DNA of 64,000 bases from Microbacterium esteraromaticum (lineage in GTDB: Bacteria > Actinomycetota > Actinomycetes > Actinomycetales > Microbacteriaceae): the NCBI RefSeq assembly GCF_014084045.1, contig NZ_CP043732.1:1922001-1986000 (forward strand), written 5' to 3'. Below the pieces are notes generated by a model. That model made no database searches, was not told the origin of the DNA, and saw only the letters and a program-made list of their open reading frames with translations. How positions within the stretch are numbered: position 1 is the first letter of the stretch; every line of letters starts with the position of its first letter. Shown piece by piece: positions 1 to 64,000 of this stretch. A program made the translations under genes and the position numbers.

Positions 1-678
1 CAGATCGGGCGATCGGGCATGTTCACGACGTGGACGGGGAGATACCGCGATGTCGCGCTCACGGTCGTCTCCGGCGGGAGCGGCTCGCCGGAGGCGGAGC
101 TGATCATGCACGAGCTCCTGGAGTTCACCGACGCCGACACCTTCGTGCGGGTGGGCGGCTCGGGCGGCTACCATCCCAAGGTCGCACCGGGCGACGTGGT
201 GATCGCCTCGGGAGTGGTGCGCGACGAGGGCATGACCCAGGCGTACATCCCCGCCTCGTATCCGGCCGTCGCCTCGCACGACGTCGTGGTCGCGATGGCC
301 AGGGCGGCCGACGGGCTGGGGCAGCCCTTCCACATCGGGGTGACCCGGTCGAGCGACAGCGACTTCTGCGGAGTCGGACGCCCTTCGGTGGGCGGGTACT
401 TCCAGCCCTGGCACATGGACATCCTCGAGACCTGGGCCCGCGCCGGGGTGCTCAACGGCGACAGGGAGTCGGCCGCGATCGTGACACTCGCCGCACTGTT
501 CGGCAAGCGCGGCGGGTCGGTGTGCTCGGTGGCGGACAACGTCATCGCCGATGCCGAGTTCCAGGCGGGGGCCGGGCATGCGTCGAGCATGGACATCGCC
601 CTTGCCGGCGTCGTCGAGCTCGCCGCCATGGATGCCGAAGCCGAGGCGGGTGCGGGACTTCTGTCGGCTCGGGCTTGA
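1..678 (+). CDS. Nucleoside phosphorylase family protein (5'-truncated by the window)
   Basis: The reading frame is open from the first base, so the true start lies upstream; the first internal ATG is at 19. The protein resembles the PNP/UDP phosphorylase superfamily: a VVSGGSGSPEAEL stretch, then VRVGGSGGYHPKV and GDVVIASGVVRDEG, which match the phosphate- and ribose-site segments of uridine phosphorylase-like enzymes (TFIRVG.CGG.....GDVVIA...RDEG). These enzymes split a nucleoside with phosphate into a base and ribose-1-phosphate in the cytoplasm. It lies just upstream of a sugar importer and two PfkB kinases, which suggests nucleoside or ribosyl-compound salvage. Substrate is not deducible. 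The stop codon overlaps a TTGACA box that probably serves the next gene. Confidence 0.8.
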   Translation, partial: QIGRSGMFTTWTGRYRDVALTVVSGGSGSPEAELIMHELLEFTDADTFVRVGGSGGYHPKVAPGDVVIASGVVRDEGMTQAYIPASYPAVASHDVVVAMARAADGLGQPFHIGVTRSSDSDFCGVGRPSVGGYFQPWHMDILETWARAGVLNGDRESAAIVTLAALFGKRGGSVCSVADNVIADAEFQAGAGHASSMDIALAGVVELAAMDAEAEAGAGLLSARA

Positions 679-703
679 CAGAGTCATTCGGTGGTTATAA
701 CTT
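675..703 (+). promoter_or_regulatory. Probable promoter of the ABC importer operon
   Basis: A perfect -35 box TTGACA lies at 675-680, inside the stop of the preceding gene, followed after 17 bases by TAACTT at 698-703. The inferred -10 box lies inside the inverted repeat at 694-712, the expected arrangement for repression. The start site is inferred, not measured. Confidence 0.5.
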
Positions 704-712
704 CATTACAAC
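694..712 (+). promoter_or_regulatory. Inverted repeat, candidate operator of the local GntR regulator
   Basis: GTTATAA (694-700), five bases, TTACAAC (706-712). The arms are inverted with one mismatch. A close relative (GTTATAA, six bases, ATACAAC) lies at 8388-8407, directly before the gntR gene. Sharing an unusual AT-rich palindrome between the structural operon and the regulator gene is the usual sign of a local regulator controlling both. Confidence 0.6.
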
Positions 713-741
713 ATACCCGAGTATTCGACGAGGAGTACAGC

Positions 742-2094
742 ATGAACAGGAGAGCGTCCACCCTCGCGGTGGTGAGCATGACGGCCATCGCAGGGATGGC
801 CCTCGCGGGCTGCAGCGGCGGCGTCGCTGCAGGCAAGGAGAAGCTGGAGCTGTGGTTCTGGGGTGCGCCCCCGGCGCAGCAGGAGACCATGCAGAAGGTG
901 CTCGTCGACGGGTTCAACGCGTCGCAGGACGAGTACGAGCTCGAGGTCAACTTCGACAACGCCGTCGACAAGAACGTCCAGGTGGCGCTGAGCGCGAACC
1001 GCGGACCGGACGTCGTGTACGGCTCGGGACCGGCTTTCGCGGCAGCGTATGCCGCGGAAGGGAAGCTGGCCGACATGACCCCGTACGCGGAGAAGTACGG
1101 GTGGAAGGACCGCATCCTCGACTCCATGTACGAGTCGGGCACGTACGACGGCAAGCTGTACTCCCTGCCGAACTCCATCGAAGACATCGGGGTGTTCTAC
1201 AACGTCAGCGTGCTGAAGACGCTCGGGGTCGAGGTTCCCACCACCTACGACGAGTTCGTCGACGTGCTCGACAAGGCCGAGGGTGCCGGCCTGTACCCGT
1301 CGGTCACGGGGAACCAGGGCTGGAAGCCGGTCAACCAGAACTACATCTCGCTGTTCCTGTCGCAGGTCGCCGGCGGCAAGGCCGTCTACGACGCGCTGCA
1401 GGGCACGATCCCGTGGACGGATCCCGCGCTCGTCGAGGCCGTGCAGGCGTCCTCCGACTTCTACAACGCCGGCTACCTGGGCGGGAAGGACTACCCGAAT
1501 CTCAACTTCGATCAGTCGATGAAGCTGCTCAGCGAGGAGAAGTCGCCCTTCTTCATCGGGCCGAGCCTCGCGTTCCAATTCGCGTCGAACTACTTCAGCG
1601 ACGAGGCGGGCAACACCGAGGATCTCGGGTTCATGGCCTTCCCCACCATCAACCCCGAACTGCCCAGCCCCTATTACACGCTCGGCACGACGGCCTCTCT
1701 CTCGATCAACGAGGCCTCGAAGAACAAGGACGGCGCGGCGATGGTCATCGACTACATGATGAGCGATGACTTCGCCAAGCAGATGAACGAGACGTGGCCC
1801 GGCTACTGGGCCGTGCCCCTGAAGGACTTCGACCTCGACGCGGCCGACTACGACGGTCTGTCGGCCCCGTTCGTCACGGCGATGCAGAACACGATCGAGG
1901 GCGTCAACGCGGGCGATTACGGCTACTTCGCCGGAACCTTCTTCCCGCCGGCGACCGCGGCTGCGTTCACCGACATCGACTCGGTGTGGCTGGGCAACAC
2001 CACGGCCGAGCAGTTCCTCCAGAAGGTGCAGAAGGTGTTCGACGACGAGAAGGCGAAGGGGCTCGTCCCGCCGCTGCCCGAACCCGCCAACTGA
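742..2094 (+). CDS. ABC transporter sugar-binding lipoprotein
   Basis: A 450-residue extracellular solute-binding protein of the family-1 (maltose-binding-like) type. ATG 742 is preferred over an in-frame start at 691 because AGGAG lies six bases upstream (731-735) and the protein then opens with a clean lipoprotein signal: basic N-terminus, hydrophobic core, lipobox LAGC with Cys24 as the lipidated residue. The mature part begins KLELWFWGAPP, typical of carbohydrate-binding family members, and length fits the family. It captures the substrate outside the membrane and passes it to the two permeases that follow. A strong hairpin separates it from the permease genes, and an operator-like repeat precedes it. 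No ATPase gene is present, so a shared MsiK-type ATPase elsewhere is likely. Confidence 0.93.
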   Translation: MNRRASTLAVVSMTAIAGMALAGCSGGVAAGKEKLELWFWGAPPAQQETMQKVLVDGFNASQDEYELEVNFDNAVDKNVQVALSANRGPDVVYGSGPAFAAAYAAEGKLADMTPYAEKYGWKDRILDSMYESGTYDGKLYSLPNSIEDIGVFYNVSVLKTLGVEVPTTYDEFVDVLDKAEGAGLYPSVTGNQGWKPVNQNYISLFLSQVAGGKAVYDALQGTIPWTDPALVEAVQASSDFYNAGYLGGKDYPNLNFDQSMKLLSEEKSPFFIGPSLAFQFASNYFSDEAGNTEDLGFMAFPTINPELPSPYYTLGTTASLSINEASKNKDGAAMVIDYMMSDDFAKQMNETWPGYWAVPLKDFDLDAADYDGLSAPFVTAMQNTIEGVNAGDYGYFAGTFFPPATAAAFTDIDSVWLGNTTAEQFLQKVQKVFDDEKAKGLVPPLPEPAN

Positions 2095-2100
2095 GGCGCG

Positions 2101-2130
2101 GCGGGCCCGCCGACCCGATGGCGGGCCCGC
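2101..2130 (+). promoter_or_regulatory. Intercistronic hairpin between binding protein and permease genes
   Basis: GCGGGCCCGCC and GGCGGGCCCGC form a perfect 11-bp stem with an 8-base loop, seven bases after the binding-protein stop. There is no T-run. Such hairpins commonly protect the upstream message or partly block transcription, so the binding protein is made in excess of the permeases. Confidence 0.65.
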
Positions 2131-2169
2131 CTGCACAACACTCCGTCCGAGCAGAAGAGGAAGCCTCGA

Positions 2170-3096
2170 ATGCACACCACCCACGCGATCGTCACCGGCG
2201 ACTCCGGGGCGCGACGCGCGTCGCACGGCCGGCGAGCAGGACACTTCCGTCGACAGACCCTGACCAGCTACCTCCTGGTGGCTCCGGCGCTGCTGCTGTC
2301 GATCGTCATCGTCGTGATCCCGGGGATCCTGACCCTGCTGTTCGCGTTCACCGACTGGAACGGGATCGGCTTCGACGCCACCTTCACCGGGTTCGCCAAC
2401 TTCCAGGAGATCCTCGCCGACCCGGTGTTCGCGACGTCGCTCACCAACAACATCAAGTGGCTGGTGCTGTTCCTCACCCTTCCGGTGATCATCGGCCTGC
2501 TCACCGCTGCGACGCTGCTGCGCCGCAAGCGCATGCGCACCTTCTACCAGGTCATCTTCCTGATGCCCTATGTGCTGGCTCCGGTCGTCAACGCGATGGT
2601 CTGGCAGACCATCATCTACAACCCCAACGGCGGCGTGTTCGGATTGCTCGGCATCGATCCGCCCACCTCGATCCAGCCGACCTCGCTGTACGCGGCGGCT
2701 GCCGTCGACATGTGGCACTACTGGGGATTCCTCACCGTCGTCTACCTGGGCGCGATGCGGCAGACGCCTATCGACCAGGTCGAGGCGGCCACCGTCGACG
2801 GAGCGGGGGCATGGAAGGTCTTCCTGCACGTCTACCTGCCCAGCATCCGGCCCACTCTGCTGCTGATGGGAGTCATGACGGTGATCTTCTCGTTCCTGGC
2901 ATTCGACTACGTCTACCTGCTCACGCAGGGCGGACCGGCGCACTCCAGTGAGGTGATGGGCACCTATGCCTACGCCTTCGCGTTCTCCTCCTTCCAGTTC
3001 GGGAAGGCCGCCGCCGTCGGGCTCATCATGAGCTTCTTCGGCCTGCTCGCCTCCGTGGTCTACACCTGGATCAGCCGAAGGGATCTCCTGCGATGA
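2170..3096 (+). CDS. Carbohydrate ABC transporter permease (MalF-type)
   Basis: A 308-residue inner-membrane permease of the binding-protein-dependent transport family. After a basic cytoplasmic N-terminus it has about six hydrophobic segments, the first at roughly residues 36-57. The cytoplasmic EAA loop (EAATVDGAGAW, from residue 205), which docks onto the ATPase, is well conserved. GAGGAAG precedes the ATG. Its stop overlaps the next permease start in an ATGA, so the two are translationally coupled and form the channel of the importer. Substrate is unknown; the family mostly imports sugars and oligosaccharides. Confidence 0.93.
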   Translation: MHTTHAIVTGDSGARRASHGRRAGHFRRQTLTSYLLVAPALLLSIVIVVIPGILTLLFAFTDWNGIGFDATFTGFANFQEILADPVFATSLTNNIKWLVLFLTLPVIIGLLTAATLLRRKRMRTFYQVIFLMPYVLAPVVNAMVWQTIIYNPNGGVFGLLGIDPPTSIQPTSLYAAAAVDMWHYWGFLTVVYLGAMRQTPIDQVEAATVDGAGAWKVFLHVYLPSIRPTLLLMGVMTVIFSFLAFDYVYLLTQGGPAHSSEVMGTYAYAFAFSSFQFGKAAAVGLIMSFFGLLASVVYTWISRRDLLR

Positions 3097-3917
3097 GGAA
3101 CCGCCTGCACACCACCGTCAGCCACCTCGTGCTGGCCGTGTTCGCCATCACCGCGCTCGTGCCGCTCGTGCTGGTTCTGCTGAACAGCTTCAAGGACAAC
3201 TCCGAGATCCTCGGCAACCCGTTCCTGCTGCCGCAGAGCCTCACGTTCGACAATTTCTCGACGGCGTGGCAGTACGGTCGCTTCGCCGAGGGGTTCGTGA
3301 ACAGCATCCTGCTCACCGGCACCACGGTGATCGTCGTCCTGGTCTGCTCCGCGCTCGCCGGCTACGTGCTCGCCGGGCAGAAGGTGCGCACGTGGCCGCT
3401 CATCATGGTCTATCTCACGATGGCGATGACCGTGCCGATCCAGCTGTTCATCTTCCCCCTCTACTCCGTGGCGGCAAGCCTCGGCCTCACCGACAACGTG
3501 TTCGTCGTCGGCGTGATCCTCGCAGCGATCAACATGCCCTTCGCCACGTTCCTGATGCGCACGTTCTTCCTGAATGTGCCCACCGAGGTCGAGGAGGCCG
3601 CGCTCGTCGACGGACTCAACACCTTCCAGCTGGTGACCCGCGTGCTGCTTCCGATGGTGCGACCCGGCCTGATCACGGTCGGCGTGATCATCGGTCTGAA
3701 CGCGTGGAACGAGTTCCTCATCTCGTCGACCTTCCTGCAGGGGCGCGACACGAAGACGCTCACGCTCGGGTTCCTGACCATGAACGGAACATTCAGCACG
3801 GACATCGGGACGATGATGGCCGGTGCGCTCATCCTGATCCTGCCGATCCTGGTGGTCTTCATCGCCCTGCAGCGGTTCGTCGTCGACGGCATGGCGAGCG
3901 GGGCGGTGAAGGGATGA
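3093..3917 (+). CDS. Carbohydrate ABC transporter permease (MalG-type)
   Basis: A 274-residue partner permease with six hydrophobic segments and an EAA loop (EEAALVDGLNTF, from about residue 167). MalG-type features are the short N-terminus before the first membrane helix and the conserved LNSFKD segment after it. It overlaps the preceding permease and the following hydrolase gene, each by an ATGA, so importer and catabolic enzymes are made from one coupled message. No nucleotide-binding subunit is encoded nearby. Confidence 0.93.
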   Translation: MRNRLHTTVSHLVLAVFAITALVPLVLVLLNSFKDNSEILGNPFLLPQSLTFDNFSTAWQYGRFAEGFVNSILLTGTTVIVVLVCSALAGYVLAGQKVRTWPLIMVYLTMAMTVPIQLFIFPLYSVAASLGLTDNVFVVGVILAAINMPFATFLMRTFFLNVPTEVEEAALVDGLNTFQLVTRVLLPMVRPGLITVGVIIGLNAWNEFLISSTFLQGRDTKTLTLGFLTMNGTFSTDIGTMMAGALILILPILVVFIALQRFVVDGMASGAVKG

Positions 3918-6007
3918 GCGCGGCTGCTCCGCTCGACTCCCGGTATGTCGAGCGGGTGTACGCAGGCGTGCTCGGCAAGCTCATCGGCGTCTACCTGGGC
4001 AGGCCCGTCGAAGGGTGGGCCTACGACGACATCGCCTCACGCTTCGGGCTCGTCGACCGGTACATCAATGGCGACCTCGGCGTGCCGCTCATCGTCGCCG
4101 ACGACGACATCTCCGGCGCGCTCGCCTTCGGGCGATCAGTCGAAGACAACCCTGGGCGGGCTGTCGGAGCGCGGGAAGTCGGCCGGACCTGGCTGAACTA
4201 CATCATCGAGGACAAGACGATCCTGTGGTGGGGCGGCTACGGTCGCTCGACCGAGCACACCGCCTATCTCAATCTGCGCTCCGGGATCGAGGCGCCTGAG
4301 AGCGGGTCCATCGCGGTGAACGGGCAGACGCTCGCCGAGCAGATCGGCGCGCAGATCTTCTCAGATGCGTTCGCTCTGATGCATCCGGGAGATCCGGATG
4401 CCGCTGCGGCGCTCACCCGTGCGGCCGCCAGCGTCAGCCACGACGGCGTCGCACTCGACGCGGCAGCCTTCTTCGCGGCCATGCGCGCCCAGGCGTTCGT
4501 CGATTCCGATCTGCTCGGACTCATCGACATCGGACGCAGGCACGTCGCCGATCTGCGCATGCAGCTTCTGATCGACGACGTCACGGCGCACGTCGATCCC
4601 GCCGACGACTGGCGCGACGTGCGCGCCTGGGTCGACGCGCGCTACGGGTACGCCCGTTACCCAGGTCCGTGTCACGCGCTCTCGAACACGGCGATGGTGC
4701 TGGCGGCTCTGCTGCTCGGCGGCGACGACTTCGGCAGGGCGGTGGCGATCGCCTCATCCGTCGGGTTCGACACCGACAGCAATGCGGGCACGATCGGGTG
4801 CCTCAACGGCGTTCGTCTCGGGCTCGGCGCCATTCCAGTCTCGTTGCGGGATCCGGTTGCCGACCGGGCTGTGGTCGTCAGCGCGGACGGCGGTGAGGCG
4901 GTGACGGATGCGTCGCGCGAGGCGGTTCGCATCGCCGACGCGGCCCGATCGCTCAAGGGACTCGCCGCGACGGGGTCCGGCCCCCGGTTCGACTTCGCGC
5001 TCCCCGGCGCCAGGCACGGGTTCACGAGCTGCCCGCATCTGGCCGACGCGGCGACGGCGCTGTCGAACTCGGGCGGTGCGCTCTGCGCGGAGGTGCCGGC
5101 CGAGAGAGTGGCCGCGATCTCGACCCCGACCTTCCTCGATCCGCTCGACCGGGTGGGGAACTTCTCGACCGTCGCCAGCCCGACGCTCTACCCGACGCAG
5201 GAGGTGACGGTGCGTCTCGGGGCGGATTCCGCTGTCGACGCCCGCCTCTACGCCCTGTACGAGAGCGACGACGGGGTGCTCCGGCGGTACAGCGACACCG
5301 CGACGGTCACGGTCGCTCAGACACTCGCCTGGGTCGTCCCCGCGGTCGGCAACCTCGTGCCGTTCCGCATCGGTCTCGAGCTGCACTCCCGTGGCGCCGG
5401 TGCCCTCGTCACGATCGACAGCGTGGACTGGGACGGTGCGCCAGATGATTTCCGCCAGACCGGCATCCTGCTCTCCTCGATCTGGGACACGAAGCCGGCG
5501 GGCCTGGCCCCATGGGTGAGCTCGGCGCGCAACTGGGAGGCCGACTTCGCGGGGACGTACTGCGTCTCGCATCCGGGTGACGGCGGTGTCGTGACGATCG
5601 GCAGCCGTGGCTGGCGCGACTACGAGGTGACGTCGGCACTCATCCTGTCGCTGCACCGGAGCGCCGGACTGGTGGTGCGCGCGCGAGGCCACCGGAACTA
5701 CACCGCGGGCGTCTTCACTCAGCAGACGGTGCAGCTGATCGACCAGATCGACGACGAACGCCGGGTGCTCGCCGAGGTGCCGCACGAGTACGCGCCTGAC
5801 AGCCCGTTGCAGGTATCGCTCTCGGTCAGGGGCGAGCTGCTCGTCATGAGCGTCGACGGCGAGACCGTGATCACCGCGCGGACGACGCGGGGAGAGGTCG
5901 GCGGCGGTGCCGGATTCTTGGTCGAGCGCGGCACCTTCACCGCCGACGGCTTCTCCGTTCGGCGCCACAGTCCCAACCAGATGGAACAGAGAAAGGCAAC
6001 AGCATGA
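3914..6007 (+). CDS. ADP-ribosylglycohydrolase family protein with C-terminal extension
   Basis: A protein of about 697 residues; ATG 3914 is set by the ATGA overlap with the permease. The N-terminal half (about 1-310) is an ADP-ribosylglycohydrolase (DraG/ARH) domain: a DDD metal site at residues 63-65 and the signature GFDTDSNAGTIG around residues 284-293, whose acidic residues bind two metal ions. The C-terminal half (about 370-697) lacks catalytic motifs I know; its pattern (weak beta-rich segments, LSLHRSAGLVVRARG) recalls a concanavalin/LamG-like carbohydrate-binding fold, which is inference. The family hydrolyses N- or O-glycosidic bonds to ribose. Next to a sugar importer and two PfkB kinases, a role in cleaving an imported ribosylated compound fits better than protein de-ADP-ribosylation. 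Confidence 0.85.
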   Translation: MSAAAPLDSRYVERVYAGVLGKLIGVYLGRPVEGWAYDDIASRFGLVDRYINGDLGVPLIVADDDISGALAFGRSVEDNPGRAVGAREVGRTWLNYIIEDKTILWWGGYGRSTEHTAYLNLRSGIEAPESGSIAVNGQTLAEQIGAQIFSDAFALMHPGDPDAAAALTRAAASVSHDGVALDAAAFFAAMRAQAFVDSDLLGLIDIGRRHVADLRMQLLIDDVTAHVDPADDWRDVRAWVDARYGYARYPGPCHALSNTAMVLAALLLGGDDFGRAVAIASSVGFDTDSNAGTIGCLNGVRLGLGAIPVSLRDPVADRAVVVSADGGEAVTDASREAVRIADAARSLKGLAATGSGPRFDFALPGARHGFTSCPHLADAATALSNSGGALCAEVPAERVAAISTPTFLDPLDRVGNFSTVASPTLYPTQEVTVRLGADSAVDARLYALYESDDGVLRRYSDTATVTVAQTLAWVVPAVGNLVPFRIGLELHSRGAGALVTIDSVDWDGAPDDFRQTGILLSSIWDTKPAGLAPWVSSARNWEADFAGTYCVSHPGDGGVVTIGSRGWRDYEVTSALILSLHRSAGLVVRARGHRNYTAGVFTQQTVQLIDQIDDERRVLAEVPHEYAPDSPLQVSLSVRGELLVMSVDGETVITARTTRGEVGGGAGFLVERGTFTADGFSVRRHSPNQMEQRKATA

Positions 6008-6444
6008 GCGTCACCCCCGGAACCTGGGAGAGCTTCTCGATCAACACCAAGCCCGCCGAGGGCTTCCCCGCCCCGACCGGGTACGTCGACGTGACCCCGC
6101 AGCTGCGCGAAGCCGTGTCCGGATCGGCCGGCAACGGGGTTCTGCACGTGTTCATCCCGCACACCACCTGCACGATCATCTTCAACTCCGGTGTCGACGG
6201 CACCACGCTGCAGGACATCCGCCTGTTCATCGAGCAGTCGGTGCCGGTGGATCGCCCGTTCGTGCATCTGCACGACGGTCCGCAGGACGCGGCAGCCCAC
6301 GTCCGCCTGGTCTTCGGCGTGCAGTCGCTGCAGCTGCCTGTCATCGACGGCGAGCTCGGCATCGGTCACAGCCAGGGCGTCTACCTGCTCGAACTGGATG
6401 GTCCGCGCGACCGAACCGTCCAGTACGCGCTGCAGTCGTTCTGA
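6004..6444 (+). CDS. YjbQ / UPF0047 family protein
   Basis: A 146-residue single-domain protein of the UPF0047 family, recognisable from HVFIPHTTCTIIFN, which carries the conserved HTT motif, and from the conserved segment SQGVYLLELDGPRDR near the end. E. coli YjbQ has weak thiamine-phosphate synthase activity, but the biological reaction of the family is unsettled. Length is normal. Its start overlaps the hydrolase stop (ATGA) and its stop overlaps the kinase start (TGATG), so it is an integral part of the catabolic operon. That linkage suggests it acts on a phosphosugar or glycosyl intermediate here, which is inference. Confidence 0.85.
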   Translation: MSVTPGTWESFSINTKPAEGFPAPTGYVDVTPQLREAVSGSAGNGVLHVFIPHTTCTIIFNSGVDGTTLQDIRLFIEQSVPVDRPFVHLHDGPQDAAAHVRLVFGVQSLQLPVIDGELGIGHSQGVYLLELDGPRDRTVQYALQSF

Positions 6445-7346
6445 TGGCACTGCTCGGCGTGCGCGGCGGACTCTCCGTCGACCACCTGGTCTGGGAGGGG
6501 AAGGGCGCCCGGTTCGCGGAACCGGGCGGCCCTGGGCTCTTCGCCGTCCTCGGCGCACGGCTGGTCGCCGGAGTCGATGTGCGGCTGGCCACAGAGCTGC
6601 CTTCCGACGATCCGCGCTTCGCCGAGCTCTTCACACGTCACGGCATCGATCACCGGTACTGCACCGTGGGCGCTGCGGCCACTCGGCTGTGGATCCTGAA
6701 CTCGAACGAGGGTCGTCGGATCGTCGAGACGGCATCCCGATCGGCGATCGAGATCGAGGGGGAGGGCTCCGATGGAGACGAGCAGGGCGAGCCCGAGACC
6801 GACGCGCGCTTCTTCGCTGGCCTCGACGCACTGCTCGATTCGTCTCCGTTGAGCCGTGCGCAGGTCGACCCGCGCACGGCGACCGGTGTCGATCCGCATC
6901 AGGGGCCGATGCGCCTCGAGGGGCTCGAGTATCTGAGGCGGGTCGTCAGGCCTGGCGGTGTCGTGCTTCCGAGCCGGGTGCAGCTCGCGCTCATCGACTC
7001 CGACGCGCGGGCCGCCGCACGCCGGATCGCGTTCGAGCTGGCGACACCCGTCATCGCGCGCCTGGATCGCGAGGGCATGCTGGTCGTCGATCCGGATGAC
7101 CCCGACGACTGGGAGATCCGCGACTCCGGGATTCATGTGGTCGAGACGACCGGTGCAGGGGACTCCTCGGCCGCCGCGATCATGGCGGCGATCGCACTCG
7201 GCGCCGATCTGAGGACCGCGGCGATGTTCGGCGTGGCGGTCGCACGCATCGCCGTGAGCGATTGGGGCGCCAGTGGGCTCCTTCGCGCCGAACAGTTCAC
7301 CGTGCCGCCCGATGGCGTCACTGCAAGTAAGGAAAGAAGAAGATGA
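6444..7346 (+). CDS. PfkB-family carbohydrate kinase
   Basis: A protein of about 300 residues with the PfkB C-terminal signature ETTGAGDSSAAA; Asp240 is the predicted catalytic base in the TGAGD anion hole. The usual N-terminal GGKGxNxA signature is poorly kept (the region reads AEPGGPGLFAVLGARL), so sugar specificity differs from the ribokinase at 9238. The start is fixed by the one-base TGATG overlap with the upstream gene. It presumably phosphorylates the sugar released by the glycohydrolase. An acidic low-complexity stretch (EGEGSDGDEQGEPE) near residue 110 is atypical for the family. Confidence 0.85.
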   Translation: MALLGVRGGLSVDHLVWEGKGARFAEPGGPGLFAVLGARLVAGVDVRLATELPSDDPRFAELFTRHGIDHRYCTVGAAATRLWILNSNEGRRIVETASRSAIEIEGEGSDGDEQGEPETDARFFAGLDALLDSSPLSRAQVDPRTATGVDPHQGPMRLEGLEYLRRVVRPGGVVLPSRVQLALIDSDARAAARRIAFELATPVIARLDREGMLVVDPDDPDDWEIRDSGIHVVETTGAGDSSAAAIMAAIALGADLRTAAMFGVAVARIAVSDWGASGLLRAEQFTVPPDGVTASKERRR

Positions 7347-8302
7347 CTCATCAGGAGAATCTCACCCGTCTCATCGCGGCGCTCGAGACGTCAGCGGATG
7401 TTCGTGCGTCCGTGTCGGACGCGCCAGGCAGCGCGGTCTTCACCGGATCCGGCGACTCGCTGTCGTCGGCGCTGCTCGCGCAGGCGTACGGGCACAGGGC
7501 GATGTCGTCGGGTGACATCACGTTCATGGGGCGGCTGCCCGTCGGGGTCGAGACCGTCGTCGGCATCTCGCACTCGGGCACCTCGGGCGCGACCGTCCAG
7601 GCGCTGCGATTGGCGCGTTCCGCAGGGGCGCGCACGATAGCCATCACCTCCAATTCCGATTCGCCGCTCGCCGAGGCTGCCGATGAGGTGCAGGTGGTCC
7701 CGTCGCTGCACGTGGAGGAGGCCGTGCCGGTCGCCGGACACCTCATGCTGGGCCTCGGCGTCGCGGCGGTCTGCGGCGCAGACGTCGACGGCGCCACCTC
7801 GGCGCTCGCGAGCCGTCTGCGCGATCTCACGAGCCTGGTCGAGGAGACCGTCGAGGGACTGCCGGCGGAGGCGCCGGTGAGCATCTCGCTGCTCTCGCTG
7901 CCCGATCTGCGAGGAGCCGCGGATTTCTGGATGCTGAAGCTCATCGAGGCCACGGGCCTCGCTGTGCGATCGGTCCCGCTGGAGGAGAGCGGCCACGTGG
8001 ACTACTTCCTGGGGCCGCAGCCGCACCTCGCCGTGCAGCTTCTCGGTGCGTACAGCCGGTTCCGCTTCGATCGTCTGGCTGCGGCTCTCGAGCACACGGG
8101 GCAGACGGTGCAGCAGGTGGCCTTCCCGCAGCAGGCGGGCGAGGCCGGCATCGACGCCGTCCTGACGGAGCTCGGCGGCGCCGTGGTCGGCACGGTGGTC
8201 GCCGAGGCCGCAGCCGGACGCTGGGGCCGCCCGCCGTTCCGCGGCGGCGCGGTGAACATGGACGCCGCGCACATCAAGCTGGACGCTCAGGCGATCAGCT
8301 GA
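7343..8302 (+). CDS. SIS-domain sugar isomerase/deglycase-like protein
   Basis: A 319-residue cytoplasmic protein with a SIS (sugar isomerase) fold. The first SIS domain covers about residues 25-140, with the phosphosugar-binding loop SHSGTSGAT and the following ITSNSDSPLAEAAD segment typical of GlmS-isomerase and FrlB-like proteins. A second, weaker SIS half fills the C-terminus. Family members bind phosphosugars and catalyse isomerisation or amine removal; a glutaminase domain is absent. The start overlaps the kinase stop (ATGA), so it likely handles the kinase product. A strong hairpin follows the stop. Exact reaction unknown. Confidence 0.87.
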   Translation: MTHQENLTRLIAALETSADVRASVSDAPGSAVFTGSGDSLSSALLAQAYGHRAMSSGDITFMGRLPVGVETVVGISHSGTSGATVQALRLARSAGARTIAITSNSDSPLAEAADEVQVVPSLHVEEAVPVAGHLMLGLGVAAVCGADVDGATSALASRLRDLTSLVEETVEGLPAEAPVSISLLSLPDLRGAADFWMLKLIEATGLAVRSVPLEESGHVDYFLGPQPHLAVQLLGAYSRFRFDRLAAALEHTGQTVQQVAFPQQAGEAGIDAVLTELGGAVVGTVVAEAAAGRWGRPPFRGGAVNMDAAHIKLDAQAIS

Positions 8303-8310
8303 TCAGACGG

Positions 8311-8362
8311 CCGACGGTGTGCGGGCCCGGCTCGACGGCGCGTCGGGCCCGTGCGCCGTCGG
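8311..8362 (+). terminator. Hairpin terminator of the importer/catabolic operon
   Basis: CCGACGGTGTGCGGGCCCG pairs with CGGGCCCGTGCGCCGTCGG over 19 bp with only two non-canonical positions, nine bases after the SIS gene stop. There is no long T-run. It separates the operon from the gntR promoter. Confidence 0.7.
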
Positions 8363-8387
8363 CGGCCGCGTCCGATGATGTCATGTA

Positions 8388-8407
8388 GTTATAATGACTC
8401 ATACAAC
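8388..8407 (+). promoter_or_regulatory. gntR promoter with overlapping operator
   Basis: A consensus -10 box TATAAT (8390-8395) sits inside an inverted repeat GTTATAA (8388-8394), six bases, ATACAAC (8401-8407), related to the repeat at 694-712. No clear -35 box is visible. The arrangement suggests that the GntR protein represses its own gene and the importer operon together. Confidence 0.6.
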
Positions 8408-8426
8408 TGGTCCTGGAGGTGGGTTC

Positions 8427-9203
8427 ATGCCGATCGACGCACTATCGCATCCGCTCGCAGTGTCGGCCACCCCTGTCAACCGACAGTCGCCGATGCCGGC
8501 CTGGGCGCAGGTGCATCGCGATCTCAAGACCCTCATCGACCAGGTGTCGGACATCGGCGAGCAGCTGCCGACCGAACTGGAGATGGCCTCGATCTACGGA
8601 GTCAGCCGCATCACGGTGCGCCAGGCGCTGGCCGCGCTGGCGCAGGACGGCTATGTGGAGCGACGGCAGGGGACGGGCACGTTCGTCGCAGACCGGCCTG
8701 CCCTCGTGCAGCACGACTTCGGGCTCATGACCCCCTGGCGGGATCGCTTCCGTGCCGCGGGCGAGGAGGCGGAGTCGATCCACCTCGTCGACGGAGAACC
8801 GGAGCCCGAACCCGCCGAGCTCCGCCGCGAGCTCGACGCCGACGAGATGGATCTGCCTCGTCTGCATCTGAAGCGGCTGCACAAGGTCAACGGGCGCCCG
8901 ATCGGAATCACCGACTCGTGGATCGCGGGGCGGGCGGCCCAGGCGCTCGAGGGGCGCGAGCTCGTCGAGGGATCGGTCTCGAAGACGCTGACGAAGGTGG
9001 GCATCGCGAGCACGCAGCAGCACCACTTCCTCGAGGTCCGAACGGTGACGCGAGCCGAGGCGGCGCTTCTGCAGACCAGCGAGGACGGCACGCTCTTCGT
9101 CGACTGGTCGGTCGGCCGCGACGGCGGCGAACTGATCGAGACCGCGCGCACCGTCTGGCTCGGCTCCCGGGTCCGATTCCACTACGCCACGCCGGGCGCA
9201 TGA
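8427..9203 (+). CDS. GntR-family transcriptional regulator with UTRA ligand domain
   Basis: A 258-residue regulator. ATG 8427 is chosen over an in-frame ATG at 8394 because GGAGGT lies six bases upstream (8415-8420) and the earlier ATG lies inside the -10 box. Residues 20-95 form the GntR winged helix (LPTELEMASIYGVSRITVRQ, then RRQGTGTFV). The rest is a UTRA (HutC-type) ligand-binding domain ending in the typical segment TVWLGSRVRFHY. UTRA regulators sense sugars, phosphosugars or related metabolites. The likely target sites are the two GTTATAA repeats; the inducer is unknown. Confidence 0.93.
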   Translation: MPIDALSHPLAVSATPVNRQSPMPAWAQVHRDLKTLIDQVSDIGEQLPTELEMASIYGVSRITVRQALAALAQDGYVERRQGTGTFVADRPALVQHDFGLMTPWRDRFRAAGEEAESIHLVDGEPEPEPAELRRELDADEMDLPRLHLKRLHKVNGRPIGITDSWIAGRAAQALEGRELVEGSVSKTLTKVGIASTQQHHFLEVRTVTRAEAALLQTSEDGTLFVDWSVGRDGGELIETARTVWLGSRVRFHYATPGA

Positions 9204-9237
9204 CCCGGCCCGAGTCGCCGAACCAAGGGAAGCATCA

Positions 9238-10119
9238 ATGACTGGACGCGTCGTCGTCGTCGGTTCGATCAACGCCGACATCATCACCTCTGTTCGCGAG
9301 CGTCCCGGTGGTGGCCGAACAGTGCTCGCGACCGACATCGTCCGACGAGCCGGCGGAAAAGGCGCCAACCAGGCTGCGGCGGCAGCGCGCGCGGGAGCGG
9401 CCACCATCCTCATCGCTGCGGTCGGAGACGATGCGGAAGCAGAGGTGCAGCTGGCCGAGCTCCGCGAAGACGGAGTGGATGTCTCGCGGGTGCGGACCGT
9501 GCGCGGAGCCTCGACCGGGCTCGCGCTCATCACCGTCACGCCGGACGGCGAGAACTCGATCATCGTCGCCGCCGGGGCGAATGCAGAGCTCACGCAGGAT
9601 CATGCCCTTGCGGAGATCGAGGGCAGCGACCCTGCAGTCGTGGTCCTGCAGACCGAGGTCGCCATCGATCTGATCGAGGCCGTCGCGCGGTGGTGCCGCT
9701 CGCGCGGGGTGCGGCTGCTGCTGAACGACGGACCCGTTGTCGCCCTGGGCGCCGAGACCCTGGCAGCCGCAGACCCGCTCGTCGTCAACGAGCACGAGGC
9801 GCGTGAGATCTGCGGCGACCCGTCGGGGCTCGGGACGGATGACATCGTGCGACGTCTCGCGGAGGTGACGGGCGCACCGTCCGTGGTCGTGACCCTGGGC
9901 GGTCAGGGCGGCCGGATCATCGATCGCGGCGTCGAGTACTCGGTCCCGGCCGAGAGAGCACCGGAAGTGCTCGACACCACGGGTGCGGGTGACGCCTTCC
10001 TGGGGACTCTGGCGGCCGCGATCGCGGAGGGCGAGGCGCTGCGGGATGCCGTGCGCCGGGCGACATCGGCCGCCGCGCAGTCCGTCTCGTGGATCGGTGC
10101 ACGTCCGCCGCGACGCTGA
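9238..10119 (+). CDS. rbsK: Ribokinase (PfkB family)
   Basis: A 293-residue kinase with both PfkB signatures: GGKGANQ at residues 39-45 and DTTGAGDAF near the C-terminus, with Asp252 as the catalytic base. The opening VVVGSINADI and the overall length match ribokinase, which makes ribose-5-phosphate from ribose and ATP. A weak AAGGGAAG ribosome site precedes the ATG. It follows gntR by 34 bases, so the two probably share a transcript. Together with the glycohydrolase and nucleoside phosphorylase it supports a ribosyl substrate for the locus; the exact sugar is not proven. Confidence 0.88.
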   Translation: MTGRVVVVGSINADIITSVRERPGGGRTVLATDIVRRAGGKGANQAAAAARAGAATILIAAVGDDAEAEVQLAELREDGVDVSRVRTVRGASTGLALITVTPDGENSIIVAAGANAELTQDHALAEIEGSDPAVVVLQTEVAIDLIEAVARWCRSRGVRLLLNDGPVVALGAETLAAADPLVVNEHEAREICGDPSGLGTDDIVRRLAEVTGAPSVVVTLGGQGGRIIDRGVEYSVPAERAPEVLDTTGAGDAFLGTLAAAIAEGEALRDAVRRATSAAAQSVSWIGARPPRR

Positions 10120-10138
10120 CCCCTCGCGCTGAAGTTTT

Positions 10139-10148
10139 TGGTATACCA
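10139..10148. promoter_or_regulatory. Short palindrome TGGTATACCA before the ankyrin lipoprotein gene
   Basis: A perfect 10-bp palindrome preceded by a T-run, 23 bases before the start at 10172. It contains a TATACC sequence that could be a -10 box, so operator and promoter would coincide. FadR-type GntR sites (TGGTnnnACCA) look similar. Weak evidence. Confidence 0.3.
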
Positions 10149-10171
10149 TCCTCGTGACTGAGGAGGTCTCG

Positions 10172-10873
10172 ATGCGCGTGTTCCGCACGATCCTGGTGGC
10201 GGTCGCCGCCGCCGCGACGCTGGGCGGCTTGGTCGGGTGCGCCCCGGCATCCGCACCTTCCACCCCCGACGCCGCGAAGGACGCGACCGACGACCTGTGG
10301 GCGGCGATCGAGGCGGAGGACGCCGACGCCGCGATCCGCGCGATCGAGGACGGCGCCGAACTCGAAGACCGCGGCGGCCAGAATGACGCGACACCCCTCA
10401 TCCAGGCGACGAAGCAGAACCAGCCGATGATCGCGCGCGTGCTCATCGACGCGGGCGCCGACGTCAACGCGAAGGACGGCATGCAGGACTCGGCGTTCCT
10501 CTACGCCGGGGCCGAGGGGCTCGACGAGATCCTGACGCTGACGATCGACGCGGGTGCCGATGTGACGAGCACCAATCGCTACGGCGGCACCGCCCTGATC
10601 CCCGCCAGCGAGCACGGTCATGTCAGCACCGTGAAGCTGCTCATCGCCGCAGGCGTGCCCGTCGACCATGTGAACAACCTCGGCTGGACGGCCATGCACG
10701 AGGCGATCATCCTGAACGACGGCGGGCCCGATCAGGTCGAGACCGTGCGCCTGCTGCTCGCGGCCGGTGCCGACCCCGACATCACCGAGAACGACGGGCG
10801 CACGTCGCGCGAACTCGCGGTCGAGAAGGGCTATGACGAGATCGTCGCCGTGATCGATGCGGCGAAGAAGTAG
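10172..10873 (+). CDS. Ankyrin-repeat lipoprotein
   Basis: A 233-residue exported lipoprotein. ATG 10172 is preferred over the GTG at 10154 because AGGAGG sits at 10161-10166, five bases upstream, and because the signal peptide then has normal length. The lipobox is LVGC, giving a lipidated Cys about 23 residues in. The mature protein consists of about five ankyrin repeats (for example TPLIQATKQNQPMIARVLID, GADVNAKD, then HVSTVKLLIAAGVPVDHVN). Ankyrin repeats mediate protein contacts; partner and role outside the membrane are unknown. Similar lipoproteins occur in other Actinobacteria. Confidence 0.88.
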   Translation: MRVFRTILVAVAAAATLGGLVGCAPASAPSTPDAAKDATDDLWAAIEAEDADAAIRAIEDGAELEDRGGQNDATPLIQATKQNQPMIARVLIDAGADVNAKDGMQDSAFLYAGAEGLDEILTLTIDAGADVTSTNRYGGTALIPASEHGHVSTVKLLIAAGVPVDHVNNLGWTAMHEAIILNDGGPDQVETVRLLLAAGADPDITENDGRTSRELAVEKGYDEIVAVIDAAKK

Positions 10874-10938
10874 ACGCGGATGCGAAGGACGCCGGCGCCC
10901 CGACTCGGCCGCGCCGCCTCGCCGGGTGCTGACCTTCT

Positions 10939-10944
10939 TAGACT
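10939..10944 (+). promoter_or_regulatory. -10 box TAGACT of a probable leaderless promoter
   Basis: TAGACT ends six bases before ATG 10951, which places the expected transcription start at the start codon. There is no ribosome-binding site before this ATG, so a leaderless message is likely. Confidence 0.5.
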
Positions 10945-10950
10945 GGATCG

Positions 10951-11442
10951 ATGCGACCATTGACCGAGGCCCAGGTCCGCGAAGCGATCAAGAACGCCGA
11001 TCCCGATGAGATCGCGCAGATCGGGATGCCGCACGACTTCATCCTGACCGACTGGGACTACCTCGACTTCCTCGCATGGCGCGACCCGGACTCCAGCCGT
11101 CGCGCGGTCGTGATCGTGGAGCACGAGGGGCAGCCGCTCGGCATCGTGCTGCGCTCGACCGATCCCGGCCGGGTGCGCTCCGGCATGTGCAACATCTGCC
11201 GCACGATGCAGCCGGGCAACCAGGTCGCGCTGCTGACCGCACGGCGCGGGGGAGCGAAGGGGCGTCGCGGCGACAGCGCGGGAACGTACATCTGCGCCGA
11301 CCTGTCGTGTCACGACAACGTGCGCCTCGCCCATCCCCTCGCCCCGAGCGAGGTGCGCGCTCCCGGCCAGGTCGACCAGCGTCTCGACGGCACGAAGCAT
11401 CGCATGGAGGACTTCGTCGTCCGCGTGCTGTCCGAGCACTGA
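10951..11442 (+). CDS. FBP-domain (EF-G-binding zinc-finger) protein
   Basis: A 163-residue protein resembling the FBP domain found in FusB-type proteins and in many actinobacterial stand-alone proteins. The C-terminal half has a treble-clef-like zinc site from Cys80, Cys83 (CNIC), Cys115 and Cys120 (CADLSC). FusB proteins bind elongation factor G and free it from stalled ribosomes; whether this chromosomal homologue does so is unknown. The segment MCNICRTMQPGNQVALLTARRG is characteristic. The message looks leaderless. No operon partner. Confidence 0.82.
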   Translation: MRPLTEAQVREAIKNADPDEIAQIGMPHDFILTDWDYLDFLAWRDPDSSRRAVVIVEHEGQPLGIVLRSTDPGRVRSGMCNICRTMQPGNQVALLTARRGGAKGRRGDSAGTYICADLSCHDNVRLAHPLAPSEVRAPGQVDQRLDGTKHRMEDFVVRVLSEH

Positions 11443-11518
11443 GCCGTGTGCTGCGGCGCGCGTATGAATCTGAGTCCCAGCTAAGCTGAAACCCCGTCCT
11501 GCGCATCGAAGGAGAGCC

Positions 11519-12328
11519 ATGACCGATCCGCTTCTGCTCACGATCGACGAGGGCCTCGCCCGGCTCACGCTCAACCGCCCGGCGAGCCTGAACGCCTTCG
11601 ACGCCGACCTGGCGCACGCCTGGCGCGACGCCACCGCAGAGGTCGTCTCCCGCGACGACGTGGGTGCGATCCTCATCGCAGGCAACGGTCGCGCGTTCTG
11701 CGCTGGCGGCGACGTGCTCGCCATGTCGCAGGGAATGGCAGGCGGCCATGAGATCACCTCACTCGCGCACGTCATCAACGCAGGCATCCTGTCGCTGACC
11801 ACCTCGGCCGTTCCCGTCGTCGCGGCAGCGCACGGCACCACGGCCGGCGGCGGGCTCGGCATCCTGATGTGCAGCGACTACGCCGTCGTCGGCGCCGGCT
11901 CGAAGATCGGCAGCCGCTACGCGAACATCGGCCTGACTCCCGACCTGTCGGTCTCGGCCCAGCTCGCGCGCGCCGTCGGCGAGCGCCGCGCATTGCAGCT
12001 GCTGCTGCAGGACCGGATGCTCTCGGCCGACGAGGCCGTCGACTGGGGTCTCGTCGCGGAGGCCGTCCCTGGGCCGGTCGCCGAGTCGGGGGCCGACCCG
12101 GATGCCGAGGCGGATGCCGTGCGCGAGCGCGCAGAGCAGATCGCGCGCTTCTGGCTCGCCGGGGCCTCATCGGCGTACGGCCACGCGAAGCGCCTGGTGC
12201 GCTCGCAGCCGTCCCGTTCGTTCGAGGAGCAGCTGAGCGCCGAGGCCGACTCGATCGGCGCCGCGTTCGACACTCCGGATGCCCAGGCGCGCATCGCCGG
12301 GTTCGCTGCGGCGTCGCGCAAGCGCTGA
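11519..12328 (+). CDS. Enoyl-CoA hydratase/isomerase family protein
   Basis: A 269-residue crotonase-fold protein. The two oxyanion-hole segments are visible: GNGRAFCAGGDV near residue 60 and HGTTAGGGLGILMCSD near residue 103. In the active-site loop the sequence is GLTPDLS, with Asp where hydratases usually have Glu, so isomerase or another crotonase reaction is possible. AGGAGA lies upstream of the ATG and a TAAGCT -10-like box at 11482-11487. It acts in the cytoplasm on acyl-CoA, presumably in fatty-acid or side-chain degradation, but no beta-oxidation genes are adjacent. Confidence 0.88.
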   Translation: MTDPLLLTIDEGLARLTLNRPASLNAFDADLAHAWRDATAEVVSRDDVGAILIAGNGRAFCAGGDVLAMSQGMAGGHEITSLAHVINAGILSLTTSAVPVVAAAHGTTAGGGLGILMCSDYAVVGAGSKIGSRYANIGLTPDLSVSAQLARAVGERRALQLLLQDRMLSADEAVDWGLVAEAVPGPVAESGADPDAEADAVRERAEQIARFWLAGASSAYGHAKRLVRSQPSRSFEEQLSAEADSIGAAFDTPDAQARIAGFAAASRKR

Positions 12329-12331
12329 GGC

Positions 12332-12340
12332 TTATCCACA
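12332..12340 (+). other. Single consensus DnaA box (TTATCCACA)
   Basis: A perfect match to the DnaA consensus four bases after the enoyl-CoA hydratase gene. It is isolated, with no AT-rich stretch and no dnaA or dnaN nearby, so it is not an origin; it may be a titration or regulatory site, or chance. Confidence 0.35.
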
Positions 12341-12400
12341 GCATCCGGCGATCGACGAGGACGCGTGGGAGGATGAGACCACCGACCGGGGGAGGATCTC

Positions 12401-13543
12401 ATGTCCGACGTCACACCGTCCGCTGAGCAGCAGGCGAGCGCAGGCGACCAGAAGCCGATGTCGTCGAAGCTGCTGCGCGGCGCGATCTGGATCGCGATCG
12501 GCGCACTGATCGCAGCCGCCCTCGTCTGCGTGGTGTGGGTGCTGGTCGGCGATCAGGACGGCATCGTCGGCCGTGCGTTCCTCACGATCCTGCTGCTCGC
12601 GCTCTTCGCCGGCGTCGCGATCGCCGAGGCGCACCTCGCCGAGCGCCGCCCCGACTGGCTGGCACTCGCGAGCATGATCAGCTGGATCATCGTGCTGCTC
12701 GTCGGTGCGGTGAAGATCTGGCTGCCGCGCGACATCGCCGAGTCGTACGGCTGGGTGGGCGTGCGGTTCTTCCAGTTCCTCCTCGTGATCGGGATCCTGC
12801 AGCTCGCCCTCGTGCACCTGCGTCTCTTCGTGAAGGCCTCGCGCCGCTACGTCACGACCTTCACGCGGGTGATCGTCATCGTCACGTTCGCGATGCTCGC
12901 TGCTCTCGTCGCGATGCTCGTGTTCCACCTCAGCTTCCCCGACCAGTTCGTGTACGACGACCTGTACTGGCGCATCGTCATCGCGCTCGCGATCCTCGCC
13001 GCGGTCGGAACAACTCTGATCCCGCTGCTGAACGCCCTGTTCGCCCCGCGCGCACCCCGGCATCCGGCCGCGCAGGCGATCGCGCCGCAGCAGATGTGGC
13101 CGACGTACGCAGACGGCCGCACCCCGCTGCCCGCCCTGCCCGACGGCAGCCCCGACGTGAACGCGTACTACACCGGCCGCCCGACCTACGCGCCGCAGCA
13201 GACGCCGAGCTTCCCGACCCTCGAGGCGGCGCAGCACCCGTACGGGCAGAGCGCCCAGAGCGGATTCCCGACGGTCGCTCCGCGGGTGGAGCGGACGCCG
13301 GATGCCAGTGCTCCGATCGCTCACGTGCCAGGGCGGCACGACGAGGCGCACGCCCCGGCTGTGCCTGCGCCGCCCGCCCCGCCTGCGCCGCACGGGGGTT
13401 CCGGTGCACCCGTTCCCCCGCCCGTGCCACCGGCGCCTCCGCTGCCGCTGCCGCTGCCGCAGCCGCCCGCGTCGGAGGCTGCGGCATCTCCCGACGCACC
13501 TCCCGCGCCGCGTCCGCCGCAGGCGCCGGAGGCGCAGCAGTGA
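12401..13543 (+). CDS. Membrane protein with proline-rich C-terminal tail (function unknown)
   Basis: A 380-residue protein I do not recognise. Residues 20-225 contain about six hydrophobic segments (for example near 26-47, 57-75, 83-103, 118-140, 151-173 and 188-210). From about residue 240 to the end the protein is hydrophilic and increasingly proline- and alanine-rich (APAVPAPPAPPAP and PPLPLPLPQPP), predicted disordered. GGGGGAGGATCTC before ATG 12401 is a good ribosome site. The stop overlaps the GTG of the inositol monophosphatase gene, so they are co-translated. The tail could be a scaffold for SH3- or GYF-like contacts, which is speculation. Confidence 0.8.
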   Translation: MSDVTPSAEQQASAGDQKPMSSKLLRGAIWIAIGALIAAALVCVVWVLVGDQDGIVGRAFLTILLLALFAGVAIAEAHLAERRPDWLALASMISWIIVLLVGAVKIWLPRDIAESYGWVGVRFFQFLLVIGILQLALVHLRLFVKASRRYVTTFTRVIVIVTFAMLAALVAMLVFHLSFPDQFVYDDLYWRIVIALAILAAVGTTLIPLLNALFAPRAPRHPAAQAIAPQQMWPTYADGRTPLPALPDGSPDVNAYYTGRPTYAPQQTPSFPTLEAAQHPYGQSAQSGFPTVAPRVERTPDASAPIAHVPGRHDEAHAPAVPAPPAPPAPHGGSGAPVPPPVPPAPPLPLPLPQPPASEAAASPDAPPAPRPPQAPEAQQ

Positions 13544-14334
13544 CGGCAGAGCATCTCGGCGCGCTCGCTGCCGAGATCGCGCGTGAGGCCGGCGAGCTCG
13601 CCCGTCGTCGGCGCTCGGAGGGCGTCGCGCTCGCCGCCACCAAGTCGACGCTCGCCGACATCGTGACCGAAGCCGACCGCGAGGTCGAGCAGCTCATCCG
13701 CGATCGGCTGCGTGCCGAGCGCCCCGACGACGGCTTCCTCGGCGAGGAGACCGGCGCGGAACGGGGATCCAGCGGGTTCACCTGGATCGTCGACCCGATC
13801 GACGGCACCGTGAACTACGCCTACGGCATCCCGGGGTACTCCGTCAGCATCGCCGTGGTCGAAGGCGAACCCGATCCGGAGCGCTGGCAGGGCGTGGCCG
13901 CCGCGGTGTGCGCACCCGCACTGGGCGAGCTGTTCACGGCTGTCCGCGGTGGCGGGGCATGGCTCGACGGCAGCCGTCTGGCCGTCAGCGGCGAGACGCC
14001 GGCGGGCGCGCTGCTCGGCACCGGGTTCGGATACGACCCCCTGACCCACGACGGAGACATCGCCACGGTGCGCCGGGTGATGACGATCGCCCGCGACCTT
14101 CGACGAATGGGATCGGCTGCGATCGACCTCGCGTACCTCGCTGCCGGACGCCTGGACGGGTTCTTCGAGCGAGGCCTGAACGCCTGGGACTTCGCGGCTG
14201 GCGCGCTGCTCGTGCAGGAGGCCGGGGGACTGGTGTCGCGTCTTGATCCGGATGTCCCGAGGCCGATGCTCATCGCGGGAGGGCGTGCGGTGCACGACCG
14301 TCTGCGTGATCTGATCAGCACATCCGGCCCATGA
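13540..14334 (+). CDS. Inositol monophosphatase family protein
   Basis: A protein of about 264 residues starting at GTG 13540, which overlaps the preceding stop by three bases. All metal-site motifs of the family are present: GEET (68-71), WIVDPIDGTVNY (from 82; Asp85, Asp88) and WDFAAG near residue 214. Family members remove phosphate from inositol-1-phosphate, histidinol phosphate, fructose-1,6-bisphosphate or 3'-phosphoadenosine phosphate using Mg2+. In Actinobacteria inositol feeds mycothiol and phosphatidylinositol synthesis, but sequence alone does not settle the substrate here. Confidence 0.9.
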   Translation: MTAEHLGALAAEIAREAGELARRRRSEGVALAATKSTLADIVTEADREVEQLIRDRLRAERPDDGFLGEETGAERGSSGFTWIVDPIDGTVNYAYGIPGYSVSIAVVEGEPDPERWQGVAAAVCAPALGELFTAVRGGGAWLDGSRLAVSGETPAGALLGTGFGYDPLTHDGDIATVRRVMTIARDLRRMGSAAIDLAYLAAGRLDGFFERGLNAWDFAAGALLVQEAGGLVSRLDPDVPRPMLIAGGRAVHDRLRDLISTSGP

Positions 14335-14391
14335 CGGATATGTTCGGACTCATGGCTTTTTCAGCCTGAGCACGGTATCGTTTATCCGATC

Positions 14392-14405
14392 GTTACTTTC
14401 GTAAC
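14392..14405. promoter_or_regulatory. GTTAC-TTTC-GTAAC inverted repeat upstream of the M23 peptidase gene
   Basis: A perfect 5-bp inverted repeat about 60 bases before the start at 14464. Paired GTnAC elements upstream of cell-wall hydrolase genes recall MtrA sites in Actinobacteria, although the spacing here (nine bases between repeat starts) differs from the published direct-repeat form I know. Regulatory role is inferred only. Confidence 0.3.
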
Positions 14406-14463
14406 CCGAACGACGAGAGTGACAGAGCTTCCCCGAGCGTGACCTGAACCCGAGAGATCCGTT

Positions 14464-15735
14464 TTGCCCCCTGAGTACACAGAGAACGTCGCTGCCCCGA
14501 CGCGACGTTCGAATCGACTTCGCGCCGCCACCTCGGCCCCCGCGAACTCGACGACTCCGCACGCAGAGCAGGCCGTCCCCTCTTCGGCATCCGCCGCAGC
14601 CGCTGCCGCAGCAGTGACCGCCGCCGCCGTCTCGGCCGCCGCGACCAGCCGTCGCGCCCGCCGGATGGCTGCCGCGGGTAACCCCGAGGTGCAGCCCGTC
14701 GTCGAGCCCGAAGCCGTCATCGCCGCGCCCGCCGCCGTCATCGCCGAGGTCGTCGCCTCCGTGGCATCCGCCGCCGCATCGGCACCCGCACCCGCCGTGA
14801 GCCACGAGACTCCCAAGGTCGTCGAGCCGGCCGCCGAGCCGAGCGGCTCCGCAGCAGAATCCGACGCCGACGCATTCGCGGCTGCCTCCGAGGCCTTCGG
14901 CTTCCAGCCGGTCGATGCCGACTCCGCCGTCGAGATCCCCGTCGCAGACGAGCCGGTCGCCGCAGGCGTCATCGCTCACGTCGCCCCCCGCCGTCCGCGC
15001 ATCGCGCGCCGCGTCGTGGCCGCAGGTGCGAGCCTGGGCGTCATGGGTGTCGCGGGCCTCATCGCCGTCTCGATGACCCTGCCGGTGTCGGCCGTCGCCG
15101 CCGCGCAGGGCGGCGCACCGGCCTCCCTCGTCGCGGACCCGACCGAGGCGCCGGCGTCGAGCAAGGTCAGCGACGACGAGATCCAGGCGTTCGTCGCCTC
15201 CTCTGACGTGCAGGACGAGGCGATCGTGCGCTCCGACGCGTTCTCGACCGTGTCGATGGCCGACGTCGCCGCCGAAGAGGGAATCAAGTTCTCGCAGAGC
15301 CTCTACACGAACGACCCCGAGGCCGCCATCCAGTGGCCGTTCAAGGTCGGTGTGGCGATGAGCTCGGGTTACGGCCAGCGATGGGGTCGCCTGCACGCGG
15401 GCATCGACCTGGTTCCCGGCGCCGGTGCGCCGATCCAGGCGATCGCCGACGGCACGGTGCGCATCGCGACCGAGTCGGGCGGCGCATACGGTGTCACCGC
15501 CTACGTCGACCACGTGATCGACGGGCAGGTCGTGACCAGCCACTACGCGCACATGCAGTACGGCTCGCTGCAGGTCAAGCCGGGCCAGAAGATCAAGGTC
15601 GGCGACGTGATCGGCAAGGTCGGCAACACCGGCCGTTCGTACGGCGCACACCTGCATTTCGAGATCATCATCAACGGCTCGACCGTCGATCCGCTGCCGT
15701 GGATGAAGCGAAACGCCGGGCGGTACGAGTACTAG
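14464..15735 (+). CDS. M23-family peptidoglycan endopeptidase (LytM domain)
   Basis: A 423-residue protein from a TTG start; the frame has no better start nearby and GAGAG precedes it weakly. Residues 1-180 are alanine/proline/glutamate-rich and low complexity. A single membrane anchor or signal-anchor lies at about 183-212. A linker follows, then the M23 domain at about 290-415 with the zinc ligands HxxxD (His311, Asp315) and HLH (His396, His398). M23 enzymes cut peptide cross-links of peptidoglycan; this one would act outside the membrane in wall remodelling. A GTTAC/GTAAC repeat upstream may link it to wall-growth control. The long Ala-rich cytoplasmic N-terminus is unusual. Confidence 0.9.
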   Translation: MPPEYTENVAAPTRRSNRLRAATSAPANSTTPHAEQAVPSSASAAAAAAAVTAAAVSAAATSRRARRMAAAGNPEVQPVVEPEAVIAAPAAVIAEVVASVASAAASAPAPAVSHETPKVVEPAAEPSGSAAESDADAFAAASEAFGFQPVDADSAVEIPVADEPVAAGVIAHVAPRRPRIARRVVAAGASLGVMGVAGLIAVSMTLPVSAVAAAQGGAPASLVADPTEAPASSKVSDDEIQAFVASSDVQDEAIVRSDAFSTVSMADVAAEEGIKFSQSLYTNDPEAAIQWPFKVGVAMSSGYGQRWGRLHAGIDLVPGAGAPIQAIADGTVRIATESGGAYGVTAYVDHVIDGQVVTSHYAHMQYGSLQVKPGQKIKVGDVIGKVGNTGRSYGAHLHFEIIINGSTVDPLPWMKRNAGRYEY

Positions 15736-15801
15736 GCCTCGATTTCGCGAGAGGTGCACGAAGGTGCTAATCTCATCTGGTTGCCCGGAAACGGGCAGCA
15801 C

Positions 15802-15873
15802 GCCCCGATAGCTCAGTGGCAGAGCACTTCCATGGTAAGGAAGGGGTCGTCAGTTCAATCCTGACTCGGGGCT
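15802..15873 (+). tRNA. tRNA-Thr (anticodon GGT)
   Basis: A full cloverleaf of 72 bases: acceptor GCCCCGA/TCGGGGC, D arm GCTC...GAGC, anticodon stem CTTCC/GGAAG around loop ATGGTAA (anticodon GGT), T arm GTCAG/CTGAC around TTCAATC. No CCA is encoded. A possible -10 box TAATCT lies at 15768-15773 and a small GCCCG/CGGGC hairpin in the leader. Confidence 0.95.
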
Positions 15874-15905
15874 CGCAGCATTCGCATTTCGATCGGATGC
15901 CCTGC

Positions 15906-15979
15906 GGCAGGGTAGCTCAGTTGGTGAGAGCGCACGACTCATAATCGTGAGGTCGCGGGTTCAAGCCCCGCTCCTGCTA
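15906..15979 (+). tRNA. tRNA-Met (anticodon CAT), elongator type
   Basis: A 74-base cloverleaf 32 bases after tRNA-Thr, probably co-transcribed. Acceptor GGCAGGG pairs with TCCTGCT with two G-U pairs, at the first and seventh positions; anticodon stem CACGA/TCGTG around CTCATAA; T arm GCGGG/CCCGC. The paired first base and the absence of three G-C pairs at the anticodon stem base argue against an initiator tRNA. Confidence 0.93.
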
Positions 15980-15986
15980 CAGCATG

Positions 15987-16011
15987 AAACCCCCGGATTT
16001 CCGGGGGTTTT
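15987..16011 (+). terminator. Rho-independent terminator after the tRNA pair
   Basis: AAACCCCCGG, four-base loop, CCGGGGGTTTT: a perfect GC-rich stem followed by four T, eight bases after tRNA-Met. Confidence 0.9.
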
Positions 16012-16122
16012 GTCGCACCGGCCGGTCACGGATCCGGCGAGGTACACGTGTAGCACGGCGGGCAGTAGCCCTCGGAGCCCGGCAGTCTTCCGGACGGTAT
16101 GACGAGCCAGGCTCACGTGTTT

Positions 16123-16383
16123 CTACAGCCGGGTGACTCGGGACTCGACGATCGCGTCGACGCGACGGATCCAGTCGCCGCCGTTCGAGCAGCCCCAAGC
16201 GACAGCATCGCTCACCCAGAGCAGCGGATGCTCGTGCGGCGCGACATGCCGATACTGCATCTCCGATGATCCAGCATGGCGGATCACATCGGTGATCAGA
16301 CGCCGATCGGCACGTTCGAGGAACTCGTCACGATCAGCTGATCGACGTCGGCTTGCGAGGCATCGCGGGTGCGAGGCACCGTC
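16123..16383 (-). pseudogene. C-terminal remnant of a hypothetical protein gene beside the tRNAs
   Basis: On the minus strand a frame is open between stops at 16384 and 16123 (86 codons). The last 70 residues read like a real protein end (DEFLERADRR, then PLLWVSDAVAWG and GGDWIRRVDAIVESRVTRL). There is no ATG and no ribosome site; possible GTG codons fall inside the conserved part. The pattern LLW..DAVAW....GGDWRRRV recalls the C-terminus of DUF3800-like actinobacterial proteins, from memory and unconfirmed. It looks like a 5'-deleted gene left by a rearrangement next to tRNA genes. Confidence 0.55.
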
Positions 16384-16392
16384 TCAGCCGCG

Positions 16393-16992
16393 TCACCGCG
16401 GCGCGGTATCCCACTGGAGCACTGCCACCTCGACCGGGGACGGGCCGATGACGCAGTCGACCAGAACCGGGCGGTCGTCGATCGTGGCGTCGTAGCGCAG
16501 CCACACTCGATCGCTCTCGGTGTTCGACCAGTGCAGGGCGTTCGGCCAGTCCACCTGGTAGCCCGTCTGGTGCTGCACCCTTCCCTGGTCGTCGCAGATC
16601 TCCGGCGCCTCGGCCTCGAGGGGCGTCGTCGCCTGAAGCCATGGCTCACTGACCTTCAGGATGACGTGGGTGCCGGCGTCGGCGAGCTGACCGGCCGGAA
16701 GGTCCTGAGCATAGATGGTCCATGCGTCGGCGAGCACCTCGGCCTCCTCGCCGCCGGCGTACAGCGGGACGAGTCCCAAGGCGGTGAGCTTCTCGTGGGC
16801 TTCGGAGGCCTCGTCTCCCACGACATCGGGCATGTTCACCAGGCTCCATGCGGGGTCGGACGGGTCGGGCTGCTGAGCGATGCCGCTGAAGGCTGAGCGC
16901 AGCACGCCGAGCGAGATCGCCAGGACGGCGATGAGCACCGCAGCGATGCCGACCACCCATAGCCAGCGGCGCCGTGACTGCGCGTGATCCAT
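16393..16992 (-). CDS. Membrane-anchored PASTA-domain protein
   Basis: A 199-residue protein with a short basic cytoplasmic N-terminus, one membrane helix (about residues 10-32) and an extracellular part. Residues 52-113 resemble one PASTA domain (MPDVVGDEASEAHEKLTALG, ending VILKVS). The remaining 85 residues are unique, with two cysteines (ICDD and VDCV) that could form a disulfide. PASTA domains bind peptidoglycan fragments or beta-lactams in StkP/PknB kinases and PBPs; here there is no kinase or transpeptidase domain, so it may be a sensor or adaptor. It stands alone, without a visible operon. Confidence 0.8.
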   Translation of the reverse strand: MDHAQSRRRWLWVVGIAAVLIAVLAISLGVLRSAFSGIAQQPDPSDPAWSLVNMPDVVGDEASEAHEKLTALGLVPLYAGGEEAEVLADAWTIYAQDLPAGQLADAGTHVILKVSEPWLQATTPLEAEAPEICDDQGRVQHQTGYQVDWPNALHWSNTESDRVWLRYDATIDDRPVLVDCVIGPSPVEVAVLQWDTAPR

Positions 16993-17097
16993 ACGGCCTC
17001 GCCGACGTTTCGAGTCAGGCTATCGGGATCGTGCTCGGCGTATGGCACAAGGCGTTCGGCGTGCCTGCGCTGACGTGCACCTGGGGGGCGAGGGGTC

Positions 17098-18087
17098 TCA
17101 GGTGACGATGCCGTCGTCGGCCTCCTGCGGCAGCGCAGACACCGGGATGACCACGACGTCCTGCACCTTCCAGTCGAGCTCGGCGATCATCTCGGATGCC
17201 GCGTCGACGTCGGTCACCCTCACCTTGCGACGCGAGGGCACGACGAACGCCTCGACCTGGAAGACCTGGCCGAGGTCGCGCACGCGCACCGCGGCATCCG
17301 CGACCCAGCGCTCCTGGCGCAGCTGCTGCACGATCCGGCCGGCGAGCGGGTGCGCGCTCCTGTCGTCGTGTGTCATGGCGCGCTGATCCATCAGGTCGAG
17401 CACGGCGCCCTTCGTGTTGCGCCAGCCGTCCCATACGATGCCGAGCGAGATGAAGATGGCCGCAGCGCCATCGAGCCACCAGACGCCCATGCCGATGCCG
17501 AGCACGCCGACGACCGAGGCGACATTGGTGTGCCAGTCGGCCTTGGCCATGTCGGCGTCGGCGTAGAGCAGCTTGTTGTGCAGCACCGGAGCGAGCTTCG
17601 CCTTCGCCGGGCCGTAGATGAACACCGGGCCGATGATGATCACGCTCATCACCGCGACCATCAGCCAGCCGAGCCAGATCGTCTGGCCGAAGATCTGCAC
17701 CGTGCCGATCGTCGGATGCTCGCCGGCGACGAGCCCGGTGATCGACTCGACGGCGAGGTTCGCGCCGATCACCAGCAGGGCGACACCGGCGACGAGGTGG
17801 CCGACGCCCATGGCGCGGTGCAGGCCGTAGGGGTGCTTTCGGGTCGGACGCCGACGCACGAAGATCAATGCGACGAGGAATGTGACCTGCGGCGCGAGCG
17901 AAAGCATGTCCTCGATCCACGCGGTGCGCATCGCCTGCGAGTTGCCGACGACGAATGCGACGAGCACGATCGTCACCGTCGTGTAGCAGATGGTGAAGAT
18001 CTCCCAGCGGACGGCGCTCTTCAAGGCCTTCTGCTGCTCGGCGGGGAGGTCGGTGCGGCCGAACTGGTGGGCGATGTGGTCCTTCAC
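17098..18087 (-). CDS. Cation diffusion facilitator (CDF) family transporter
   Basis: A 329-residue protein with six predicted membrane helices (residues about 25-220) and a cytoplasmic C-terminal domain (about 225-320). AGGAGGT lies well placed before its GTG start, which overlaps the stop of the lipoprotein gene at 18084 (GTGA). CDF proteins export divalent metals by proton antiport. The metal-site motifs are atypical: helix 2 has EDMLSL and helix 5 has DADMAKADWHTN, instead of two HxxxD-type pairs. This may mark a Mn2+- or Fe2+-type or divergent subfamily. Metal not deducible. Confidence 0.85.
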   Translation of the reverse strand: MKDHIAHQFGRTDLPAEQQKALKSAVRWEIFTICYTTVTIVLVAFVVGNSQAMRTAWIEDMLSLAPQVTFLVALIFVRRRPTRKHPYGLHRAMGVGHLVAGVALLVIGANLAVESITGLVAGEHPTIGTVQIFGQTIWLGWLMVAVMSVIIIGPVFIYGPAKAKLAPVLHNKLLYADADMAKADWHTNVASVVGVLGIGMGVWWLDGAAAIFISLGIVWDGWRNTKGAVLDLMDQRAMTHDDRSAHPLAGRIVQQLRQERWVADAAVRVRDLGQVFQVEAFVVPSRRKVRVTDVDAASEMIAELDWKVQDVVVIPVSALPQEADDGIVT

Positions 18088-18569
18088 GATCCCACCTCCT
18101 CATCGAGGAACCGCTCGAGGTCGCTGAGGAAGGCGTTCTCGCCGATCGGCACGAGCATCACGATCTTGCGCCCGTCGGCTCCCGCGATGCCGCCGTAGCC
18201 ACGCGTGACCCCCGCCTTGTCGAGCCAGGGGGTCTTCTCGGTGAACCCGCCGATGATCAGATCGAGGTCGCCGGCCTCGAGCATCCCGACCAGCGTCTCC
18301 TCGCTGCCCACGGTCCACTCCGGCTCGGCATCCAGGGCGGTGGCGAACTCGTCGGCCAGATCGGCGAGCGGTCCGCTCGGGGTGGCGCCGTCGACATCCA
18401 CCAGGCCCGGGTCGGGCGAGGCGCCGACGCGCAGCTCGACGCCGGTCACCCTGTCGAGGGTGCCGTCGGGATCGGTCGGGATGCTGACGCCGCAGCCGGT
18501 CAACGCCGTCGCGAGCATCAGCGTGGCAACCGCGGAGACGGAGTGGCGGACTCGTCCGGTGTGGGTCAC
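18084..18569 (-). CDS. Small solute-binding-like lipoprotein
   Basis: A protein of about 161 residues when started at GTG 18569; an in-frame ATG at 18695 would add 42 residues that hide the signal peptide. The signal (VSAVATLMLATALTGC) has the lipobox LTGC. The mature part (ELRVGASPDPG, then EETLVGMLEAGDLDLIIGGFTEKTPW) looks like a shortened family-3 amino-acid-binding protein, with only about half the usual length. No permease is nearby. Its stop overlaps the CDF gene start, so it may deliver metal to, or sense metal for, that transporter. That partnership is inferred from coupling only. Confidence 0.72.
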   Translation of the reverse strand: MTHTGRVRHSVSAVATLMLATALTGCGVSIPTDPDGTLDRVTGVELRVGASPDPGLVDVDGATPSGPLADLADEFATALDAEPEWTVGSEETLVGMLEAGDLDLIIGGFTEKTPWLDKAGVTRGYGGIAGADGRKIVMLVPIGENAFLSDLERFLDEEVGS

Positions 18570-18688
18570 AGCCTCATGGTGGCGGCCGTATTCCGCGAAT
18601 GGAACATGGTTGACAAACACATGCCCGATCGGCGTAGAGCGGCGTCGGCCGGGGCGCACCGCCCCGCTGCCGTCTTCGCGGAGTTGGC

Positions 18689-18723
18689 GTATCAACGATA
18701 CTCGAGAGCGGTATCATCGATAC
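18689..18723 (+). promoter_or_regulatory. Tandem palindromic operators of the TetR regulator
   Basis: GTATCAACGATAC (18689-18701) and GTATCATCGATAC (18711-18723) are 13-base palindromes differing at one central base, with centres 22 bp apart (two helical turns). The second ends directly before the GTG at 18724. TATCAT within it resembles a -10 box. This is a typical autoregulatory TetR site. Confidence 0.75.
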
Positions 18724-19389
18724 GTGACGACGAGAACAGTGATACTCGAGACCGCCGCCGAACTGCTGGCGCAATCCGCGACGGGGGACATCTCCACGCG
18801 TGCGGTCTGTGAGGCGGCCGGCGTGACGCAACCCGTGCTGTACCGGCACTTCGGCGACAAGGACGGCCTGCTCGCCGCCGTCGCAGACCGGGTGTGGGGC
18901 GAGTACCTCTCCTCGAAGCGCGCCGCCGAGAGCTCAGCGGATCCGCTCGACGACCTGCGCTCCGGGTGGGACAACCACACGGCGTTCGCCCTCCGGCATC
19001 CGCACGCCTACCGCCTCGTCTTCGCATCGACTCTCGCCACCCGTCCCGCAGCGATGGCGGAGGCGATGAGTCTGCTCCAGGGCATCCTGCACCGACTCGC
19101 CGCGCAGGGTCGGCTGCGGATTCCCGCAGCCGACGCCGCCCGCGTCGTGATGGCGGCGAACAGCGGCGTCGCCCTCGGGCTCATCCTGCGCCCGGAGGAG
19201 TATCCGGATGCCTCGGCGTCTGGCACGACGAGGGATGCCGTGCTCGGCTCGCTCGTCATCGACGGCGCTCCCGAGCACGACCCCGTCGCCGCGGCGGCGA
19301 TCACCCTCACCACTCGCCTCGGATCCGCCGAGGCCTTCACACCCGCAGAGCGCAGCCTGCTCGCCGAATGGCTGCAGCGCCTCGCCTGA
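18724..19389 (+). CDS. TetR-family transcriptional regulator
   Basis: A 221-residue regulator. GTG 18724 is chosen because it directly follows the operator pair and gives the standard TetR N-terminus (TVILETAAELLAQS). The helix-turn-helix is at about residues 18-47 (ISTRAVCEAAGVTQPVLYRH). The C-terminal ligand domain is divergent, so the inducer is unknown. No ribosome site is visible, so translation may be leaderless. It lies 32 bases before an SDR oxidoreductase gene in the same direction, and probably controls both from the tandem operators. Confidence 0.9.
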   Translation: MTTRTVILETAAELLAQSATGDISTRAVCEAAGVTQPVLYRHFGDKDGLLAAVADRVWGEYLSSKRAAESSADPLDDLRSGWDNHTAFALRHPHAYRLVFASTLATRPAAMAEAMSLLQGILHRLAAQGRLRIPAADAARVVMAANSGVALGLILRPEEYPDASASGTTRDAVLGSLVIDGAPEHDPVAAAAITLTTRLGSAEAFTPAERSLLAEWLQRLA

Positions 19390-19421
19390 CGCACATACGA
19401 CATCGAAAGAAGAGCAATCCC

Positions 19422-20162
19422 ATGACCACCCCCCAGAACGCCCGCATCGCCCTCGTCACCGGTGCCTCCGGCGGCATCGGCAGGGCCGTCGCCCAGCGGC
19501 TCGTCGCTGACGGCTTTGCCGTCGCCGTGCACTACGCGGGCAACAAGACCAAGGCCGACGATCTTGTCGGCGAGATCATCGAGAGCGGTGGTCAGGCCAT
19601 CGCCGTCGGCGGAGACGTCGCCGACGAGCAGGCCATGCAGGCTGCGTTCGCCGCCGTCGAGCAGGCGTTCGGAGGCGTCGATGTCGTCGTGAACACGGCA
19701 GGCGTGATGCTGCTCGGCAGGGTCGCCGAGTACTCGCTCGACGACTTCGACCGCATCGTGCGCACGAACCTGCGCGGTGCTTTCGTCGTCTCGCAGCAGG
19801 CGGCGAGGAGCGTGCGCGCAGGCGGCGCGATCATCAACTTCTCGACGAGCGTGACCCGCACGCAGTTCCCCACCTATGGCCCCTACGTCGCCACCAAGGC
19901 CGCGGTCGAGAGCCTGTCGCTGATCCTGGCGCGAGAGCTGCGCGGCCGCGACATCACGGTCAACGCCGTCGCCCCCGGTCCGACCGCGACTGCGCTGTTC
20001 CTCGAGGGCAAGAGCGACGAGGCCGTGCAGGGGCTTGCGGCGGCGGTGCCGCTGGAGCGCCTCGGCCAGCCCGACGACATCGCCGAGACGGTCGCCTTCC
20101 TCGCCGGCCCCGCACGCTGGGTGAACGGGCAGACGATCTTCACGAACGGTGGACTGGCCTGA
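19422..20162 (+). CDS. SDR-family NAD(P)-dependent oxidoreductase
   Basis: A 246-residue classical short-chain dehydrogenase. The cofactor loop TGASGGIG (about 14-21), a variant NTAG in place of NNAG, catalytic Ser in NFSTSV, and Tyr155/Lys159 (YVATK) are all present. The C-terminal WVNGQTIFTNGG is typical of 3-ketoacyl-reductase-like SDRs. GAAAGAAGAG precedes ATG 19422. HYAGNKTKAD after the second strand suggests NADPH preference. Under TetR control it may reduce an inducing xenobiotic or carbonyl compound; the substrate is not known. Confidence 0.92.
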   Translation: MTTPQNARIALVTGASGGIGRAVAQRLVADGFAVAVHYAGNKTKADDLVGEIIESGGQAIAVGGDVADEQAMQAAFAAVEQAFGGVDVVVNTAGVMLLGRVAEYSLDDFDRIVRTNLRGAFVVSQQAARSVRAGGAIINFSTSVTRTQFPTYGPYVATKAAVESLSLILARELRGRDITVNAVAPGPTATALFLEGKSDEAVQGLAAAVPLERLGQPDDIAETVAFLAGPARWVNGQTIFTNGGLA

Positions 20163-20234
20163 GCACAGCCCCCTCCGCAACCTCTGAGCGCTCGTCGGGA
20201 GATCCTGCGATTCGAACGGCACCGGGCCCGTCGA

Positions 20235-20240
20235 TAAACT
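20235..20240 (+). promoter_or_regulatory. -10 box TAAACT of a probable leaderless promoter for the jet operon
   Basis: TAAACT ends seven bases before GTG 20248 and there is no ribosome site between them, so transcription probably begins at the start codon. Confidence 0.5.
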
Positions 20241-20247
20241 GGAATGT

Positions 20248-21717
20248 GTGACTGGCGCGCGTGCCGAGGCGGCATACTCTCGCTCCCTCGCGGCGTTCCG
20301 CACGCCGACGCTGGGGCTGCTTCACGGTCGCCAGGCGCCCTTCGTCATCGCCGCGCTGTCGATGCTCTTCTCGGCCGACCGGCCGTCCGTGGCCGTCGCC
20401 GACGCGCACGCCGAGGTCGCCGAGGCCCTCGACGAGCTGCGCTCCGCCGGCCACGACGACGAAGACCGTCGCATTCCCTCCGGCAGCGGCCGCGAGGTGT
20501 GCCGCACCTGGGCGAAGCAGGGCTGGCTCGTGCAGCAGATCGACGACGACGTCGAGGTGTACCGCCTCTCGGCGCACGCGGTCGAAGCGCTCGAGATCAC
20601 CGGCCGCACCGGCGGCGGGCGCACCCGCGTCTCCAACTCCCGCGTGCGCACCCTGCTCGACGCTGTCGAGCGGCTCGCCGACGAGGCGGAGGCCGACCCG
20701 GTCAAGCGCATCGCGCGCCTGACCGCCGAGCGAGACGCCCTCGACGCCGAGATCCTGCGGGTGCAGGCGAACGGCACGGTCGTCGTCGACGACGACGAGC
20801 TCTACGAAGAGGCCGAGAACATCCTGCACCTCGCGCGAGAGCTGCCGGCCGACTTCACCCGCGTCGCCGAGTCGCTCAAGACGATGCAGCGCGACGTGGT
20901 CGCGCATCTGCGTCGCGATGAGCGGCCCACAGGCGAGGTGCTGCGCGAGTACCTGCAGCGCGCGAAGAACGTCATGCAGTCCACCCCCGAGGGCCGCGCG
21001 TTCGCCGGTGCGCTGCGGCTGATCGGCGATCCCGAGCGGATCGACGCGCTCGCCGAGCAGCTGCACGACCTCCTCGCGCATCCGTTCGCCCGCCACCTCG
21101 ATGCCACGCAGCGGGCGGAGTTCGACGCGATCGGCCGACGGGTCGAGCTCGGGGTCGAAGAAGTTCTCGCCGCGCAGCGTCGCGTCTCGCACGTGATCAC
21201 CGGGCAGGTGAAGACGCACGATCCGCTGCGCGACAGACAGATAGACGACCTGCTGCGCGACGTCATCTCGGGCCTGCACCAGTGGGCGCAGGCCGCGCCG
21301 CCGAACGCCACGGTCGATCCGGTGCGCAGCCTTCCGCTCATCGACCTGGGCCGGCTGCGCCAGACGGTGGGCGACGTGCGTCCGCCCGGCGCGCCCGCAC
21401 CGCTGACCGATGCCGAAGACGTCGAGTACCTCGAGGCCGACTCGCGCTCGTGGGGAGGGCCGCGGTACGCCGAGCTCGAGGCCTACGTCGCGGGCCTGGG
21501 CGAGGAGTTCGACCTGGCGGATGCGTTCGCACACGCGCCCGACGACACCCGGCGCCCCGTGGATCTCGTCGGTCTGCTCGAGATCGCGCACCGCAACGGC
21601 ATGAACGAGACCGACGGTCTGTCGACCGTCGAGACGCTGCGCCCCGACGGCACGACGAGACGCTTCGCCTTCGTCTCGGTGACCGCTCGCGCGGCTGAGG
21701 AGGACGACGATGACTGA
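20248..21717 (+). CDS. jetA: JetA / MksF-like kleisin (DUF3375 family)
   Basis: A 489-residue protein of the DUF3375 family, recognised from its opening ([20 protein letters not shown]), the segment [23 protein letters not shown] repeat and its place before JetB and JetC. JetA is the kleisin of Wadjet/MksBEF complexes and links the SMC heads. The N-terminal 100 residues form a winged-helix-like region, a helical middle follows, and the C-terminus contacts the SMC. It overlaps jetB by eight bases. Wadjet systems close and cleave circular plasmids, whereas MksBEF can organise chromosomes. The likely leaderless promoter stands just upstream. Confidence 0.85.
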
Positions 21718-22582
21718 CGAGACGCTCGAGCCCGAGACGGCGGTCGCTCGGTCGGCCGTGCAGATGGGAAACGCCGGTGGGGATGCCGTGGAACCGGCGG
21801 TTTCCATCCGGGCATCCGGAACCCAGATGGGAAACGCCGGTGCGGATGCCGTGGAGCCGGCGGTTTCCATCCGAGACGAGGGACGCGGGCAGGCCACGGC
21901 CGAAGAGGCAGATGCCGAACCCGATGCTCCGTTCATCGCGCCCGTCGCCATGGAGGACGACCCGGACGAGATCTTCCCCGGCGACCGCGGCACACTCGAC
22001 CCCGAGGTGCGGCGGGTGCTCGTGCACGTGCTGCAGCGGCGGTTCCTCAGCGCCGACAACCGTGCCGAATGGGCGGTGCTGCTCGAGCACCAGCAGCTGA
22101 TCGAGTCGCGCATGCACGACCTGTACCTGCGCCTGGTGGTCGATCTCGGCCGGGGCGTGGCGTACAAGCAGCAGGTGCGCTCAGACGAGTTCGAGGTGCC
22201 GATCCTGCTGAAGGACGCGCCGTACAACCGCACCGAGACGCTCGTGCTCGTGCACCTGCGCACGGTCTTCCAGCGTGAATCGGCGGCGGGGGAGCCCGCC
22301 CCTCGCATCGACATCGAAGACGTCGAGCAGACCGTGCTGAGCTACCTGACGGATGCCGACGGCAGCACTGCTCGACAGCAGAAGGCGATCCGCGCCGCTC
22401 TCGACCGGCTCGACCGCGAGGGCGTCATCGACGAGGAGACCCTCGGCCGCTACCGGATCAGCCCGCTGGTCGAGGTGGTGCTGAGCGCCGAGAAGCTCGC
22501 CGAGCTGCGCGCATGGCTGCGCGAACAGGCTGCGCAGCAGGCGGCACACGCCGAGAAGGCGCAGAAGGAGACCACGCCGTGA
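21710..22582 (+). CDS. jetB: JetB / MksE-like subunit (DUF4194) with in-frame palindromic repeats
   Basis: A 290-residue protein. From about residue 95 on it is a DUF4194/MukE-like winged-helix protein ([27 protein letters not shown]). GAGGAGG precedes ATG 21710. The first 60 residues are unusual: a 21-residue unit, [16 protein letters not shown] plus spacer, occurs twice in tandem. Each unit is encoded by one copy of a palindromic DNA repeat (21761-21873), so a mobile repeat has been captured in the coding sequence without breaking the frame. JetB bridges kleisin and SMC. The gene overlaps jetA by eight and jetC by four bases. Confidence 0.85.
21761..21873 (+). repeat. Two tandem palindromic repeats inside jetB
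   Basis: Copies at 21761-21810 and 21824-21873, 63 bases apart (21 codons). Each begins CAGATGGGAAACGCCGGTG, has a loop of about 14 bases and ends CCGGCGGTTTCCATCCG; the arms are complementary over 17-18 bases with a few mismatches. The 5' arm AGATGGGAAACGCCGGTG recurs exactly at 25956-25973. They look like a REP- or RPE-like short palindromic element. Confidence 0.85.
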
Positions 22583-25500
22583 CGATGCTCGACACTCTCT
22601 TCGGGCTCATCCCCGCCGAGTCCCGCGGCCAGCAGTGGGTCGCTGAAGACCTGCAGCTGATCAACTGGGGCGGCTATGACGGCGGACCGCACCGGGTGCG
22701 GTTCTCGCCGTACGCGACATTGCTGTGCGGAGGGTCGGGGTCGGGCAAGTCGACCCTGATGGATGCCTACATCGCGCTCATGATGCCGCACACCACGCCG
22801 TTCAACGGCGCCTCGAACGGCGGGATCACCGGCCGTCCTCGCGGCGATGAGCAGCGCAACATCCTCTCGTACGGGCGCGGCAAGATCGACGAGTCGCGCA
22901 CCGACGAGGGCACCAGACTGCGGGTGCTGCGCGGCGACGGCGAGGACACCTGGACGGCGATCGCGATGACGTGGCTCGACCACGACGGCTCGCGCTTCAC
23001 GGCGCTGCGCGCCTGGTACATCCCGGCTGCCGCCCGCATCCTCGAGGACACCGTGCGCGTGCGCGCGACATTCGACGGGTTCTTCGACCTCTCGCAGCTC
23101 GAAGAGGCGGCCTCGCAGCGCCTTGCCGACTCGGCGCTTCGAACCCTTGGTCTTGAGACCCTCGGCACCGACCGCGAGTTCTCCGCCCGGCTGCACGCGG
23201 TGCTGGGCATCGGCGCCGCGGGCTCGGGCGCGAAGGCGATGAGCCTGCTCGCCCGCATCCAGGCCGGTCAGCAGATCACGACCGTGGACGACCTCTACAA
23301 GCGCCTCGTGCTCGAGGAACCAGAGACGATGGCGACGGCGGATGCCGTGGTCGCGCACTTCGACGAGCTCGAGAGCACCCGCACGAGCATGATCACCGCA
23401 CGGCAGCAGGTGAACGCGCTCGAGCCGATCCAGGGCATCCGGGAGCGGATCGCTGCCGCGGCCGAGCAGGTGCGGCTGATCGACGAGGTCGGCGACTTCG
23501 CATCGCCGAGCTCGCGCGCGACGCTGTGGCGCGCCGAGCGCCGGCTCGACCTGCTGCGCGAGGTGGAGGCGGAGCTGCGCGATCGCACGCACGCCCTCGA
23601 CCTGACCCTGCGTGAGAAGAAGGCCCTGGTCGACGCGGCCGAGGCCGAACGCGACGGACTGCTCGACCTGCTGCGGCAGTCGGGCGGCGACCGTCTCGAG
23701 ACGGCGCAGCGAGAGCTGCGCGCGGTCGAACGCCGCCTGGCCGACGTCCGGCGCGAGCGCGACCGGTTCGACGCCGTGCTCGCCGAGCTGGGCCTGTCGG
23801 CGTCGAGCGCCGACGAGTTCGCGAAGGTGCAGTCCGAAGCCCGTGCGGCGCAGTCCGAGGCATCCGCCCGCCGCCAGGCCAGGGCGACGTTCGCCGAGGC
23901 GGAGTCGGCCAGGCAGTCGCTCGCGAAGCGCCGTCGCGCGCTCGCCGAGGAGCGTGCAGAAGCAGACCGCCTGCGCGGCAGCATCCCTCCCGCTCTCGAC
24001 AGGGCTCGCATGCTGCTCGCCGAGGCCGCCGGCCTCGACGTCGACGACCTGCCGTTCGTCGGCGAGCTGATCGAGGTGCGCACCGAGTTCGAGCCGTGGC
24101 GCGAGGCGTTCAACCTCGCCCTCGGCGGCTTCGCGACGACGCTGCTCATCGACGATGCGCATCTCGCCCGGTTCCGCGCGGCGATCGACGAGGTGCGTCT
24201 GCCGATGCGGCTGCGCTACGAGGGCGTCCAGGCCGGGCTCGCCGAGTCGCCCAACGGTGACGGGCGCACCCTGCCGGGTCGTCTCGACCACCGCTCCACG
24301 CCGTTCACCGGCTGGCTGCAGCAGCGCCTCGATGAGCGCTTCGCGTTCGTCTGCGTCGACTCGTCGTCGCAGCTCTCGGCGCACACGATGGCGCTGACGA
24401 TCACGGGTCAGATGTCGCAGGGCACCCGAGGCGCGCACGGCGGGCACGGGCGCGAGAACGTGCTCGGCTTCTCGAACGAGCGACGCCTGCGCGCTCTCGA
24501 CGAGCAGGCCGAGGCCCTCGAGGCCGAGGTCGCAGCCGCGACCGCTGCGGTGACAGAGGCCGAGGCGGCGATGGATGCCATCGAGCAGCGCTCGACGGCC
24601 TTCGCGATGATCCACGGCCTCACCTGGGAGCAGATCGACGTCGACTCGCTCACGCAGGAGCTCGAGCGATGGACGGCGGTCGAGGCCGAGGTCACCACGG
24701 CGAACCCCGAGATCGCCGAGCTGCGAGAGCGGGCCGAGACGCTCAAGGTGAAGGCCGCGGTGCTGCGCGACGAGATCGGCGCGGTCGGTGCGCAGCGGGC
24801 CGAGGCGCAGGAGCGCTGGGGCGCCGTGACAGACGACGTCGACGACTGCCAGCGGGTGGTCGACGAGGCCGAGTCCCTGTCGGTGGATGCCGCGCAGGCG
24901 GCGTTCCTCGACGAGCGGTTCATGCTCTCCTCTCCGTCTGATGCGGAGGGGCTGTCGGCGAGCGAGCGCCTGGCCCGCCTCGACCTGGCCCTGAAGTCGG
25001 CGGCCGCGAGGCTTGCCGCCGATCGGCGCGCGGCCGAGGAGGCGCACGATGAGCAGCGCGAGCGCATGCGGCAGCTGATGTCGTCGTTCCTCGAGCGCTG
25101 GCCGAACCTCAATCTGCTTCCCGATCCGGATGCCTCCGTCGACGACTTCCTCCGCATTCTCGAGGCGCTGCGCGCCAACGGCCTGCACGAGCTCGAGAAC
25201 GAGTGGCGCGACAGCCTGCTGAAGCTCTCGGGAAACGATCTCACCAGCCTCGACTCGACGCTGAGCCGGTCGGTGCGCGAGATCAAGGAGCGCATCGAGC
25301 CGATCAACAGCATCATGCGCGAGCTGCCGTTCTACGACGACCAGCACCGCCTGCAGATCTCGCCCCGCGAGAGCCAGTCCGAGGCGCGCAAGCGCTTCCG
25401 ACGCGACCTGCGCGAGGTGCGAGGGCTGATCGAGGCGGCGTCGACCGATGACGAGCGCGAGCACGCGTACAAGCGGATGAGCCGACTGATCGGGCGCATG

Positions 25501-25932
25501 CGCCGCAGCGCTCCCGACTTCGCCGAGCTGATCGACGTGCGCAATCACGTGCGGGTGTCTGCCGAGCGGGTTCTCGCTGCGACGGGCGAGCACGTGGCGC
25601 TCTACGATCACATCGGCGAGAAGTCGGGTGGCGAGTCGCAGGAGCTGGTGGCGTTCATCGTCGGCGCCGCCCTGCGATATCAGCTGGGGGATGCCGGAGC
25701 GTCGCACCCGCGCTACGCGCCGGTGTTCATGGATGAGGCGCTGATCAAGGCGGATGCCCATTTCACGAAGCGTGCGATCGGCGCGTGGCGCGGCCTCGGC
25801 TTCCAGCTGGTGATCGGCGCCCCGAACGACAAGTACAGCGCGATCGAGCCGCACGTCGACGTCGAGTACACGATCCTCAAGGACACCCGCGGCCGGTCGT
25901 GGGCCAAGCCGAAGGTCGCCGTCGGGGAGTGA
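22579..25932 (+). CDS. jetC: JetC / MksB-like SMC ATPase
   Basis: A protein of about 1117 residues from GTG 22579 (four-base overlap with jetB); an ATG follows two codons on. It is an SMC-type ATPase: Walker [10 protein letters not shown] at residues 51-59; two long coiled-coil arms (about 290-500 and 640-860, rich in Glu, Arg and Ala); a hinge-like segment at about 480-620 ([17 protein letters not shown]); ABC signature SGGES at 1016-1020; Walker B FMDEA with Asp1052-Glu1053. Length and layout match JetC/MksB (SbcC/MukB-like). It would extrude DNA loops with JetA and JetB. JetD, the nuclease subunit, is not encoded next to it: truA follows. Confidence 0.9.
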
Positions 25933-25954
25933 TCTCGGCGGCAGGTTCCGTACC

Positions 25955-26004
25955 GAGATGGGAAACGCCGGTGTGGATGCGCGTGAACCGGCGATTCCCG
26001 TCTC
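25955..26004. repeat. Third copy of the palindromic repeat, between jetC and truA
   Basis: GAGATGGGAAACGCCGGT, a 14-base loop, ACCGGCGATTCCCGTCTC: 18-base arms with one wobble and one mismatch, 22 bases after the jetC stop. The 5' arm equals that of the two copies within jetB. As RNA it would fold into a strong hairpin and could end or stabilise the jet transcript. Confidence 0.85.
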
Positions 26005-26048
26005 TGAACGGGAGTGAGTGCCGAATCGGGTGAATCGACCGTCCCGTT

Positions 26049-26054
26049 TAGGCT
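26049..26054 (+). promoter_or_regulatory. -10 box TAGGCT of a probable leaderless truA promoter
   Basis: TAGGCT ends six bases before GTG 26061, with no ribosome site between, which places the expected message start at or next to the start codon. Confidence 0.5.
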
Positions 26055-26060
26055 TGACGG

Positions 26061-26942
26061 GTGCGCATTCGCCTCGACATCGCCTACGACGGCACCCATT
26101 TCCGCGGGTGGGCGAAGCAGCCGGGCCTGCGCACGGTGCAGGGGACGATCGAGGCCGCGCTGGCGCGGATCCTCGGCTCGGAGGCGCAGCTGGTGGTCGC
26201 AGGGCGCACGGATGCCGGTGTGCACGCCTCAGATCAGGTGGCGCACGTCGACCTCGATGAGGCCCAGTGGGCTCGGGTGCAGACGCGCCACGGCCACGCC
26301 GCGGCCGACCCCGCCGGGTCGCTCGCCCGTCGCATCCGGGGCGTGCTCGGCAGGTACCCCGACGTGACCGTCACCCGCAGCGGCCTCGCCCCGGATGGCT
26401 TCGATGCGCGCTTCTCGGCCGTCTGGCGCCGGTACATCTACCGTCTCGCTGACGCGACCGTGGGCTATGACCCGATGCGCCGCAACGACACGACGACGAT
26501 TCCCGCGACTCTCGACGTCGAGCTGATGGATGCCGCGGCTCAGACCCTCATCGGGCTGCACGACTTCGCCGCGTACTGCAAACCGCGCGAGGAGGCGACG
26601 ACGATCCGCACCCTGCTCGACTACCGGTGGGCGCGCGATCACGAGGGCGTGCTCGTCGCCGAGGTCAAGGCCGACGCGTTCTGCCACAGCATGGTGCGCG
26701 CCCTGGTCGGCGCGTGCGCCGCGGTGGGCGAGGGTAAGCTCGAGGTCGCGGACGTCGTGCGGCTGCGCGACGAGCTCACCCGCACCAGCGCGTTCAAGGT
26801 GCTGCCGGCGCGGGGTCTCACCCTCGCCGAGGTCGGCTATCCGGCCGACGAGCTGCTGGCATCCCGAGCCGAGCAGACCCGCGCTCGCCGCGACCGCGAG
26901 GGGGAGGACGCAGGCGGCGTCTCGGGCGAGCGCCTAACCTGA
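26061..26942 (+). CDS. truA: tRNA pseudouridine(38-40) synthase TruA
   Basis: A 293-residue enzyme that converts uridines 38-40 of the tRNA anticodon arm into pseudouridine. Catalytic Asp51 lies in the motif GRTDAGVHA. Other family blocks are YDGTHFRGWAKQ at the N-terminus, FDARFSAVWRRYIYRL in the middle and FCHSMVRALVGACAAVG near the end. Length is slightly above the usual 250-280 because of a charged C-terminal tail after LTLAEVGYP. It starts at GTG just after a -10 box, so it is probably leaderless. Confidence 0.96.
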   Translation: MRIRLDIAYDGTHFRGWAKQPGLRTVQGTIEAALARILGSEAQLVVAGRTDAGVHASDQVAHVDLDEAQWARVQTRHGHAAADPAGSLARRIRGVLGRYPDVTVTRSGLAPDGFDARFSAVWRRYIYRLADATVGYDPMRRNDTTTIPATLDVELMDAAAQTLIGLHDFAAYCKPREEATTIRTLLDYRWARDHEGVLVAEVKADAFCHSMVRALVGACAAVGEGKLEVADVVRLRDELTRTSAFKVLPARGLTLAEVGYPADELLASRAEQTRARRDREGEDAGGVSGERLT

Positions 26943-26999
26943 CGCACACGCCATTTCAACCCCGTCGCGCGCTCAGCGCACGGCGGTAACGTGAGGGCC

Positions 27000-27668
27000 A
27001 TGAGAGTCATCTCGTACAACCTTCGCAAGCATCGCGCCGCGACGGAGCTGGTCGGGCTGGTCGGCGAGCATGATCCCGACATCCTCTGCCTGCAGGAGTG
27101 CGACACGGCGGCTCTCCCTGAGAACATCGGCGGCCTCGCGCTCGTGCACACCACGAGCGGCAACAGACTGGGGCTCGCGATGTACCTCCGCCGCAACACG
27201 TTCCGCGTCGAGCAGGTACGCACCATCGGATTGAAGAAGTCGCTGCACGACCGGGTGCTCAAGCCCGCGCACGAGCGGGTGCTCGGTGCGCGGCTGCGCG
27301 ACATCGACACGGGTCGCGGCCTGATCGTCGCCTCGTTCCACGCCGCGCCGCTCACCGCGCTCAACTCGCTGCGCCGCAACCAGATCCGGGCCGGACTGGA
27401 TGCCCTGCAGGCGCTCGGCCCAGGGATGCCGGTGCTGATGGTCGGCGACTACAACTACCCCATCTTCAAGGAGAGCCTCGGCCAGACCGTGCGCGACCAC
27501 GGTTACACGCTCACCCTCAGCGACGACCGCACCTACACCCGCTACCGGGTGTTCAAGGGGCACTACGACTTCGCGACGTCGGTCGGCTTCGACATCTCGA
27601 GGATCACCACGCTGCCACAGGCCACGAGCGATCACCGCCCCATCCTGATCACGGCGGAGGCCGCGTAG
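27000..27668 (+). CDS. Endonuclease/exonuclease/phosphatase family protein
   Basis: A protein of about 222 residues; ATG 27000 gives the family opening VISYNLRKH, whereas GTG 26991 would add only three residues. Motifs of the DNase I-like fold are present: N in SYNLR, Glu in CLQECD, GDYNYP (Asp and Asn) and the terminal SDHRPI. The family includes phosphodiesterases acting on DNA, RNA caps or phospholipids; the substrate here is unknown. There is no signal peptide, so it is probably cytoplasmic. It runs toward the minus-strand pqqD-like gene, with only three bases between the stops. Confidence 0.88.
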   Translation: MRVISYNLRKHRAATELVGLVGEHDPDILCLQECDTAALPENIGGLALVHTTSGNRLGLAMYLRRNTFRVEQVRTIGLKKSLHDRVLKPAHERVLGARLRDIDTGRGLIVASFHAAPLTALNSLRRNQIRAGLDALQALGPGMPVLMVGDYNYPIFKESLGQTVRDHGYTLTLSDDRTYTRYRVFKGHYDFATSVGFDISRITTLPQATSDHRPILITAEAA

Positions 27669-27671
27669 CCC

Positions 27672-27959
27672 TCAGGTCACGGCGGTGACGAGCCCCTGCG
27701 CCTCCAGCGCCGACAGGAACCCGTCCAGGCCCTCGTCGCCGAAGTCGACGGTGATCTCGAGAGCGTGAATCTCGGCGGCCATCGCCTCGGCGTCGCCGAT
27801 GCCGTCGGCGAGCATGCTCCAGACCAGCCATCCGGCGTTGCGGAGCTCGAACAGCTCGCCGGTGTCGAGGCGGCTGATCCATACCGCGTTGTCGGTGCGT
27901 CCGCCGTCGGCGGCGTCGACCCAGGCCACGTCCTCCCGGATCGCGTAAGAGCGGGTCAC
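27672..27959 (-). CDS. PqqD-like (RiPP recognition element-like) protein
   Basis: A 95-residue protein. The pattern G-WLVWSMLADG, a spacer, then DGFLSALEAQGLVT matches the PqqD winged-helix family, which binds leader peptides of ribosomally made, modified peptides and also occurs alone in polysaccharide clusters. GAGGATC precedes the GTG start at 27959. It is divergent from an HPr-kinase-like P-loop protein gene; such pairs recur in lasso-peptide and in exopolysaccharide loci. No precursor peptide is visible nearby, so its binding partner is unknown. Confidence 0.75.
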   Translation of the reverse strand: MTRSYAIREDVAWVDAADGGRTDNAVWISRLDTGELFELRNAGWLVWSMLADGIGDAEAMAAEIHALEITVDFGDEGLDGFLSALEAQGLVTAVT

Positions 27960-28122
27960 GATGATCCTCTATGCCTATGCAGAAGGTGGGCGGTCGTGCC
28001 TGCGCGCCCGTCCGGCGGACCCGAGCGACACGTCGTGGCATCGACGAGATGCGTCTGCGCCCAGACGTGAATCTCGTGCGCGCGCATGCCCCTACTCTAG
28101 AGGGGACTCGAGGGGAGGGGCC

Positions 28123-29322
28123 GTGGCAGCGACCGAGCACGAGACGCAGCTGTTGCTGCGGCTGTTCGGCGAACGCTGGCTGATCGATCTGTCGGCCTTC
28201 GAGGACCCGTCTCCCTTCATCGCTCGTCTGACTCAGCTGTGGTCGCGGCTGGTTGAGGGCGGTGCCGGATACGACGTCGTGTTCCGACCTCACCCGTCGG
28301 GAGCTTCAGGCGCCACAGACGATGGCGTGGTCACGGCGCACATCCCTGAGCGAACCGACGGGGCCTTCCCCTACGCGTTCTCTCGCGCGATGACCCAGGC
28401 GCTGATCACGCGTCTCACGGGCTCGGGACTGCTGCTGCATGCTGCCGGTCTTGCGTCTGCGGATGGGAGACGTGGTGTGGTGCTGGTGGCGTCGTCGGGG
28501 ACGGGAAAGAGCACGGCCGCGCGCACGCTCGGCAGACGGTTCGGCTACATCAGCGATGAGCTGATGCGAGTGGACGCCCAGCATCGAATGCACGGTCTCA
28601 CCAAGCCGCTGTCGATCATCGTCCCCGGGTTCCCCGGCGGAAAGGACGAGTCGTCGCCCGACGAGCTGGGCCTGGCCCCGACCCCCGAGGGGGCGCCGGA
28701 GCTGGCGGCGGTCATCGCCTTGTCGCGTCGTCGGGATGCGACCGGCGCCGTGCTGGAGCGGATCAGCGTGCACGAATTCATCGCCGAGGTGCTGCCGCAG
28801 TCGTCATCGATCTGGCGGAGCGAGCGTCCCTTGCAGCATCTGGTGGAGGCGGGGACCAGCGGGGGAGGGCCTTACCGGCTGGTCTACTCCGAGATCGCGG
28901 AATGCGAAGAGCTGATCGCCGGTCTGCTGAGTCCGAAGACGGCGACAGAGTTGACCCACGAATGGGTCAATCATCGACCGGTCGGAGATGAACGCTGGAC
29001 GACTTCTCCCGTTGTCGATCCGCCGCAGGTCGTGGTGACAGACGACGCTCTCGTGAGTCGGATGCCGTGGACCGATGCCATCGAGTCGGAAGACGAGGTC
29101 TCGGTGCTGGTCGGCTCGCAGTTCTCACGAATCGCCGGAATCGCGGCGCCGATCTGGGTGACATGCGCCCGACCGCGACGAGTGAGCGAGCTCACGGCGA
29201 TGCTCGTGGAGGCGCACGGACCGCATCCCGACGCGTCAGAGCTGATGCGAACGGCGCTGAACGAACTTGTGCAGCGGGGGCTCGTCAGCGTCGAAACCGG
29301 CCGGGGCGACCCCTCCGCCTGA
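28123..29322 (+). CDS. HPr kinase-like P-loop protein
   Basis: A protein of about 399 residues from GTG 28123, chosen because GGGGAGGGG lies just upstream and the upstream part of the frame is not protein-like. Residues 100-260 resemble the HprK/P C-terminal kinase domain: GSGLLLHAAGLAS, then Walker A SSGTGKST (Lys129) and ISDELMRVD. The C-terminal part (about 300-399) is unique. True HPr kinase with its N-terminal domain is not encoded; such stand-alone homologues occur beside PqqD-like proteins. It may phosphorylate a peptide, sugar or nucleotide. A gene for a PF14907-like nucleotidyltransferase, a usual companion, lies at 39636. Confidence 0.75.
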   Translation: MAATEHETQLLLRLFGERWLIDLSAFEDPSPFIARLTQLWSRLVEGGAGYDVVFRPHPSGASGATDDGVVTAHIPERTDGAFPYAFSRAMTQALITRLTGSGLLLHAAGLASADGRRGVVLVASSGTGKSTAARTLGRRFGYISDELMRVDAQHRMHGLTKPLSIIVPGFPGGKDESSPDELGLAPTPEGAPELAAVIALSRRRDATGAVLERISVHEFIAEVLPQSSSIWRSERPLQHLVEAGTSGGGPYRLVYSEIAECEELIAGLLSPKTATELTHEWVNHRPVGDERWTTSPVVDPPQVVVTDDALVSRMPWTDAIESEDEVSVLVGSQFSRIAGIAAPIWVTCARPRRVSELTAMLVEAHGPHPDASELMRTALNELVQRGLVSVETGRGDPSA

Positions 29323-29426
29323 CGACATCCTCTGTGCCGCGTCCGGCCTGGTCCGCTATCTTGTGGTCAACAGCGTGCCGGCCCCCGCGAGTGCACGCGT
29401 CCTGATCATTCCCCTAGGAGCTCCCG

Positions 29427-30464
29427 GTGTCGATGCAGGCCGTCGATCACGTCACCCTGGCGACCAACAACGGCGCCATCGGAGGCGGCGAAGTCATGCT
29501 CCTGCGCATCGCGGAGGCGCTGCGCGAGCTGTCGGTCGAGGTGACCGTCGTCGCCCCTGCCACACCTGGAGGGGTCGCTGAAGCGGCGAAGAAGGCCGGG
29601 TTCGAGACGGTGCAGCTGCACGTGAAGAACCGCCTGTCGTGGATGTGGCAGCTGCGCAGGTGGGATGCCAAGCATCGCAAGGGCGTGCTGTGGTGCAACG
29701 GTCTCGTGCCCGCGACCGCCACCTGGGGGCACCGCGATCGCATCGTTCACCTGCACCAGCACCCCGATGGACTTCACCGTGTTCTCAGTGCGCTGTCGCG
29801 CGTGGGTGCTGTCGCTACCCTCGTGCCGTCAGCGCACATGCTGCGATCTGTGCCTGGCGCCCGGGTCATGCCCAACTGGACCGCGTTGATGCCGCGCAGC
29901 GAGCGCAGCCCTGGGCCGGACGCCCCGTTCACCGTCGGTTTCCTCGGGCGTCTGGGCCCCGACAAGGGCGTTCACGTGCTCGCTCAGGCAATGCGTCTGC
30001 TCGATGAGCAGGACCCGGGGCGCTACCGCCTTGCGCTCGCCGGGGAGCCGGTGTTCGTCGCGAAATCGAAGGTCGAGCAGGTCGAGCAGGCGCTCGCCGA
30101 GGTGGACGCCCTCGTCGATCGAGTCGGGTGGGTCCGACCCTCCGAGTTCTTCGACACGATCGACCTGCTCGTCGTGCCTTCCGTCTGGGAGGAGCCGTTC
30201 GGCCTGGTCGCAGCTGAGGCCATGTCAGCACAGGTGCCGGTGGTCGTCAGCGACGCGGGTGCGCTCCCGGAGATCGTCGGCAGTGAGACCGGCATGGTGA
30301 CCCCCAAGGGGGATGCGCCGGCGCTGGCTGAGAAGATCGCTCGTATCGCCTCGGGGAATGAGGGCGTCGATGTCGCGGTGCAGCATGCTCGATGGGCCGA
30401 GAACTATTCGCCGACCGCAGGCGTCGTTCGAGTCCGCGAGCTGCTCGACACGCTCGGTGCGTGA
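29427..30464 (+). CDS. Glycosyltransferase family 4 (GT-B)
   Basis: A 345-residue GT-B enzyme. GTG 29427 is favoured by CTAGGAG ending six bases upstream; an ATG follows two codons on. The N-terminal domain has the GGGEVMLLRIAEAL glycine-rich loop; the C-terminal domain begins VGFLGRLGPDKGVHVL and carries the donor-site motif EEPFGLVAAEAMS (E-x7-E). It transfers a sugar from a nucleotide donor onto a growing lipid-linked glycan at the cytoplasmic face. It begins the plus-strand polysaccharide block after the HprK-like gene. Donor and acceptor cannot be told. Confidence 0.93.
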   Translation: MSMQAVDHVTLATNNGAIGGGEVMLLRIAEALRELSVEVTVVAPATPGGVAEAAKKAGFETVQLHVKNRLSWMWQLRRWDAKHRKGVLWCNGLVPATATWGHRDRIVHLHQHPDGLHRVLSALSRVGAVATLVPSAHMLRSVPGARVMPNWTALMPRSERSPGPDAPFTVGFLGRLGPDKGVHVLAQAMRLLDEQDPGRYRLALAGEPVFVAKSKVEQVEQALAEVDALVDRVGWVRPSEFFDTIDLLVVPSVWEEPFGLVAAEAMSAQVPVVVSDAGALPEIVGSETGMVTPKGDAPALAEKIARIASGNEGVDVAVQHARWAENYSPTAGVVRVRELLDTLGA

Positions 30465-30499
30465 AGGTTGGGTTTGACGAAGAGAATCGGAACGACTAG

Positions 30500-31627
30500 G
30501 TGAGGTTCAAGGAACTCGATGGGTTACGGGGTTTAGCAGCGCTCTCAGTCGTGCTATATCACTTCAGCGGTCACTACAACACTTACTATCCGCAAGACCC
30601 GCGCCCCTTGATCGACATCTGGTGGGGCGCTTTTGGCGTTCAGCTCTTCTTCTTAATTAGCGGATTCGTCATTCTCATGTCGGCGGATAACGCACGTCAG
30701 ACATCAGACTTCGTGATATCGCGGTTTTCGCGACTATACCCAGTCTATTGGGTTGCGTTGATCGTGGGTGTTGCCATGGGGCTGATCTTTGCTGTCCCAC
30801 ACGTGCCTCTTGCCGTTGACGTTGTGGTGATGAACATCACCATGATTCAACGGTGGTTCCTCGTTCCGAACGTGCTGGATGTCTTTTGGACGCTCGCAGT
30901 GGAGATGCAGTTCTACGCCTTGCTCTTCGCATTGCTGGTATTCACCCGGTGCCGGTTGACGGAGAAGTTGGTAGTTCGGGTGGTGCTCGTCTGGCTGATG
31001 GCCTGCCTCATGGTGGCGTTGTGGGCGTTCCCGACTACTCATGGCGTTGACCCCCAGGCTGTGCCGACCTCGGTGAAGCTCATCGTCAACGTCTTGCTCG
31101 CGTCCTACGGGCCGTTGTTCTGCACGGGCATGCTCGCATTCATCTCGCGTAGGAACGGCAGGAGGCATTGGCTGCTGCTTCCGTCGGCAGTCATCGCGGC
31201 CGTGACAACCGGCCTGATCGAGGAGTGGGTGAACGGGGGAATCGTTGCCTTGATTTGCTTCGGTTTCATCATCGTGTCACTACGCAAAGAGACGCGCCTC
31301 CTGTATCTGGCTCCGCTGCAATGGCTCGGTAAAGTGAGTTATTCTCTTTATCTGATCCATTCGATCGTGGGAATAGTCGTCATTCACCTGCTCTCGCCGT
31401 ATATCGGGCGCGCAGCGGCTACGATCCTGGCGTTCATAACAGTATTGTTCTGCGCCTGGTTGCTATGGGTCGGTGCAGAGCAGTTCCTCAGCAGGCGCGT
31501 TCGCGCGTGGCTACTGAGAGCTCGAGACGCACTCCCTCGTCGTGGCAGACCACGGGAAGCGGCACATGGCGGCTGGAGAAGGAAGCGTTCTGGAGGTCCT
31601 CAACAGGTGATCGCCAGCGATTCGTAG
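30500..31627 (+). CDS. Acyltransferase 3 family membrane protein
   Basis: A 375-residue integral membrane acyltransferase with about ten helices, opening FKELDGLRGLAALSVVLYHFSGHY, where the R and H residues match the family active site (typical of O-acetylases such as OafA). Codon use is visibly AT-richer than neighbouring genes (tta, ata, aat codons), a sign of acquisition. The cytoplasmic tail after residue 335 is basic. It would acetylate or succinylate sugars of the polysaccharide, using acyl-CoA. Start GTG 30500. Confidence 0.9.
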   Translation: MRFKELDGLRGLAALSVVLYHFSGHYNTYYPQDPRPLIDIWWGAFGVQLFFLISGFVILMSADNARQTSDFVISRFSRLYPVYWVALIVGVAMGLIFAVPHVPLAVDVVVMNITMIQRWFLVPNVLDVFWTLAVEMQFYALLFALLVFTRCRLTEKLVVRVVLVWLMACLMVALWAFPTTHGVDPQAVPTSVKLIVNVLLASYGPLFCTGMLAFISRRNGRRHWLLLPSAVIAAVTTGLIEEWVNGGIVALICFGFIIVSLRKETRLLYLAPLQWLGKVSYSLYLIHSIVGIVVIHLLSPYIGRAAATILAFITVLFCAWLLWVGAEQFLSRRVRAWLLRARDALPRRGRPREAAHGGWRRKRSGGPQQVIASDS

Positions 31628-31996
31628 TAGATAGTTGCACTGTGATCAGCACCGTCGCCAGAAAGATCGCATTCGAGCCTCGAACTGCCGTCGTGATGTG
31701 AGGCCACTTGACCCCCCAAAGGGGATGAGTCGTCTCTGTTCGCAGGCGTCGCCACCCCATAGCGAGAATCTTGAGCAGAGCTCGCGGGTGATGCGCCCAC
31801 CTGGGGGACTCAGAAGACTTCCCGTTCTCGCTCCAGGTTCGTGTGTCCGCTCCACGGATGCGGCATTCGTCGTCGGATGCGTCAGCACCGAGTTGCGACC
31901 AGTGGCCTCCGGTACGATGGGGTGGTTTACGAACGGTTGCGTGCTCAGGGGCAAGGCGCGCCGTTGTCGGTGAGTTCTGTTCGGGGGTTTGCACGC
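31628..31996. other. 369-base gene-free interval before the BY-kinase gene
   Basis: No convincing gene. It contains a CCCC-AAA-GGGG mini-hairpin at 31713-31723 and, near 31893-31918, promoter-like boxes TTGCGA and TACGAT with too short a spacing (14). Open frames on both strands lack ribosome sites and family resemblance. It probably holds the promoter and leader of the gene at 31997. Confidence 0.5.
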
Positions 31997-33610
31997 GTGA
32001 CCGTACTTGATTTCCTGGTGCTGACGAGGCGCGGTTGGAGAATCCTCACCTTGATGATCGTGCTCGGCGCTCTCGGCGGTGCGGCATACGGATTCCTCGC
32101 GCCGAAGTCCTACCAGGCGCAGTCGACCGGATTCATCGCCACGGCGGGGGACGCGGTGATCGCCGGCTCGGATGCGGCAGTCGCCCGGGCGGGTTCGTAC
32201 ACTCCTTTGATCGACAGCGCTCAGGTGCGTGAGGCCATCGCGAAAGAGGCTGGAGTTGACGTCTCGGACCTCAGCGGTGCGCTAAGCGCGGATGTTGTAC
32301 CCGGATCCACAATGATTCGCGTGACAGCGACCTCAAGTTCACCGAAGGCGGCGCTAGAACTGGCCAATGGCTCGCTACACGCCCTTGCCGCTGTGGTTGA
32401 GGAGATCGAGAAGGCCGCAGGCGCGGTGAACGCAGGGGGATTCACGATCGTCCCTATGGACAACGCAGCGCAGCCGACATCGCCAGTGTCGCCGAACCTG
32501 AGGTTGGCTGTGATCGCGGGAGCAGCCGCTGGTCTGGTCCTCGCGTATCTGGTGCTGTTTCTGCGCAGGGCGTTGGATGTCCGCGTCCGCGCTGACACCG
32601 ACACACGGGAGCTCATGGGCGCAGGCGTGCTCGCCCGCGTTCCCAAGATGGGGCGCAAGGGTACCCCTCAGGGTGATTCGCTCACCGAGACGGTCGCCAA
32701 TGAGGCGTTCAGGCAGCTGCGTACGAGTCTGCGTTTCGCGAACGTTGACAGCGAGGTGCGGGTGGTGATGGTCACCAGCGCCAACCAGGGCGAGGGCAAG
32801 TCGATGACAGCGTCGTCGCTTGCACGAGTCATCGCAGAGTCCGGGGAGCGCACGCTCATCATCGATGGCGACCTGCGACGCCCGAAGGTCGCGCGCAACT
32901 TCGGCCTGGAGGGCACCGTGGGTCTGAGCGAGGTGTTGAGCGGCCAGATAACCGTCCGCGACGCCGTGCAGTCGACAGACGCAGCGGGTCTCTTCGCGCT
33001 CGCTGCAGGCGGTACGCCTCCCAACCCGTCGGAGATGCTGGGTTCGTCGGCGTTCGGGAATCTCATCAAGGAACTGCGCAAAGACTTCTTCATCGTCATC
33101 GACGCGCCCCCCGTCCTGCCCGTTACTGATGCAACCGTCGTCAGCACGATGGTCGATGGAGTCGTGTTCGTGCTCGCCGTCGGACAGACGCGCAAGACGG
33201 CGGGTGCTGTCGCACGGGCACAGCTCGAGCAGGTGAACGCGCGAGTGCTCGGTGTGGTCCTGAATCTCGTGTCACTTAACGGCGCCGACGGCTACGGCTA
33301 CGGTTACGGTTACCGCCAGAACCGCAACTACTACGTCACGCCCAAGGGCAAGTCGCGCGGCAAGCGAAAGAAGCAAGCCTCCGCCGTCTCCGCCCCGGCG
33401 GTTGCGCGGGCTTCGCTGGTGCCTGCTGCCACTCGCGCGGATGTCGTCGCCGGCCCCAGGCGGACGGTACACGATTCGCCGTCGACCACGAACACCGTTT
33501 CTCCGACGCCGGAGCCGGCGGGTTCGTCGCAGCCTGACGTGCGTGATGCGACGCCGCCCACGCAGAGCGAACTGCCTCAACTGCGACGCCGCAGCAGCAC
33601 TCGAGCATGA
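31997..33610 (+). CDS. Wzz/BY-kinase: polysaccharide biosynthesis tyrosine autokinase
   Basis: A protein of about 537 residues from GTG 31997. The N-terminus has a membrane helix (about 14-36), a Wzz-like extracellular region and a second helix near 170-195. The cytoplasmic BY-kinase domain has Walker A ANQGEGKS (Lys268), Walker A' LIIDGDLRRPK and Walker B FFIVIDAPP. A tyrosine cluster GYGYGYGYRQNRNYY (about 433-447) is the usual autophosphorylation site. Fused Wzz and kinase is unusual in Firmicutes but normal in Actinobacteria and Gram-negatives. It controls polysaccharide chain length and export. The tail after 450 is disordered. Confidence 0.93.
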   Translation: MTVLDFLVLTRRGWRILTLMIVLGALGGAAYGFLAPKSYQAQSTGFIATAGDAVIAGSDAAVARAGSYTPLIDSAQVREAIAKEAGVDVSDLSGALSADVVPGSTMIRVTATSSSPKAALELANGSLHALAAVVEEIEKAAGAVNAGGFTIVPMDNAAQPTSPVSPNLRLAVIAGAAAGLVLAYLVLFLRRALDVRVRADTDTRELMGAGVLARVPKMGRKGTPQGDSLTETVANEAFRQLRTSLRFANVDSEVRVVMVTSANQGEGKSMTASSLARVIAESGERTLIIDGDLRRPKVARNFGLEGTVGLSEVLSGQITVRDAVQSTDAAGLFALAAGGTPPNPSEMLGSSAFGNLIKELRKDFFIVIDAPPVLPVTDATVVSTMVDGVVFVLAVGQTRKTAGAVARAQLEQVNARVLGVVLNLVSLNGADGYGYGYGYRQNRNYYVTPKGKSRGKRKKQASAVSAPAVARASLVPAATRADVVAGPRRTVHDSPSTTNTVSPTPEPAGSSQPDVRDATPPTQSELPQLRRRSSTRA

Positions 33611-33704
33611 GGCGTGAAGCGGTGTGGATCTGGCTGAGTTCACTTCACATTCGCTGCCCATAGGCCGTCGATCGCGTGAGCGCCCGATTCACAAGGAATA
33701 GCGT

Positions 33705-34733
33705 ATGAAGGTTCTGATCACGGGCGGGGCTGGTTTCATCGGCCAGCGAGTCGCCTCGTTGCTGGTGGAACGCGGGGATACGGTCATCGCACTCGATTCA
33801 CTTCTGCCCCAGGTCCATGTCGACCCTGACGAGGCCGTTGGACGGTTCCCGGGAGAGGTCGTGTTCGGCGATGTCGCCGATCAGTCCGCATGGGCTTCGG
33901 TGCCGGAGTTCGACGCTCTGATCCACCTCGCGGCCGAGACCGGCACGGCGCAGTCGATGTACGAGCGCGAGCGCTACGAGCGCGTCAACGTCGAAGGCAC
34001 TCGACTCGCCGCCCGGGCCGCCGCGCGCGCGGGCGTGCCGATGGTCTCGCTCAGCTCGCGTGCGGTCTATGGAGAGGGAGTCGTGGGCGAAGGCGGCGCT
34101 CTGCTCGCATCGCAGGAAGATGACGACCACGCACCTGTGTCGTTCTACGGCGAGACGAAGTCTCTCGCAGAGCGTGCGGCCACCGAAGAGGCAGGAGAAC
34201 GGGCTCCTCTGACCATCATCCGACCTCAGAACGTGATCGGACTCGGCCAAGCGCTGCACAACCCCTACACCGGTGTCCTGGCGGCGTTCCTGGCGCGACT
34301 GCGCGAGGGTCGGGCCCTGTCGATCTACGGTGACGGCACTCAGACACGCGACTTCGTGCACGTCGATGACCTCGCCGAGCTGATCCTCTGGAGCCTCGAC
34401 GTCCCTCCCGGAAGCGGATCGACGCGAGTGCTCAATTGCGGCACCGGGGAGCGCACGACGTTGACTCAATTGGCCGAGTACGCGATCGCTGCTGCTCCGG
34501 GTGACGCGGTCTCGATCGAGTACGTCGATGTGCATCGCTCCGGAGACATCGAGCACGCGTGCGCGGACCTGAGCCGGCTGCGTGAGCTGGAAGCGCCTCT
34601 GCCGAAGCGCAGCACGGAACAGGCGGTCGCCGAGTTCATCCGTGGTTCATGGGACGGCAAGGTCGCTGCCTCAACGGTGTGGGACGATGCGCTCGCAGAA
34701 CTCAACGACCGAGGATTGGCGTCTTCTTCATGA
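33705..34733 (+). CDS. NAD-dependent sugar epimerase/dehydratase
   Basis: A 342-residue extended SDR enzyme. GGAGFIG (7-13) binds NAD; catalytic Tyr148 and Lys152 lie in SFYGETK; the segment IRPQNVIGLGQ, then YGDGTQTRDFVHVDDLA, is typical of UDP-sugar 4-epimerases and dehydratases. AAGGAA lies before the ATG. It supplies an activated sugar for the polysaccharide. Its stop overlaps the start of the next gene (ATGA), beginning a chain of four coupled genes to 37289. Product sugar unknown. Confidence 0.93.
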   Translation: MKVLITGGAGFIGQRVASLLVERGDTVIALDSLLPQVHVDPDEAVGRFPGEVVFGDVADQSAWASVPEFDALIHLAAETGTAQSMYERERYERVNVEGTRLAARAAARAGVPMVSLSSRAVYGEGVVGEGGALLASQEDDDHAPVSFYGETKSLAERAATEEAGERAPLTIIRPQNVIGLGQALHNPYTGVLAAFLARLREGRALSIYGDGTQTRDFVHVDDLAELILWSLDVPPGSGSTRVLNCGTGERTTLTQLAEYAIAAAPGDAVSIEYVDVHRSGDIEHACADLSRLRELEAPLPKRSTEQAVAEFIRGSWDGKVAASTVWDDALAELNDRGLASSS

Positions 34734-35275
34734 ATCTCGCTCGGACCCTGACTGAGCTTCCCCCGTCGTTGCGCTGGCGCTGGTATGAGCTGCTTTCGCG
34801 TCTCATCTACCGGCGCGCGTTCAAGAACTACGGCGCGGGCAGTGTGATCGTCGCACCTCTTCGCCTGCGAGGTACCGAACGGATAGTGATCGGCAGCCGG
34901 TTGGCCGCCTACGAAGGGTGCTGGATCGAGGCGGAGCCGGGCGCGCACCTGACGATCGGCGATCGTGTCTACCTCGGTCATCGCGTTCACCTTCACGCAG
35001 TCGGAAACATCACGGTTGGGAATGGAGTCATGATGACTGACAACGTCATGGTGAGTTCTGGTTCCCACGAGATGGACGAAGCCAAGTCCGCCGTTCCGGG
35101 GGCACCCATTGTGATCGGCGACGACGTGTTCATCGGGCAGAACGCGATGGTGCTCGCGGGGGTGACGATCGGACCGGGGGCGACAGTTGGCGCCGGGGCG
35201 GTCGTGACTCGTGACGTGCCGGCCGGGGCCACGGTAGCGGGGGTACCTGCCCGCATCGTTGCGACGGCGCGATGA
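34730..35275 (+). CDS. Hexapeptide-repeat acyltransferase
   Basis: A protein of about 181 residues from ATG 34730, which overlaps the epimerase stop. The left-handed beta-helix repeats run from about residue 55 (VIGSRLAAYEG, LTIGDRVYLG, ITVGNGVMMTDN) to the end (VTIGPGATVGAGAVVTRDVPAGATVAGVPAR), the classical ending of the LbetaH transferases (WecD/VatD/NeuD group). It probably transfers acetyl from acetyl-CoA to a sugar hydroxyl or amine in glycan building. Helical N-terminus of about 45 residues. Confidence 0.92.
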   Translation: MNLARTLTELPPSLRWRWYELLSRLIYRRAFKNYGAGSVIVAPLRLRGTERIVIGSRLAAYEGCWIEAEPGAHLTIGDRVYLGHRVHLHAVGNITVGNGVMMTDNVMVSSGSHEMDEAKSAVPGAPIVIGDDVFIGQNAMVLAGVTIGPGATVGAGAVVTRDVPAGATVAGVPARIVATAR

Positions 35276-36261
35276 GAATCCTCGTCGTCAGTCCTGGCTT
35301 CCATGGCTACGCGTCGGCGATCGGCCGCACGCTCGCGTCGTTCGGACACGATGCGCGGGTGCATGTCTACGATCGAGCGGCCGGTCCAGTGGGTCGTGCG
35401 GGGATGCGTGCGGTTCTCAATCACCCCCGCAGTGCCCTGGCGATTCGCACCAGACGCGCGCTCACGGCTCGCGCGATCGCGGCTGTGCGGGAGAGTAGGC
35501 CCGATGCGGTGATCGTGATCCGCGGTGACCTGCTCGGTGGAGAATGGTGGGAGCAACTCGACCACCTCTCGATGCCGCGTGTGACGTGGTTCTACGACGA
35601 ACTCCGGCGCATGCGTTACGACGAGGGACTTTTGGATGAGATCGGACCCCTTGCGACCTACAGCCCGATCGATGCCAAGGATCTCGCGGAGCGCGGCCTT
35701 GACTCGCATCACGTACCGCTGGGTTTCGACGCGCTGCAGCCGATCTCGGCGCGCGACGTTCGGGGAGTGAGCTTCATCGGTGCGCGCTATCCCGGGCGGG
35801 AGCACGTCCTCAGGTCACTTGCGGCTCACGGAGTGGACGTGGTCGCCTTCGGCCGTGACTGGTCTCGCCACCCGGTGGACGTGCTTCGATCAGGGCAGTT
35901 CACGCACCCGGGCGTGCGCGCAGAGCGCGAGCTGCCTCGCAGCCTGGCATACGGAGCCATGCAGGGCTCGGCGGCGACCATGAACCTTCACGGCGACCAG
36001 GACGGCTTCACCATGCGCACTTTCGAGGCAGCGGGTGTCGGTGGCGTGCAGATCTGCGACAGATCGGACGTGAGTGAGCACTATGACGTGGGCACCGAGC
36101 TGCTGACGTTCGCACATCTCGATGAGCTCGTCGAGCTGTGTCGAAGGACGACACGCGATGTCGGGTGGGCCGACGGCCTTCGCGTGCAGGGGCAGAGGCG
36201 CACTCTCGCCGAGCACACACTTGCGCATCGATTGCGTCGGCTGGAGGGACTATGGGCTTGA
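35272..36261 (+). CDS. CgeB-like glycosyltransferase (GT-B)
   Basis: A 329-residue protein starting at the ATGA overlap. It opens ILVVSPGFHGYASAIGRTL and contains a C-terminal block typical of the glycosyltransferase 1 / CgeB group: FIGARYPGREHVLRSL, MNLHGDQDGFTMRTFEAAGVGG and the ending DELVEL. These are GT-B transferases found in spore-coat and capsule clusters. It overlaps the next gene by 10 bases. The donor sugar is unknown. Confidence 0.85.
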   Translation: MRILVVSPGFHGYASAIGRTLASFGHDARVHVYDRAAGPVGRAGMRAVLNHPRSALAIRTRRALTARAIAAVRESRPDAVIVIRGDLLGGEWWEQLDHLSMPRVTWFYDELRRMRYDEGLLDEIGPLATYSPIDAKDLAERGLDSHHVPLGFDALQPISARDVRGVSFIGARYPGREHVLRSLAAHGVDVVAFGRDWSRHPVDVLRSGQFTHPGVRAERELPRSLAYGAMQGSAATMNLHGDQDGFTMRTFEAAGVGGVQICDRSDVSEHYDVGTELLTFAHLDELVELCRRTTRDVGWADGLRVQGQRRTLAEHTLAHRLRRLEGLWA

Positions 36262-37289
36262 ACATTCCAGCCGATCTGGCCGACTGGAGATCGTGGGAGC
36301 GCCGACAGCACCGTCTCCGCAACCTGCGCGCGGCGATCGGCCGAACGACAGAGACATCGCCGACACTCCGCGCAGCTGCTCGTGGCGAAGCGCCTTCCGT
36401 CCTGTTGGCGATCGATTCGACCTCGCGATCAGGGATAGCTTCCTTGCACGCCTTGATCGCGCGCCTGCCGGCGCTCGTGATCGTAAGCTCGGTGCACTCG
36501 CAGCAGCAGCTCACCGAGCTTCTCGGCGCAGCGGAGACAAAGTCACGAGAGGTCGACATCACCGACCTTCCGCGCTCGCTCGCCGCAGTTGTCTCTGCAG
36601 GGCACTACGTTCCCGCCGGCGAGTTCGGGTGGCGGACTTCGCAGGAACGCCGGGTTCCTCACTTCGTCGTGCAGCACGGTCTGCTCACTCCTTTCGCTCC
36701 TCCGCTGCCACACGGGGCGACGCTGCTCGCCTTCAGCGATGATGACGCGGCGTTCTGGGCGTCGGAGCGAAGCGATATCGAAGGAATCGCTGTCGGTGCG
36801 CAGCTGCTGTGGGACACATCGACGACGGAATCCAAGACGCACCCCAGCGGGCCACCGGTCTACCTGGGCCAGCTCCACGGATCCGAGCTGCCGCGACGCG
36901 GCAAGACTCGATCCACAGCCCGATTCTGGCGGCAGACCGGAGCGATCTATCGGCCGCACCCCTTCGAAGCGGATCGGCTGTCCAGGGCGCAGCACGCGAT
37001 CTGGCAGGCACGCGGCATGCGGATCGACCGCAGCAATCTGCCGATTCGCGAGCTCGGCGGTCCGATCGTCGGCGCCTTTTCCACCGGAATTCTCGAGGCT
37101 GCTGCGTCCGGGTTTCCCGCCTGGGCGTACTACGAGAATCCTCCGCGCTGGCTCGAGGAGTTCTGGGACCGTTACCGAATCCACCGGTGGGGCGCGGATG
37201 CCGCCCCGACACCTGCGCCTCCTCGCCCGGCCATCGAGCCGGCTCAGGCCATCGCCGACGCTGTGCTTGCGGCAACGGGCGAACGCTGA
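36252..37289 (+). CDS. Polysaccharide-locus protein, possible GT-B-fold transferase
   Basis: A 345-residue protein not firmly recognised. ATG 36252 is chosen because it lies in the 10-base overlap with the previous gene. The C-terminal half has IYRPHPFEADR and later GPIVGAFSTGILEAAASGFPAWAYYENP, which resembles the donor-binding half of CDP-glycerol/polysialyl-type transferases (RPHP, then a FSTGILEA loop). It directly precedes the NeuB fusion gene, which makes a nonulosonic-acid transferase an attractive guess. No membrane segment or signal. Function is inference. Confidence 0.6.
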   Translation: MGLNIPADLADWRSWERRQHRLRNLRAAIGRTTETSPTLRAAARGEAPSVLLAIDSTSRSGIASLHALIARLPALVIVSSVHSQQQLTELLGAAETKSREVDITDLPRSLAAVVSAGHYVPAGEFGWRTSQERRVPHFVVQHGLLTPFAPPLPHGATLLAFSDDDAAFWASERSDIEGIAVGAQLLWDTSTTESKTHPSGPPVYLGQLHGSELPRRGKTRSTARFWRQTGAIYRPHPFEADRLSRAQHAIWQARGMRIDRSNLPIRELGGPIVGAFSTGILEAAASGFPAWAYYENPPRWLEEFWDRYRIHRWGADAAPTPAPPRPAIEPAQAIADAVLAATGER

Positions 37290-37338
37290 GATCCATTCAT
37301 ATGAACAACCGCACGAACGAGAAACTGGGGACAACTGC

Positions 37339-39585
37339 ATGATCATCGAGCGTGACCTCACGCCCTACATCGTTTTCGCAGAGGATCCGGTGCTCGCCGG
37401 GCTCGGCAAGATCAACGCCAACAAGCAGCGCATCGTCTTCGTCGTCGACTCGCATGGCATCCTTCGGGGGTCACTGTCGGACGGCGACTTCCGGCGTTGG
37501 ATCATCGCGAATCCCACCGAGTCGCTCGACGTCTCGTGCGTGACCGTCGCGAATCGCGATGTCCACGCTCTTCCCGAGTCGTCGACCGTGGCCGACATCG
37601 CACCCCTCATGGGGCGCAGTGGCGTGCACCACGTGCCGCTGGTCGACGAGCGCGGTCACCTCGTCGCCCTCGCGATCGACAGCAGTGAGACGCTGCGCAT
37701 CGCAGAGCACGAGATCGGTCCGGGGCATCCCGCATTCGTCATCGCCGAGGTCGGCAACAACCACAACGGCTCGGTCGACCTGGCCAAGAAGCTCGTCGAC
37801 CTCGCTGTCGAGGCGAATGCCGACGCCGTCAAGTTCCAGCTGCGCGACATGGACGCGCTGTACAGGCAGCGTGGTGCCGCAACCGGGGGAGAGGACCTCG
37901 GCGTGCAGTACACGCTCGACCTGCTGCGCCGATTCTCGCTGCCCGCCGACAAGCTCTTCGACGTCTTCGACCATGCGCGCGACGCGGGCATCGACGTGAT
38001 GTGCACCCCGTGGGATGCTCCGAGCGTCGCCGCGCTCGCCGATTACGGCATCCCGGCGCTGAAGATCTCTTCTGCCGACCTCACCAACCACGAGCTCATC
38101 TCGGATGCAGCGGGTCGCGGTATTCCGCTCGTGCTGAGCACGGGGATGTCGCGCGAGACCGAGATCGTCGAGACCGTCGGGCTGCTGCGGGGACAGGGCG
38201 CACCGTTCGCGCTGCTTCACTGCCAGTCGACCTATCCCGCGCCCTACAAAGACCTGAATCTCGCCTACATGGACCGCCTCGCCGAGATCGGACAGAGCGT
38301 CGTCGGCTACTCCGGCCACGAGCGCGGCTGGCACGTCCCCGTGGCGGCGGTCGCGCGCGGCGCGCACATCATCGAGAAGCACTTCACCGTCGACCGGACG
38401 ATGGAGGGCAACGACCACACGGTGTCGCTGCTGCCCGATGAGTTCCGCATCATGGTCGAGCAGATCCGCGACATCGAGACGTCGATGGGCAACGGCGATG
38501 CGCGTGTCGTGTCCACCGGAGAGCAGATGAACCGGGTCACCCTGGCGAAGTCGCTGGTCGCGGCCCGCCCTCTGATGGCGGGCACTGTTCTCACCGACGA
38601 CGACGTCACCGTGAAGAGTCCCGGCCGCGGTCTGCAGCCCAATGCCCTGCCGAAGCTGCTCGGTCGCACCTTGACCCACGACATGGCGGAAGGCGACTTC
38701 TTCTTCGACGGCGACCTGAAGGATGCCACGCCCACAGGGCGTCCCTTCACCTTCCGTCGGCCGTGGGGACTCCCGGTCCGGTACCACGACTACGCGGCCC
38801 TCATGGAGCAGTCGAACCCCGATTTCCTCGAGTTCCACTTCTCATACAAGGATCTCGATGTCGACAGGGACTCGTTCTTCACCGAACGCCTGCCGATCGG
38901 GTTCACCACGCATCTTCCCGACCTGTTCGCCGGTGACTTCCTCGTCGATCTCGCGTCGGACGAGACGGAGATCTGGGAGCGTTCCATCCGTGAGGTCCAG
39001 CGCACGATCGACGTCACCCGCGATCTTCGCCGCTGGTTCACGATGGATGAGGATCCGATCATGGTCGTCACCATGGGCGGCTTCACCAAAGACAAGCACA
39101 TCGCGCCCGCGGAGCGTCAGCACAAGTACGCGCGCATCACCGAGGCTCTCGGCCGCCTCGACACCAGCGGAGTGCGAATCGCCGCGCAGACCCTGCCGCC
39201 CTACCCATGGCTGATGGGCGGGCAGCAGTTCCACAACCTCTTCGTCGACCCTCGTGACACCGCAGAGTGGGCAGCCTCTACGGGCACCGCCCTGTGCTTC
39301 GATGCGTCGCACACGAAACTGGCGACGAACTGGCTCGGACTTCCGTTCTCTCAGGCCGTGGACCTGCTCGCCCCGCACAGCATCCACCTCCATCTCGTCG
39401 ACGCAACCGGCGTCGACGGCGAGGGCGTGCAGGTCGGCGAGGGCGACATCGACTGGGAGGAATTCGGCGCCGGTCTGGACCGACTGGCGCCCGGTGTGCC
39501 GTTCATCCCTGAGATCTGGCAGGGGCACGTCAACCACGGTGAAGGGTTCTGGACTGCTCTAGACCGGCTGGAAGGCCAGCTGTAA
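37339..39585 (+). CDS. CBS - NeuB-like synthase - SAF - sugar isomerase-like fusion
   Basis: A protein of about 748 residues. Residues 5-125 are two CBS motifs (FVVDSHGILRGSLSDGDFRRW; HVPLVDERGHLVAL), which may bind a nucleotide. Residues 130-385 are a sialic/legionaminic-acid synthase domain (FVIAEVGNNHNGS; KFQ; KISSADLTN; LSTGMS; GYSGHERG; IIEKHFTVDR), which condenses phosphoenolpyruvate with an amino-hexose. Residues about 400-455 are the SAF antifreeze-like lid. Residues 470-748 are a TIM-barrel of the sugar-phosphate isomerase/AP-endonuclease type (LEFHFSYKDLD; HLHLVDATG; PEIWQGH). Such a four-part fusion is unusual and may join two steps of nonulosonic-acid synthesis. Confidence 0.88.
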   Translation: MIIERDLTPYIVFAEDPVLAGLGKINANKQRIVFVVDSHGILRGSLSDGDFRRWIIANPTESLDVSCVTVANRDVHALPESSTVADIAPLMGRSGVHHVPLVDERGHLVALAIDSSETLRIAEHEIGPGHPAFVIAEVGNNHNGSVDLAKKLVDLAVEANADAVKFQLRDMDALYRQRGAATGGEDLGVQYTLDLLRRFSLPADKLFDVFDHARDAGIDVMCTPWDAPSVAALADYGIPALKISSADLTNHELISDAAGRGIPLVLSTGMSRETEIVETVGLLRGQGAPFALLHCQSTYPAPYKDLNLAYMDRLAEIGQSVVGYSGHERGWHVPVAAVARGAHIIEKHFTVDRTMEGNDHTVSLLPDEFRIMVEQIRDIETSMGNGDARVVSTGEQMNRVTLAKSLVAARPLMAGTVLTDDDVTVKSPGRGLQPNALPKLLGRTLTHDMAEGDFFFDGDLKDATPTGRPFTFRRPWGLPVRYHDYAALMEQSNPDFLEFHFSYKDLDVDRDSFFTERLPIGFTTHLPDLFAGDFLVDLASDETEIWERSIREVQRTIDVTRDLRRWFTMDEDPIMVVTMGGFTKDKHIAPAERQHKYARITEALGRLDTSGVRIAAQTLPPYPWLMGGQQFHNLFVDPRDTAEWAASTGTALCFDASHTKLATNWLGLPFSQAVDLLAPHSIHLHLVDATGVDGEGVQVGEGDIDWEEFGAGLDRLAPGVPFIPEIWQGHVNHGEGFWTALDRLEGQL

Positions 39586-39586
39586 A

Positions 39587-39621
39587 CCGTTGTGTCGCTC
39601 ACTCACGGAGCGACACAACGG
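39587..39621. terminator. Bidirectional hairpin terminator between convergent genes
   Basis: CCGTTGTGTCGCTC, a seven-base loop, GAGCGACACAACGG: a perfect 14-bp stem starting two bases after the fusion gene stop and ending 14 bases before the stop of the minus-strand gene. AAA flanks one side, giving a weak U-tail on the minus transcript. Confidence 0.8.
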
Positions 39622-39635
39622 ATCCCGATGACTGA

Positions 39636-40526
39636 TTACCCCTTGGCGGAACTACCGCCTTCTTGGCGGCGCTCAGGTTGCAACAGCGACTTCACCAAGG
39701 CGAAGAGAGACAGCATCGCATTTCCGAGGCGTCTGCCCTGCTCACGAAGAACCTCGCGACGATTGGGCTCGTGACCGAGCTGCTGGCGAAGATATGCGCG
39801 ATTGACGCGCAGCGCCTTGACGATGACACCCAGCCGCGCCCGCAGGCCGGCCGTCGAGCGAAGGCGAACCGTCCATGCGGTCAAACGGTTGTCTTCAGAC
39901 CGCGACCAGTGCCTCCACAGGTCGTAGTCCGAAGATGCGCGGTGTGCTTCGAGCTCACCGACGCCGGCGGCAAACGGCACCTCGGCGTGCAGACGCTTGG
40001 CGAGAGCCCGCGCGTCCGCGCGCAACTGCTCGCCAGCGTTTGCCCAGGTCTCGGGCTTGTCCGCGCCATGTGATCTCGCGACATGCAGCACCTGGATGAG
40101 GACTTGAGCGCATGGGGCGAGCACGCCGACAGGGCGGTGAGCGATGTCGAGCGTCTGGCGGTCAGCCCACAGCAGAGCGAACGCATCTTCTGGTGGGATG
40201 CCGATACCGGGGAAGCTTCTATGCACGTCGACCATCGCCCAGTCGGCGTGCGTCAGATTGGCCGCGTGACCGAACGGGGAGCCCTCATCGAAGTCGGCGG
40301 TGAGCGACCAGCCGGTTGCATCCAGCGCGTCGAGGAATCGGCCGACGTGCTCGGGACGCACGAGCACATCGGCGTCGGTCGAATCGTGACGGGCGATGCG
40401 CAGGGCGGCGTCTGTCGGGCCCTTGATGTGGAGGATATCCACTCCCGCTTCATCCGCCAGAGCTTGAAGGCGGGCGTGGGTGAGATGCACGTTGGCCCAG
40501 ACCGGAACCTGTGGCGAAGGGCGCAT
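39636..40526 (-). CDS. Nucleotidyltransferase-fold protein (PF14907-like)
   Basis: A protein of about 296 residues from ATG 40526; the frame extends upstream but that part is not protein-like. The motif ILHIKGPTDAALR, then DSTDADVLVRPEH, has the G-x-D-x-D pattern of the uncharacterised nucleotidyltransferase family common in exopolysaccharide and RiPP loci with PqqD- and HprK-like genes; both of those are at 27672-29322. The C-terminal half is helical and basic. A CATACT -10 box ends six bases before the ATG, so the message is probably leaderless. Substrate unknown. Confidence 0.75.
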   Translation of the reverse strand: MRPSPQVPVWANVHLTHARLQALADEAGVDILHIKGPTDAALRIARHDSTDADVLVRPEHVGRFLDALDATGWSLTADFDEGSPFGHAANLTHADWAMVDVHRSFPGIGIPPEDAFALLWADRQTLDIAHRPVGVLAPCAQVLIQVLHVARSHGADKPETWANAGEQLRADARALAKRLHAEVPFAAGVGELEAHRASSDYDLWRHWSRSEDNRLTAWTVRLRSTAGLRARLGVIVKALRVNRAYLRQQLGHEPNRREVLREQGRRLGNAMLSLFALVKSLLQPERRQEGGSSAKG

Positions 40527-40694
40527 ACAGACAGTATGGTCGATCCGATCATCGGGGCTCTGCGATACTTGACAGGTAGCGCGTGCGGGAGCCGAGGGAC
40601 GCAGTGCGCAACACGATCTTGGGGGCGTGGACCGAGTTATGACTGCAGCGTGCGTCAGATCGACCGTTCCCGTGTTCACGCGAGGTGAGGCGGG

Positions 40695-41888
40695 GTGATG
40701 TCGAACCATCGCGCCTCGACGGCATCGACGCTAGCTCCTTCGATCGCTGCGTTGAAGACCGGGGCAGAGAACGCCGTGTCGGCATTCCGCTTCGGCGATG
40801 TGAAGCTCTTCGAACTGCTCATCGGCGCGAGCATCGCATTCTGGCGCTACCCAATCGGCGGGATCCCCGGAGAGATTCTCGTCATCTGCGCAGTGATCAC
40901 CGTCGGGATGTTCCGCAGGGCGAAGGGCACATCGGGCAACACCCTTCTCGTGCTTGGTGCGCTGTACTTCGCGATGATCGCCTTCGTCGTGGCGGTCTCG
41001 ATCCTTGAGGGGGCGAGCTGGCAGCAACGCACTCTGCGCTTGGCGTTGCTCGCGCTGTTCGCTCTCACAATTGCGGGTGGGCGCCTCGATTGGCGATCGA
41101 TTGTCGTGGGAGCCGCGGTGGGCTTGGCCATCAATGTCGGAGCGTTCTACGCCGGACTCACCCCCAACAAGTATCCGCCCTTCCTCACGGGGTGGCTCAT
41201 GGACAAAAACGTCGCAGGCCTCTACTACGCAACCGTGGGCATGCTTCTGCTTGGTGTCGTGAGGCGGTACTTGCTCATCGTCATAGTTCTCGCGACGGCG
41301 TTCGCGTTTCTGTGGCTCACTGGTTCGCGCACATCCCTCGCCGCATTCGTCTTGGCGATCGGATGGTGGCTCATGCGCAACCGGGCCCCGCTTCTATTGC
41401 GGCTGGGGGCCTTCCTCATTGGAGTTCGGCTGCTCGAGTGGTTCGAGGAGACCTTCTCGCAGACCGGTGCCTTTGCGGACCGAGAGGGCACCGACATCCT
41501 TCGAGAGAGCATTCATGCCGCCGAACGAGCGAAGGTGACCCTGACGCCATGGCATGGGCAGGGGCTCAACTCCGCATGGGTCGACATCCCGAACTTCCCG
41601 CATATGTGGTTTCACGACTCGTACGCCAGTCTGTTTGTCGAAGGCGGCTATCCCATGCTCTGGACGATGCTGGCTCTCGTGGGCATCGCGGGGCTCGGGC
41701 TGCTCAGCAGAAGACGCGTGGTGAGTGATGGCCTCAGAGCTGCGGAGGGCGCCCTCATCGTCGCGCTTGTCGCGGCATGGCAGCTCGGTGAGGTGTTCTT
41801 CACCGCAGCAGTGTTCTTCGCGCTCGGAATCGCCTGGTACGAGCGATTCACCGCACCGACTGAGCGATCCGCAGATCTCGCGGAATAG
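40695..41888 (+). CDS. O-antigen ligase/polymerase-like membrane protein (Wzy)
   Basis: A 397-residue protein with about ten or eleven membrane helices; GTG 40695 or the ATG one codon later may start it. It has the Wzy_C-like signature region: the large loop WHGQGLNSAWVDIPNFPHMWFHDSYASLFVEGGYP, in positions where O-antigen ligases and polymerases carry catalytic H and R, and the helix-end TGSRTSLAAFVLAIGWW. It likely polymerises lipid-linked repeat units outside the membrane. It is divergent from the nucleotidyltransferase gene. Confidence 0.82.
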   Translation: MMSNHRASTASTLAPSIAALKTGAENAVSAFRFGDVKLFELLIGASIAFWRYPIGGIPGEILVICAVITVGMFRRAKGTSGNTLLVLGALYFAMIAFVVAVSILEGASWQQRTLRLALLALFALTIAGGRLDWRSIVVGAAVGLAINVGAFYAGLTPNKYPPFLTGWLMDKNVAGLYYATVGMLLLGVVRRYLLIVIVLATAFAFLWLTGSRTSLAAFVLAIGWWLMRNRAPLLLRLGAFLIGVRLLEWFEETFSQTGAFADREGTDILRESIHAAERAKVTLTPWHGQGLNSAWVDIPNFPHMWFHDSYASLFVEGGYPMLWTMLALVGIAGLGLLSRRRVVSDGLRAAEGALIVALVAAWQLGEVFFTAAVFFALGIAWYERFTAPTERSADLAE

Positions 41889-41986
41889 TTGGTGAATGCC
41901 TCGCTAGGATGCGCGCGACCCCTAAGGGGTCACCGTTGTTCGCCCGAGCGTCGGCTGGTGCCCACAGGTTCGATACGCTCAGGCTC

Positions 41987-43043
41987 GTGACTTCACTGGG
42001 GGCCGCATTCGACCCGAAGCGGAACAGCCTGAACGCCCTGCGTCTGCTGTTCGCCACCGCGGTGATCGTCGCTCACTCATGGCCCCTGAGCGGCCGAGCC
42101 GATCGGGCCTGGAGCTTTCAACTCGCTCGGTCCCTGGGCTGTAGCTGGATTCTTCGTGATCTCCGGCTACCTGATCGCCGGCAGCCGTGACCACTCTGCG
42201 CTCGGCCCATTCTTCTGGCGCCGATTTCTGAGGATCTATCCAGCGTTCGCGGTCGTCCTTGCGGTGACGGCGTTCGTGTTCGCCCCACTGTCGACGCTCG
42301 TGATGGGTGAATACTCGATAGCGGCCGGACTTGAGTATCTGTTCAAGAACGCGGGCATGTACATCTTCACTTTCGACGTGAGCGATACTCTCACCAGCGC
42401 ACCCTACCCTGACGCGTGGAACGGGTCACTGTGGACGCTCTTCTTCGAGGCACTCTGCTATCTCGGGATCGGCTTGGCGATGACGATCATCCCTCGACGA
42501 TGGTTGGTGTCGGTCCTCGTGCTCACACTCGTCGGCGGCATGGCGGTGACCGCCGCACACGTGTACTTTGACGTGCTGCATGTGAACGTCATTCTGCACG
42601 CTGTTCGCCTCGGAACCTACTTCGTCGCTGGCGCTCTCCTCTACGTCCTGCGAGAGCATGTCGCGTGCCGGTGGGAGATCGCCGCCGCATCCGCTGTCGC
42701 CGTGATCCTCACCATCGCAACCGGGACGTTCGACATCCTCGCGGCCATCCCGCTGGCGTACCTGTGCATGTGGCTGGGTATCGCCTTGCCACTGCACCGA
42801 GTCGGTGCGAAGAACGACATCTCTTACGGGATGTACATCTACGCCTTCCCGGTACAGCAGCTTCTCGCGATCACGATCGGCCCATACCTGCCACTCTGGC
42901 TGTTCATGCTTGCGTCGATCACCGCCACCATTCCCTTCGCCTGGGCGAGTTGGGTTTTCGTCGAGCGACCTGTGATGCTTCGAAGTCGCCGCAAGAAGCA
43001 CACTGGGACTCTGGTTGCGCCTGTCTTCCCGGCACGCCCCTAG
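41987..43043 (+). pseudogene. Acyltransferase 3 family gene with a frameshift
   Basis: Two adjoining frames make one acyltransferase. From GTG 41987 the first frame reads DPKRNSLNALRLLFATAVIVAHSWPLSGR, the family N-terminus. The rest, from about 42105 on, is in the +1 frame: GPWAVAGFFVISGYLIAGS and everything to the stop at 43043 (about 300 residues, eight or nine helices). The switch lies between about 42085 and 42110. The conserved active-site His is in the first frame and the remaining helices in the second, so the intact product needs a frameshift. It is either a recent mutation, a sequencing error or programmed. A truncated product could start at 42156. Confidence 0.8.
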
Positions 43044-43327
43044 GCCTGATGGAGGCTCCTGACTCTAGAAACGAGGAGGGTTATGCCGAGGGAACCGGCG
43101 TCGGGTGCCCGACGCCCGAGCCGGCGTCACGTGAAGGACGGTGCAGAGTGTCGCAACCCAGCTCTACGCGATCATGCTCGCTGCTGGCCGAGGATGGCAG
43201 CTCTCCAGCCTGCGGTGTCATGGCTGTATCGGGTGCTGTCCACGCCGATTCGATGCGGCGCCACGCAAGGGTCGGGGCCACCGGTCGATCGGAAGAGCTG
43301 CAACCTCCCCCAAGGCGACTCGGCGGC
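43044..43327. other. 284-base interval between the frameshifted acyltransferase and the flippase gene
   Basis: No recognised gene. A strong ribosome site GAGGAGG stands three bases before ATG 43083, opening a 98-codon frame that overlaps the 3' end of the flippase gene; the peptide has no family resemblance. An isolated strong ribosome site suggests the remnant of a lost gene. Confidence 0.4.
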
Positions 43328-44803
43328 TCAGCTTGGCCGGACCATAGCTGTCTTCACCAATTGGAAGCTGAGTAGGTAGTCGTTACGCACTGCCGGTATC
43401 ACCGCTGCTGCTGCAGCGGTGATGAGCGCGGCAAAGCAACCGGCGGCGATTCCAACAATCGATCCTGCGCCTGCAGACAACACCCATTCGAGCGAAAAGT
43501 AGGCCGCTATTGACGCGATCGTGGCAACGGCAACCATTCGGCATGAGTTCACGAGAAGCGGCAAGGTGCGCAGATTGGCAACCTTGCCCACCCAGATAAG
43601 CGAGAGCGGCCACAACACCACGGGTGCGAAGGCGAACGCGGCAGCGATCCAGATCGGGCCGAACGCTGCAGCGGTGATAAGTAGACAAGCTTTGACGGAA
43701 GCCGACACGACGGTGTACTTCAGAAGCGCCGCGCCAAGACCACGGCTCGTGTAGATCCAGCCGCCGACACCCGCAAGAGTTGTCAGGCCTTCTCCCACAG
43801 CGATGAGGCGAACAAACGGAGCTGCGGAGGCCCATTGATCACCGATAGCGACGTCGATCACGGCTGGCGCCATCGCTGCAAGTAGACCAGCGGCGAACAA
43901 CAGTGGATATCCCATCGCGCGTTGACCTTGGCTGACATAGCTGATGAGACGCGAATCATCGGATTGTATTCTGGAGAGCACGGAAAGAGCGAGCTGCCCA
44001 AGGGGTGACCGCAGCTGATTCATCGGCACTCGAACGAGCTGCAATGATCGGTTGTAGAGCCCCGTCAGAACACTCCCGTAGTGACGCCCCATCAGCATGG
44101 AATCGAGATTGCTAGCGAAATAGGTCAGAAGCTGAGACCCGAAGAGAGGGACTCCGAAGGCGAAGAAGGCCCGCATCGGCACACCGCGATGAATCCACCC
44201 TGGCATCCAGCCGCCGAGCGCCAGCATGAGGATGAGCGTACATAGCCCGCCGACCAGTTGTTGTATTACCAAGGCCCAGGCGCCACCGCCTGCATAAGCG
44301 AGCAAGATGGCCGAGGCGAGACCCAGCAACGCAGAGGTGACGTCGACGAGCGCGAGGCGACCCAACTGCAATGTGCGCACCGCATGCGCTCTGAGCTGCG
44401 TCGCCATCCCTGACAGAAGCAAGGTTGGGGCGAACCCGAGCACAATCCACAGCACCGTTGGCTCCGCATAATAGATGGCGATTACCGGCGCCAATACCAT
44501 CACCACGGTAGCCATGGCGGCACCGATCCCGGTGTTGATCCAGAATAGGTTGGATCGTTGTGCGTGCGACAGCGTAGGCGCCTGGATCGCTGCACTCGAC
44601 AGTCCAACATCGCGAAGCAAGTGACCGAATCCAGTGAACGCAAGCGCCATTGCGACAATGCCATACTCCTGCGGCGTGAGCAGCCTAGCAAGAACAACGA
44701 TCGACGTTAGTTGGATGACAAACAAGGCCGATTGACCGCCGAGGAGGCGGGCCGCGCTACGAGCCGCACGTCCACCAAGGTGGCCGTGGTCCTGCGAGGT
44801 CAT
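43328..44803 (-). CDS. Oligosaccharide flippase (Wzx-like, MOP superfamily)
   Basis: A protein of about 491 residues when started at ATG 44803, which has AAGGAAGAG upstream; ATG 44830 would add nine residues. It has 12-14 membrane helices and the polysaccharide-flippase opening LLGGQSALFVIQLTSIVVLARLLTPQEYGIVAMA, followed by LSSAAIQAPTLS. The helix-4/5 region and LTYFASNLDSMLMGRHYGS are typical of the WzxC/Polysacc_synt_3 group. It moves lipid-linked repeat units to the outer face of the membrane. AT-richer codon use than housekeeping genes. Partner of the Wzy at 40695. Confidence 0.9.
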   Translation of the reverse strand: MTSQDHGHLGGRAARSAARLLGGQSALFVIQLTSIVVLARLLTPQEYGIVAMALAFTGFGHLLRDVGLSSAAIQAPTLSHAQRSNLFWINTGIGAAMATVVMVLAPVIAIYYAEPTVLWIVLGFAPTLLLSGMATQLRAHAVRTLQLGRLALVDVTSALLGLASAILLAYAGGGAWALVIQQLVGGLCTLILMLALGGWMPGWIHRGVPMRAFFAFGVPLFGSQLLTYFASNLDSMLMGRHYGSVLTGLYNRSLQLVRVPMNQLRSPLGQLALSVLSRIQSDDSRLISYVSQGQRAMGYPLLFAAGLLAAMAPAVIDVAIGDQWASAAPFVRLIAVGEGLTTLAGVGGWIYTSRGLGAALLKYTVVSASVKACLLITAAAFGPIWIAAAFAFAPVVLWPLSLIWVGKVANLRTLPLLVNSCRMVAVATIASIAAYFSLEWVLSAGAGSIVGIAAGCFAALITAAAAAVIPAVRNDYLLSFQLVKTAMVRPS

Positions 44804-44975
44804 GGCGTCTCTTCCTTGCGATTCGGCCATACCGAAAGCATTCTTACTCCTGCGAAGGTTGAGTCAGCATGACGCGCGTTTCCCGCAGCTCGTTGGATAG
44901 CGTCTGAGTGAATCTCCGTCAATGGGCGCCCTTGAGGATGCTGAGTTCATGTGTGCGCCGGATAGCTGCGCCGGT

Positions 44976-46064
44976 CTATCGAAGCAATTGGGCGATATCA
45001 CGCGCGGTCGACGTGAGCAATCGTCCTGCGCGCTCTCGCACTGCGGCTACTCCCTGGCCCAGTTCCGCCTCACTCGAGCGCAGCACTTGGTCGGCGACGT
45101 GTTCGGGGGACGCGCTGAGATCAATCGTCTGTTCCCAGCCGATCTGATCGAGCAAAGGCTTGAACTTCCGCGAGTACGCCATGGGAACGGCCGGTACTCC
45201 TACCGACATCGCGTTAAGGCAGGCATGCATACGCGCGCCGATCATCAGACGCGCTCCACTGATCTGGGAGCGCACGTCCTGCAGATCGGTGGGCGTCAAG
45301 TACGTCAGCCGGTCCCCGTAGAGTTGCTCTAGTTCGGCGAGCGCGAACCGATCGTTATCTCCTGGCGCTTCGTTCGCGCCCACGACGTGTGCCAGAGCGG
45401 TGACTTCGCGGCCATTCGCAAGCAGCCCATCTATTGACTTGCATACCGAGGCGCGATAGGTCGTGTTGTCGACGTGCGGATTCTCCGACCACAAAAGGCC
45501 CGACACGTTGAACATGACGTCGCGGCTGGGCCCTGAGACCGGTGGCGCGATGGCGAACGCCACATCTGTCGAGATCCCGTCTACGGGGCGCCCGAGCTGC
45601 TGTGCGGCATGGGCACTGACGGGGTCCCGGGAATGCACTTGAGACGCACTTCTCAGAACGTATTGCGCCAGTCGTCTGCCGGCCTGCGACTTGAATGGGC
45701 CGATAGTCTGTGGTCCTAGTACCACGGGGACTCCGAGGCGTCTGGCGTAAAGCGGCACAAATGACATCTTGTACAACCGTTTCAGGCCGTAGATATCTGT
45801 GAAGCTGTCCCCTCCGCGCATGTCAATCAGGAGGTCGAAGCCACGGAGCCAGTCACGCAATCCCTTGTTGCGCACGAATACCTCTTTGACAAGCGGAGGC
45901 AAATGGCCGATGTTCATTGGCCCGTCGCCATCAATTCCCGTGCCATGGAACCGCACGTCGGCATCGCCGACAGCCTGATGGACTAGTGCCTGAGCGCCTT
46001 CGGCGAGCGCTGCGACCCCAAAGTTGGCGTGCCGAGGAGCTGCCCAGAGGACGAGAACTCGCAT
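44976..46064 (-). CDS. Polysaccharide pyruvyl transferase family protein
   Basis: A 362-residue protein of the PS_pyruv_trans family: DLLIDMRGGDSFTDIYG and later RLMIGARMHACLNAMSVGVPAVPMAYSRKF, the conserved C-terminal H and donor loop. These enzymes add pyruvate ketals from phosphoenolpyruvate to glycan sugars, giving negative charge. It is divergently transcribed from an FrhB-like Fe-S protein gene, a pair that recurs in many glycan clusters. Normal family length. Confidence 0.9.
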   Translation of the reverse strand: MRVLVLWAAPRHANFGVAALAEGAQALVHQAVGDADVRFHGTGIDGDGPMNIGHLPPLVKEVFVRNKGLRDWLRGFDLLIDMRGGDSFTDIYGLKRLYKMSFVPLYARRLGVPVVLGPQTIGPFKSQAGRRLAQYVLRSASQVHSRDPVSAHAAQQLGRPVDGISTDVAFAIAPPVSGPSRDVMFNVSGLLWSENPHVDNTTYRASVCKSIDGLLANGREVTALAHVVGANEAPGDNDRFALAELEQLYGDRLTYLTPTDLQDVRSQISGARLMIGARMHACLNAMSVGVPAVPMAYSRKFKPLLDQIGWEQTIDLSASPEHVADQVLRSSEAELGQGVAAVRERAGRLLTSTARDIAQLLR

Positions 46065-46107
46065 TGATCTCCCTAGGTACTAGTCAGGATTGAAGCGCGC
46101 GCTGCGC

Positions 46108-46113
46108 TAAGGT
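46108..46113 (+). promoter_or_regulatory. -10 box TAAGGT of a probable leaderless promoter
   Basis: TAAGGT ends six bases before ATG 46120; no ribosome site lies between them. Confidence 0.4.
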
Positions 46114-46119
46114 CGCATA

Positions 46120-47355
46120 ATGAGCTCACCGACACCCGACCGGCTGGCTAGCGAGATACGACGGGTCGTCGCCCAGGACAACTGTAGCGGTTGCGGAATG
46201 TGCGCCGCTGCCTTCGGGCGTGTCCGAATGACGACGGTAGGAGGGTTTCAGCGCCCGGTCGTCGTCGGTTCGCCAAGTGCCAATGACCGCGACGAGCGTG
46301 ATCGTTTCCGTCGCAGCTGCCCCGGCAAAGTTATCCGTGCCGGCGCGGAACCCGGTGTCGAGCGCCACCCATACTTCGGCCCTGTGCTGTCGGCTTGGAC
46401 TGGATGGGCGACAGACGCGGAGTTGCGCCGACGAGGGAGCAGTGGAGGAGTGTTGTCCGCTCTCGTCGCCCTTCTGGCGAGCGAGGGGGAGATAGTCGCA
46501 GGGGCCGCAGCTGACACTCGTGACCCCCGACGAAGCGTGAGCGTCACGATCACAACCCGTGAGCAGGCACTGGCGTCAGCAGGCTCGCGGTACGCTCCGT
46601 GTGCGCCGACCGAGAGGCTGTCCGATTCCAACGTCGGCGCATTGGTCGGCAAGCCCTGTGAGGTGATGGGTATTCGCAGTGACTCCGGGAACCGCGACGT
46701 CGCCCCGCTGCTTCTTAGCTTCTTTTGTGCTGGAGTTCCTAATCAGCAGGCGACTGACCAGTTGGTGCAGACGTTGGGCGTACCGGTAGGCGAGACGGTA
46801 TCGGACCTTTGGTATCGCGGACGTGGGTGGCCGGGGAACTTCACTGTTGAGCGTCCGGATGGCACCGAATTGAGCATGTCGTACGACGAGAGTTGGGGGC
46901 GACATCTTGGCCCGACGGTGCAATGGCGGTGCAGGGTCTGCCCTGACGGTGTGGGCGAGTCTGCGGACGTCGCAGTGGGAGACTTCTGGCATTCGAAGGC
47001 AGATGGATCCCCTGATTTCGATGAGTCAGAAGGACGCTCCGTAGTCTTGGTGCGTACCCGACGGGGTCAGGAATTGCTGGCGCGCGCCGTGGAGCGCGGG
47101 GCCATCGTGGTTGAGCCGGTGAATCTGCAGGACGTGCTCGCTGTGCAGCCGTACCATTTCACTCGCCGCAAGTACATGGTTGGGCGGATTCTCGGAAATG
47201 CTCTGGCGGGCGCGCGGACGCCAAGAATGAGAGGGTTCAGGCTGATCTGGTTGGCGCGAAAGTCGCCTTTCCGGGTGTGGCACGAAATCCTCGGTACGCG
47301 ACGTCGGCGACGTGCATGGACGAAGTCCATTAGAGGTCACAACAGTTCCTCGTGA
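46120..47355 (+). CDS. Coenzyme F420 hydrogenase/dehydrogenase beta subunit-like (FrhB) protein
   Basis: A 411-residue protein of the FrhB/FdhB C-terminal family. The N-terminus has a ferredoxin-like cysteine set CSGCGMC (Cys22, 25, 28) with a further Cys in SCPGKV near residue 67. Later blocks RRRGSSGGVLSALVALL, GKPCEVMGI and RCRVCPDGVGESADVAVGDFW match F420-reducing hydrogenase beta-like proteins found in polysaccharide loci. Such proteins are thought to reduce or oxidise a sugar or lipid intermediate, not hydrogen. Start inferred from the -10 box; divergent from the pyruvyltransferase. Confidence 0.88.
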   Translation: MSSPTPDRLASEIRRVVAQDNCSGCGMCAAAFGRVRMTTVGGFQRPVVVGSPSANDRDERDRFRRSCPGKVIRAGAEPGVERHPYFGPVLSAWTGWATDAELRRRGSSGGVLSALVALLASEGEIVAGAAADTRDPRRSVSVTITTREQALASAGSRYAPCAPTERLSDSNVGALVGKPCEVMGIRSDSGNRDVAPLLLSFFCAGVPNQQATDQLVQTLGVPVGETVSDLWYRGRGWPGNFTVERPDGTELSMSYDESWGRHLGPTVQWRCRVCPDGVGESADVAVGDFWHSKADGSPDFDESEGRSVVLVRTRRGQELLARAVERGAIVVEPVNLQDVLAVQPYHFTRRKYMVGRILGNALAGARTPRMRGFRLIWLARKSPFRVWHEILGTRRRRRAWTKSIRGHNSSS

Positions 47356-47551
47356 ACTCCGGCTTAGCGCCAACAGAGCTGCTGGCCTGGTCGAGAGATG
47401 CCGATTTGGCGGATTTGCGCCACCGCGTGAGTGGCGAAAGCTCTTGCCGGGGCGAAAGCTGCGGCCGTGACTGTCGGGGGTGTCGGATCGGTTTCCCCGG
47501 CCTCAGCTCAATCGCGTGGTACTGCACGGACGAGGTACGTCAGGTTCTTTC

Positions 47552-48496
47552 TCATAGCGCTTCCACACCTGGGCCATCGGCTGCCTGCCGTGCGCGGCGG
47601 TAACCGGCGAAGCCTGAGGCTTCGACCGTCAAGCCGACGGCGCGACGACCGAACGCGGGCGGCAGAATCGGCAGAGCACGGTCGACGAAACGAGCTAGCT
47701 TCAGGCTGCTCCCTCGAGACAGCACCCGCGAGAGCCCGGTGACGGCGTGATTCCAGAGCGACCGATCGGCGGGAGCAGCCGGGCCACTGGTGCCGACGCC
47801 GTGGATTGTGTCAAAAGTCCATCGTGCCGATCCGGAGTCGAATGCACGGCGCACACGGATCTCCGTGGTGGTCGCGGCCACATGATGAATCACTTCAGCG
47901 TCGTCGGCGAGCACGACCGGTATGCCTGCGCGATGCAGCCGGAAGCCGTAGTCGATGTCTTCCCAGCCGTATCCGCGGTAGCGGTCATCGTAATCGCCGA
48001 TGCGTTCATAGACGGCTCTGCTCACTGACACGTTTCCGCCCCACAGCCGCCAGCGCGCGTCGGCTCTCGAGCGGTACGCCTCCTCGCGTCCTCTCTGGTC
48101 GGCGTGATGCCCGTAGACGCGCATGTACGGCGTCAGCGGCGCCACATTGCGCGGCAGCCCGACAACGCCGCATTCACCATCCACGTGCGGGCGGACATGA
48201 GCCGAGATGTGCTCGGGGCTCAGTTCGAAATCGTCGTCCGCGCGGATCAGCACGTCGCCTGTCGATGTCGCGAACCCTGCGTTGAGGGCTGCGACTCGTC
48301 CACGGTTCTCGGGGAACACGACAGATCGCACCGGGAGGTGACTGTAGCGGCTGACGACCGACTCGGAGTCGTCGACGTCGCCGTCGATCACGACGATCGC
48401 CTCCCAATCCGAGTGCGTCTGCTCGCTGAGCGAATCCAGGAGGGCGGGCAGACGAGCAGCACCGCCCCGGGTGGGGATGACTACCGAGGCCTTCAT
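47552..48496 (-). CDS. Glycosyltransferase family 2 (GT-A)
   Basis: A 314-residue GT-A enzyme. It opens ASVVIPTRGGAARLPALLDSL; the metal/nucleotide DxD is in IRADDDFELSP; a typical acceptor segment WEDIDYGFRLHRAG follows. It starts within the stop of the GT4 gene at 48493 (ATGA), so the two act in the same assembly. C-terminal 70 residues are basic and helical. Probably adds a sugar at the cytoplasmic side. Donor unknown. Confidence 0.92.
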   Translation of the reverse strand: MKASVVIPTRGGAARLPALLDSLSEQTHSDWEAIVVIDGDVDDSESVVSRYSHLPVRSVVFPENRGRVAALNAGFATSTGDVLIRADDDFELSPEHISAHVRPHVDGECGVVGLPRNVAPLTPYMRVYGHHADQRGREEAYRSRADARWRLWGGNVSVSRAVYERIGDYDDRYRGYGWEDIDYGFRLHRAGIPVVLADDAEVIHHVAATTTEIRVRRAFDSGSARWTFDTIHGVGTSGPAAPADRSLWNHAVTGLSRVLSRGSSLKLARFVDRALPILPPAFGRRAVGLTVEASGFAGYRRARQAADGPGVEAL

Positions 48497-49581
48497 TCCT
48501 GTCCCATCGACGTGAGCAACTCAGGACGTTGTGGCTCGGCCGTCACCTTGCCGTAGATCGTGGTGATGCGCTGGGCCATGCCGGCCACGGTGGGCACGGC
48601 GTCCGGCAGCGCAGGCCTGGATCGAGGATTGAGGCCCTGATCGATGGCGATGTCAGCGAGACCTCTGACATCGCCGAACTCCGCGATGCACCGAGCGGGC
48701 AGGATCTCCGGGTTGCCGCCGATCGGACTGGCTGCTACCCCCATCCCCGTCGCTACCGCGTCGAGCAGCGAGTACGAGCAGTTGTCGGAGCGTGACGGCT
48801 GCAGCAGCACATCGTGTTCGGCCATCGCCTGGCTCGCATCGACGAAGCCAGGAAAGAAGGTGCGGTCTTCGATGTCGAGGTCAGCCGCAAGGGAGCGCAA
48901 TGCCCCTTCCTCTGTGCCCATCCCGGCGACGGTGAGAGTGGCTTCGGAGTGTTCGGAGGCGATCAGGGCGAAGGCGCGCAGCGTCGAGGCGACGTCCTTC
49001 TCGGGGGAGAGGCGCGCAAGCGAGAGCAGCCGAAGGCCCGGTCGTCTGCTCTGTGGCGATGGGGCGCGGTCGACGCCATTCAGGATCGTCGTCACCGGCG
49101 GCCGCGGATGCCAGCGGGCGAGCATGTCGCGTCGCGTGGATTCGCTGACTGCGATGGCGTGGCGGAAGCGCGTCAGTCGGATGCGATGAACCGTCTCCAT
49201 CGTGACCGCCGAACGAAGCGTCGGGTGGAACATGAATCGATCCGGCGGGATGTGGTGCTCAGTGGTGACCAGCCGCGTCGGGAGCCCGGTCGCGGCCGCC
49301 GCCAGCAGGATGTCGGCCTTTGCCAGATGCGAATGAGCAATCGCTGGTCGCAGCTGTCTGATCGTGTGGCGCAGCGCGAACATGGCTTCCTGCGTCGATC
49401 CCATCGGCAGGGGAATCACGGGAATGCGAAGCTCACGCAGGCGTTCGAGCAATGGGCCCTCTGGGGCGGTGACGACGAGTCGCCACCCTGGTAGTCCCAC
49501 TGACGTGACGTCGAGGATGTGCCGGGCGACACCTGCGATGTCGGATACCGGACTCACCCAAAGGGCGATCGGGTTGCTCAC
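48493..49581 (-). CDS. Glycosyltransferase family 4 (GT-B)
   Basis: A 362-residue GT-B enzyme: opening IALWVSPVSDIAGVARHILD, the acceptor-domain HSHLAKADILLAAAAT, the interdomain LLSLARLSPEKDVASTLRAFA and the donor-site segment QPSRSDNCSYSLLDAVATGMGV, in which the usual E-x7-E begins with D. Its product and that of the following GT2 gene are translationally coupled. It builds the same glycan as the surrounding genes; specificity unknown. Confidence 0.9.
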   Translation of the reverse strand: MSNPIALWVSPVSDIAGVARHILDVTSVGLPGWRLVVTAPEGPLLERLRELRIPVIPLPMGSTQEAMFALRHTIRQLRPAIAHSHLAKADILLAAAATGLPTRLVTTEHHIPPDRFMFHPTLRSAVTMETVHRIRLTRFRHAIAVSESTRRDMLARWHPRPPVTTILNGVDRAPSPQSRRPGLRLLSLARLSPEKDVASTLRAFALIASEHSEATLTVAGMGTEEGALRSLAADLDIEDRTFFPGFVDASQAMAEHDVLLQPSRSDNCSYSLLDAVATGMGVAASPIGGNPEILPARCIAEFGDVRGLADIAIDQGLNPRSRPALPDAVPTVAGMAQRITTIYGKVTAEPQRPELLTSMGQE

Positions 49582-49785
49582 CTGTCAGCCTCACTGGTCA
49601 CTAGCCGGACCTGCGCCGGGATCGTCCGAGCACTCACAAGCGCCACGTGCCGCACATCCTGATCGTCTCCCCTTTTTGACCGGATCTTGCCCCCGAGTCA
49701 AGATACCAGCCGCATCCACGCCGCCATCTCGCCCCAACCGCGCCGGGATCGTCTGCGACGACCGACAGGGGGCGGCCTTATCCGA
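49582..49785. other. 204-base interval between two minus-strand glycosyltransferase genes
   Basis: No gene. It holds a 14-base direct repeat GCGCCGGGATCGTC (49614-49627 and 49740-49753) and an inverted pair ATCTTG/CAAGAT around 49684-49706. No clear promoter; the repeat may trace a small duplication. Confidence 0.4.
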
Positions 49786-50754
49786 TCAATGCGAGTTGAC
49801 GGAAGACCGGATCAGTGCGAGCTCGTGGCGTGCGCTCGCCAGGGGGCGCACCGCGCCGTTGCGGATCCGGCGTATGCAGTTCCAGCCGAAGTTGACGACC
49901 GTTGCCGAGGTCAGCGCGAGTGCGAGCAGGTTCGGATGTCCCCACTTCTCCGCGTACCGATTGCGGGCGGCCGCAACCCAGAAGGCTCGTCTCGTGGACG
50001 GAGACGATCCGCCGCCCACATGAGTGACGCTGGTGTCGGGAATGTAGACGGCCGGGATGTGTTCGCGATTCAGGCGCAACTGCAAGTCGACTTCCTCGCA
50101 GTTCATGTAGTACTCCTCATCGAATCCGCCGATGGAGAGGAACTCCGATCTCGGAATGAGCATCGCCGCGCCGACCACCCAGTCCGTGACGCCTGGTGTG
50201 CTGCCGGTGACGACTCTGGTGTCATGGCCGATGCGCTCTGACATCCATCGAGTCCCATGGAATCTTGCCAATGGCACGAGCCATTCCATGACCTGATGGC
50301 CGATCGTCGGGAAGTGACGCGCTGATCCGTTGATTCCGCCCGAGTCCACGATTCGTGGACCGGCAACGCAGGGCTGCCAGGGTGCAGCGCGATCTGTCAG
50401 TTTCTCGACGAAGTCTGCCGGCACCTCGAGGTCGGAGTTGAGGAAGAGCAGCAGCTCGCCTTCAGCGGCGCGCGCACCGGTGTTGCACGTTGCTCCGAAG
50501 CCTCCGTTGGCGGTGCGCCTGATGACTGTCGCCCGCGGTTGATCGGGCAGCGGAACCGGCGAGGCGTCGTCCACGACGATGATCTCGACAACCTGCTTCG
50601 TCTGATTCGTCAATTGGTCGATCAACGCGATGGTCGGTTCGGGGTCCCCGAAATGCGGGATGACGATGCTGACGGTGTTCTGCACGGGAGCCCATCGCTG
50701 AAATAGAGGAACAAGGGTGTGTAGCTGTGAGCCCACGCCGAGGTGATCGGTCAC
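49786..50754 (-). CDS. Glycosyltransferase family 2 (rhamnosyltransferase-like)
   Basis: A 322-residue GT-A enzyme from GTG 50754. It has TVSIVIPHFGDPEPTIALID, the donor site FLNSDLEVP (SD in place of a strict DxD) and the acceptor segment YYMNCEEVDLQLRLNREHI, as in WbbL/RfbF-like rhamnosyltransferases. A TACACT -10-like box lies about 25 bases upstream of the start on the minus strand. The first 26 residues before the fold may be dispensable. It begins the minus-strand glycosyltransferase group. Confidence 0.9.
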   Translation of the reverse strand: MTDHLGVGSQLHTLVPLFQRWAPVQNTVSIVIPHFGDPEPTIALIDQLTNQTKQVVEIIVVDDASPVPLPDQPRATVIRRTANGGFGATCNTGARAAEGELLLFLNSDLEVPADFVEKLTDRAAPWQPCVAGPRIVDSGGINGSARHFPTIGHQVMEWLVPLARFHGTRWMSERIGHDTRVVTGSTPGVTDWVVGAAMLIPRSEFLSIGGFDEEYYMNCEEVDLQLRLNREHIPAVYIPDTSVTHVGGGSSPSTRRAFWVAAARNRYAEKWGHPNLLALALTSATVVNFGWNCIRRIRNGAVRPLASARHELALIRSSVNSH

Positions 50755-50972
50755 GATGCCCGCGACACGACGAACAGTGTAGGTGCACGGGGCGCATCCC
50801 TCTTCACGCCTCCATCACCGTTGATATGCTTGCGCGGCGTCGCTGAGGCGGCCGTTGCTGGACACGGAATCGGAGGCTAGACAGCGGCGGATATGACCCC
50901 TTTTCGTCAATGCTTTCACCCCTCGAGCAGGTCATCGACACCCGCGGGCCGCGGATTTTACGTTCCGCTCTT

Positions 50973-51001
50973 TGTGCGAAGCCGGAGTGCACGCTAGTCT
51001 G
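50973..51001 (+). promoter_or_regulatory. Promoter of the choice-of-anchor G gene
   Basis: TTGTGC (50973-50978), 17 bases, TAGTCT (50996-51001): a good match to housekeeping sigma spacing in the 370-base divergent gap 50755-51124. It leaves an untranslated leader of about 115 bases. Nothing else was identified in this gap. Confidence 0.5.
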
Positions 51002-51124
51002 ACCCCCAACGGGCCCCCGCCCGTACGATCTGCCCCCGCAGGTCGAAACACTCTCGTCGCTGAGAGGCGCTGTTCGGCGACGCTGTGTTGTACCGGAGAA
51101 GTGTGATCAGAGGAACCTCCCCGC

Positions 51125-52756
51125 ATGGTTGAAGCAACCCTAGATTCCGTCAACCCGCCGTCTGGCCTGTCGCGCCGTACTGTCATGAAGGGCGCGGCGT
51201 GGACCGTTCCCGCTCTGATGGTCGCGACTGCTGCGCCGGCCTACGCAGCCAGCCCGCAGTTCTGCGCGCCCGTCGGCACCAAGTTCGACGCGCAGGCGCG
51301 GGGCCGCATGGTCAGCGGCGCGATCGGCGGTGTCAATCTCGACGCCATCGCCTCGGTCAACGGCGCTCACGCCACGGCATTCGGAACGACGGCCACAGAC
51401 ACCGAATCCTCCGCTCTCAGCGTCACGGCCCTGCAGGCGCTGACCCTGAACTTCGGCACCCTCACCGGAGCCGTCTCCAACCTGCTCGACCTGACGACCG
51501 GGCAGAACGCAGGCGCGCTCAACCAGTTCGCACGCGCCAACGAATCCGTGGGCGGGCCGACGCTCGCCGATGTCGGCGCATCGGGGGCGGTGAACCAGGA
51601 CTCGGGTGCGCTGACGCTCAACAACAGCTCGCCCAACCCGCCCGAGCTGGGCTCCGTCGACCTGCGTTCGCTGCTCGCGCAGCTCACAGGCAACACGGCC
51701 GCGGCGAATCTGGTCGCCTCGGTCTCTGACCTGAAACTCCGCATCGGGGCATCCGCCGGCCGCACGTCGTACGACTCGCTCTGCGTCACGCCGGCTCCCG
51801 GCGAGCTCACGCGCGACTACCTCATCGCGTACCTGCGCCTTGTGATCCAGACCGCCGTGGTCGGTCAGCTCATCGGCGGCATCTCCACCGGGCTCAACGG
51901 AACCACCATCTCGGTGTCGACCCAGGCCCTGCTCGACGCGCTGAAGCCGATCCCCGTGCTCGGCCCCATCATCGCCGGAGTCGGCGCCGCCCTCGCGACC
52001 GTCAACTCCACGATCACCGTGAACACCGCTCAGCTCACCCAGCAGTCGATTCCGAACGCGCCGAATGCTGCGCTCGCGGTGCACCCGAGCGAGGGAACGA
52101 TCACGCTCGACGTCGCCTCGCTCCTGGGCGGCGCGTACACGGGCGACATCTCCGAGTGGCTGAACAGCCGCGGCCCGAACACCCGCCTGTTCGTCGACGC
52201 CGGGCTGCCCGCCGGCGGCATCGCGGCCGTCCTGGATCAGTGGGTCAACGCGCTGGTCGATCGACTCACGCAGCTCGCGACAGTCGACATCACCATCACC
52301 GCGGTGGGAATCGTTCGGATCCGGGTGCAGGGCACCCTGGCCGACCTCCTCGCCGGCAACGGCACGGTGGCGGTCGAGGTTCCCAACCTGCTGCCGCCGT
52401 TCGGCTGGACGCCTCTTGCGGGAGTGAACCTCGGGGCAGTCGCAGCCGCCGTCGGAGGTGTCGTGCGGGGCGCCATCGCGGCGCTGTTCAACTCGCAGAC
52501 CGGCGCCCTGCGCGGCACGCTCGATGTGCTCAACGTGCTGCTGTCGAACCTGTTCAGCGTTCTGAGCGGTGTGCTGGCGATCACCGTCAATGCGCAGAAC
52601 TCCGCAGGCGGCACCGTTCCTGCCTACTACCAGGCCATCACGCCGGTGGGGCGCTACGACGTGGCGGCACTCCACCTCGAGCTGCTCGGAGTGGCCGGCG
52701 GCCTGCTCAACCTCAGCGTGGCCCGCGGTTCGAGCGGTGAGAACAACGCACGCTGA
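51125..52756 (+). CDS. Tat-exported choice-of-anchor G family surface protein
   Basis: A 543-residue secreted protein. AGAGGA lies upstream of ATG 51125. The N-terminus is a twin-arginine signal: SRRTVMK (Arg17, Arg18), a hydrophobic core and cleavage after AYA near residue 41. The mature chain is Ala/Val/Leu/Thr/Asn-rich and cysteine-poor, made of beta-strand repeats typical of choice-of-anchor G proteins (ANESVGGPTLADVGASG; VDLRSLLAQLTGNTAAANLVASVSDL). No LPxTG motif or C-terminal anchor is evident. Likely a surface or adhesion protein folded before export; function unknown. One of three Tat-signal proteins here (also 55587 and 56914). Confidence 0.85.
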   Translation: MVEATLDSVNPPSGLSRRTVMKGAAWTVPALMVATAAPAYAASPQFCAPVGTKFDAQARGRMVSGAIGGVNLDAIASVNGAHATAFGTTATDTESSALSVTALQALTLNFGTLTGAVSNLLDLTTGQNAGALNQFARANESVGGPTLADVGASGAVNQDSGALTLNNSSPNPPELGSVDLRSLLAQLTGNTAAANLVASVSDLKLRIGASAGRTSYDSLCVTPAPGELTRDYLIAYLRLVIQTAVVGQLIGGISTGLNGTTISVSTQALLDALKPIPVLGPIIAGVGAALATVNSTITVNTAQLTQQSIPNAPNAALAVHPSEGTITLDVASLLGGAYTGDISEWLNSRGPNTRLFVDAGLPAGGIAAVLDQWVNALVDRLTQLATVDITITAVGIVRIRVQGTLADLLAGNGTVAVEVPNLLPPFGWTPLAGVNLGAVAAAVGGVVRGAIAALFNSQTGALRGTLDVLNVLLSNLFSVLSGVLAITVNAQNSAGGTVPAYYQAITPVGRYDVAALHLELLGVAGGLLNLSVARGSSGENNAR

Positions 52757-52817
52757 CGGCTCGCGCGTTCAGAAGGGGTCGTCCCGCGGGGCGGCCTCTT
52801 CTGGCATCCACACGCTT

Positions 52818-52847
52818 TTGCTTCTCGCGCCCCCGATGGCGTAAGCT
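52818..52847 (+). promoter_or_regulatory. rplM-rpsI promoter
   Basis: TTGCTT (52818-52823), 18 bases, TAAGCT (52842-52847). Transcription would start near 52854, at the foot of the structured leader. Confidence 0.6.
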
Positions 52848-52857
52848 GTTTCTTTGG

Positions 52858-53003
52858 TGCCTGCCTTCGGCTTGCCGAGGCGCGGGCACGACGAACGTGA
52901 GCCCTCCACTGGCGCGTGTTTCGACTCGAGAACATCGAGTCGAAACCCACCCCGGAGTGGGATTCACGAACCTCTCCGTTCGAATCAAGAAAGCAGCACT
53001 ATC
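52858..53003 (+). promoter_or_regulatory. Structured leader of the rplM-rpsI message
   Basis: About 145 bases with two strong hairpins: GTGCC...GGGCAC (52858-52889) and a perfect 12-bp stem GTTTCGACTCGA/TCGAGTCGAAAC with loop GAACA (52918-52946), then a small CCCAC/GTGGG stem. L13 leaders that let the ribosomal protein repress its own message are known in bacteria; similarity to a specific family was not tested. Confidence 0.55.
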
Positions 53004-53450
53004 GTGACGCGCACTTACACCCCGAAGGCCGGGCAGGTCCAGCGTGACTGGATCGTCATCGACGCCACCGACGTCGTTCTCGGTCGTCTCGCCTCGCACG
53101 CAGCAGCGATCCTGCGTGGCAAGCACAAGGCCACCTTCGCTCCCCACGTCGACACCGGTGACTTCGTCATCATCGTCAACGCCGACAAGGTCGCCCTCAC
53201 GGGTCAGAAGCTCCAGAAGAAGATGGCCTACCGCCACTCGGGTTACCCGGGCGGTCTGACGGCCACCTCGTACGCCGAGCTCCTCGAGAAGCACCCGGTT
53301 CGCGCCGTGGAGAAGGCCGTCCGCGGCATGCTCCCCAAGAACACCCTGGGTCGTCAGCAGCTGTCGAAGCTCAAGGTCTACGCAGGTGCCGAGCACCCGC
53401 ACGCCGCTCAGCAGCCCACGCCGTACACCCTCGACCAGGTCGCGCAGTAA
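53004..53450 (+). CDS. rplM: 50S ribosomal protein L13
   Basis: A protein of about 148 residues from GTG 53004; upstream frame is the leader. Family blocks: [20 protein letters not shown] at the start, [28 protein letters not shown] and [20 protein letters not shown]13 is an early assembly protein of the large subunit. It is followed after 30 bases by rpsI, the conserved pair in nearly all bacteria. Leader structure suggests feedback control. Confidence 0.98.
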
Positions 53451-53480
53451 GCGCCCCTCAGATTTCTTAAGGACATACTC

Positions 53481-53966
53481 GTGGCTGAAATCCAGGACAC
53501 CACCGAATTCCCGCAGAACTTCACGACCTCGACCCCTGAGGCCGAGGTTCAGGAGTCGGCTCCCCGCCCCGTGCTCTCCGTTCCCGGCGCCGCTGTCGGC
53601 CGTCGCAAGCAGGCCATCGCCCGTGTGCGTCTGGTTCCCGGCTCGGGCACCATCACGATCAACGGTCGCACGCTCGAGGACTACTTCCCGAACAAGCTGC
53701 ACCAGCAGCTGATCAACGACCCCTTCACGGTTCTGAACCTGCAGGGTGCCTACGACGTCATCGCCCGCATCTCGGGTGGCGGCGACTCGGGCCAGGCCGG
53801 CGCGCTGCGCCTCGGCATCGCTCGTGCGCTGAACAACATCGACGCCGAGAACAACCGTCCGACCCTGAAGAAGGCCGGCTTCCTCTCGCGCGACGCTCGC
53901 GTCATCGAGCGCAAGAAGGCCGGTCTCAAGAAGGCCCGCAAGGCTCCTCAGTACTCGAAGCGCTGA
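53481..53966 (+). CDS. rpsI: 30S ribosomal protein S9
   Basis: A 161-residue protein from GTG 53481 with AAGGA upstream. The first 35 residues are an acidic extension found in actinobacterial S9. The core runs from [13 protein letters not shown] to the conserved ending [12 protein letters not shown], whose C-terminal KR contacts P-site tRNA. Part of the rplM-rpsI operon, 17 bases before glmM. Confidence 0.98.
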
Positions 53967-53983
53967 TCCGCTCAGTTCCTTCT

Positions 53984-55348
53984 ATGGCACTGTTCGGAAC
54001 GGACGGCGTGCGGGGGCTGGCCAACGGTCAGCTCCTCACCGCCGAACTTGCGCTGCACCTGGCCCAGGCGACTGCTGTCGTCCTGGGCCAGGGCCGTATT
54101 GCCGACGCGCGCCGCGCCGCCGGCAAGCGGCTCACCGCCGTCGTCGCGCGCGACCCGCGCATCTCGGGCCACTTCCTCAGCGCTGCGGTCGAGGCGGGTC
54201 TCGCCTCGTCCGGCGTGGATGTTCTGGATGCCGGAACTCTGCCCACGCCGGCAGCGGCGTTCCTCATCTCCGACATCGACGCCGACTTCGGCGTGATGAT
54301 CTCGGCCTCGCACAACGCCGCCCCCGACAACGGCATCAAGATCTTCGCCCGTGGGGGAGTGAAGCTGCCCGACCTCGTCGAGCAGCGCATCGAGGAGGCC
54401 CTCGAATCGGGCACCAAGCTGCAGCCCACCGGTGCTGAGGTCGGTCGCGTCATCCGCTTCTCGGATGCCGAGGATCGCTACGTCATGCACCTGCTGGCGT
54501 CGCTCCCGCACCGTCTCGACGGCATCCATGTGGTGCTCGACTGCGCCAACGGCGCCGCATCCGGGGCCTCTCCCGAGGTGTTCCGCGCGGCCGGCGCCAA
54601 GGTCACGGTCATCGGCGCCGACCCCGACGGGCTGAACATCAACGACGGCGTCGGATCGACCCACCTCGACAAGCTCGCGGCCGAGGTCATTCGCGTCGGC
54701 GCCGACGTCGGGATCGCTCATGACGGCGATGCCGACCGCTGCCTCGCGGTCGACGCCGACGGCAGCATCGTCGACGGCGACCAGATCATGGCCATTCTCG
54801 CTGTGGCGATGAAGAGCCGCGGCAAGCTGGTCGACGACACCCTCGTCGCCACGGTGATGAGCAACCTCGGTCTGCACATCGCCATGCAGGAACAGGGCAT
54901 CACCGTGCGCCAGACCGCCGTCGGCGACCGGTACGTGCTCGAGGACATGAACGCCGGTGGCTTCTCGCTCGGCGGCGAGCAGTCGGGCCACGTGATCATG
55001 AGCGACTACGCGACCACGGGTGACGGCCTGCTCACCGGTCTGCACCTGGTCGCCGAGATGGCCCGCCAGAAGAAGCCGATCGCCGAGCTGGCATCGATCA
55101 TGACGGTCTACCCGCAGGTGATGATCAACGTGAAGGACGTCGACAAGGACGCCGTCTCCGATCATGCCGGCGTGCAGGATGCGGTGAAGAGCGTCGAGAC
55201 CGAGCTGGGCTCGTCGGGCCGCGTGCTGCTGCGCAAGTCGGGTACCGAGCCGCTCGTGCGGGTTATGGTCGAGGCGGCTGATGCCGAGACCGCCCACGCC
55301 CATGCCGAATCGCTCGCGGAGGTCGTGCGCCGGAACCTGGCGCTCTGA
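53984..55348 (+). CDS. glmM: Phosphoglucosamine mutase
   Basis: A 454-residue enzyme that interconverts glucosamine-6-phosphate and glucosamine-1-phosphate for UDP-GlcNAc and wall synthesis. Motifs: [12 protein letters not shown] at the start; the phosphoserine loop [12 protein letters not shown] with Ser109; the Mg2+ loop DGDADR (Asp247, 249, 251); the sugar loop GGEQSGH; the phosphate loop [14 protein letters not shown]. It follows rpsI by 17 bases and a terminator hairpin follows, so it is probably the last gene of the rplM operon. Confidence 0.98.
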
Positions 55349-55365
55349 CGCCGGCTGCAGACGCT

Positions 55366-55405
55366 CATCGAGGGCGGTCACCCGACGGGGTGGCCGCCCT
55401 CGATG
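55366..55405 (+). terminator. Hairpin terminator after glmM
   Basis: CATCGAGGGCGGTCA, a 10-base loop, TGGCCGCCCTCGATG: 15-bp stem with one wobble, 17 bases after the stop. Confidence 0.8.
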
Positions 55406-55528
55406 CGTGTCACGTGGACACCGCATAATAGGGCATGGGCGACGGCATGACCCCTGTCGGGTGGCAGAAGTGCCCAATCGCCAGGGCAGGAGATCTGCGA
55501 ACGGTGTGAGATCGGTAACGTGCCACTT

Positions 55529-55548
55529 GTGTATTTGAGGGAATACAC
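55529..55548. promoter_or_regulatory. Inverted repeat GTGTATT/AATACAC upstream of the second Tat protein gene
   Basis: Perfect 7-bp arms with a six-base gap, 39 bases before ATG 55587. AT-rich and isolated in GC-rich DNA, it is a plausible operator. No regulator gene is next to it. The surrounding interval 55349-55586 otherwise holds only the glmM terminator. Confidence 0.4.
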
Positions 55549-55586
55549 GTGGTGAATCGATTTCAATACTGAGAGGTAACTCCCCA

Positions 55587-56414
55587 ATGTCCGGTCCGTC
55601 CTCCCCGCCTGAACTCGACAGCACTGAAGCGGCCCCCGCCATCGCCGGTACCGCAGGCGGTCTGACCCGGCGCACGGTGGCGAAGGGGGTCTTCTGGTCG
55701 ATCCCTGTGATCGCGGCTGCCACCGCGGCTCCGTCAGCGATCGCCTCGCCGACCTGCACGGCGACACTCAGCACGACCACGGCGTCGTACACGCGCGTCA
55801 GCGCGACGTCGGCGGTGTTCACCTGGACTGATCCGTTCGGCAGCGGTGTCAACCTGACGCTGTCGCTGTCGGCCGTTCCCAACGGTGCCGCCAACATGGC
55901 GATCAACACCGCCAACAACCTGCTGCTCGACAGCTCGACCCAGGGTGGCGAGGCCGTGCCCAGCGTCAGACTGTCGCTGGACACCCTCAACCTGAACAAC
56001 GCCGGCGGAGGTGAGCGGGTGACCTTCAGCTTCGCGCTCGGAGGGGCGCCGCTCGTGGTCGACGATCTGGCGTACAAGATCAAGGACCTCGACGGATTCC
56101 AGGCGGATGACGGGGCGGGCGGTGCCGAGCGCGTGTATCTCCTCCCCGCGGGCACCGGCACGTACAACTCCACGTGGGTCACCGGTCAGGGCACGTCGAC
56201 GAACCCCTGGCGCCCGGCGGTGGGATCCCCGAACACCGAGGTCATCCCCACCAGCGGCGCGGGCAACGTCGCCGTCACGTCGCCCTCACTGAGCTCGTTC
56301 TCCCTCACCTTCGTCGCCAACAACTCAGGGCGCGAAGGGACAGACCGTCCGAACCAGAACATCTGGGTGGGGCCGTTCACGTTCACAGCGCAGAACCCCG
56401 ACTGCGTGCCGTAG
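55587..56414 (+). CDS. Tat-exported hypothetical surface protein
   Basis: A 275-residue protein. GAGAGG precedes ATG 55587. Twin-arginine signal TRRTVAK (Arg28, Arg29) with hydrophobic core and cleavage after about residue 53. The mature part is beta-rich and Thr/Ser/Asn-rich (NLTLSLSAVPNGAANMAI; VTFSFALGGAPLVVDDL) with Cys only near each end (PTCTAT and PDCVP), which could pair. It resembles an extracellular beta-sandwich; family not recognised. Shares the Tat signal style with proteins at 51125 and 56914. Confidence 0.8.
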   Translation: MSGPSSPPELDSTEAAPAIAGTAGGLTRRTVAKGVFWSIPVIAAATAAPSAIASPTCTATLSTTTASYTRVSATSAVFTWTDPFGSGVNLTLSLSAVPNGAANMAINTANNLLLDSSTQGGEAVPSVRLSLDTLNLNNAGGGERVTFSFALGGAPLVVDDLAYKIKDLDGFQADDGAGGAERVYLLPAGTGTYNSTWVTGQGTSTNPWRPAVGSPNTEVIPTSGAGNVAVTSPSLSSFSLTFVANNSGREGTDRPNQNIWVGPFTFTAQNPDCVP

Positions 56415-56471
56415 GGTCCAGCGCCTGCGATCTCGGTCGCGGTGATGTGATTTCGGCACTGACGACGGGAT

Positions 56472-56516
56472 CACGATGAGGGCGGCCGCCAGTGCTGGGC
56501 GGTCGCCCTCATCGTG
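56472..56516 (+). terminator. Long hairpin terminator downstream of the 55587 gene
   Basis: CACGATGAGGGCGGCCGCC, a seven-base loop, GGCGGTCGCCCTCATCGTG: a 19-bp stem with one wobble, followed by TT, 57 bases after the stop. Confidence 0.75.
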
Positions 56517-56568
56517 TTCAGGGTGCCGGACGAGCACGACGATCTCTCCCTCGGCCCGGTGACCCCCG

Positions 56569-56602
56569 GAAGAGGGGCGGTCACGTCTGACCGCCCCTCT
56601 TC
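56569..56602. repeat. Perfect hairpin in the intergenic region 56415-56913
   Basis: GAAGAGGGGCGGTCA, loop CGTC, TGACCGCCCCTCTTC: a perfect 15-bp stem. It may back up the terminator upstream or end minus-strand transcription. Confidence 0.7.
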
Positions 56603-56805
56603 TCCGAGTGCTTCCCCAGTCATCGGATGCGAGGCGGCAGGGCCCCCAGAGGGGTGGGAGACCCTGCCGCCGTTCGCGCGATGACCCGATACTCCCCAGT
56701 ACGGGTCACGCCGGGCGTGGGGCCAAACGCGCAACCCCCCGGTTGCGGGCACCCCAACCGCCCATATGAGAGACGCCGCCTCATCGGATTCATTACGCGA
56801 CTTGT

Positions 56806-56830
56806 GAATATTCGTGCCGACCGAATATTC
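56806..56830. repeat. Paired GAATATTC palindromes
   Basis: GAATATTC at 56806-56813 and 56823-56830, 17 bases apart, in an AT-rich patch that stands out in this genome. Possible protein-binding sites or part of the remnant of an element; no gene start is close on either side. Confidence 0.4.
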
Positions 56831-56860
56831 ATGTCGATGCGAGCCGGCCCTGCAACACAA

Positions 56861-56900
56861 ACGGGGGTGGGTTGCCGGTCAACCGGCAACCCACCCCCGT
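56861..56900 (-). terminator. Strong hairpin terminator of the minus-strand Tat protein gene
   Basis: ACGGGGGTGGGTTGCCGG, loop TCAA, then the exact complement: an 18-bp perfect stem 13 bases past the stop of the gene at 56914. On the minus strand it is followed by a U-rich TTGTGTT. Confidence 0.85.
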
Positions 56901-56913
56901 GCTCGCAGCGTCT

Positions 56914-57501
56914 CTACCGGGACGGGCAGGAGAGTCCGCTGGGGCTGCCGGAAGAGGTGCCCGAGGAGGTCGTCGCACAGGTGCTCTTGGCGTGCCACGA
57001 CCAGTCGACGTGGAGCAGGCCCGCGCCGCTGCTGCCTGCGCTGCCGGAGACGATCCAGGCGTCGAGGGTCGCCCCGGGAGCCAGCTCGATACCGCCGGGG
57101 GTGCCGCAGGCCGTCGTCCTGGGCAGAGCGGCGGCGCACTGGCCAGCTGCACTCGCGCTGTACGTATGAACTGCTGCCACTCCGGCGTTGGTGGTGTCGG
57201 CGCGGAAGCCCGTGAATCGCAGGATCTGGGTCTCGGCAGTGGTGTTGGTCACGGTGACGCGCACCTGATACGACTGCATCGGGCGGCCGGTGCAGCCCGT
57301 GCTCGAGTTGCCCGGGTTCTTGCAGGCGCTTGCGAAATGGAAGACCGGCGTCGGCGGCACGGTCGTGGTGGATGCGGCCGCGAGCGGCGCATATGCCGCG
57401 GCGACGATTGCGGGTGCCGCCCAGGCGGCGCCCTTCACGAGCGAACGGCGGCTGATGCCGGGCGTGACCGACATCGTCTCCGATGAGACGTTTTTCCCCA
57501 T
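56914..57501 (-). CDS. Tat-exported hypothetical protein
   Basis: A 195-residue protein with a twin-arginine signal SRRSLVK (Arg18, Arg19), core and cleavage near residue 43. The mature part has six cysteines (ACKNPG, GCTGRP, QCAAAL, ACGTPG, TCATTS and SCPSR), enough for three disulfides, and beta-strand patterning (YQVRVTVTNTTAETQILRFTGF). GGGGAG lies before the ATG. Family not recognised; probably a small disulfide-stabilised surface or secreted domain. Convergent with the 55587 gene. Confidence 0.8.
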   Translation of the reverse strand: MGKNVSSETMSVTPGISRRSLVKGAAWAAPAIVAAAYAPLAAASTTTVPPTPVFHFASACKNPGNSSTGCTGRPMQSYQVRVTVTNTTAETQILRFTGFRADTTNAGVAAVHTYSASAAGQCAAALPRTTACGTPGGIELAPGATLDAWIVSGSAGSSGAGLLHVDWSWHAKSTCATTSSGTSSGSPSGLSCPSR

Positions 57502-57649
57502 GGTTCTGAGACTCCCCAGTAGTCAGTAGATGTGTATGCGCATGCCGAATCACAGTCCCCTATCTGTGGATTCGCCTGGCCGCCTCGTGCGATCGATCGC
57601 ACCCCAATCGGGCGGCCTGCCCACCAAGCCTATCCTTTGTTAGGCGCGT

Positions 57650-58135
57650 TCACGAACCGTCCGTCATCGACCGCGTAACCGTGCGTCGTCGAGTGCGTCG
57701 AGAAAGGCGCGACGCCAGGCTCCTCGCACCCGCAGCCACTCCCACGCCGATCACCGCTCCTGCCGTGTTCGCCACGATGTCCCACACCGACGCGTCGCGG
57801 TCGAGGCCGACCAGCTGCACCAGCTCCACGCACGTGGATCCCGCAGCCCCGGCGAGTACCCACACCCACCACTTCACACGAGGCCACAGCAGCGACGCCA
57901 GCGCCACCGGAGTCGCGAACAGCAGCAGGTTGAGAGCGATGTCGTAGGTCCCGATCGTGACGAACGGCGGGACGCCGATGCCCCGCCCGGCGTAGTACAG
58001 CCACACGACGAACCTGTTGAGCTGCCATCCGATCGGCAGGAACACGATCGCCGCCGCCCCGACGAGGCACACGCCGAACAGTGCGACGAGCACACCGCGC
58101 CGGGCCGAGCGCTGCGCTGGTGCCTGCCGTGCCAT
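57650..58135 (-). CDS. VanZ-family membrane protein
   Basis: A protein of about 161 residues started at ATG 58135; the upstream extension to 58189 is not protein-like. Four membrane helices and the VanZ signature: PFVTIGTYDIALNLLLFATPVALA, then STCVELVQLVGLDRDASVWDIVANTAGAVIG. VanZ proteins confer low teicoplanin resistance in enterococci but most actinobacterial ones have no known function. It diverges from the UDP-glucose dehydrogenase gene. Confidence 0.88.
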   Translation of the reverse strand: MARQAPAQRSARRGVLVALFGVCLVGAAAIVFLPIGWQLNRFVVWLYYAGRGIGVPPFVTIGTYDIALNLLLFATPVALASLLWPRVKWWVWVLAGAAGSTCVELVQLVGLDRDASVWDIVANTAGAVIGVGVAAGARSLASRLSRRTRRRTVTRSMTDGS

Positions 58136-58199
58136 CACGCCATTGTCGCAGTCTCCGCCCGCGTCACCGGCCGGACACCCCCACGTCACACCCCGCCTA

Positions 58200-58205
58200 T
58201 ACGAT
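58200..58205 (+). promoter_or_regulatory. -10 box TACGAT of a probable leaderless promoter
   Basis: TACGAT ends seven bases before ATG 58213 and just before another in-frame ATG at 58207; the expected message start is at 58213. Confidence 0.5.
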
Positions 58206-58212
58206 CATGCAC

Positions 58213-59538
58213 ATGAAGCTCTCCGTCATCGGATGCGGATACCTCGGCGCCGTGCACGCCGCGGCCATGGCATCCCTCGGCCATGAGGTGGTCGGCATCG
58301 ACATCGACGCCGATCGGATCGCCATGCTCGCCGCCGGCAGGGCGCCGTTCTTCGAACCGGGGCTGCCAGAGCTGCTGTCCGAGGGGCTCGCGTCGGGCCG
58401 GCTCGCTTTCAGCACCGATGTTCGGGATGCCCGTGGCGCCGCCGTCCACTTCCTCGCGGTCGGCACACCGCAGCAGGCAGACGGCCATGCCGCCGACCTG
58501 AGTCACGTCGACTCCGCGATCGACATGCTGCTGCCCGTGCTGAGCGCCGGCGATGTCGTCGCAGGCAAGTCGACGGTGCCGGTGGGCACCGCTGAGCGAC
58601 TGGCGCCCATCGTCGCGAGCACGGGGGCATCCCTCGTGTGGAACCCGGAGTTCCTGAGGGAGGGGTGGGCCGTGAAGGACACGATCAGCCCCGACCGCAT
58701 CGTCGTCGGCGTCGCCGGCAGCGACGGCGCACCTGCGGCCGACGGCACTCGTGCCGCAGACATCCTCCGCGACGTCTACGCGGCATCGCTCGCCGGCGGG
58801 GCGCCCTACATCGTCACCGACTTCGCCACCTCGGAATTGGTGAAGGTCGCCGCCAACGCGTTCCTCGCCACCAAGATCTCGTTCATCAACGCGATGGCCG
58901 AGATCGCCGAGGTCACGGGCGCGGATGTCACGACGCTCGCCGATGCCATCGGGCACGACGTTCGCATCGGCCGCCGCTTCCTCGGCGCGGGCATCGGGTT
59001 CGGCGGAGGATGCCTGCCGAAAGACATCCGGGCCTTCGCCGCTCGGGCCGAGGAGCTCGGGCGAGGCGAGTCGGTCGGCTTCCTGCGGGAGGTCGACGAG
59101 ATCAACATGCGCCGTCGCGACCGTGCCGTGTACCTCGTGAAAGCAGGACTGGGCGGATCTGTGTACGGCAAGCGGGTCACCGTGCTCGGCGCCGCCTTCA
59201 AGCCGCACAGCGATGACGTGCGCGACTCGCCCGCCCTCGACGTCGCAGCGCAGCTGCACGGCCTCGGCGCGATCGTGACCGTCACCGACCCGGCCGCGAT
59301 AGACAACGCCCGCAGGGTGAGCCCTCAGCTCACCTACGTCGCGGATCGTGACGAGGCGCTGCGCGGAGCGGATGCGGTGGTGCTGGTCACGGAGTGGGAC
59401 GAGTACCGCCGCGGGTTGAGCCCAGAACACCTCGCGACGCTGACCGAGGGGCGGGTGATCATCGACGGACGCAACGGACTCGACCCCGCCGCGTGGCGCG
59501 CCGCCGGGTTCGAGTACCACGGTATGGGACGCCCCTGA
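58213..59538 (+). CDS. UDP-glucose 6-dehydrogenase
   Basis: An enzyme of about 441 residues that oxidises UDP-glucose to UDP-glucuronate with two NAD+. Rossmann loop GCGYLG near the start; substrate segment WNPEFLREGWAVKD; catalytic Cys267 in GGGCLPKD; the middle-domain Asn and Lys in LVKVAANAFLATKISFINAMAEI; and the C-terminal block AFKPHSDDVRDSPA. ATG 58213 is favoured over 58207 by the leaderless -10 box. It supplies uronic acid to the second polysaccharide locus. UDP-N-acetylmannosamine or GDP-mannose dehydrogenase are close relatives and cannot be excluded. Confidence 0.92.
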   Translation: MKLSVIGCGYLGAVHAAAMASLGHEVVGIDIDADRIAMLAAGRAPFFEPGLPELLSEGLASGRLAFSTDVRDARGAAVHFLAVGTPQQADGHAADLSHVDSAIDMLLPVLSAGDVVAGKSTVPVGTAERLAPIVASTGASLVWNPEFLREGWAVKDTISPDRIVVGVAGSDGAPAADGTRAADILRDVYAASLAGGAPYIVTDFATSELVKVAANAFLATKISFINAMAEIAEVTGADVTTLADAIGHDVRIGRRFLGAGIGFGGGCLPKDIRAFAARAEELGRGESVGFLREVDEINMRRRDRAVYLVKAGLGGSVYGKRVTVLGAAFKPHSDDVRDSPALDVAAQLHGLGAIVTVTDPAAIDNARRVSPQLTYVADRDEALRGADAVVLVTEWDEYRRGLSPEHLATLTEGRVIIDGRNGLDPAAWRAAGFEYHGMGRP

Positions 59539-59571
59539 CGGGTATCCCCGACATCTGCGGAGTCGGTCCGT

Positions 59572-60663
59572 CTAATGCTCCACCGCGTCCGCGTCCGCGT
59601 CCGCGTCCTGTCGCCGGCGCCCTGCGAGCCGTGCCCGCCCCCATCGGCGTATCGGCGACTCGACGAACCGGTACGACGCGGCGACCACGACAGCCGTGAG
59701 CACGATGTCGATCGGAGCCGCGATCTTCAGCTCGATCCCCGGCAGCAGCAGCGGAACCAGGCCCATCAAGGTCAGCCCGTACAGGTAGACCCCGTATGAG
59801 CGAGCCCCGATCCAGACGGGCACGCGCGAGCCCAGCATCCGAGACACCGCTGTCCTGGCGCCGATCGTGAGCTGCAGCAGCAGCGCAGCCGTCGCCACCG
59901 AGGCGGCGATGAATGTCGCCTCACGCAGAGGCCGGATGTCGGTCACCGTGGCGAACGCGAACACGGCGCAGGCGGCATAGCCCACCCACGGTCGGCTGAT
60001 CAGCGCCCCGACCCACGGGGTGCAGCCGCGAGCGCGCTGCTCCGCAGCCCAGCATCCGATCACCAGCGGCAGCAGGTGGCCCGTCGGCAGGAAGTAGTTC
60101 GGACCGGCGAACGGCACCACGACCGCCACCAGCACGGATGCGTGAAGGAACCAGCGCTGCGCACCGAGGGAGGCGCGCAGCAGCACGAACACCAGCAGCG
60201 GCGGCCACACGAAGTAGAACTGCTCCTCGACGCTCAGCGACCAGGACTGGTTGAACGCCGTCGCCACACGATCGGTCCATGCCTGCTGGAAGTCGTTGAA
60301 GTAGAACAGGGCGCCCGCGACGCTCCACGGCACCTTCTCGCCCTCACCGGCGAGGACGGCTGTGAACGAGGCCAGCACGAGCCAGATCAGCAGCGCGGGG
60401 AGCAGGCGGAATGCACGTCGCAGGTAGAACGCGCCGAAGCGCACGCGGCCGGTGCGTGAGAACTCGTCGAGCAGCAGACCGGTGATCAGAAAAGCCGAGA
60501 GCACGAAGAACAGGTCGACTCCCACCGCGCCGCCGGGAAAGTACGCGGCGGCGAGGTGCAGCAGGAAGACGGCGGCCACGGCGATGGCGCGCACGCCGTC
60601 GAGCGCGGGCACGTAGGTGCTCGCCGCTGGGCCGGGGGAGGCCACCGTGGGGGTGTCAGGCAT
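59572..60663 (-). CDS. Acyltransferase 3 family membrane protein
   Basis: A protein of about 363 residues (ATG 60663; an ATG six codons earlier is possible). It opens YVPALDGVRAIAVAAVFLLHLAAAYF, with the family R and H; then GVDLFFVLSAFLITGLLLDE, the segment QSWSLSVEEQFYFVWPPLL, and about ten helices. The C-terminus is a short, acidic and basic low-complexity tail (DADADADAVEH). It acylates glycan or lipid sugars. It faces away from the polymerase gene at 60751 and converges with the dehydrogenase gene. Confidence 0.9.
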   Translation of the reverse strand: MPDTPTVASPGPAASTYVPALDGVRAIAVAAVFLLHLAAAYFPGGAVGVDLFFVLSAFLITGLLLDEFSRTGRVRFGAFYLRRAFRLLPALLIWLVLASFTAVLAGEGEKVPWSVAGALFYFNDFQQAWTDRVATAFNQSWSLSVEEQFYFVWPPLLVFVLLRASLGAQRWFLHASVLVAVVVPFAGPNYFLPTGHLLPLVIGCWAAEQRARGCTPWVGALISRPWVGYAACAVFAFATVTDIRPLREATFIAASVATAALLLQLTIGARTAVSRMLGSRVPVWIGARSYGVYLYGLTLMGLVPLLLPGIELKIAAPIDIVLTAVVVAASYRFVESPIRRWGRARLAGRRRQDADADADAVEH

Positions 60664-60750
60664 GGCGATCGCGCTCAGCATAGCGCCGAGCAGAAGCGTC
60701 GCGGCAGGCCGGGTGCGATACTGAGATACCGCGAGGGAGAGGAGGGGGAC

Positions 60751-62151
60751 ATGGCGATCAGCCGTGCCTCGATCCGCGCCCTGCTCGCGGAGTTCTGGGC
60801 CAATCTCTGGCGTTGGATGCTGTTCGCCGTCGCCACCCTGCTCGGCGTCTACTTCCTGCTCGAGCGCGCCATGTCGGACGGCGCGACGACCGCCATCGCG
60901 CTGGCGGTGATCGTCATCGGCGTCGTGCTCACCCCTCGTCACCCGATGGTGCTCCCGCTGCTCGCCGTGCCCGGCGCGTTCGTCACGGCTCGCATCGGCC
61001 TCGGCGGCACCGACCTCACGGTATCGGACCTCGCCATCGCCCTTGGGTTCGCCACCGTCGTGCTGCTCTCGCGTCGCGACTTCAGCCCGACGATGCGCGC
61101 CATGCTGTGGCTCAACGGGGTGTACCAGTTCGCCACGCTCTTCACCGTCATCGTCAATCCCTACCCGCAGAACACTGTCGAGTGGTTCCATGCCTGGCTG
61201 CTGATCAGCGGCGCCCTCGTGCTGGGCTGGGGGATCGGCCGGGCAGGGCTGCTGCGCGCCGCGCTGCTGCTCATGGTCGGCGCGGTCGCCGTGATCGCCC
61301 TCGGCACGATCGCGACGGCTGTGGTGGTCTACGTGACCGAGGGCTTCCAGGCGATCTACCCGCGCTGGCCGTGGAGCATGCACAAGAACTTCGCGGGCTT
61401 CGCGCTCGCCACAGGCGTGCTGATCGTGTTCATCAGGCCTCCGGCCGCAGGCCTGACGAGACGCGTCACGCTGCCCGCGATGTGGCTCTTCCTCATCGCA
61501 CTCGCCATCACGCAGTCGCGACAGGCCGTGATCGGCCTGATCATCGCCCTGCTGCTCTACACGCTGCGCCAGGGCGCGGGGCATCACAAGGCGCTGGTGG
61601 CGCTGCTGGCCATTCCCGGCGCGGTGCTCATCGTGCAGAGCGTGATCGAGCAGGTCGAGTCGCAGAACAGGTTCAACTCGACCTATCAGCGCCTGGAATG
61701 GTTCCGCGAGGTGTATGCACTGTGGAAGCACTCGCCGATCTTCGGACACGGACTTCGCTACTGGTACGTGCACCCCACCGCGAACTTCCAGCCGCCGCAG
61801 GCCGAGCTCGAGGTGCTCGCCTCGACGGGGCTCGTCGGGCTTGTGGCGTTCGCCGTCATGTGGATGGGCATCGCCGTGGTGATGTGGAAGTTCTGGACCG
61901 CGCATCCCGCGTTCGGCGCGCTCGCCTTCGCCGCGGTCGTCTCGCGCATCGTCGCCGCCCAGTTCGACCTGTTCTGGGTCGCGTCGCAGGTGTCGGTGCC
62001 CTTCCTCATCGCCGGGGTCTGTCTGGGCGCCCAGGTCTGGACGAGCGAGCAGCAGACGCGGGACGCTCCCGCAGCCGACGAAACTTCTAAGATCGAGGAT
62101 CAGGGACAGATGGGGGCGTCATGGAACTCCGTGACTACGCGAACGCGCTGA
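60751..62151 (+). CDS. O-antigen ligase/polymerase family membrane protein
   Basis: A protein of about 466 residues from ATG 60751 (GGAGGGGG upstream). Eleven or twelve helices; the Wzy_C region ITQSRQAVIGLIIALLL, then the periplasmic loop RLEWFREVYALWKHSPIFGHGLRYWYVHP with the conserved R and H. It joins glycan repeat units outside the membrane. Its end overlaps the next gene by 31 bases, so both are read as one operon. Confidence 0.88.
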   Translation: MAISRASIRALLAEFWANLWRWMLFAVATLLGVYFLLERAMSDGATTAIALAVIVIGVVLTPRHPMVLPLLAVPGAFVTARIGLGGTDLTVSDLAIALGFATVVLLSRRDFSPTMRAMLWLNGVYQFATLFTVIVNPYPQNTVEWFHAWLLISGALVLGWGIGRAGLLRAALLLMVGAVAVIALGTIATAVVVYVTEGFQAIYPRWPWSMHKNFAGFALATGVLIVFIRPPAAGLTRRVTLPAMWLFLIALAITQSRQAVIGLIIALLLYTLRQGAGHHKALVALLAIPGAVLIVQSVIEQVESQNRFNSTYQRLEWFREVYALWKHSPIFGHGLRYWYVHPTANFQPPQAELEVLASTGLVGLVAFAVMWMGIAVVMWKFWTAHPAFGALAFAAVVSRIVAAQFDLFWVASQVSVPFLIAGVCLGAQVWTSEQQTRDAPAADETSKIEDQGQMGASWNSVTTRTR

Positions 62152-63719
62152 AGCGGCACTGGCTGGGCATCGTGCTGCTCACGGTGCTGGGCCTGGGGGC
62201 CGGTTTCGGGTGGGCTGCCATGCAGACCCCGGTCTACAACGCGGACGCCAGTGGTGTCGTGACGGTCAAGCCCGTCCCAGGAGAGGAGATCACCGCCGGG
62301 GCGAACGACCTGATCACCAAGAACAAGGTCCCCACCTACCTCGAGATGGCGACCTGGCGCAACGTCGCCGAGAAGGCGGCGATCGAGCTCGGACTCGAGG
62401 TGAAGCCGGAGGACCTCGTCGCCCGCATCGCGGCCGACAATCCCGATGGCACTCCGATCATCAAGATCACCGCGGCCGCCGCGTCTCCCGAGGCCGCCCG
62501 CGATCTCGCAGAGGCATGGGTGAACGGACTCACCGCGACGATCGACGAGCGTGAGGGCGATGGCTCGCCCGGATCTGCTCCTGTCACCGTCGAGCTCGCT
62601 GAGTCGGCCGCGCTCCCGAGCGCGCCGTCTTTCCCCGACAAGCGCATGGCGCTGCTGGTCGGCGGCGTGCTCGGCCTCGGCATGGGCATCGCGTTCGCGC
62701 TGGTGCGCGCCGTGTCCGACCGCCGTGTGCGCGCCAGCGACGACGTCGAGCAGCGACTCGGCACGTCTGTCGTCGGCATCCTGCCCGCCGCCGACGAGGT
62801 GCAGGACGGCCATCGTCTGCTGACCGACGACCAGACCGGCACGAAGTCGAGCTATGCGCTGCGCGAGGCGCTGCGCGTGATCCGCACCAACCTGCAGTTC
62901 ATGGACGTCGACAACCCGCCGCGCGTCATCGTGGTCAGCAGTGCGGTGCCTGGCGAGGGCAAGTCGACCGTCGCCGCGAATCTCGCAGCCACCCTCGCGG
63001 CGAACGGCGCCCCCGTCGTGCTCGTCGACGGCGACCTGCGCCGGCCGACGGTGGCGAAGACCGCCGGCGTGGATGCTCCCGCCGGCCTCACCGATGTCCT
63101 CGCCGGCCGCGCCGCACTCGCCGAGGTGCTGCAGCGCACGCCGCACGCGCACAGCCTCGCCGTGCTCACCGCGGGGACCATCCCGCCGAACCCCAGCGAG
63201 GTGCTCGGATCGGCGCGCATGAAGTCCCTGCTCGACGAGCTCGCTCAGCACGCCACCGTGATCGTCGACGCTCCGCCGCTGCTGGCGGTCACAGATGGGG
63301 CCGTGCTCGCACATCAGGCCGACGGCGTGCTACTCGTCGTGTCGGTCGGCAAGACCACGTACGACCTCGTCGAGAAGGCGCGCGACGCACTGCACAAGGT
63401 GCACGGTCGGGTGCTCGGCATCGTGCTCAATCGTGCGCCGCTGACCGGGGCGGAGTCGTCGGTCTACACCTACGAGTACACACCGGCCAAAGCACCGAAG
63501 GCGCGCACGCGGCGCGCCAGGCAGGCCGCCACGCCCGCGGGAGGGGCGGCCACGACCGCCGCCTCCGAGGCTCCGGCAGCCGACGACACGCGCACCCGCG
63601 TGAATCCCGTCGCGGCGCCGGCACCCGCGGACTCCGACGACTTCGACGAGCTGCTGCGGGGTGCGACCGTCGAGGTGCCGCCGCGCCGGTCCGCGCCGCG
63701 CAATGCCAAGAAGCAGTGA
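62121..63719 (+). CDS. Wzz/BY-kinase: polysaccharide biosynthesis tyrosine autokinase
   Basis: A 532-residue protein from ATG 62121. The Wzz region starts LRDYANALKRHWLGIVLL (first helix about 14-34); the second helix lies near 177-197. The kinase domain has Walker A SAVPGEGKST (Lys281), Walker A' LVDGDLRRPT and Walker B VIVDAPPLLAV. Tyrosines in SVYTYEYTPAK follow it. The C-terminal 70 residues are alanine- and proline-rich and end with a basic tail. It resembles the kinase at 31997 in plan but has a shorter tyrosine cluster. Confidence 0.93.
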   Translation: MELRDYANALKRHWLGIVLLTVLGLGAGFGWAAMQTPVYNADASGVVTVKPVPGEEITAGANDLITKNKVPTYLEMATWRNVAEKAAIELGLEVKPEDLVARIAADNPDGTPIIKITAAAASPEAARDLAEAWVNGLTATIDEREGDGSPGSAPVTVELAESAALPSAPSFPDKRMALLVGGVLGLGMGIAFALVRAVSDRRVRASDDVEQRLGTSVVGILPAADEVQDGHRLLTDDQTGTKSSYALREALRVIRTNLQFMDVDNPPRVIVVSSAVPGEGKSTVAANLAATLAANGAPVVLVDGDLRRPTVAKTAGVDAPAGLTDVLAGRAALAEVLQRTPHAHSLAVLTAGTIPPNPSEVLGSARMKSLLDELAQHATVIVDAPPLLAVTDGAVLAHQADGVLLVVSVGKTTYDLVEKARDALHKVHGRVLGIVLNRAPLTGAESSVYTYEYTPAKAPKARTRRARQAATPAGGAATTAASEAPAADDTRTRVNPVAAPAPADSDDFDELLRGATVEVPPRRSAPRNAKKQ

Positions 63720-64000
63720 CGCGAGAGCGCCCCGCCGCATCGCACTGATCACGTCGTCATTCGCCCCGCACGTGGGCGGGGTCGAGGAGCACGTCGCTCA
63801 GATCGCGCTGCAGCTGCAGTCGCGCGGCCACACCGTCGAGGTGTGGACCGTCGACCGCGGCGAGCTCCCGGATGCCCCGTTCACGGCACGCGACGGCAGC
63901 GAGATCGCGGTGCGCTACCTGCCGGCCCCGCTTCCCGCCCGCGACCTCGGAGCGCTGCTGCGCTTCGGCCTGCGCATCGTGCCGGCGTGGGCGCGATGGG
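63703..64000 (+). CDS. Glycosyltransferase family 4 (3'-truncated by the window)
   Basis: An open frame from ATG 63703, overlapping the kinase gene by 17 bases, to the window end (99 codons). It reads IALITSSFAPHVGGVEEHVAQIALQLQSRGHTVEVWTV, the N-terminal domain of GT-B/GT4 glycosyltransferases (the SxxFxPxxGGVExH loop). The donor domain lies beyond the window. It continues the second polysaccharide operon. Confidence 0.85.
   Translation, partial: MPRSSDARAPRRIALITSSFAPHVGGVEEHVAQIALQLQSRGHTVEVWTVDRGELPDAPFTARDGSEIAVRYLPAPLPARDLGALLRFGLRIVPAWARW

Follow-up and report, generated by a model that had tools for sequence, protein, structure and literature searches.

A type I Wadjet-like JetABC operon without a detected JetD in Microbacterium esteraromaticum and its relatives

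The jetABC operon of Microbacterium esteraromaticum is, on balance, probably a stand-alone type I JetABC (MksFEB-like) system that lost its JetD/MksG partner long ago and serves a JetD-independent role, most likely as an accessory condensin-like complex. The operon lies in a window of 64,000 nucleotides, the whole stretch of DNA that was analysed (C1:1922001-1986000). The host genome (G000) is a single contig of 3,367,524 bases and is 99.98% complete; the nearest named relatives of the window are mostly Microbacterium species.

Wadjet is understood as a motor combined with a cutter. In Pseudomonas, MksBEF without MksG is a three-gene SMC complex that is said to act on the chromosome. Among actinobacteria, a point of comparison is Corynebacterium glutamicum, whose MksBEFG is a type I Wadjet; the family acts in plasmid defence where tested (PMC10123090). 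According to the same report, MksB binds DNA, plasmid DNA stimulates the ATPase activity of MksBEF without MksG, and the kleisin MksF binds MksG; deletion of mksG, like that of mksB, is described there as raising the copy number of pBHK18 and not that of pJC1 (PMC10123090). Deletion of mksB was reported to have no large-scale effect on the chromosome (PMC7083940).

The jetABC locus

The three genes are tightly coupled ORFs on one strand, and jetA and jetB overlap by 8 bp (Table 1). The JetA, JetB and JetC layout and motifs proposed in the earlier note were confirmed by PADLOC, Pfam and PDB matches. The best PADLOC scores are 708.8 bits for JetA (JetA1), 362.2 bits for JetB (JetB1) and 1653.7 bits for JetC (JetC1). 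Pfam assigns jetA to DUF3375 (381.1 bits), jetB to DUF4194 (123.9 bits) and jetC to AAA_29 and SbcC_Walker_B, and relatives of solved structure in the PDB were found for all three proteins (JetC, E=1.7e-48; JetA, E=3.1e-17; JetB, E=2.8e-9). The JetC ATPase motifs are present, namely Walker A, the signature KSGGES and Walker B VFMDEAL. Translation of jetC most likely starts at ATG 22585, 2 bp past the jetB stop, rather than at the ORF start 22513; both the gene call and a PADLOC match beginning at residue 24 of the longer ORF point to the later start.

Table 1. Features of the jetABC locus; positions are those of the window.
Feature	Position	Strand	Remarks
jetA (kleisin, MksF-like, DUF3375)	20248..21717	+	489 aa, GTG start; PADLOC, Pfam and PDB matches
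jetB (kite, MksE-like, DUF4194)	21710..22582	+	290 aa; PADLOC, Pfam and PDB matches
jetC (SMC ATPase, MksB-like)	22585..25932	+	1115 aa from ATG 22585; PADLOC and PDB matches, motifs
jetC-truA spacer	25933..26060	+	one repeat copy at 25960-25993
truA (neighbour, outside the Jet system)	26061..26942	+	Pfam PF01416, 106.7 bits

A TetR-type regulator and a short-chain dehydrogenase are encoded 5' of the operon. On the 3' side, a single copy of a short repeat is followed by truA, as the earlier note had it, and then by a gene of the endonuclease/exonuclease/phosphatase family. The codon usage of jetABC resembles that of its upstream neighbours and of truA.

The short repeat is palindrome-like (GGGAAACGCCGGT...CCGGCG); with up to 3 mismatches allowed, the genome holds five copies, of which three belong to the jetABC operon. 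Two of these lie in frame in the 5' part of jetB (21766-21799 and 21829-21862), and the third is the spacer copy listed in Table 1. The jetB copies are 63 bp (21 codons) apart, and a 21-residue repeat occurs twice within the first ~65 residues of JetB. The JetB of L051, a locus with a 93% identical JetC, is without this repeat; the JetBs of L052, L053 and L108 carry related peptide repeats. A shift in codon usage was also seen 3' of truA, at 28123-37289 of the window, where most genes have a GC3 of 0.70-0.82 and low codon scores. Its genes include a glycosyltransferase and an acyltransferase, and the stretch is perhaps an acquired surface-polysaccharide region.

Search for JetD

The earlier note had described JetD as missing from the locus; this is borne out, and extends to the whole genome. 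Neither the JetD_C profile (PF09983), nor the DUF3322 profile (PF11795), nor a profile built from eight JetDs of the matching lineage had a match anywhere in G000. The JetD nuclease of a type I Wadjet (DUF3322 plus JetD_C/DUF2220) was hence found neither in the operon nor elsewhere in this genome. Both Pfam searches recovered C. glutamicum among 14 control genomes, and the eight-JetD profile recovers JetD in JetD-bearing relatives, including G101, G025 and G118, which are source genomes of profile members. In JetD-bearing relatives, for example L180 and L186, jetD lies directly after jetC. With a permissive JetD profile (E up to 10, frames of at least 40 aa), the 94 JetD-free loci of the window's JetC clade gave no match.

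JetD-free systems in Microbacterium and beyond

A JetC relative is present in 69 of 149 evenly drawn Microbacterium genomes, and in 58 it belongs to the window's clade (at least 63% identity); two or four JetC candidates were scored per genome, so that the JetC copies per genome are lower bounds. DUF3375 (JetA) was matched in 73 of the 149 genomes, 70 of them above the cut-off, and JetD_C in 19. The usual state in the genus is a clade JetC without any JetD_C match (47 of 58 genomes). As for the remaining 11, jetD adjoins the clade jetC in G042 and G101, and JetD is found beside a second, distant JetC in G025, G026, G028, G055, G064 and G065. The last three contain fragments only, in G052, or short fragments elsewhere in the genome, in G102 and G106. 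Across the phylum, JetC relatives were found in 16 of 396 sampled genomes.

A second JetD-free group within Microbacterium (L071, L072, L073 and L075) has JetCs that are 36-39% identical to the window's. Its genomes G057, G032 and G061 have no JetD_C match, and the match in G038 belongs to another system. More distant JetABC without jetD were found in six genomes of another family of the class (f6); a JetD_C match is absent from G186, G445, G506 and G530 and lies elsewhere in the genome in G471 and G222. Single JetD-free cases are L181, L185, G198 (no JetD_C match in the genome) and one locus of G156. The distant jetD-less JetABC of L207-L213 (G530, G471, G186, G506, G445, G222 and G156) each stand alone in an unrelated neighbourhood.

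Phylogeny of JetC and the history of jetD

A quick tree of 119 JetC proteins was built under LG+G4 with SH-aLRT support. From 154 JetCs of at least 850 aa, 133 were distinct; 16 of these, of which 14 were distant and two truncated at contig ends, were left out, and the fragmentary JetCs of L108 and L077 were added, only L077, L078 and L108 being shorter than 850 aa. The loci L110-L189 are the best 80 of 165 relatives, and the window's clade is therefore over-represented among them.

This clade comprises 99 rows, from Microbacterium, Leucobacter, Tessaracoccus, Gulosibacter, Arenivirga, Corynebacterium and others. No jetD stands beside jetC in 94 of them, with at least 1300 bp of sequence available 3' of jetC in 89 and less than 1300 bp in five; three rows have jetD (L096, L108 and L191), and two are broken or partial (L124 and L077). 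The closest JetABC outside the clade are those of a sister group from Actinomadura, Nocardia, Actinoplanes and Lentzea, together with G198. Their JetCs (Actinomadura, Nocardia, Actinoplanes and Lentzea) are 57-59% identical to that of the window and the gene order is shared, but jetD directly follows jetC in 8 of the 11 rows of the sister group. In a wider tree of 61 JetC rows, the deep joins are unsure because long branches meet.

The pattern within the clade takes 17 events if there were losses alone and, by a hand count on the tree, 5 if one early loss was followed by four later gains. A well-supported group unites the JetDs of the sister group, L074 and L076 with those of L096, L108, L124 and L191, the branches being long in each case, and the motifs of the TOPRIM region are kept in the JetDs of L096, L108 and L191. 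In L108 and L124 the GC3 of jetD is out of line with that of its own jetC (0.676 vs 0.920 and 0.791 vs 0.922, respectively), which fits late capture. It is in line in L096 (0.831 vs 0.882) and L191 (0.778 vs 0.803), as it is in 15 other JetD loci (-0.077 to +0.053). The clade's history may be read from these sequences as an old loss of jetD with occasional recapture.

Integrity and selection

Walker A, signature and Walker B are intact in all 94 JetD-free JetCs. Apart from contig-end cuts, the reading frames are intact in 92 of the 94 JetD-free rows, the exceptions being a split jetB in L151 and in L147; four more rows run into contig ends, and in draft assemblies an apparent break may be an artefact and a gene may be missed. 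Among the clade rows with jetD or pieces of it, jetC is split in L108, jetD is split in L124, and L077 holds fragments only. L096 and L191 are whole; the jetA of L191 is cut in the first locus and complete in L215.

For 16 JetD-free pairs, dN/dS ranges from 0.044 to 0.162 in JetA, from 0.037 to 0.188 in JetB and from 0.053 to 0.168 in JetC. The corresponding values for three JetD-bearing pairs of the sister group are 0.129-0.363 (JetC) and 0.218-0.352 (JetD); two JetD-bearing Microbacterium pairs (L040/L041 and L041/L043) gave 0.038 and 0.033 for JetC and 0.173-0.188 for JetD. This comparison indicates that JetD-free jetABC is under selection of ordinary strength for the family. Since the JetC values of the JetD-bearing Microbacterium pairs lie below those of every JetD-free pair, JetD-free loci are not more constrained in general. 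The marks of a remnant, namely broken frames, lost motifs and relaxed selection, were not seen.

Decay does occur in the Jet family. G052 contains fragments of two Jet systems (L077 and L078), one of the window's clade and one distant; the clade-type fragment consists of the C-terminal part of jetC and an N-terminal piece of jetD.

Neighbourhood and candidate partners

No fixed linked fourth gene that would replace JetD was found. Besides jetA, jetB and jetC, no gene family occurs in more than 8 of 60 loci (the window and 59 fetched loci), and in eight further JetD-free loci no family is found 3' of jetC in more than one. Of 47 JetD-free clade loci, 17 have a co-directional gene next after jetC, which in one of them overlaps jetC; the median distance is 77 bp. 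The endonuclease/exonuclease/phosphatase-family gene (cluster c17) is present in 6 of the 60 loci and sits after truA, and is therefore not a candidate for a JetABC partner.

Two further ideas were considered and rejected. A defence-island context for the JetD-free loci was not adopted, the PADLOC counts for neighbours being suggestive only: a set of 115 neighbour proteins, taken one per cluster at the JetD-free clade loci within L051-L109, includes nine PADLOC families with one member each, and 32 neighbours of eight JetD-bearing loci include eight families with ten memberships, where memberships are counted and the number of distinct proteins may differ. A lost JetD interface on JetA looked promising because the kleisin is reported to bind the nuclease in C. 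glutamicum (PMC10123090). Positions 95, 129 and 148 are R/E/P in 86% of 14 JetD-bearing JetAs and in 0-1% of 90 JetD-free clade JetAs. However, L096, L108 and L124 also show the changed residues although jetD is present there, whole or in pieces, and the JetD-free L071, L072, L073 and L075 retain R/E/P; the change tracks phylogeny, not JetD.

Inheritance and mobility

JetC distances track those of ScpA plus ScpB across 40 genomes, one of which (G101) has jetD; the Mantel r is 0.669, and the largest value in 499 permutations is 0.269. Exceptions suggest transfer, for example G130 and G102, which are close by core genes and distant by JetC. As judged from these distances, descent of jetABC is largely vertical, and the operon seems to have been resident for a long time and to be somewhat mobile. 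No JetC relative of at least 60% identity was found in the plasmid or phage collections. JetC matches there number 15 among 72,556 plasmid records and 1 among 50,697 phage records, all below 60% identity, and spread by plasmid or phage was rejected on these counts.

By a hand count, 34 of the 58 genomes have scpA and the clade jetC on a single contig. The two genes are 11-101 kb apart in 20 of them, which come from two separate parts of the JetC tree; proximity to scpA is possibly the ancestral location. In the window genome the distance is ~1.4 Mb.

Comparison with known systems

As in type I Wadjet JetABCD (PDB e.g. 8q72), homologues of JetA, JetB and JetC are encoded in a single operon in matching order, and the SMC ATPase motifs of JetC are shared; JetD accompanies these proteins in 8q72, whereas the window genome has no detected jetD. 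With C. glutamicum MksBEFG the operon shares its actinobacterial setting, as a second SMC system alongside Smc-ScpAB, and its kleisin, kite and SMC subunits. The C. glutamicum operon includes mksG, whereas searches of the window genome gave no homologue of mksG. With Pseudomonas MksBEF the operon has in common the combination of kleisin, kite and SMC genes without a nuclease gene. It differs in that JetB is below the Pfam cut-off for MksE (24.2 vs 27 bits) and scores strongly for DUF4194, and in its place within a type I Wadjet lineage with JetD-bearing sisters. It also differs from MukBEF, in that JetC is below the cut-off of the MukB N-terminal family (20.1 vs 23 bits).

Discussion

The many relatives with intact motor genes and no cutter gene suggest that the motor is probably useful without JetD. 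By its family, JetABC would be expected to bind DNA, hydrolyse ATP and extrude loops, and would act via extrusion or topology, with no cutting; selection would then retain jetABC for a job independent of JetD. The likeliest use would be as an accessory condensin-like complex beside Smc-ScpAB, and the next likeliest an influence on plasmid copy number or segregation that involves no cutting. The chromosome condensin envisaged in the earlier note is possible in this form, and not as a replacement of Smc-ScpAB: ScpA was found in 145 of the 149 genus genomes, including that of the window, which rules replacement out, and of the 58 genomes with a clade JetC only G044, a 650-contig draft, has no ScpA match. 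Confidence in the condensin-like reading is not higher because the result of deleting mksB in C. glutamicum speaks against an assumed chromosomal role.

The data on MksG from C. glutamicum imply that plasmids should not be restricted through cleavage by a motor that has no MksG, except where a different enzyme makes the cut. The main rival reading is a Wadjet with a replaced cutter, in which JetABC would still detect small DNA circles by extrusion and the cutting would fall to a nuclease or topoisomerase of the host encoded elsewhere. This is rather unlikely, but draws on the intact motor, on the role of the family in plasmid defence where tested, on the binding of topoisomerase IV by MukB stated in the same report (PMC10123090), and on a distribution (58 of 149 genomes) that is patchy and, with some transfer, would suit an accessory defence gene no less than a condensin. 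For the different effector suggested in the earlier note, no fixed linked candidate emerged at the loci compared; such an effector may be an unlinked one. A motor for plasmid defence might instead be idle or weak without JetD, and be kept because JetD is regained now and then. The three clade rows with jetD and the two with pieces indicate that the motor may still work with JetD, and the GC3 values of the JetDs of L108 and L124 agree with late capture. Against this, purifying selection on JetD-free JetABC needs a present benefit, and among the five rows concerned jetC is broken or truncated in L108 and L077 and jetD is split in L124, which leaves such a halfway module improbable.

Far less probable is a jetD elsewhere in the genome that acts in trans. 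The earlier note had asked for such a gene and for a JetC clade with a JetD partner in trans, and some JetD_C match does occur in 11 of the 58 genus genomes with a clade JetC. However, the three profile searches found none in the window genome, the other 47 genomes are without any JetD_C match, and the 11 resolve into two with jetD beside the clade jetC, six with JetD at a second, distant JetC and three with fragments only. The least probable explanation is a decaying remnant of a former JetABCD. The absence of JetD, set beside its frequent presence in the sister group, would agree with the defence remnant named in the earlier note; that option is contradicted by the intact coding sequences (92 of 94), the ATPase motifs (94 of 94) and the purifying selection (dN/dS 0.037-0.188) seen across a large clade.

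The reading of the operon as a stand-alone JetABC can be taken further, though only tentatively. These systems may form a nuclease-free branch of type I Wadjet, long kept in several actinobacterial families, in which extrusion alone would control chromosomes or plasmids and JetD would be an optional part that is sometimes recaptured. That selection maintains the motor across a large clade with no JetD found suggests a function for the motor by itself. The clade is a natural source of JetD-free complexes for which closely related JetD-bearing systems can serve as controls. It also carries a warning, in that a label of anti-plasmid defence given on the basis of JetABC alone may be wrong.
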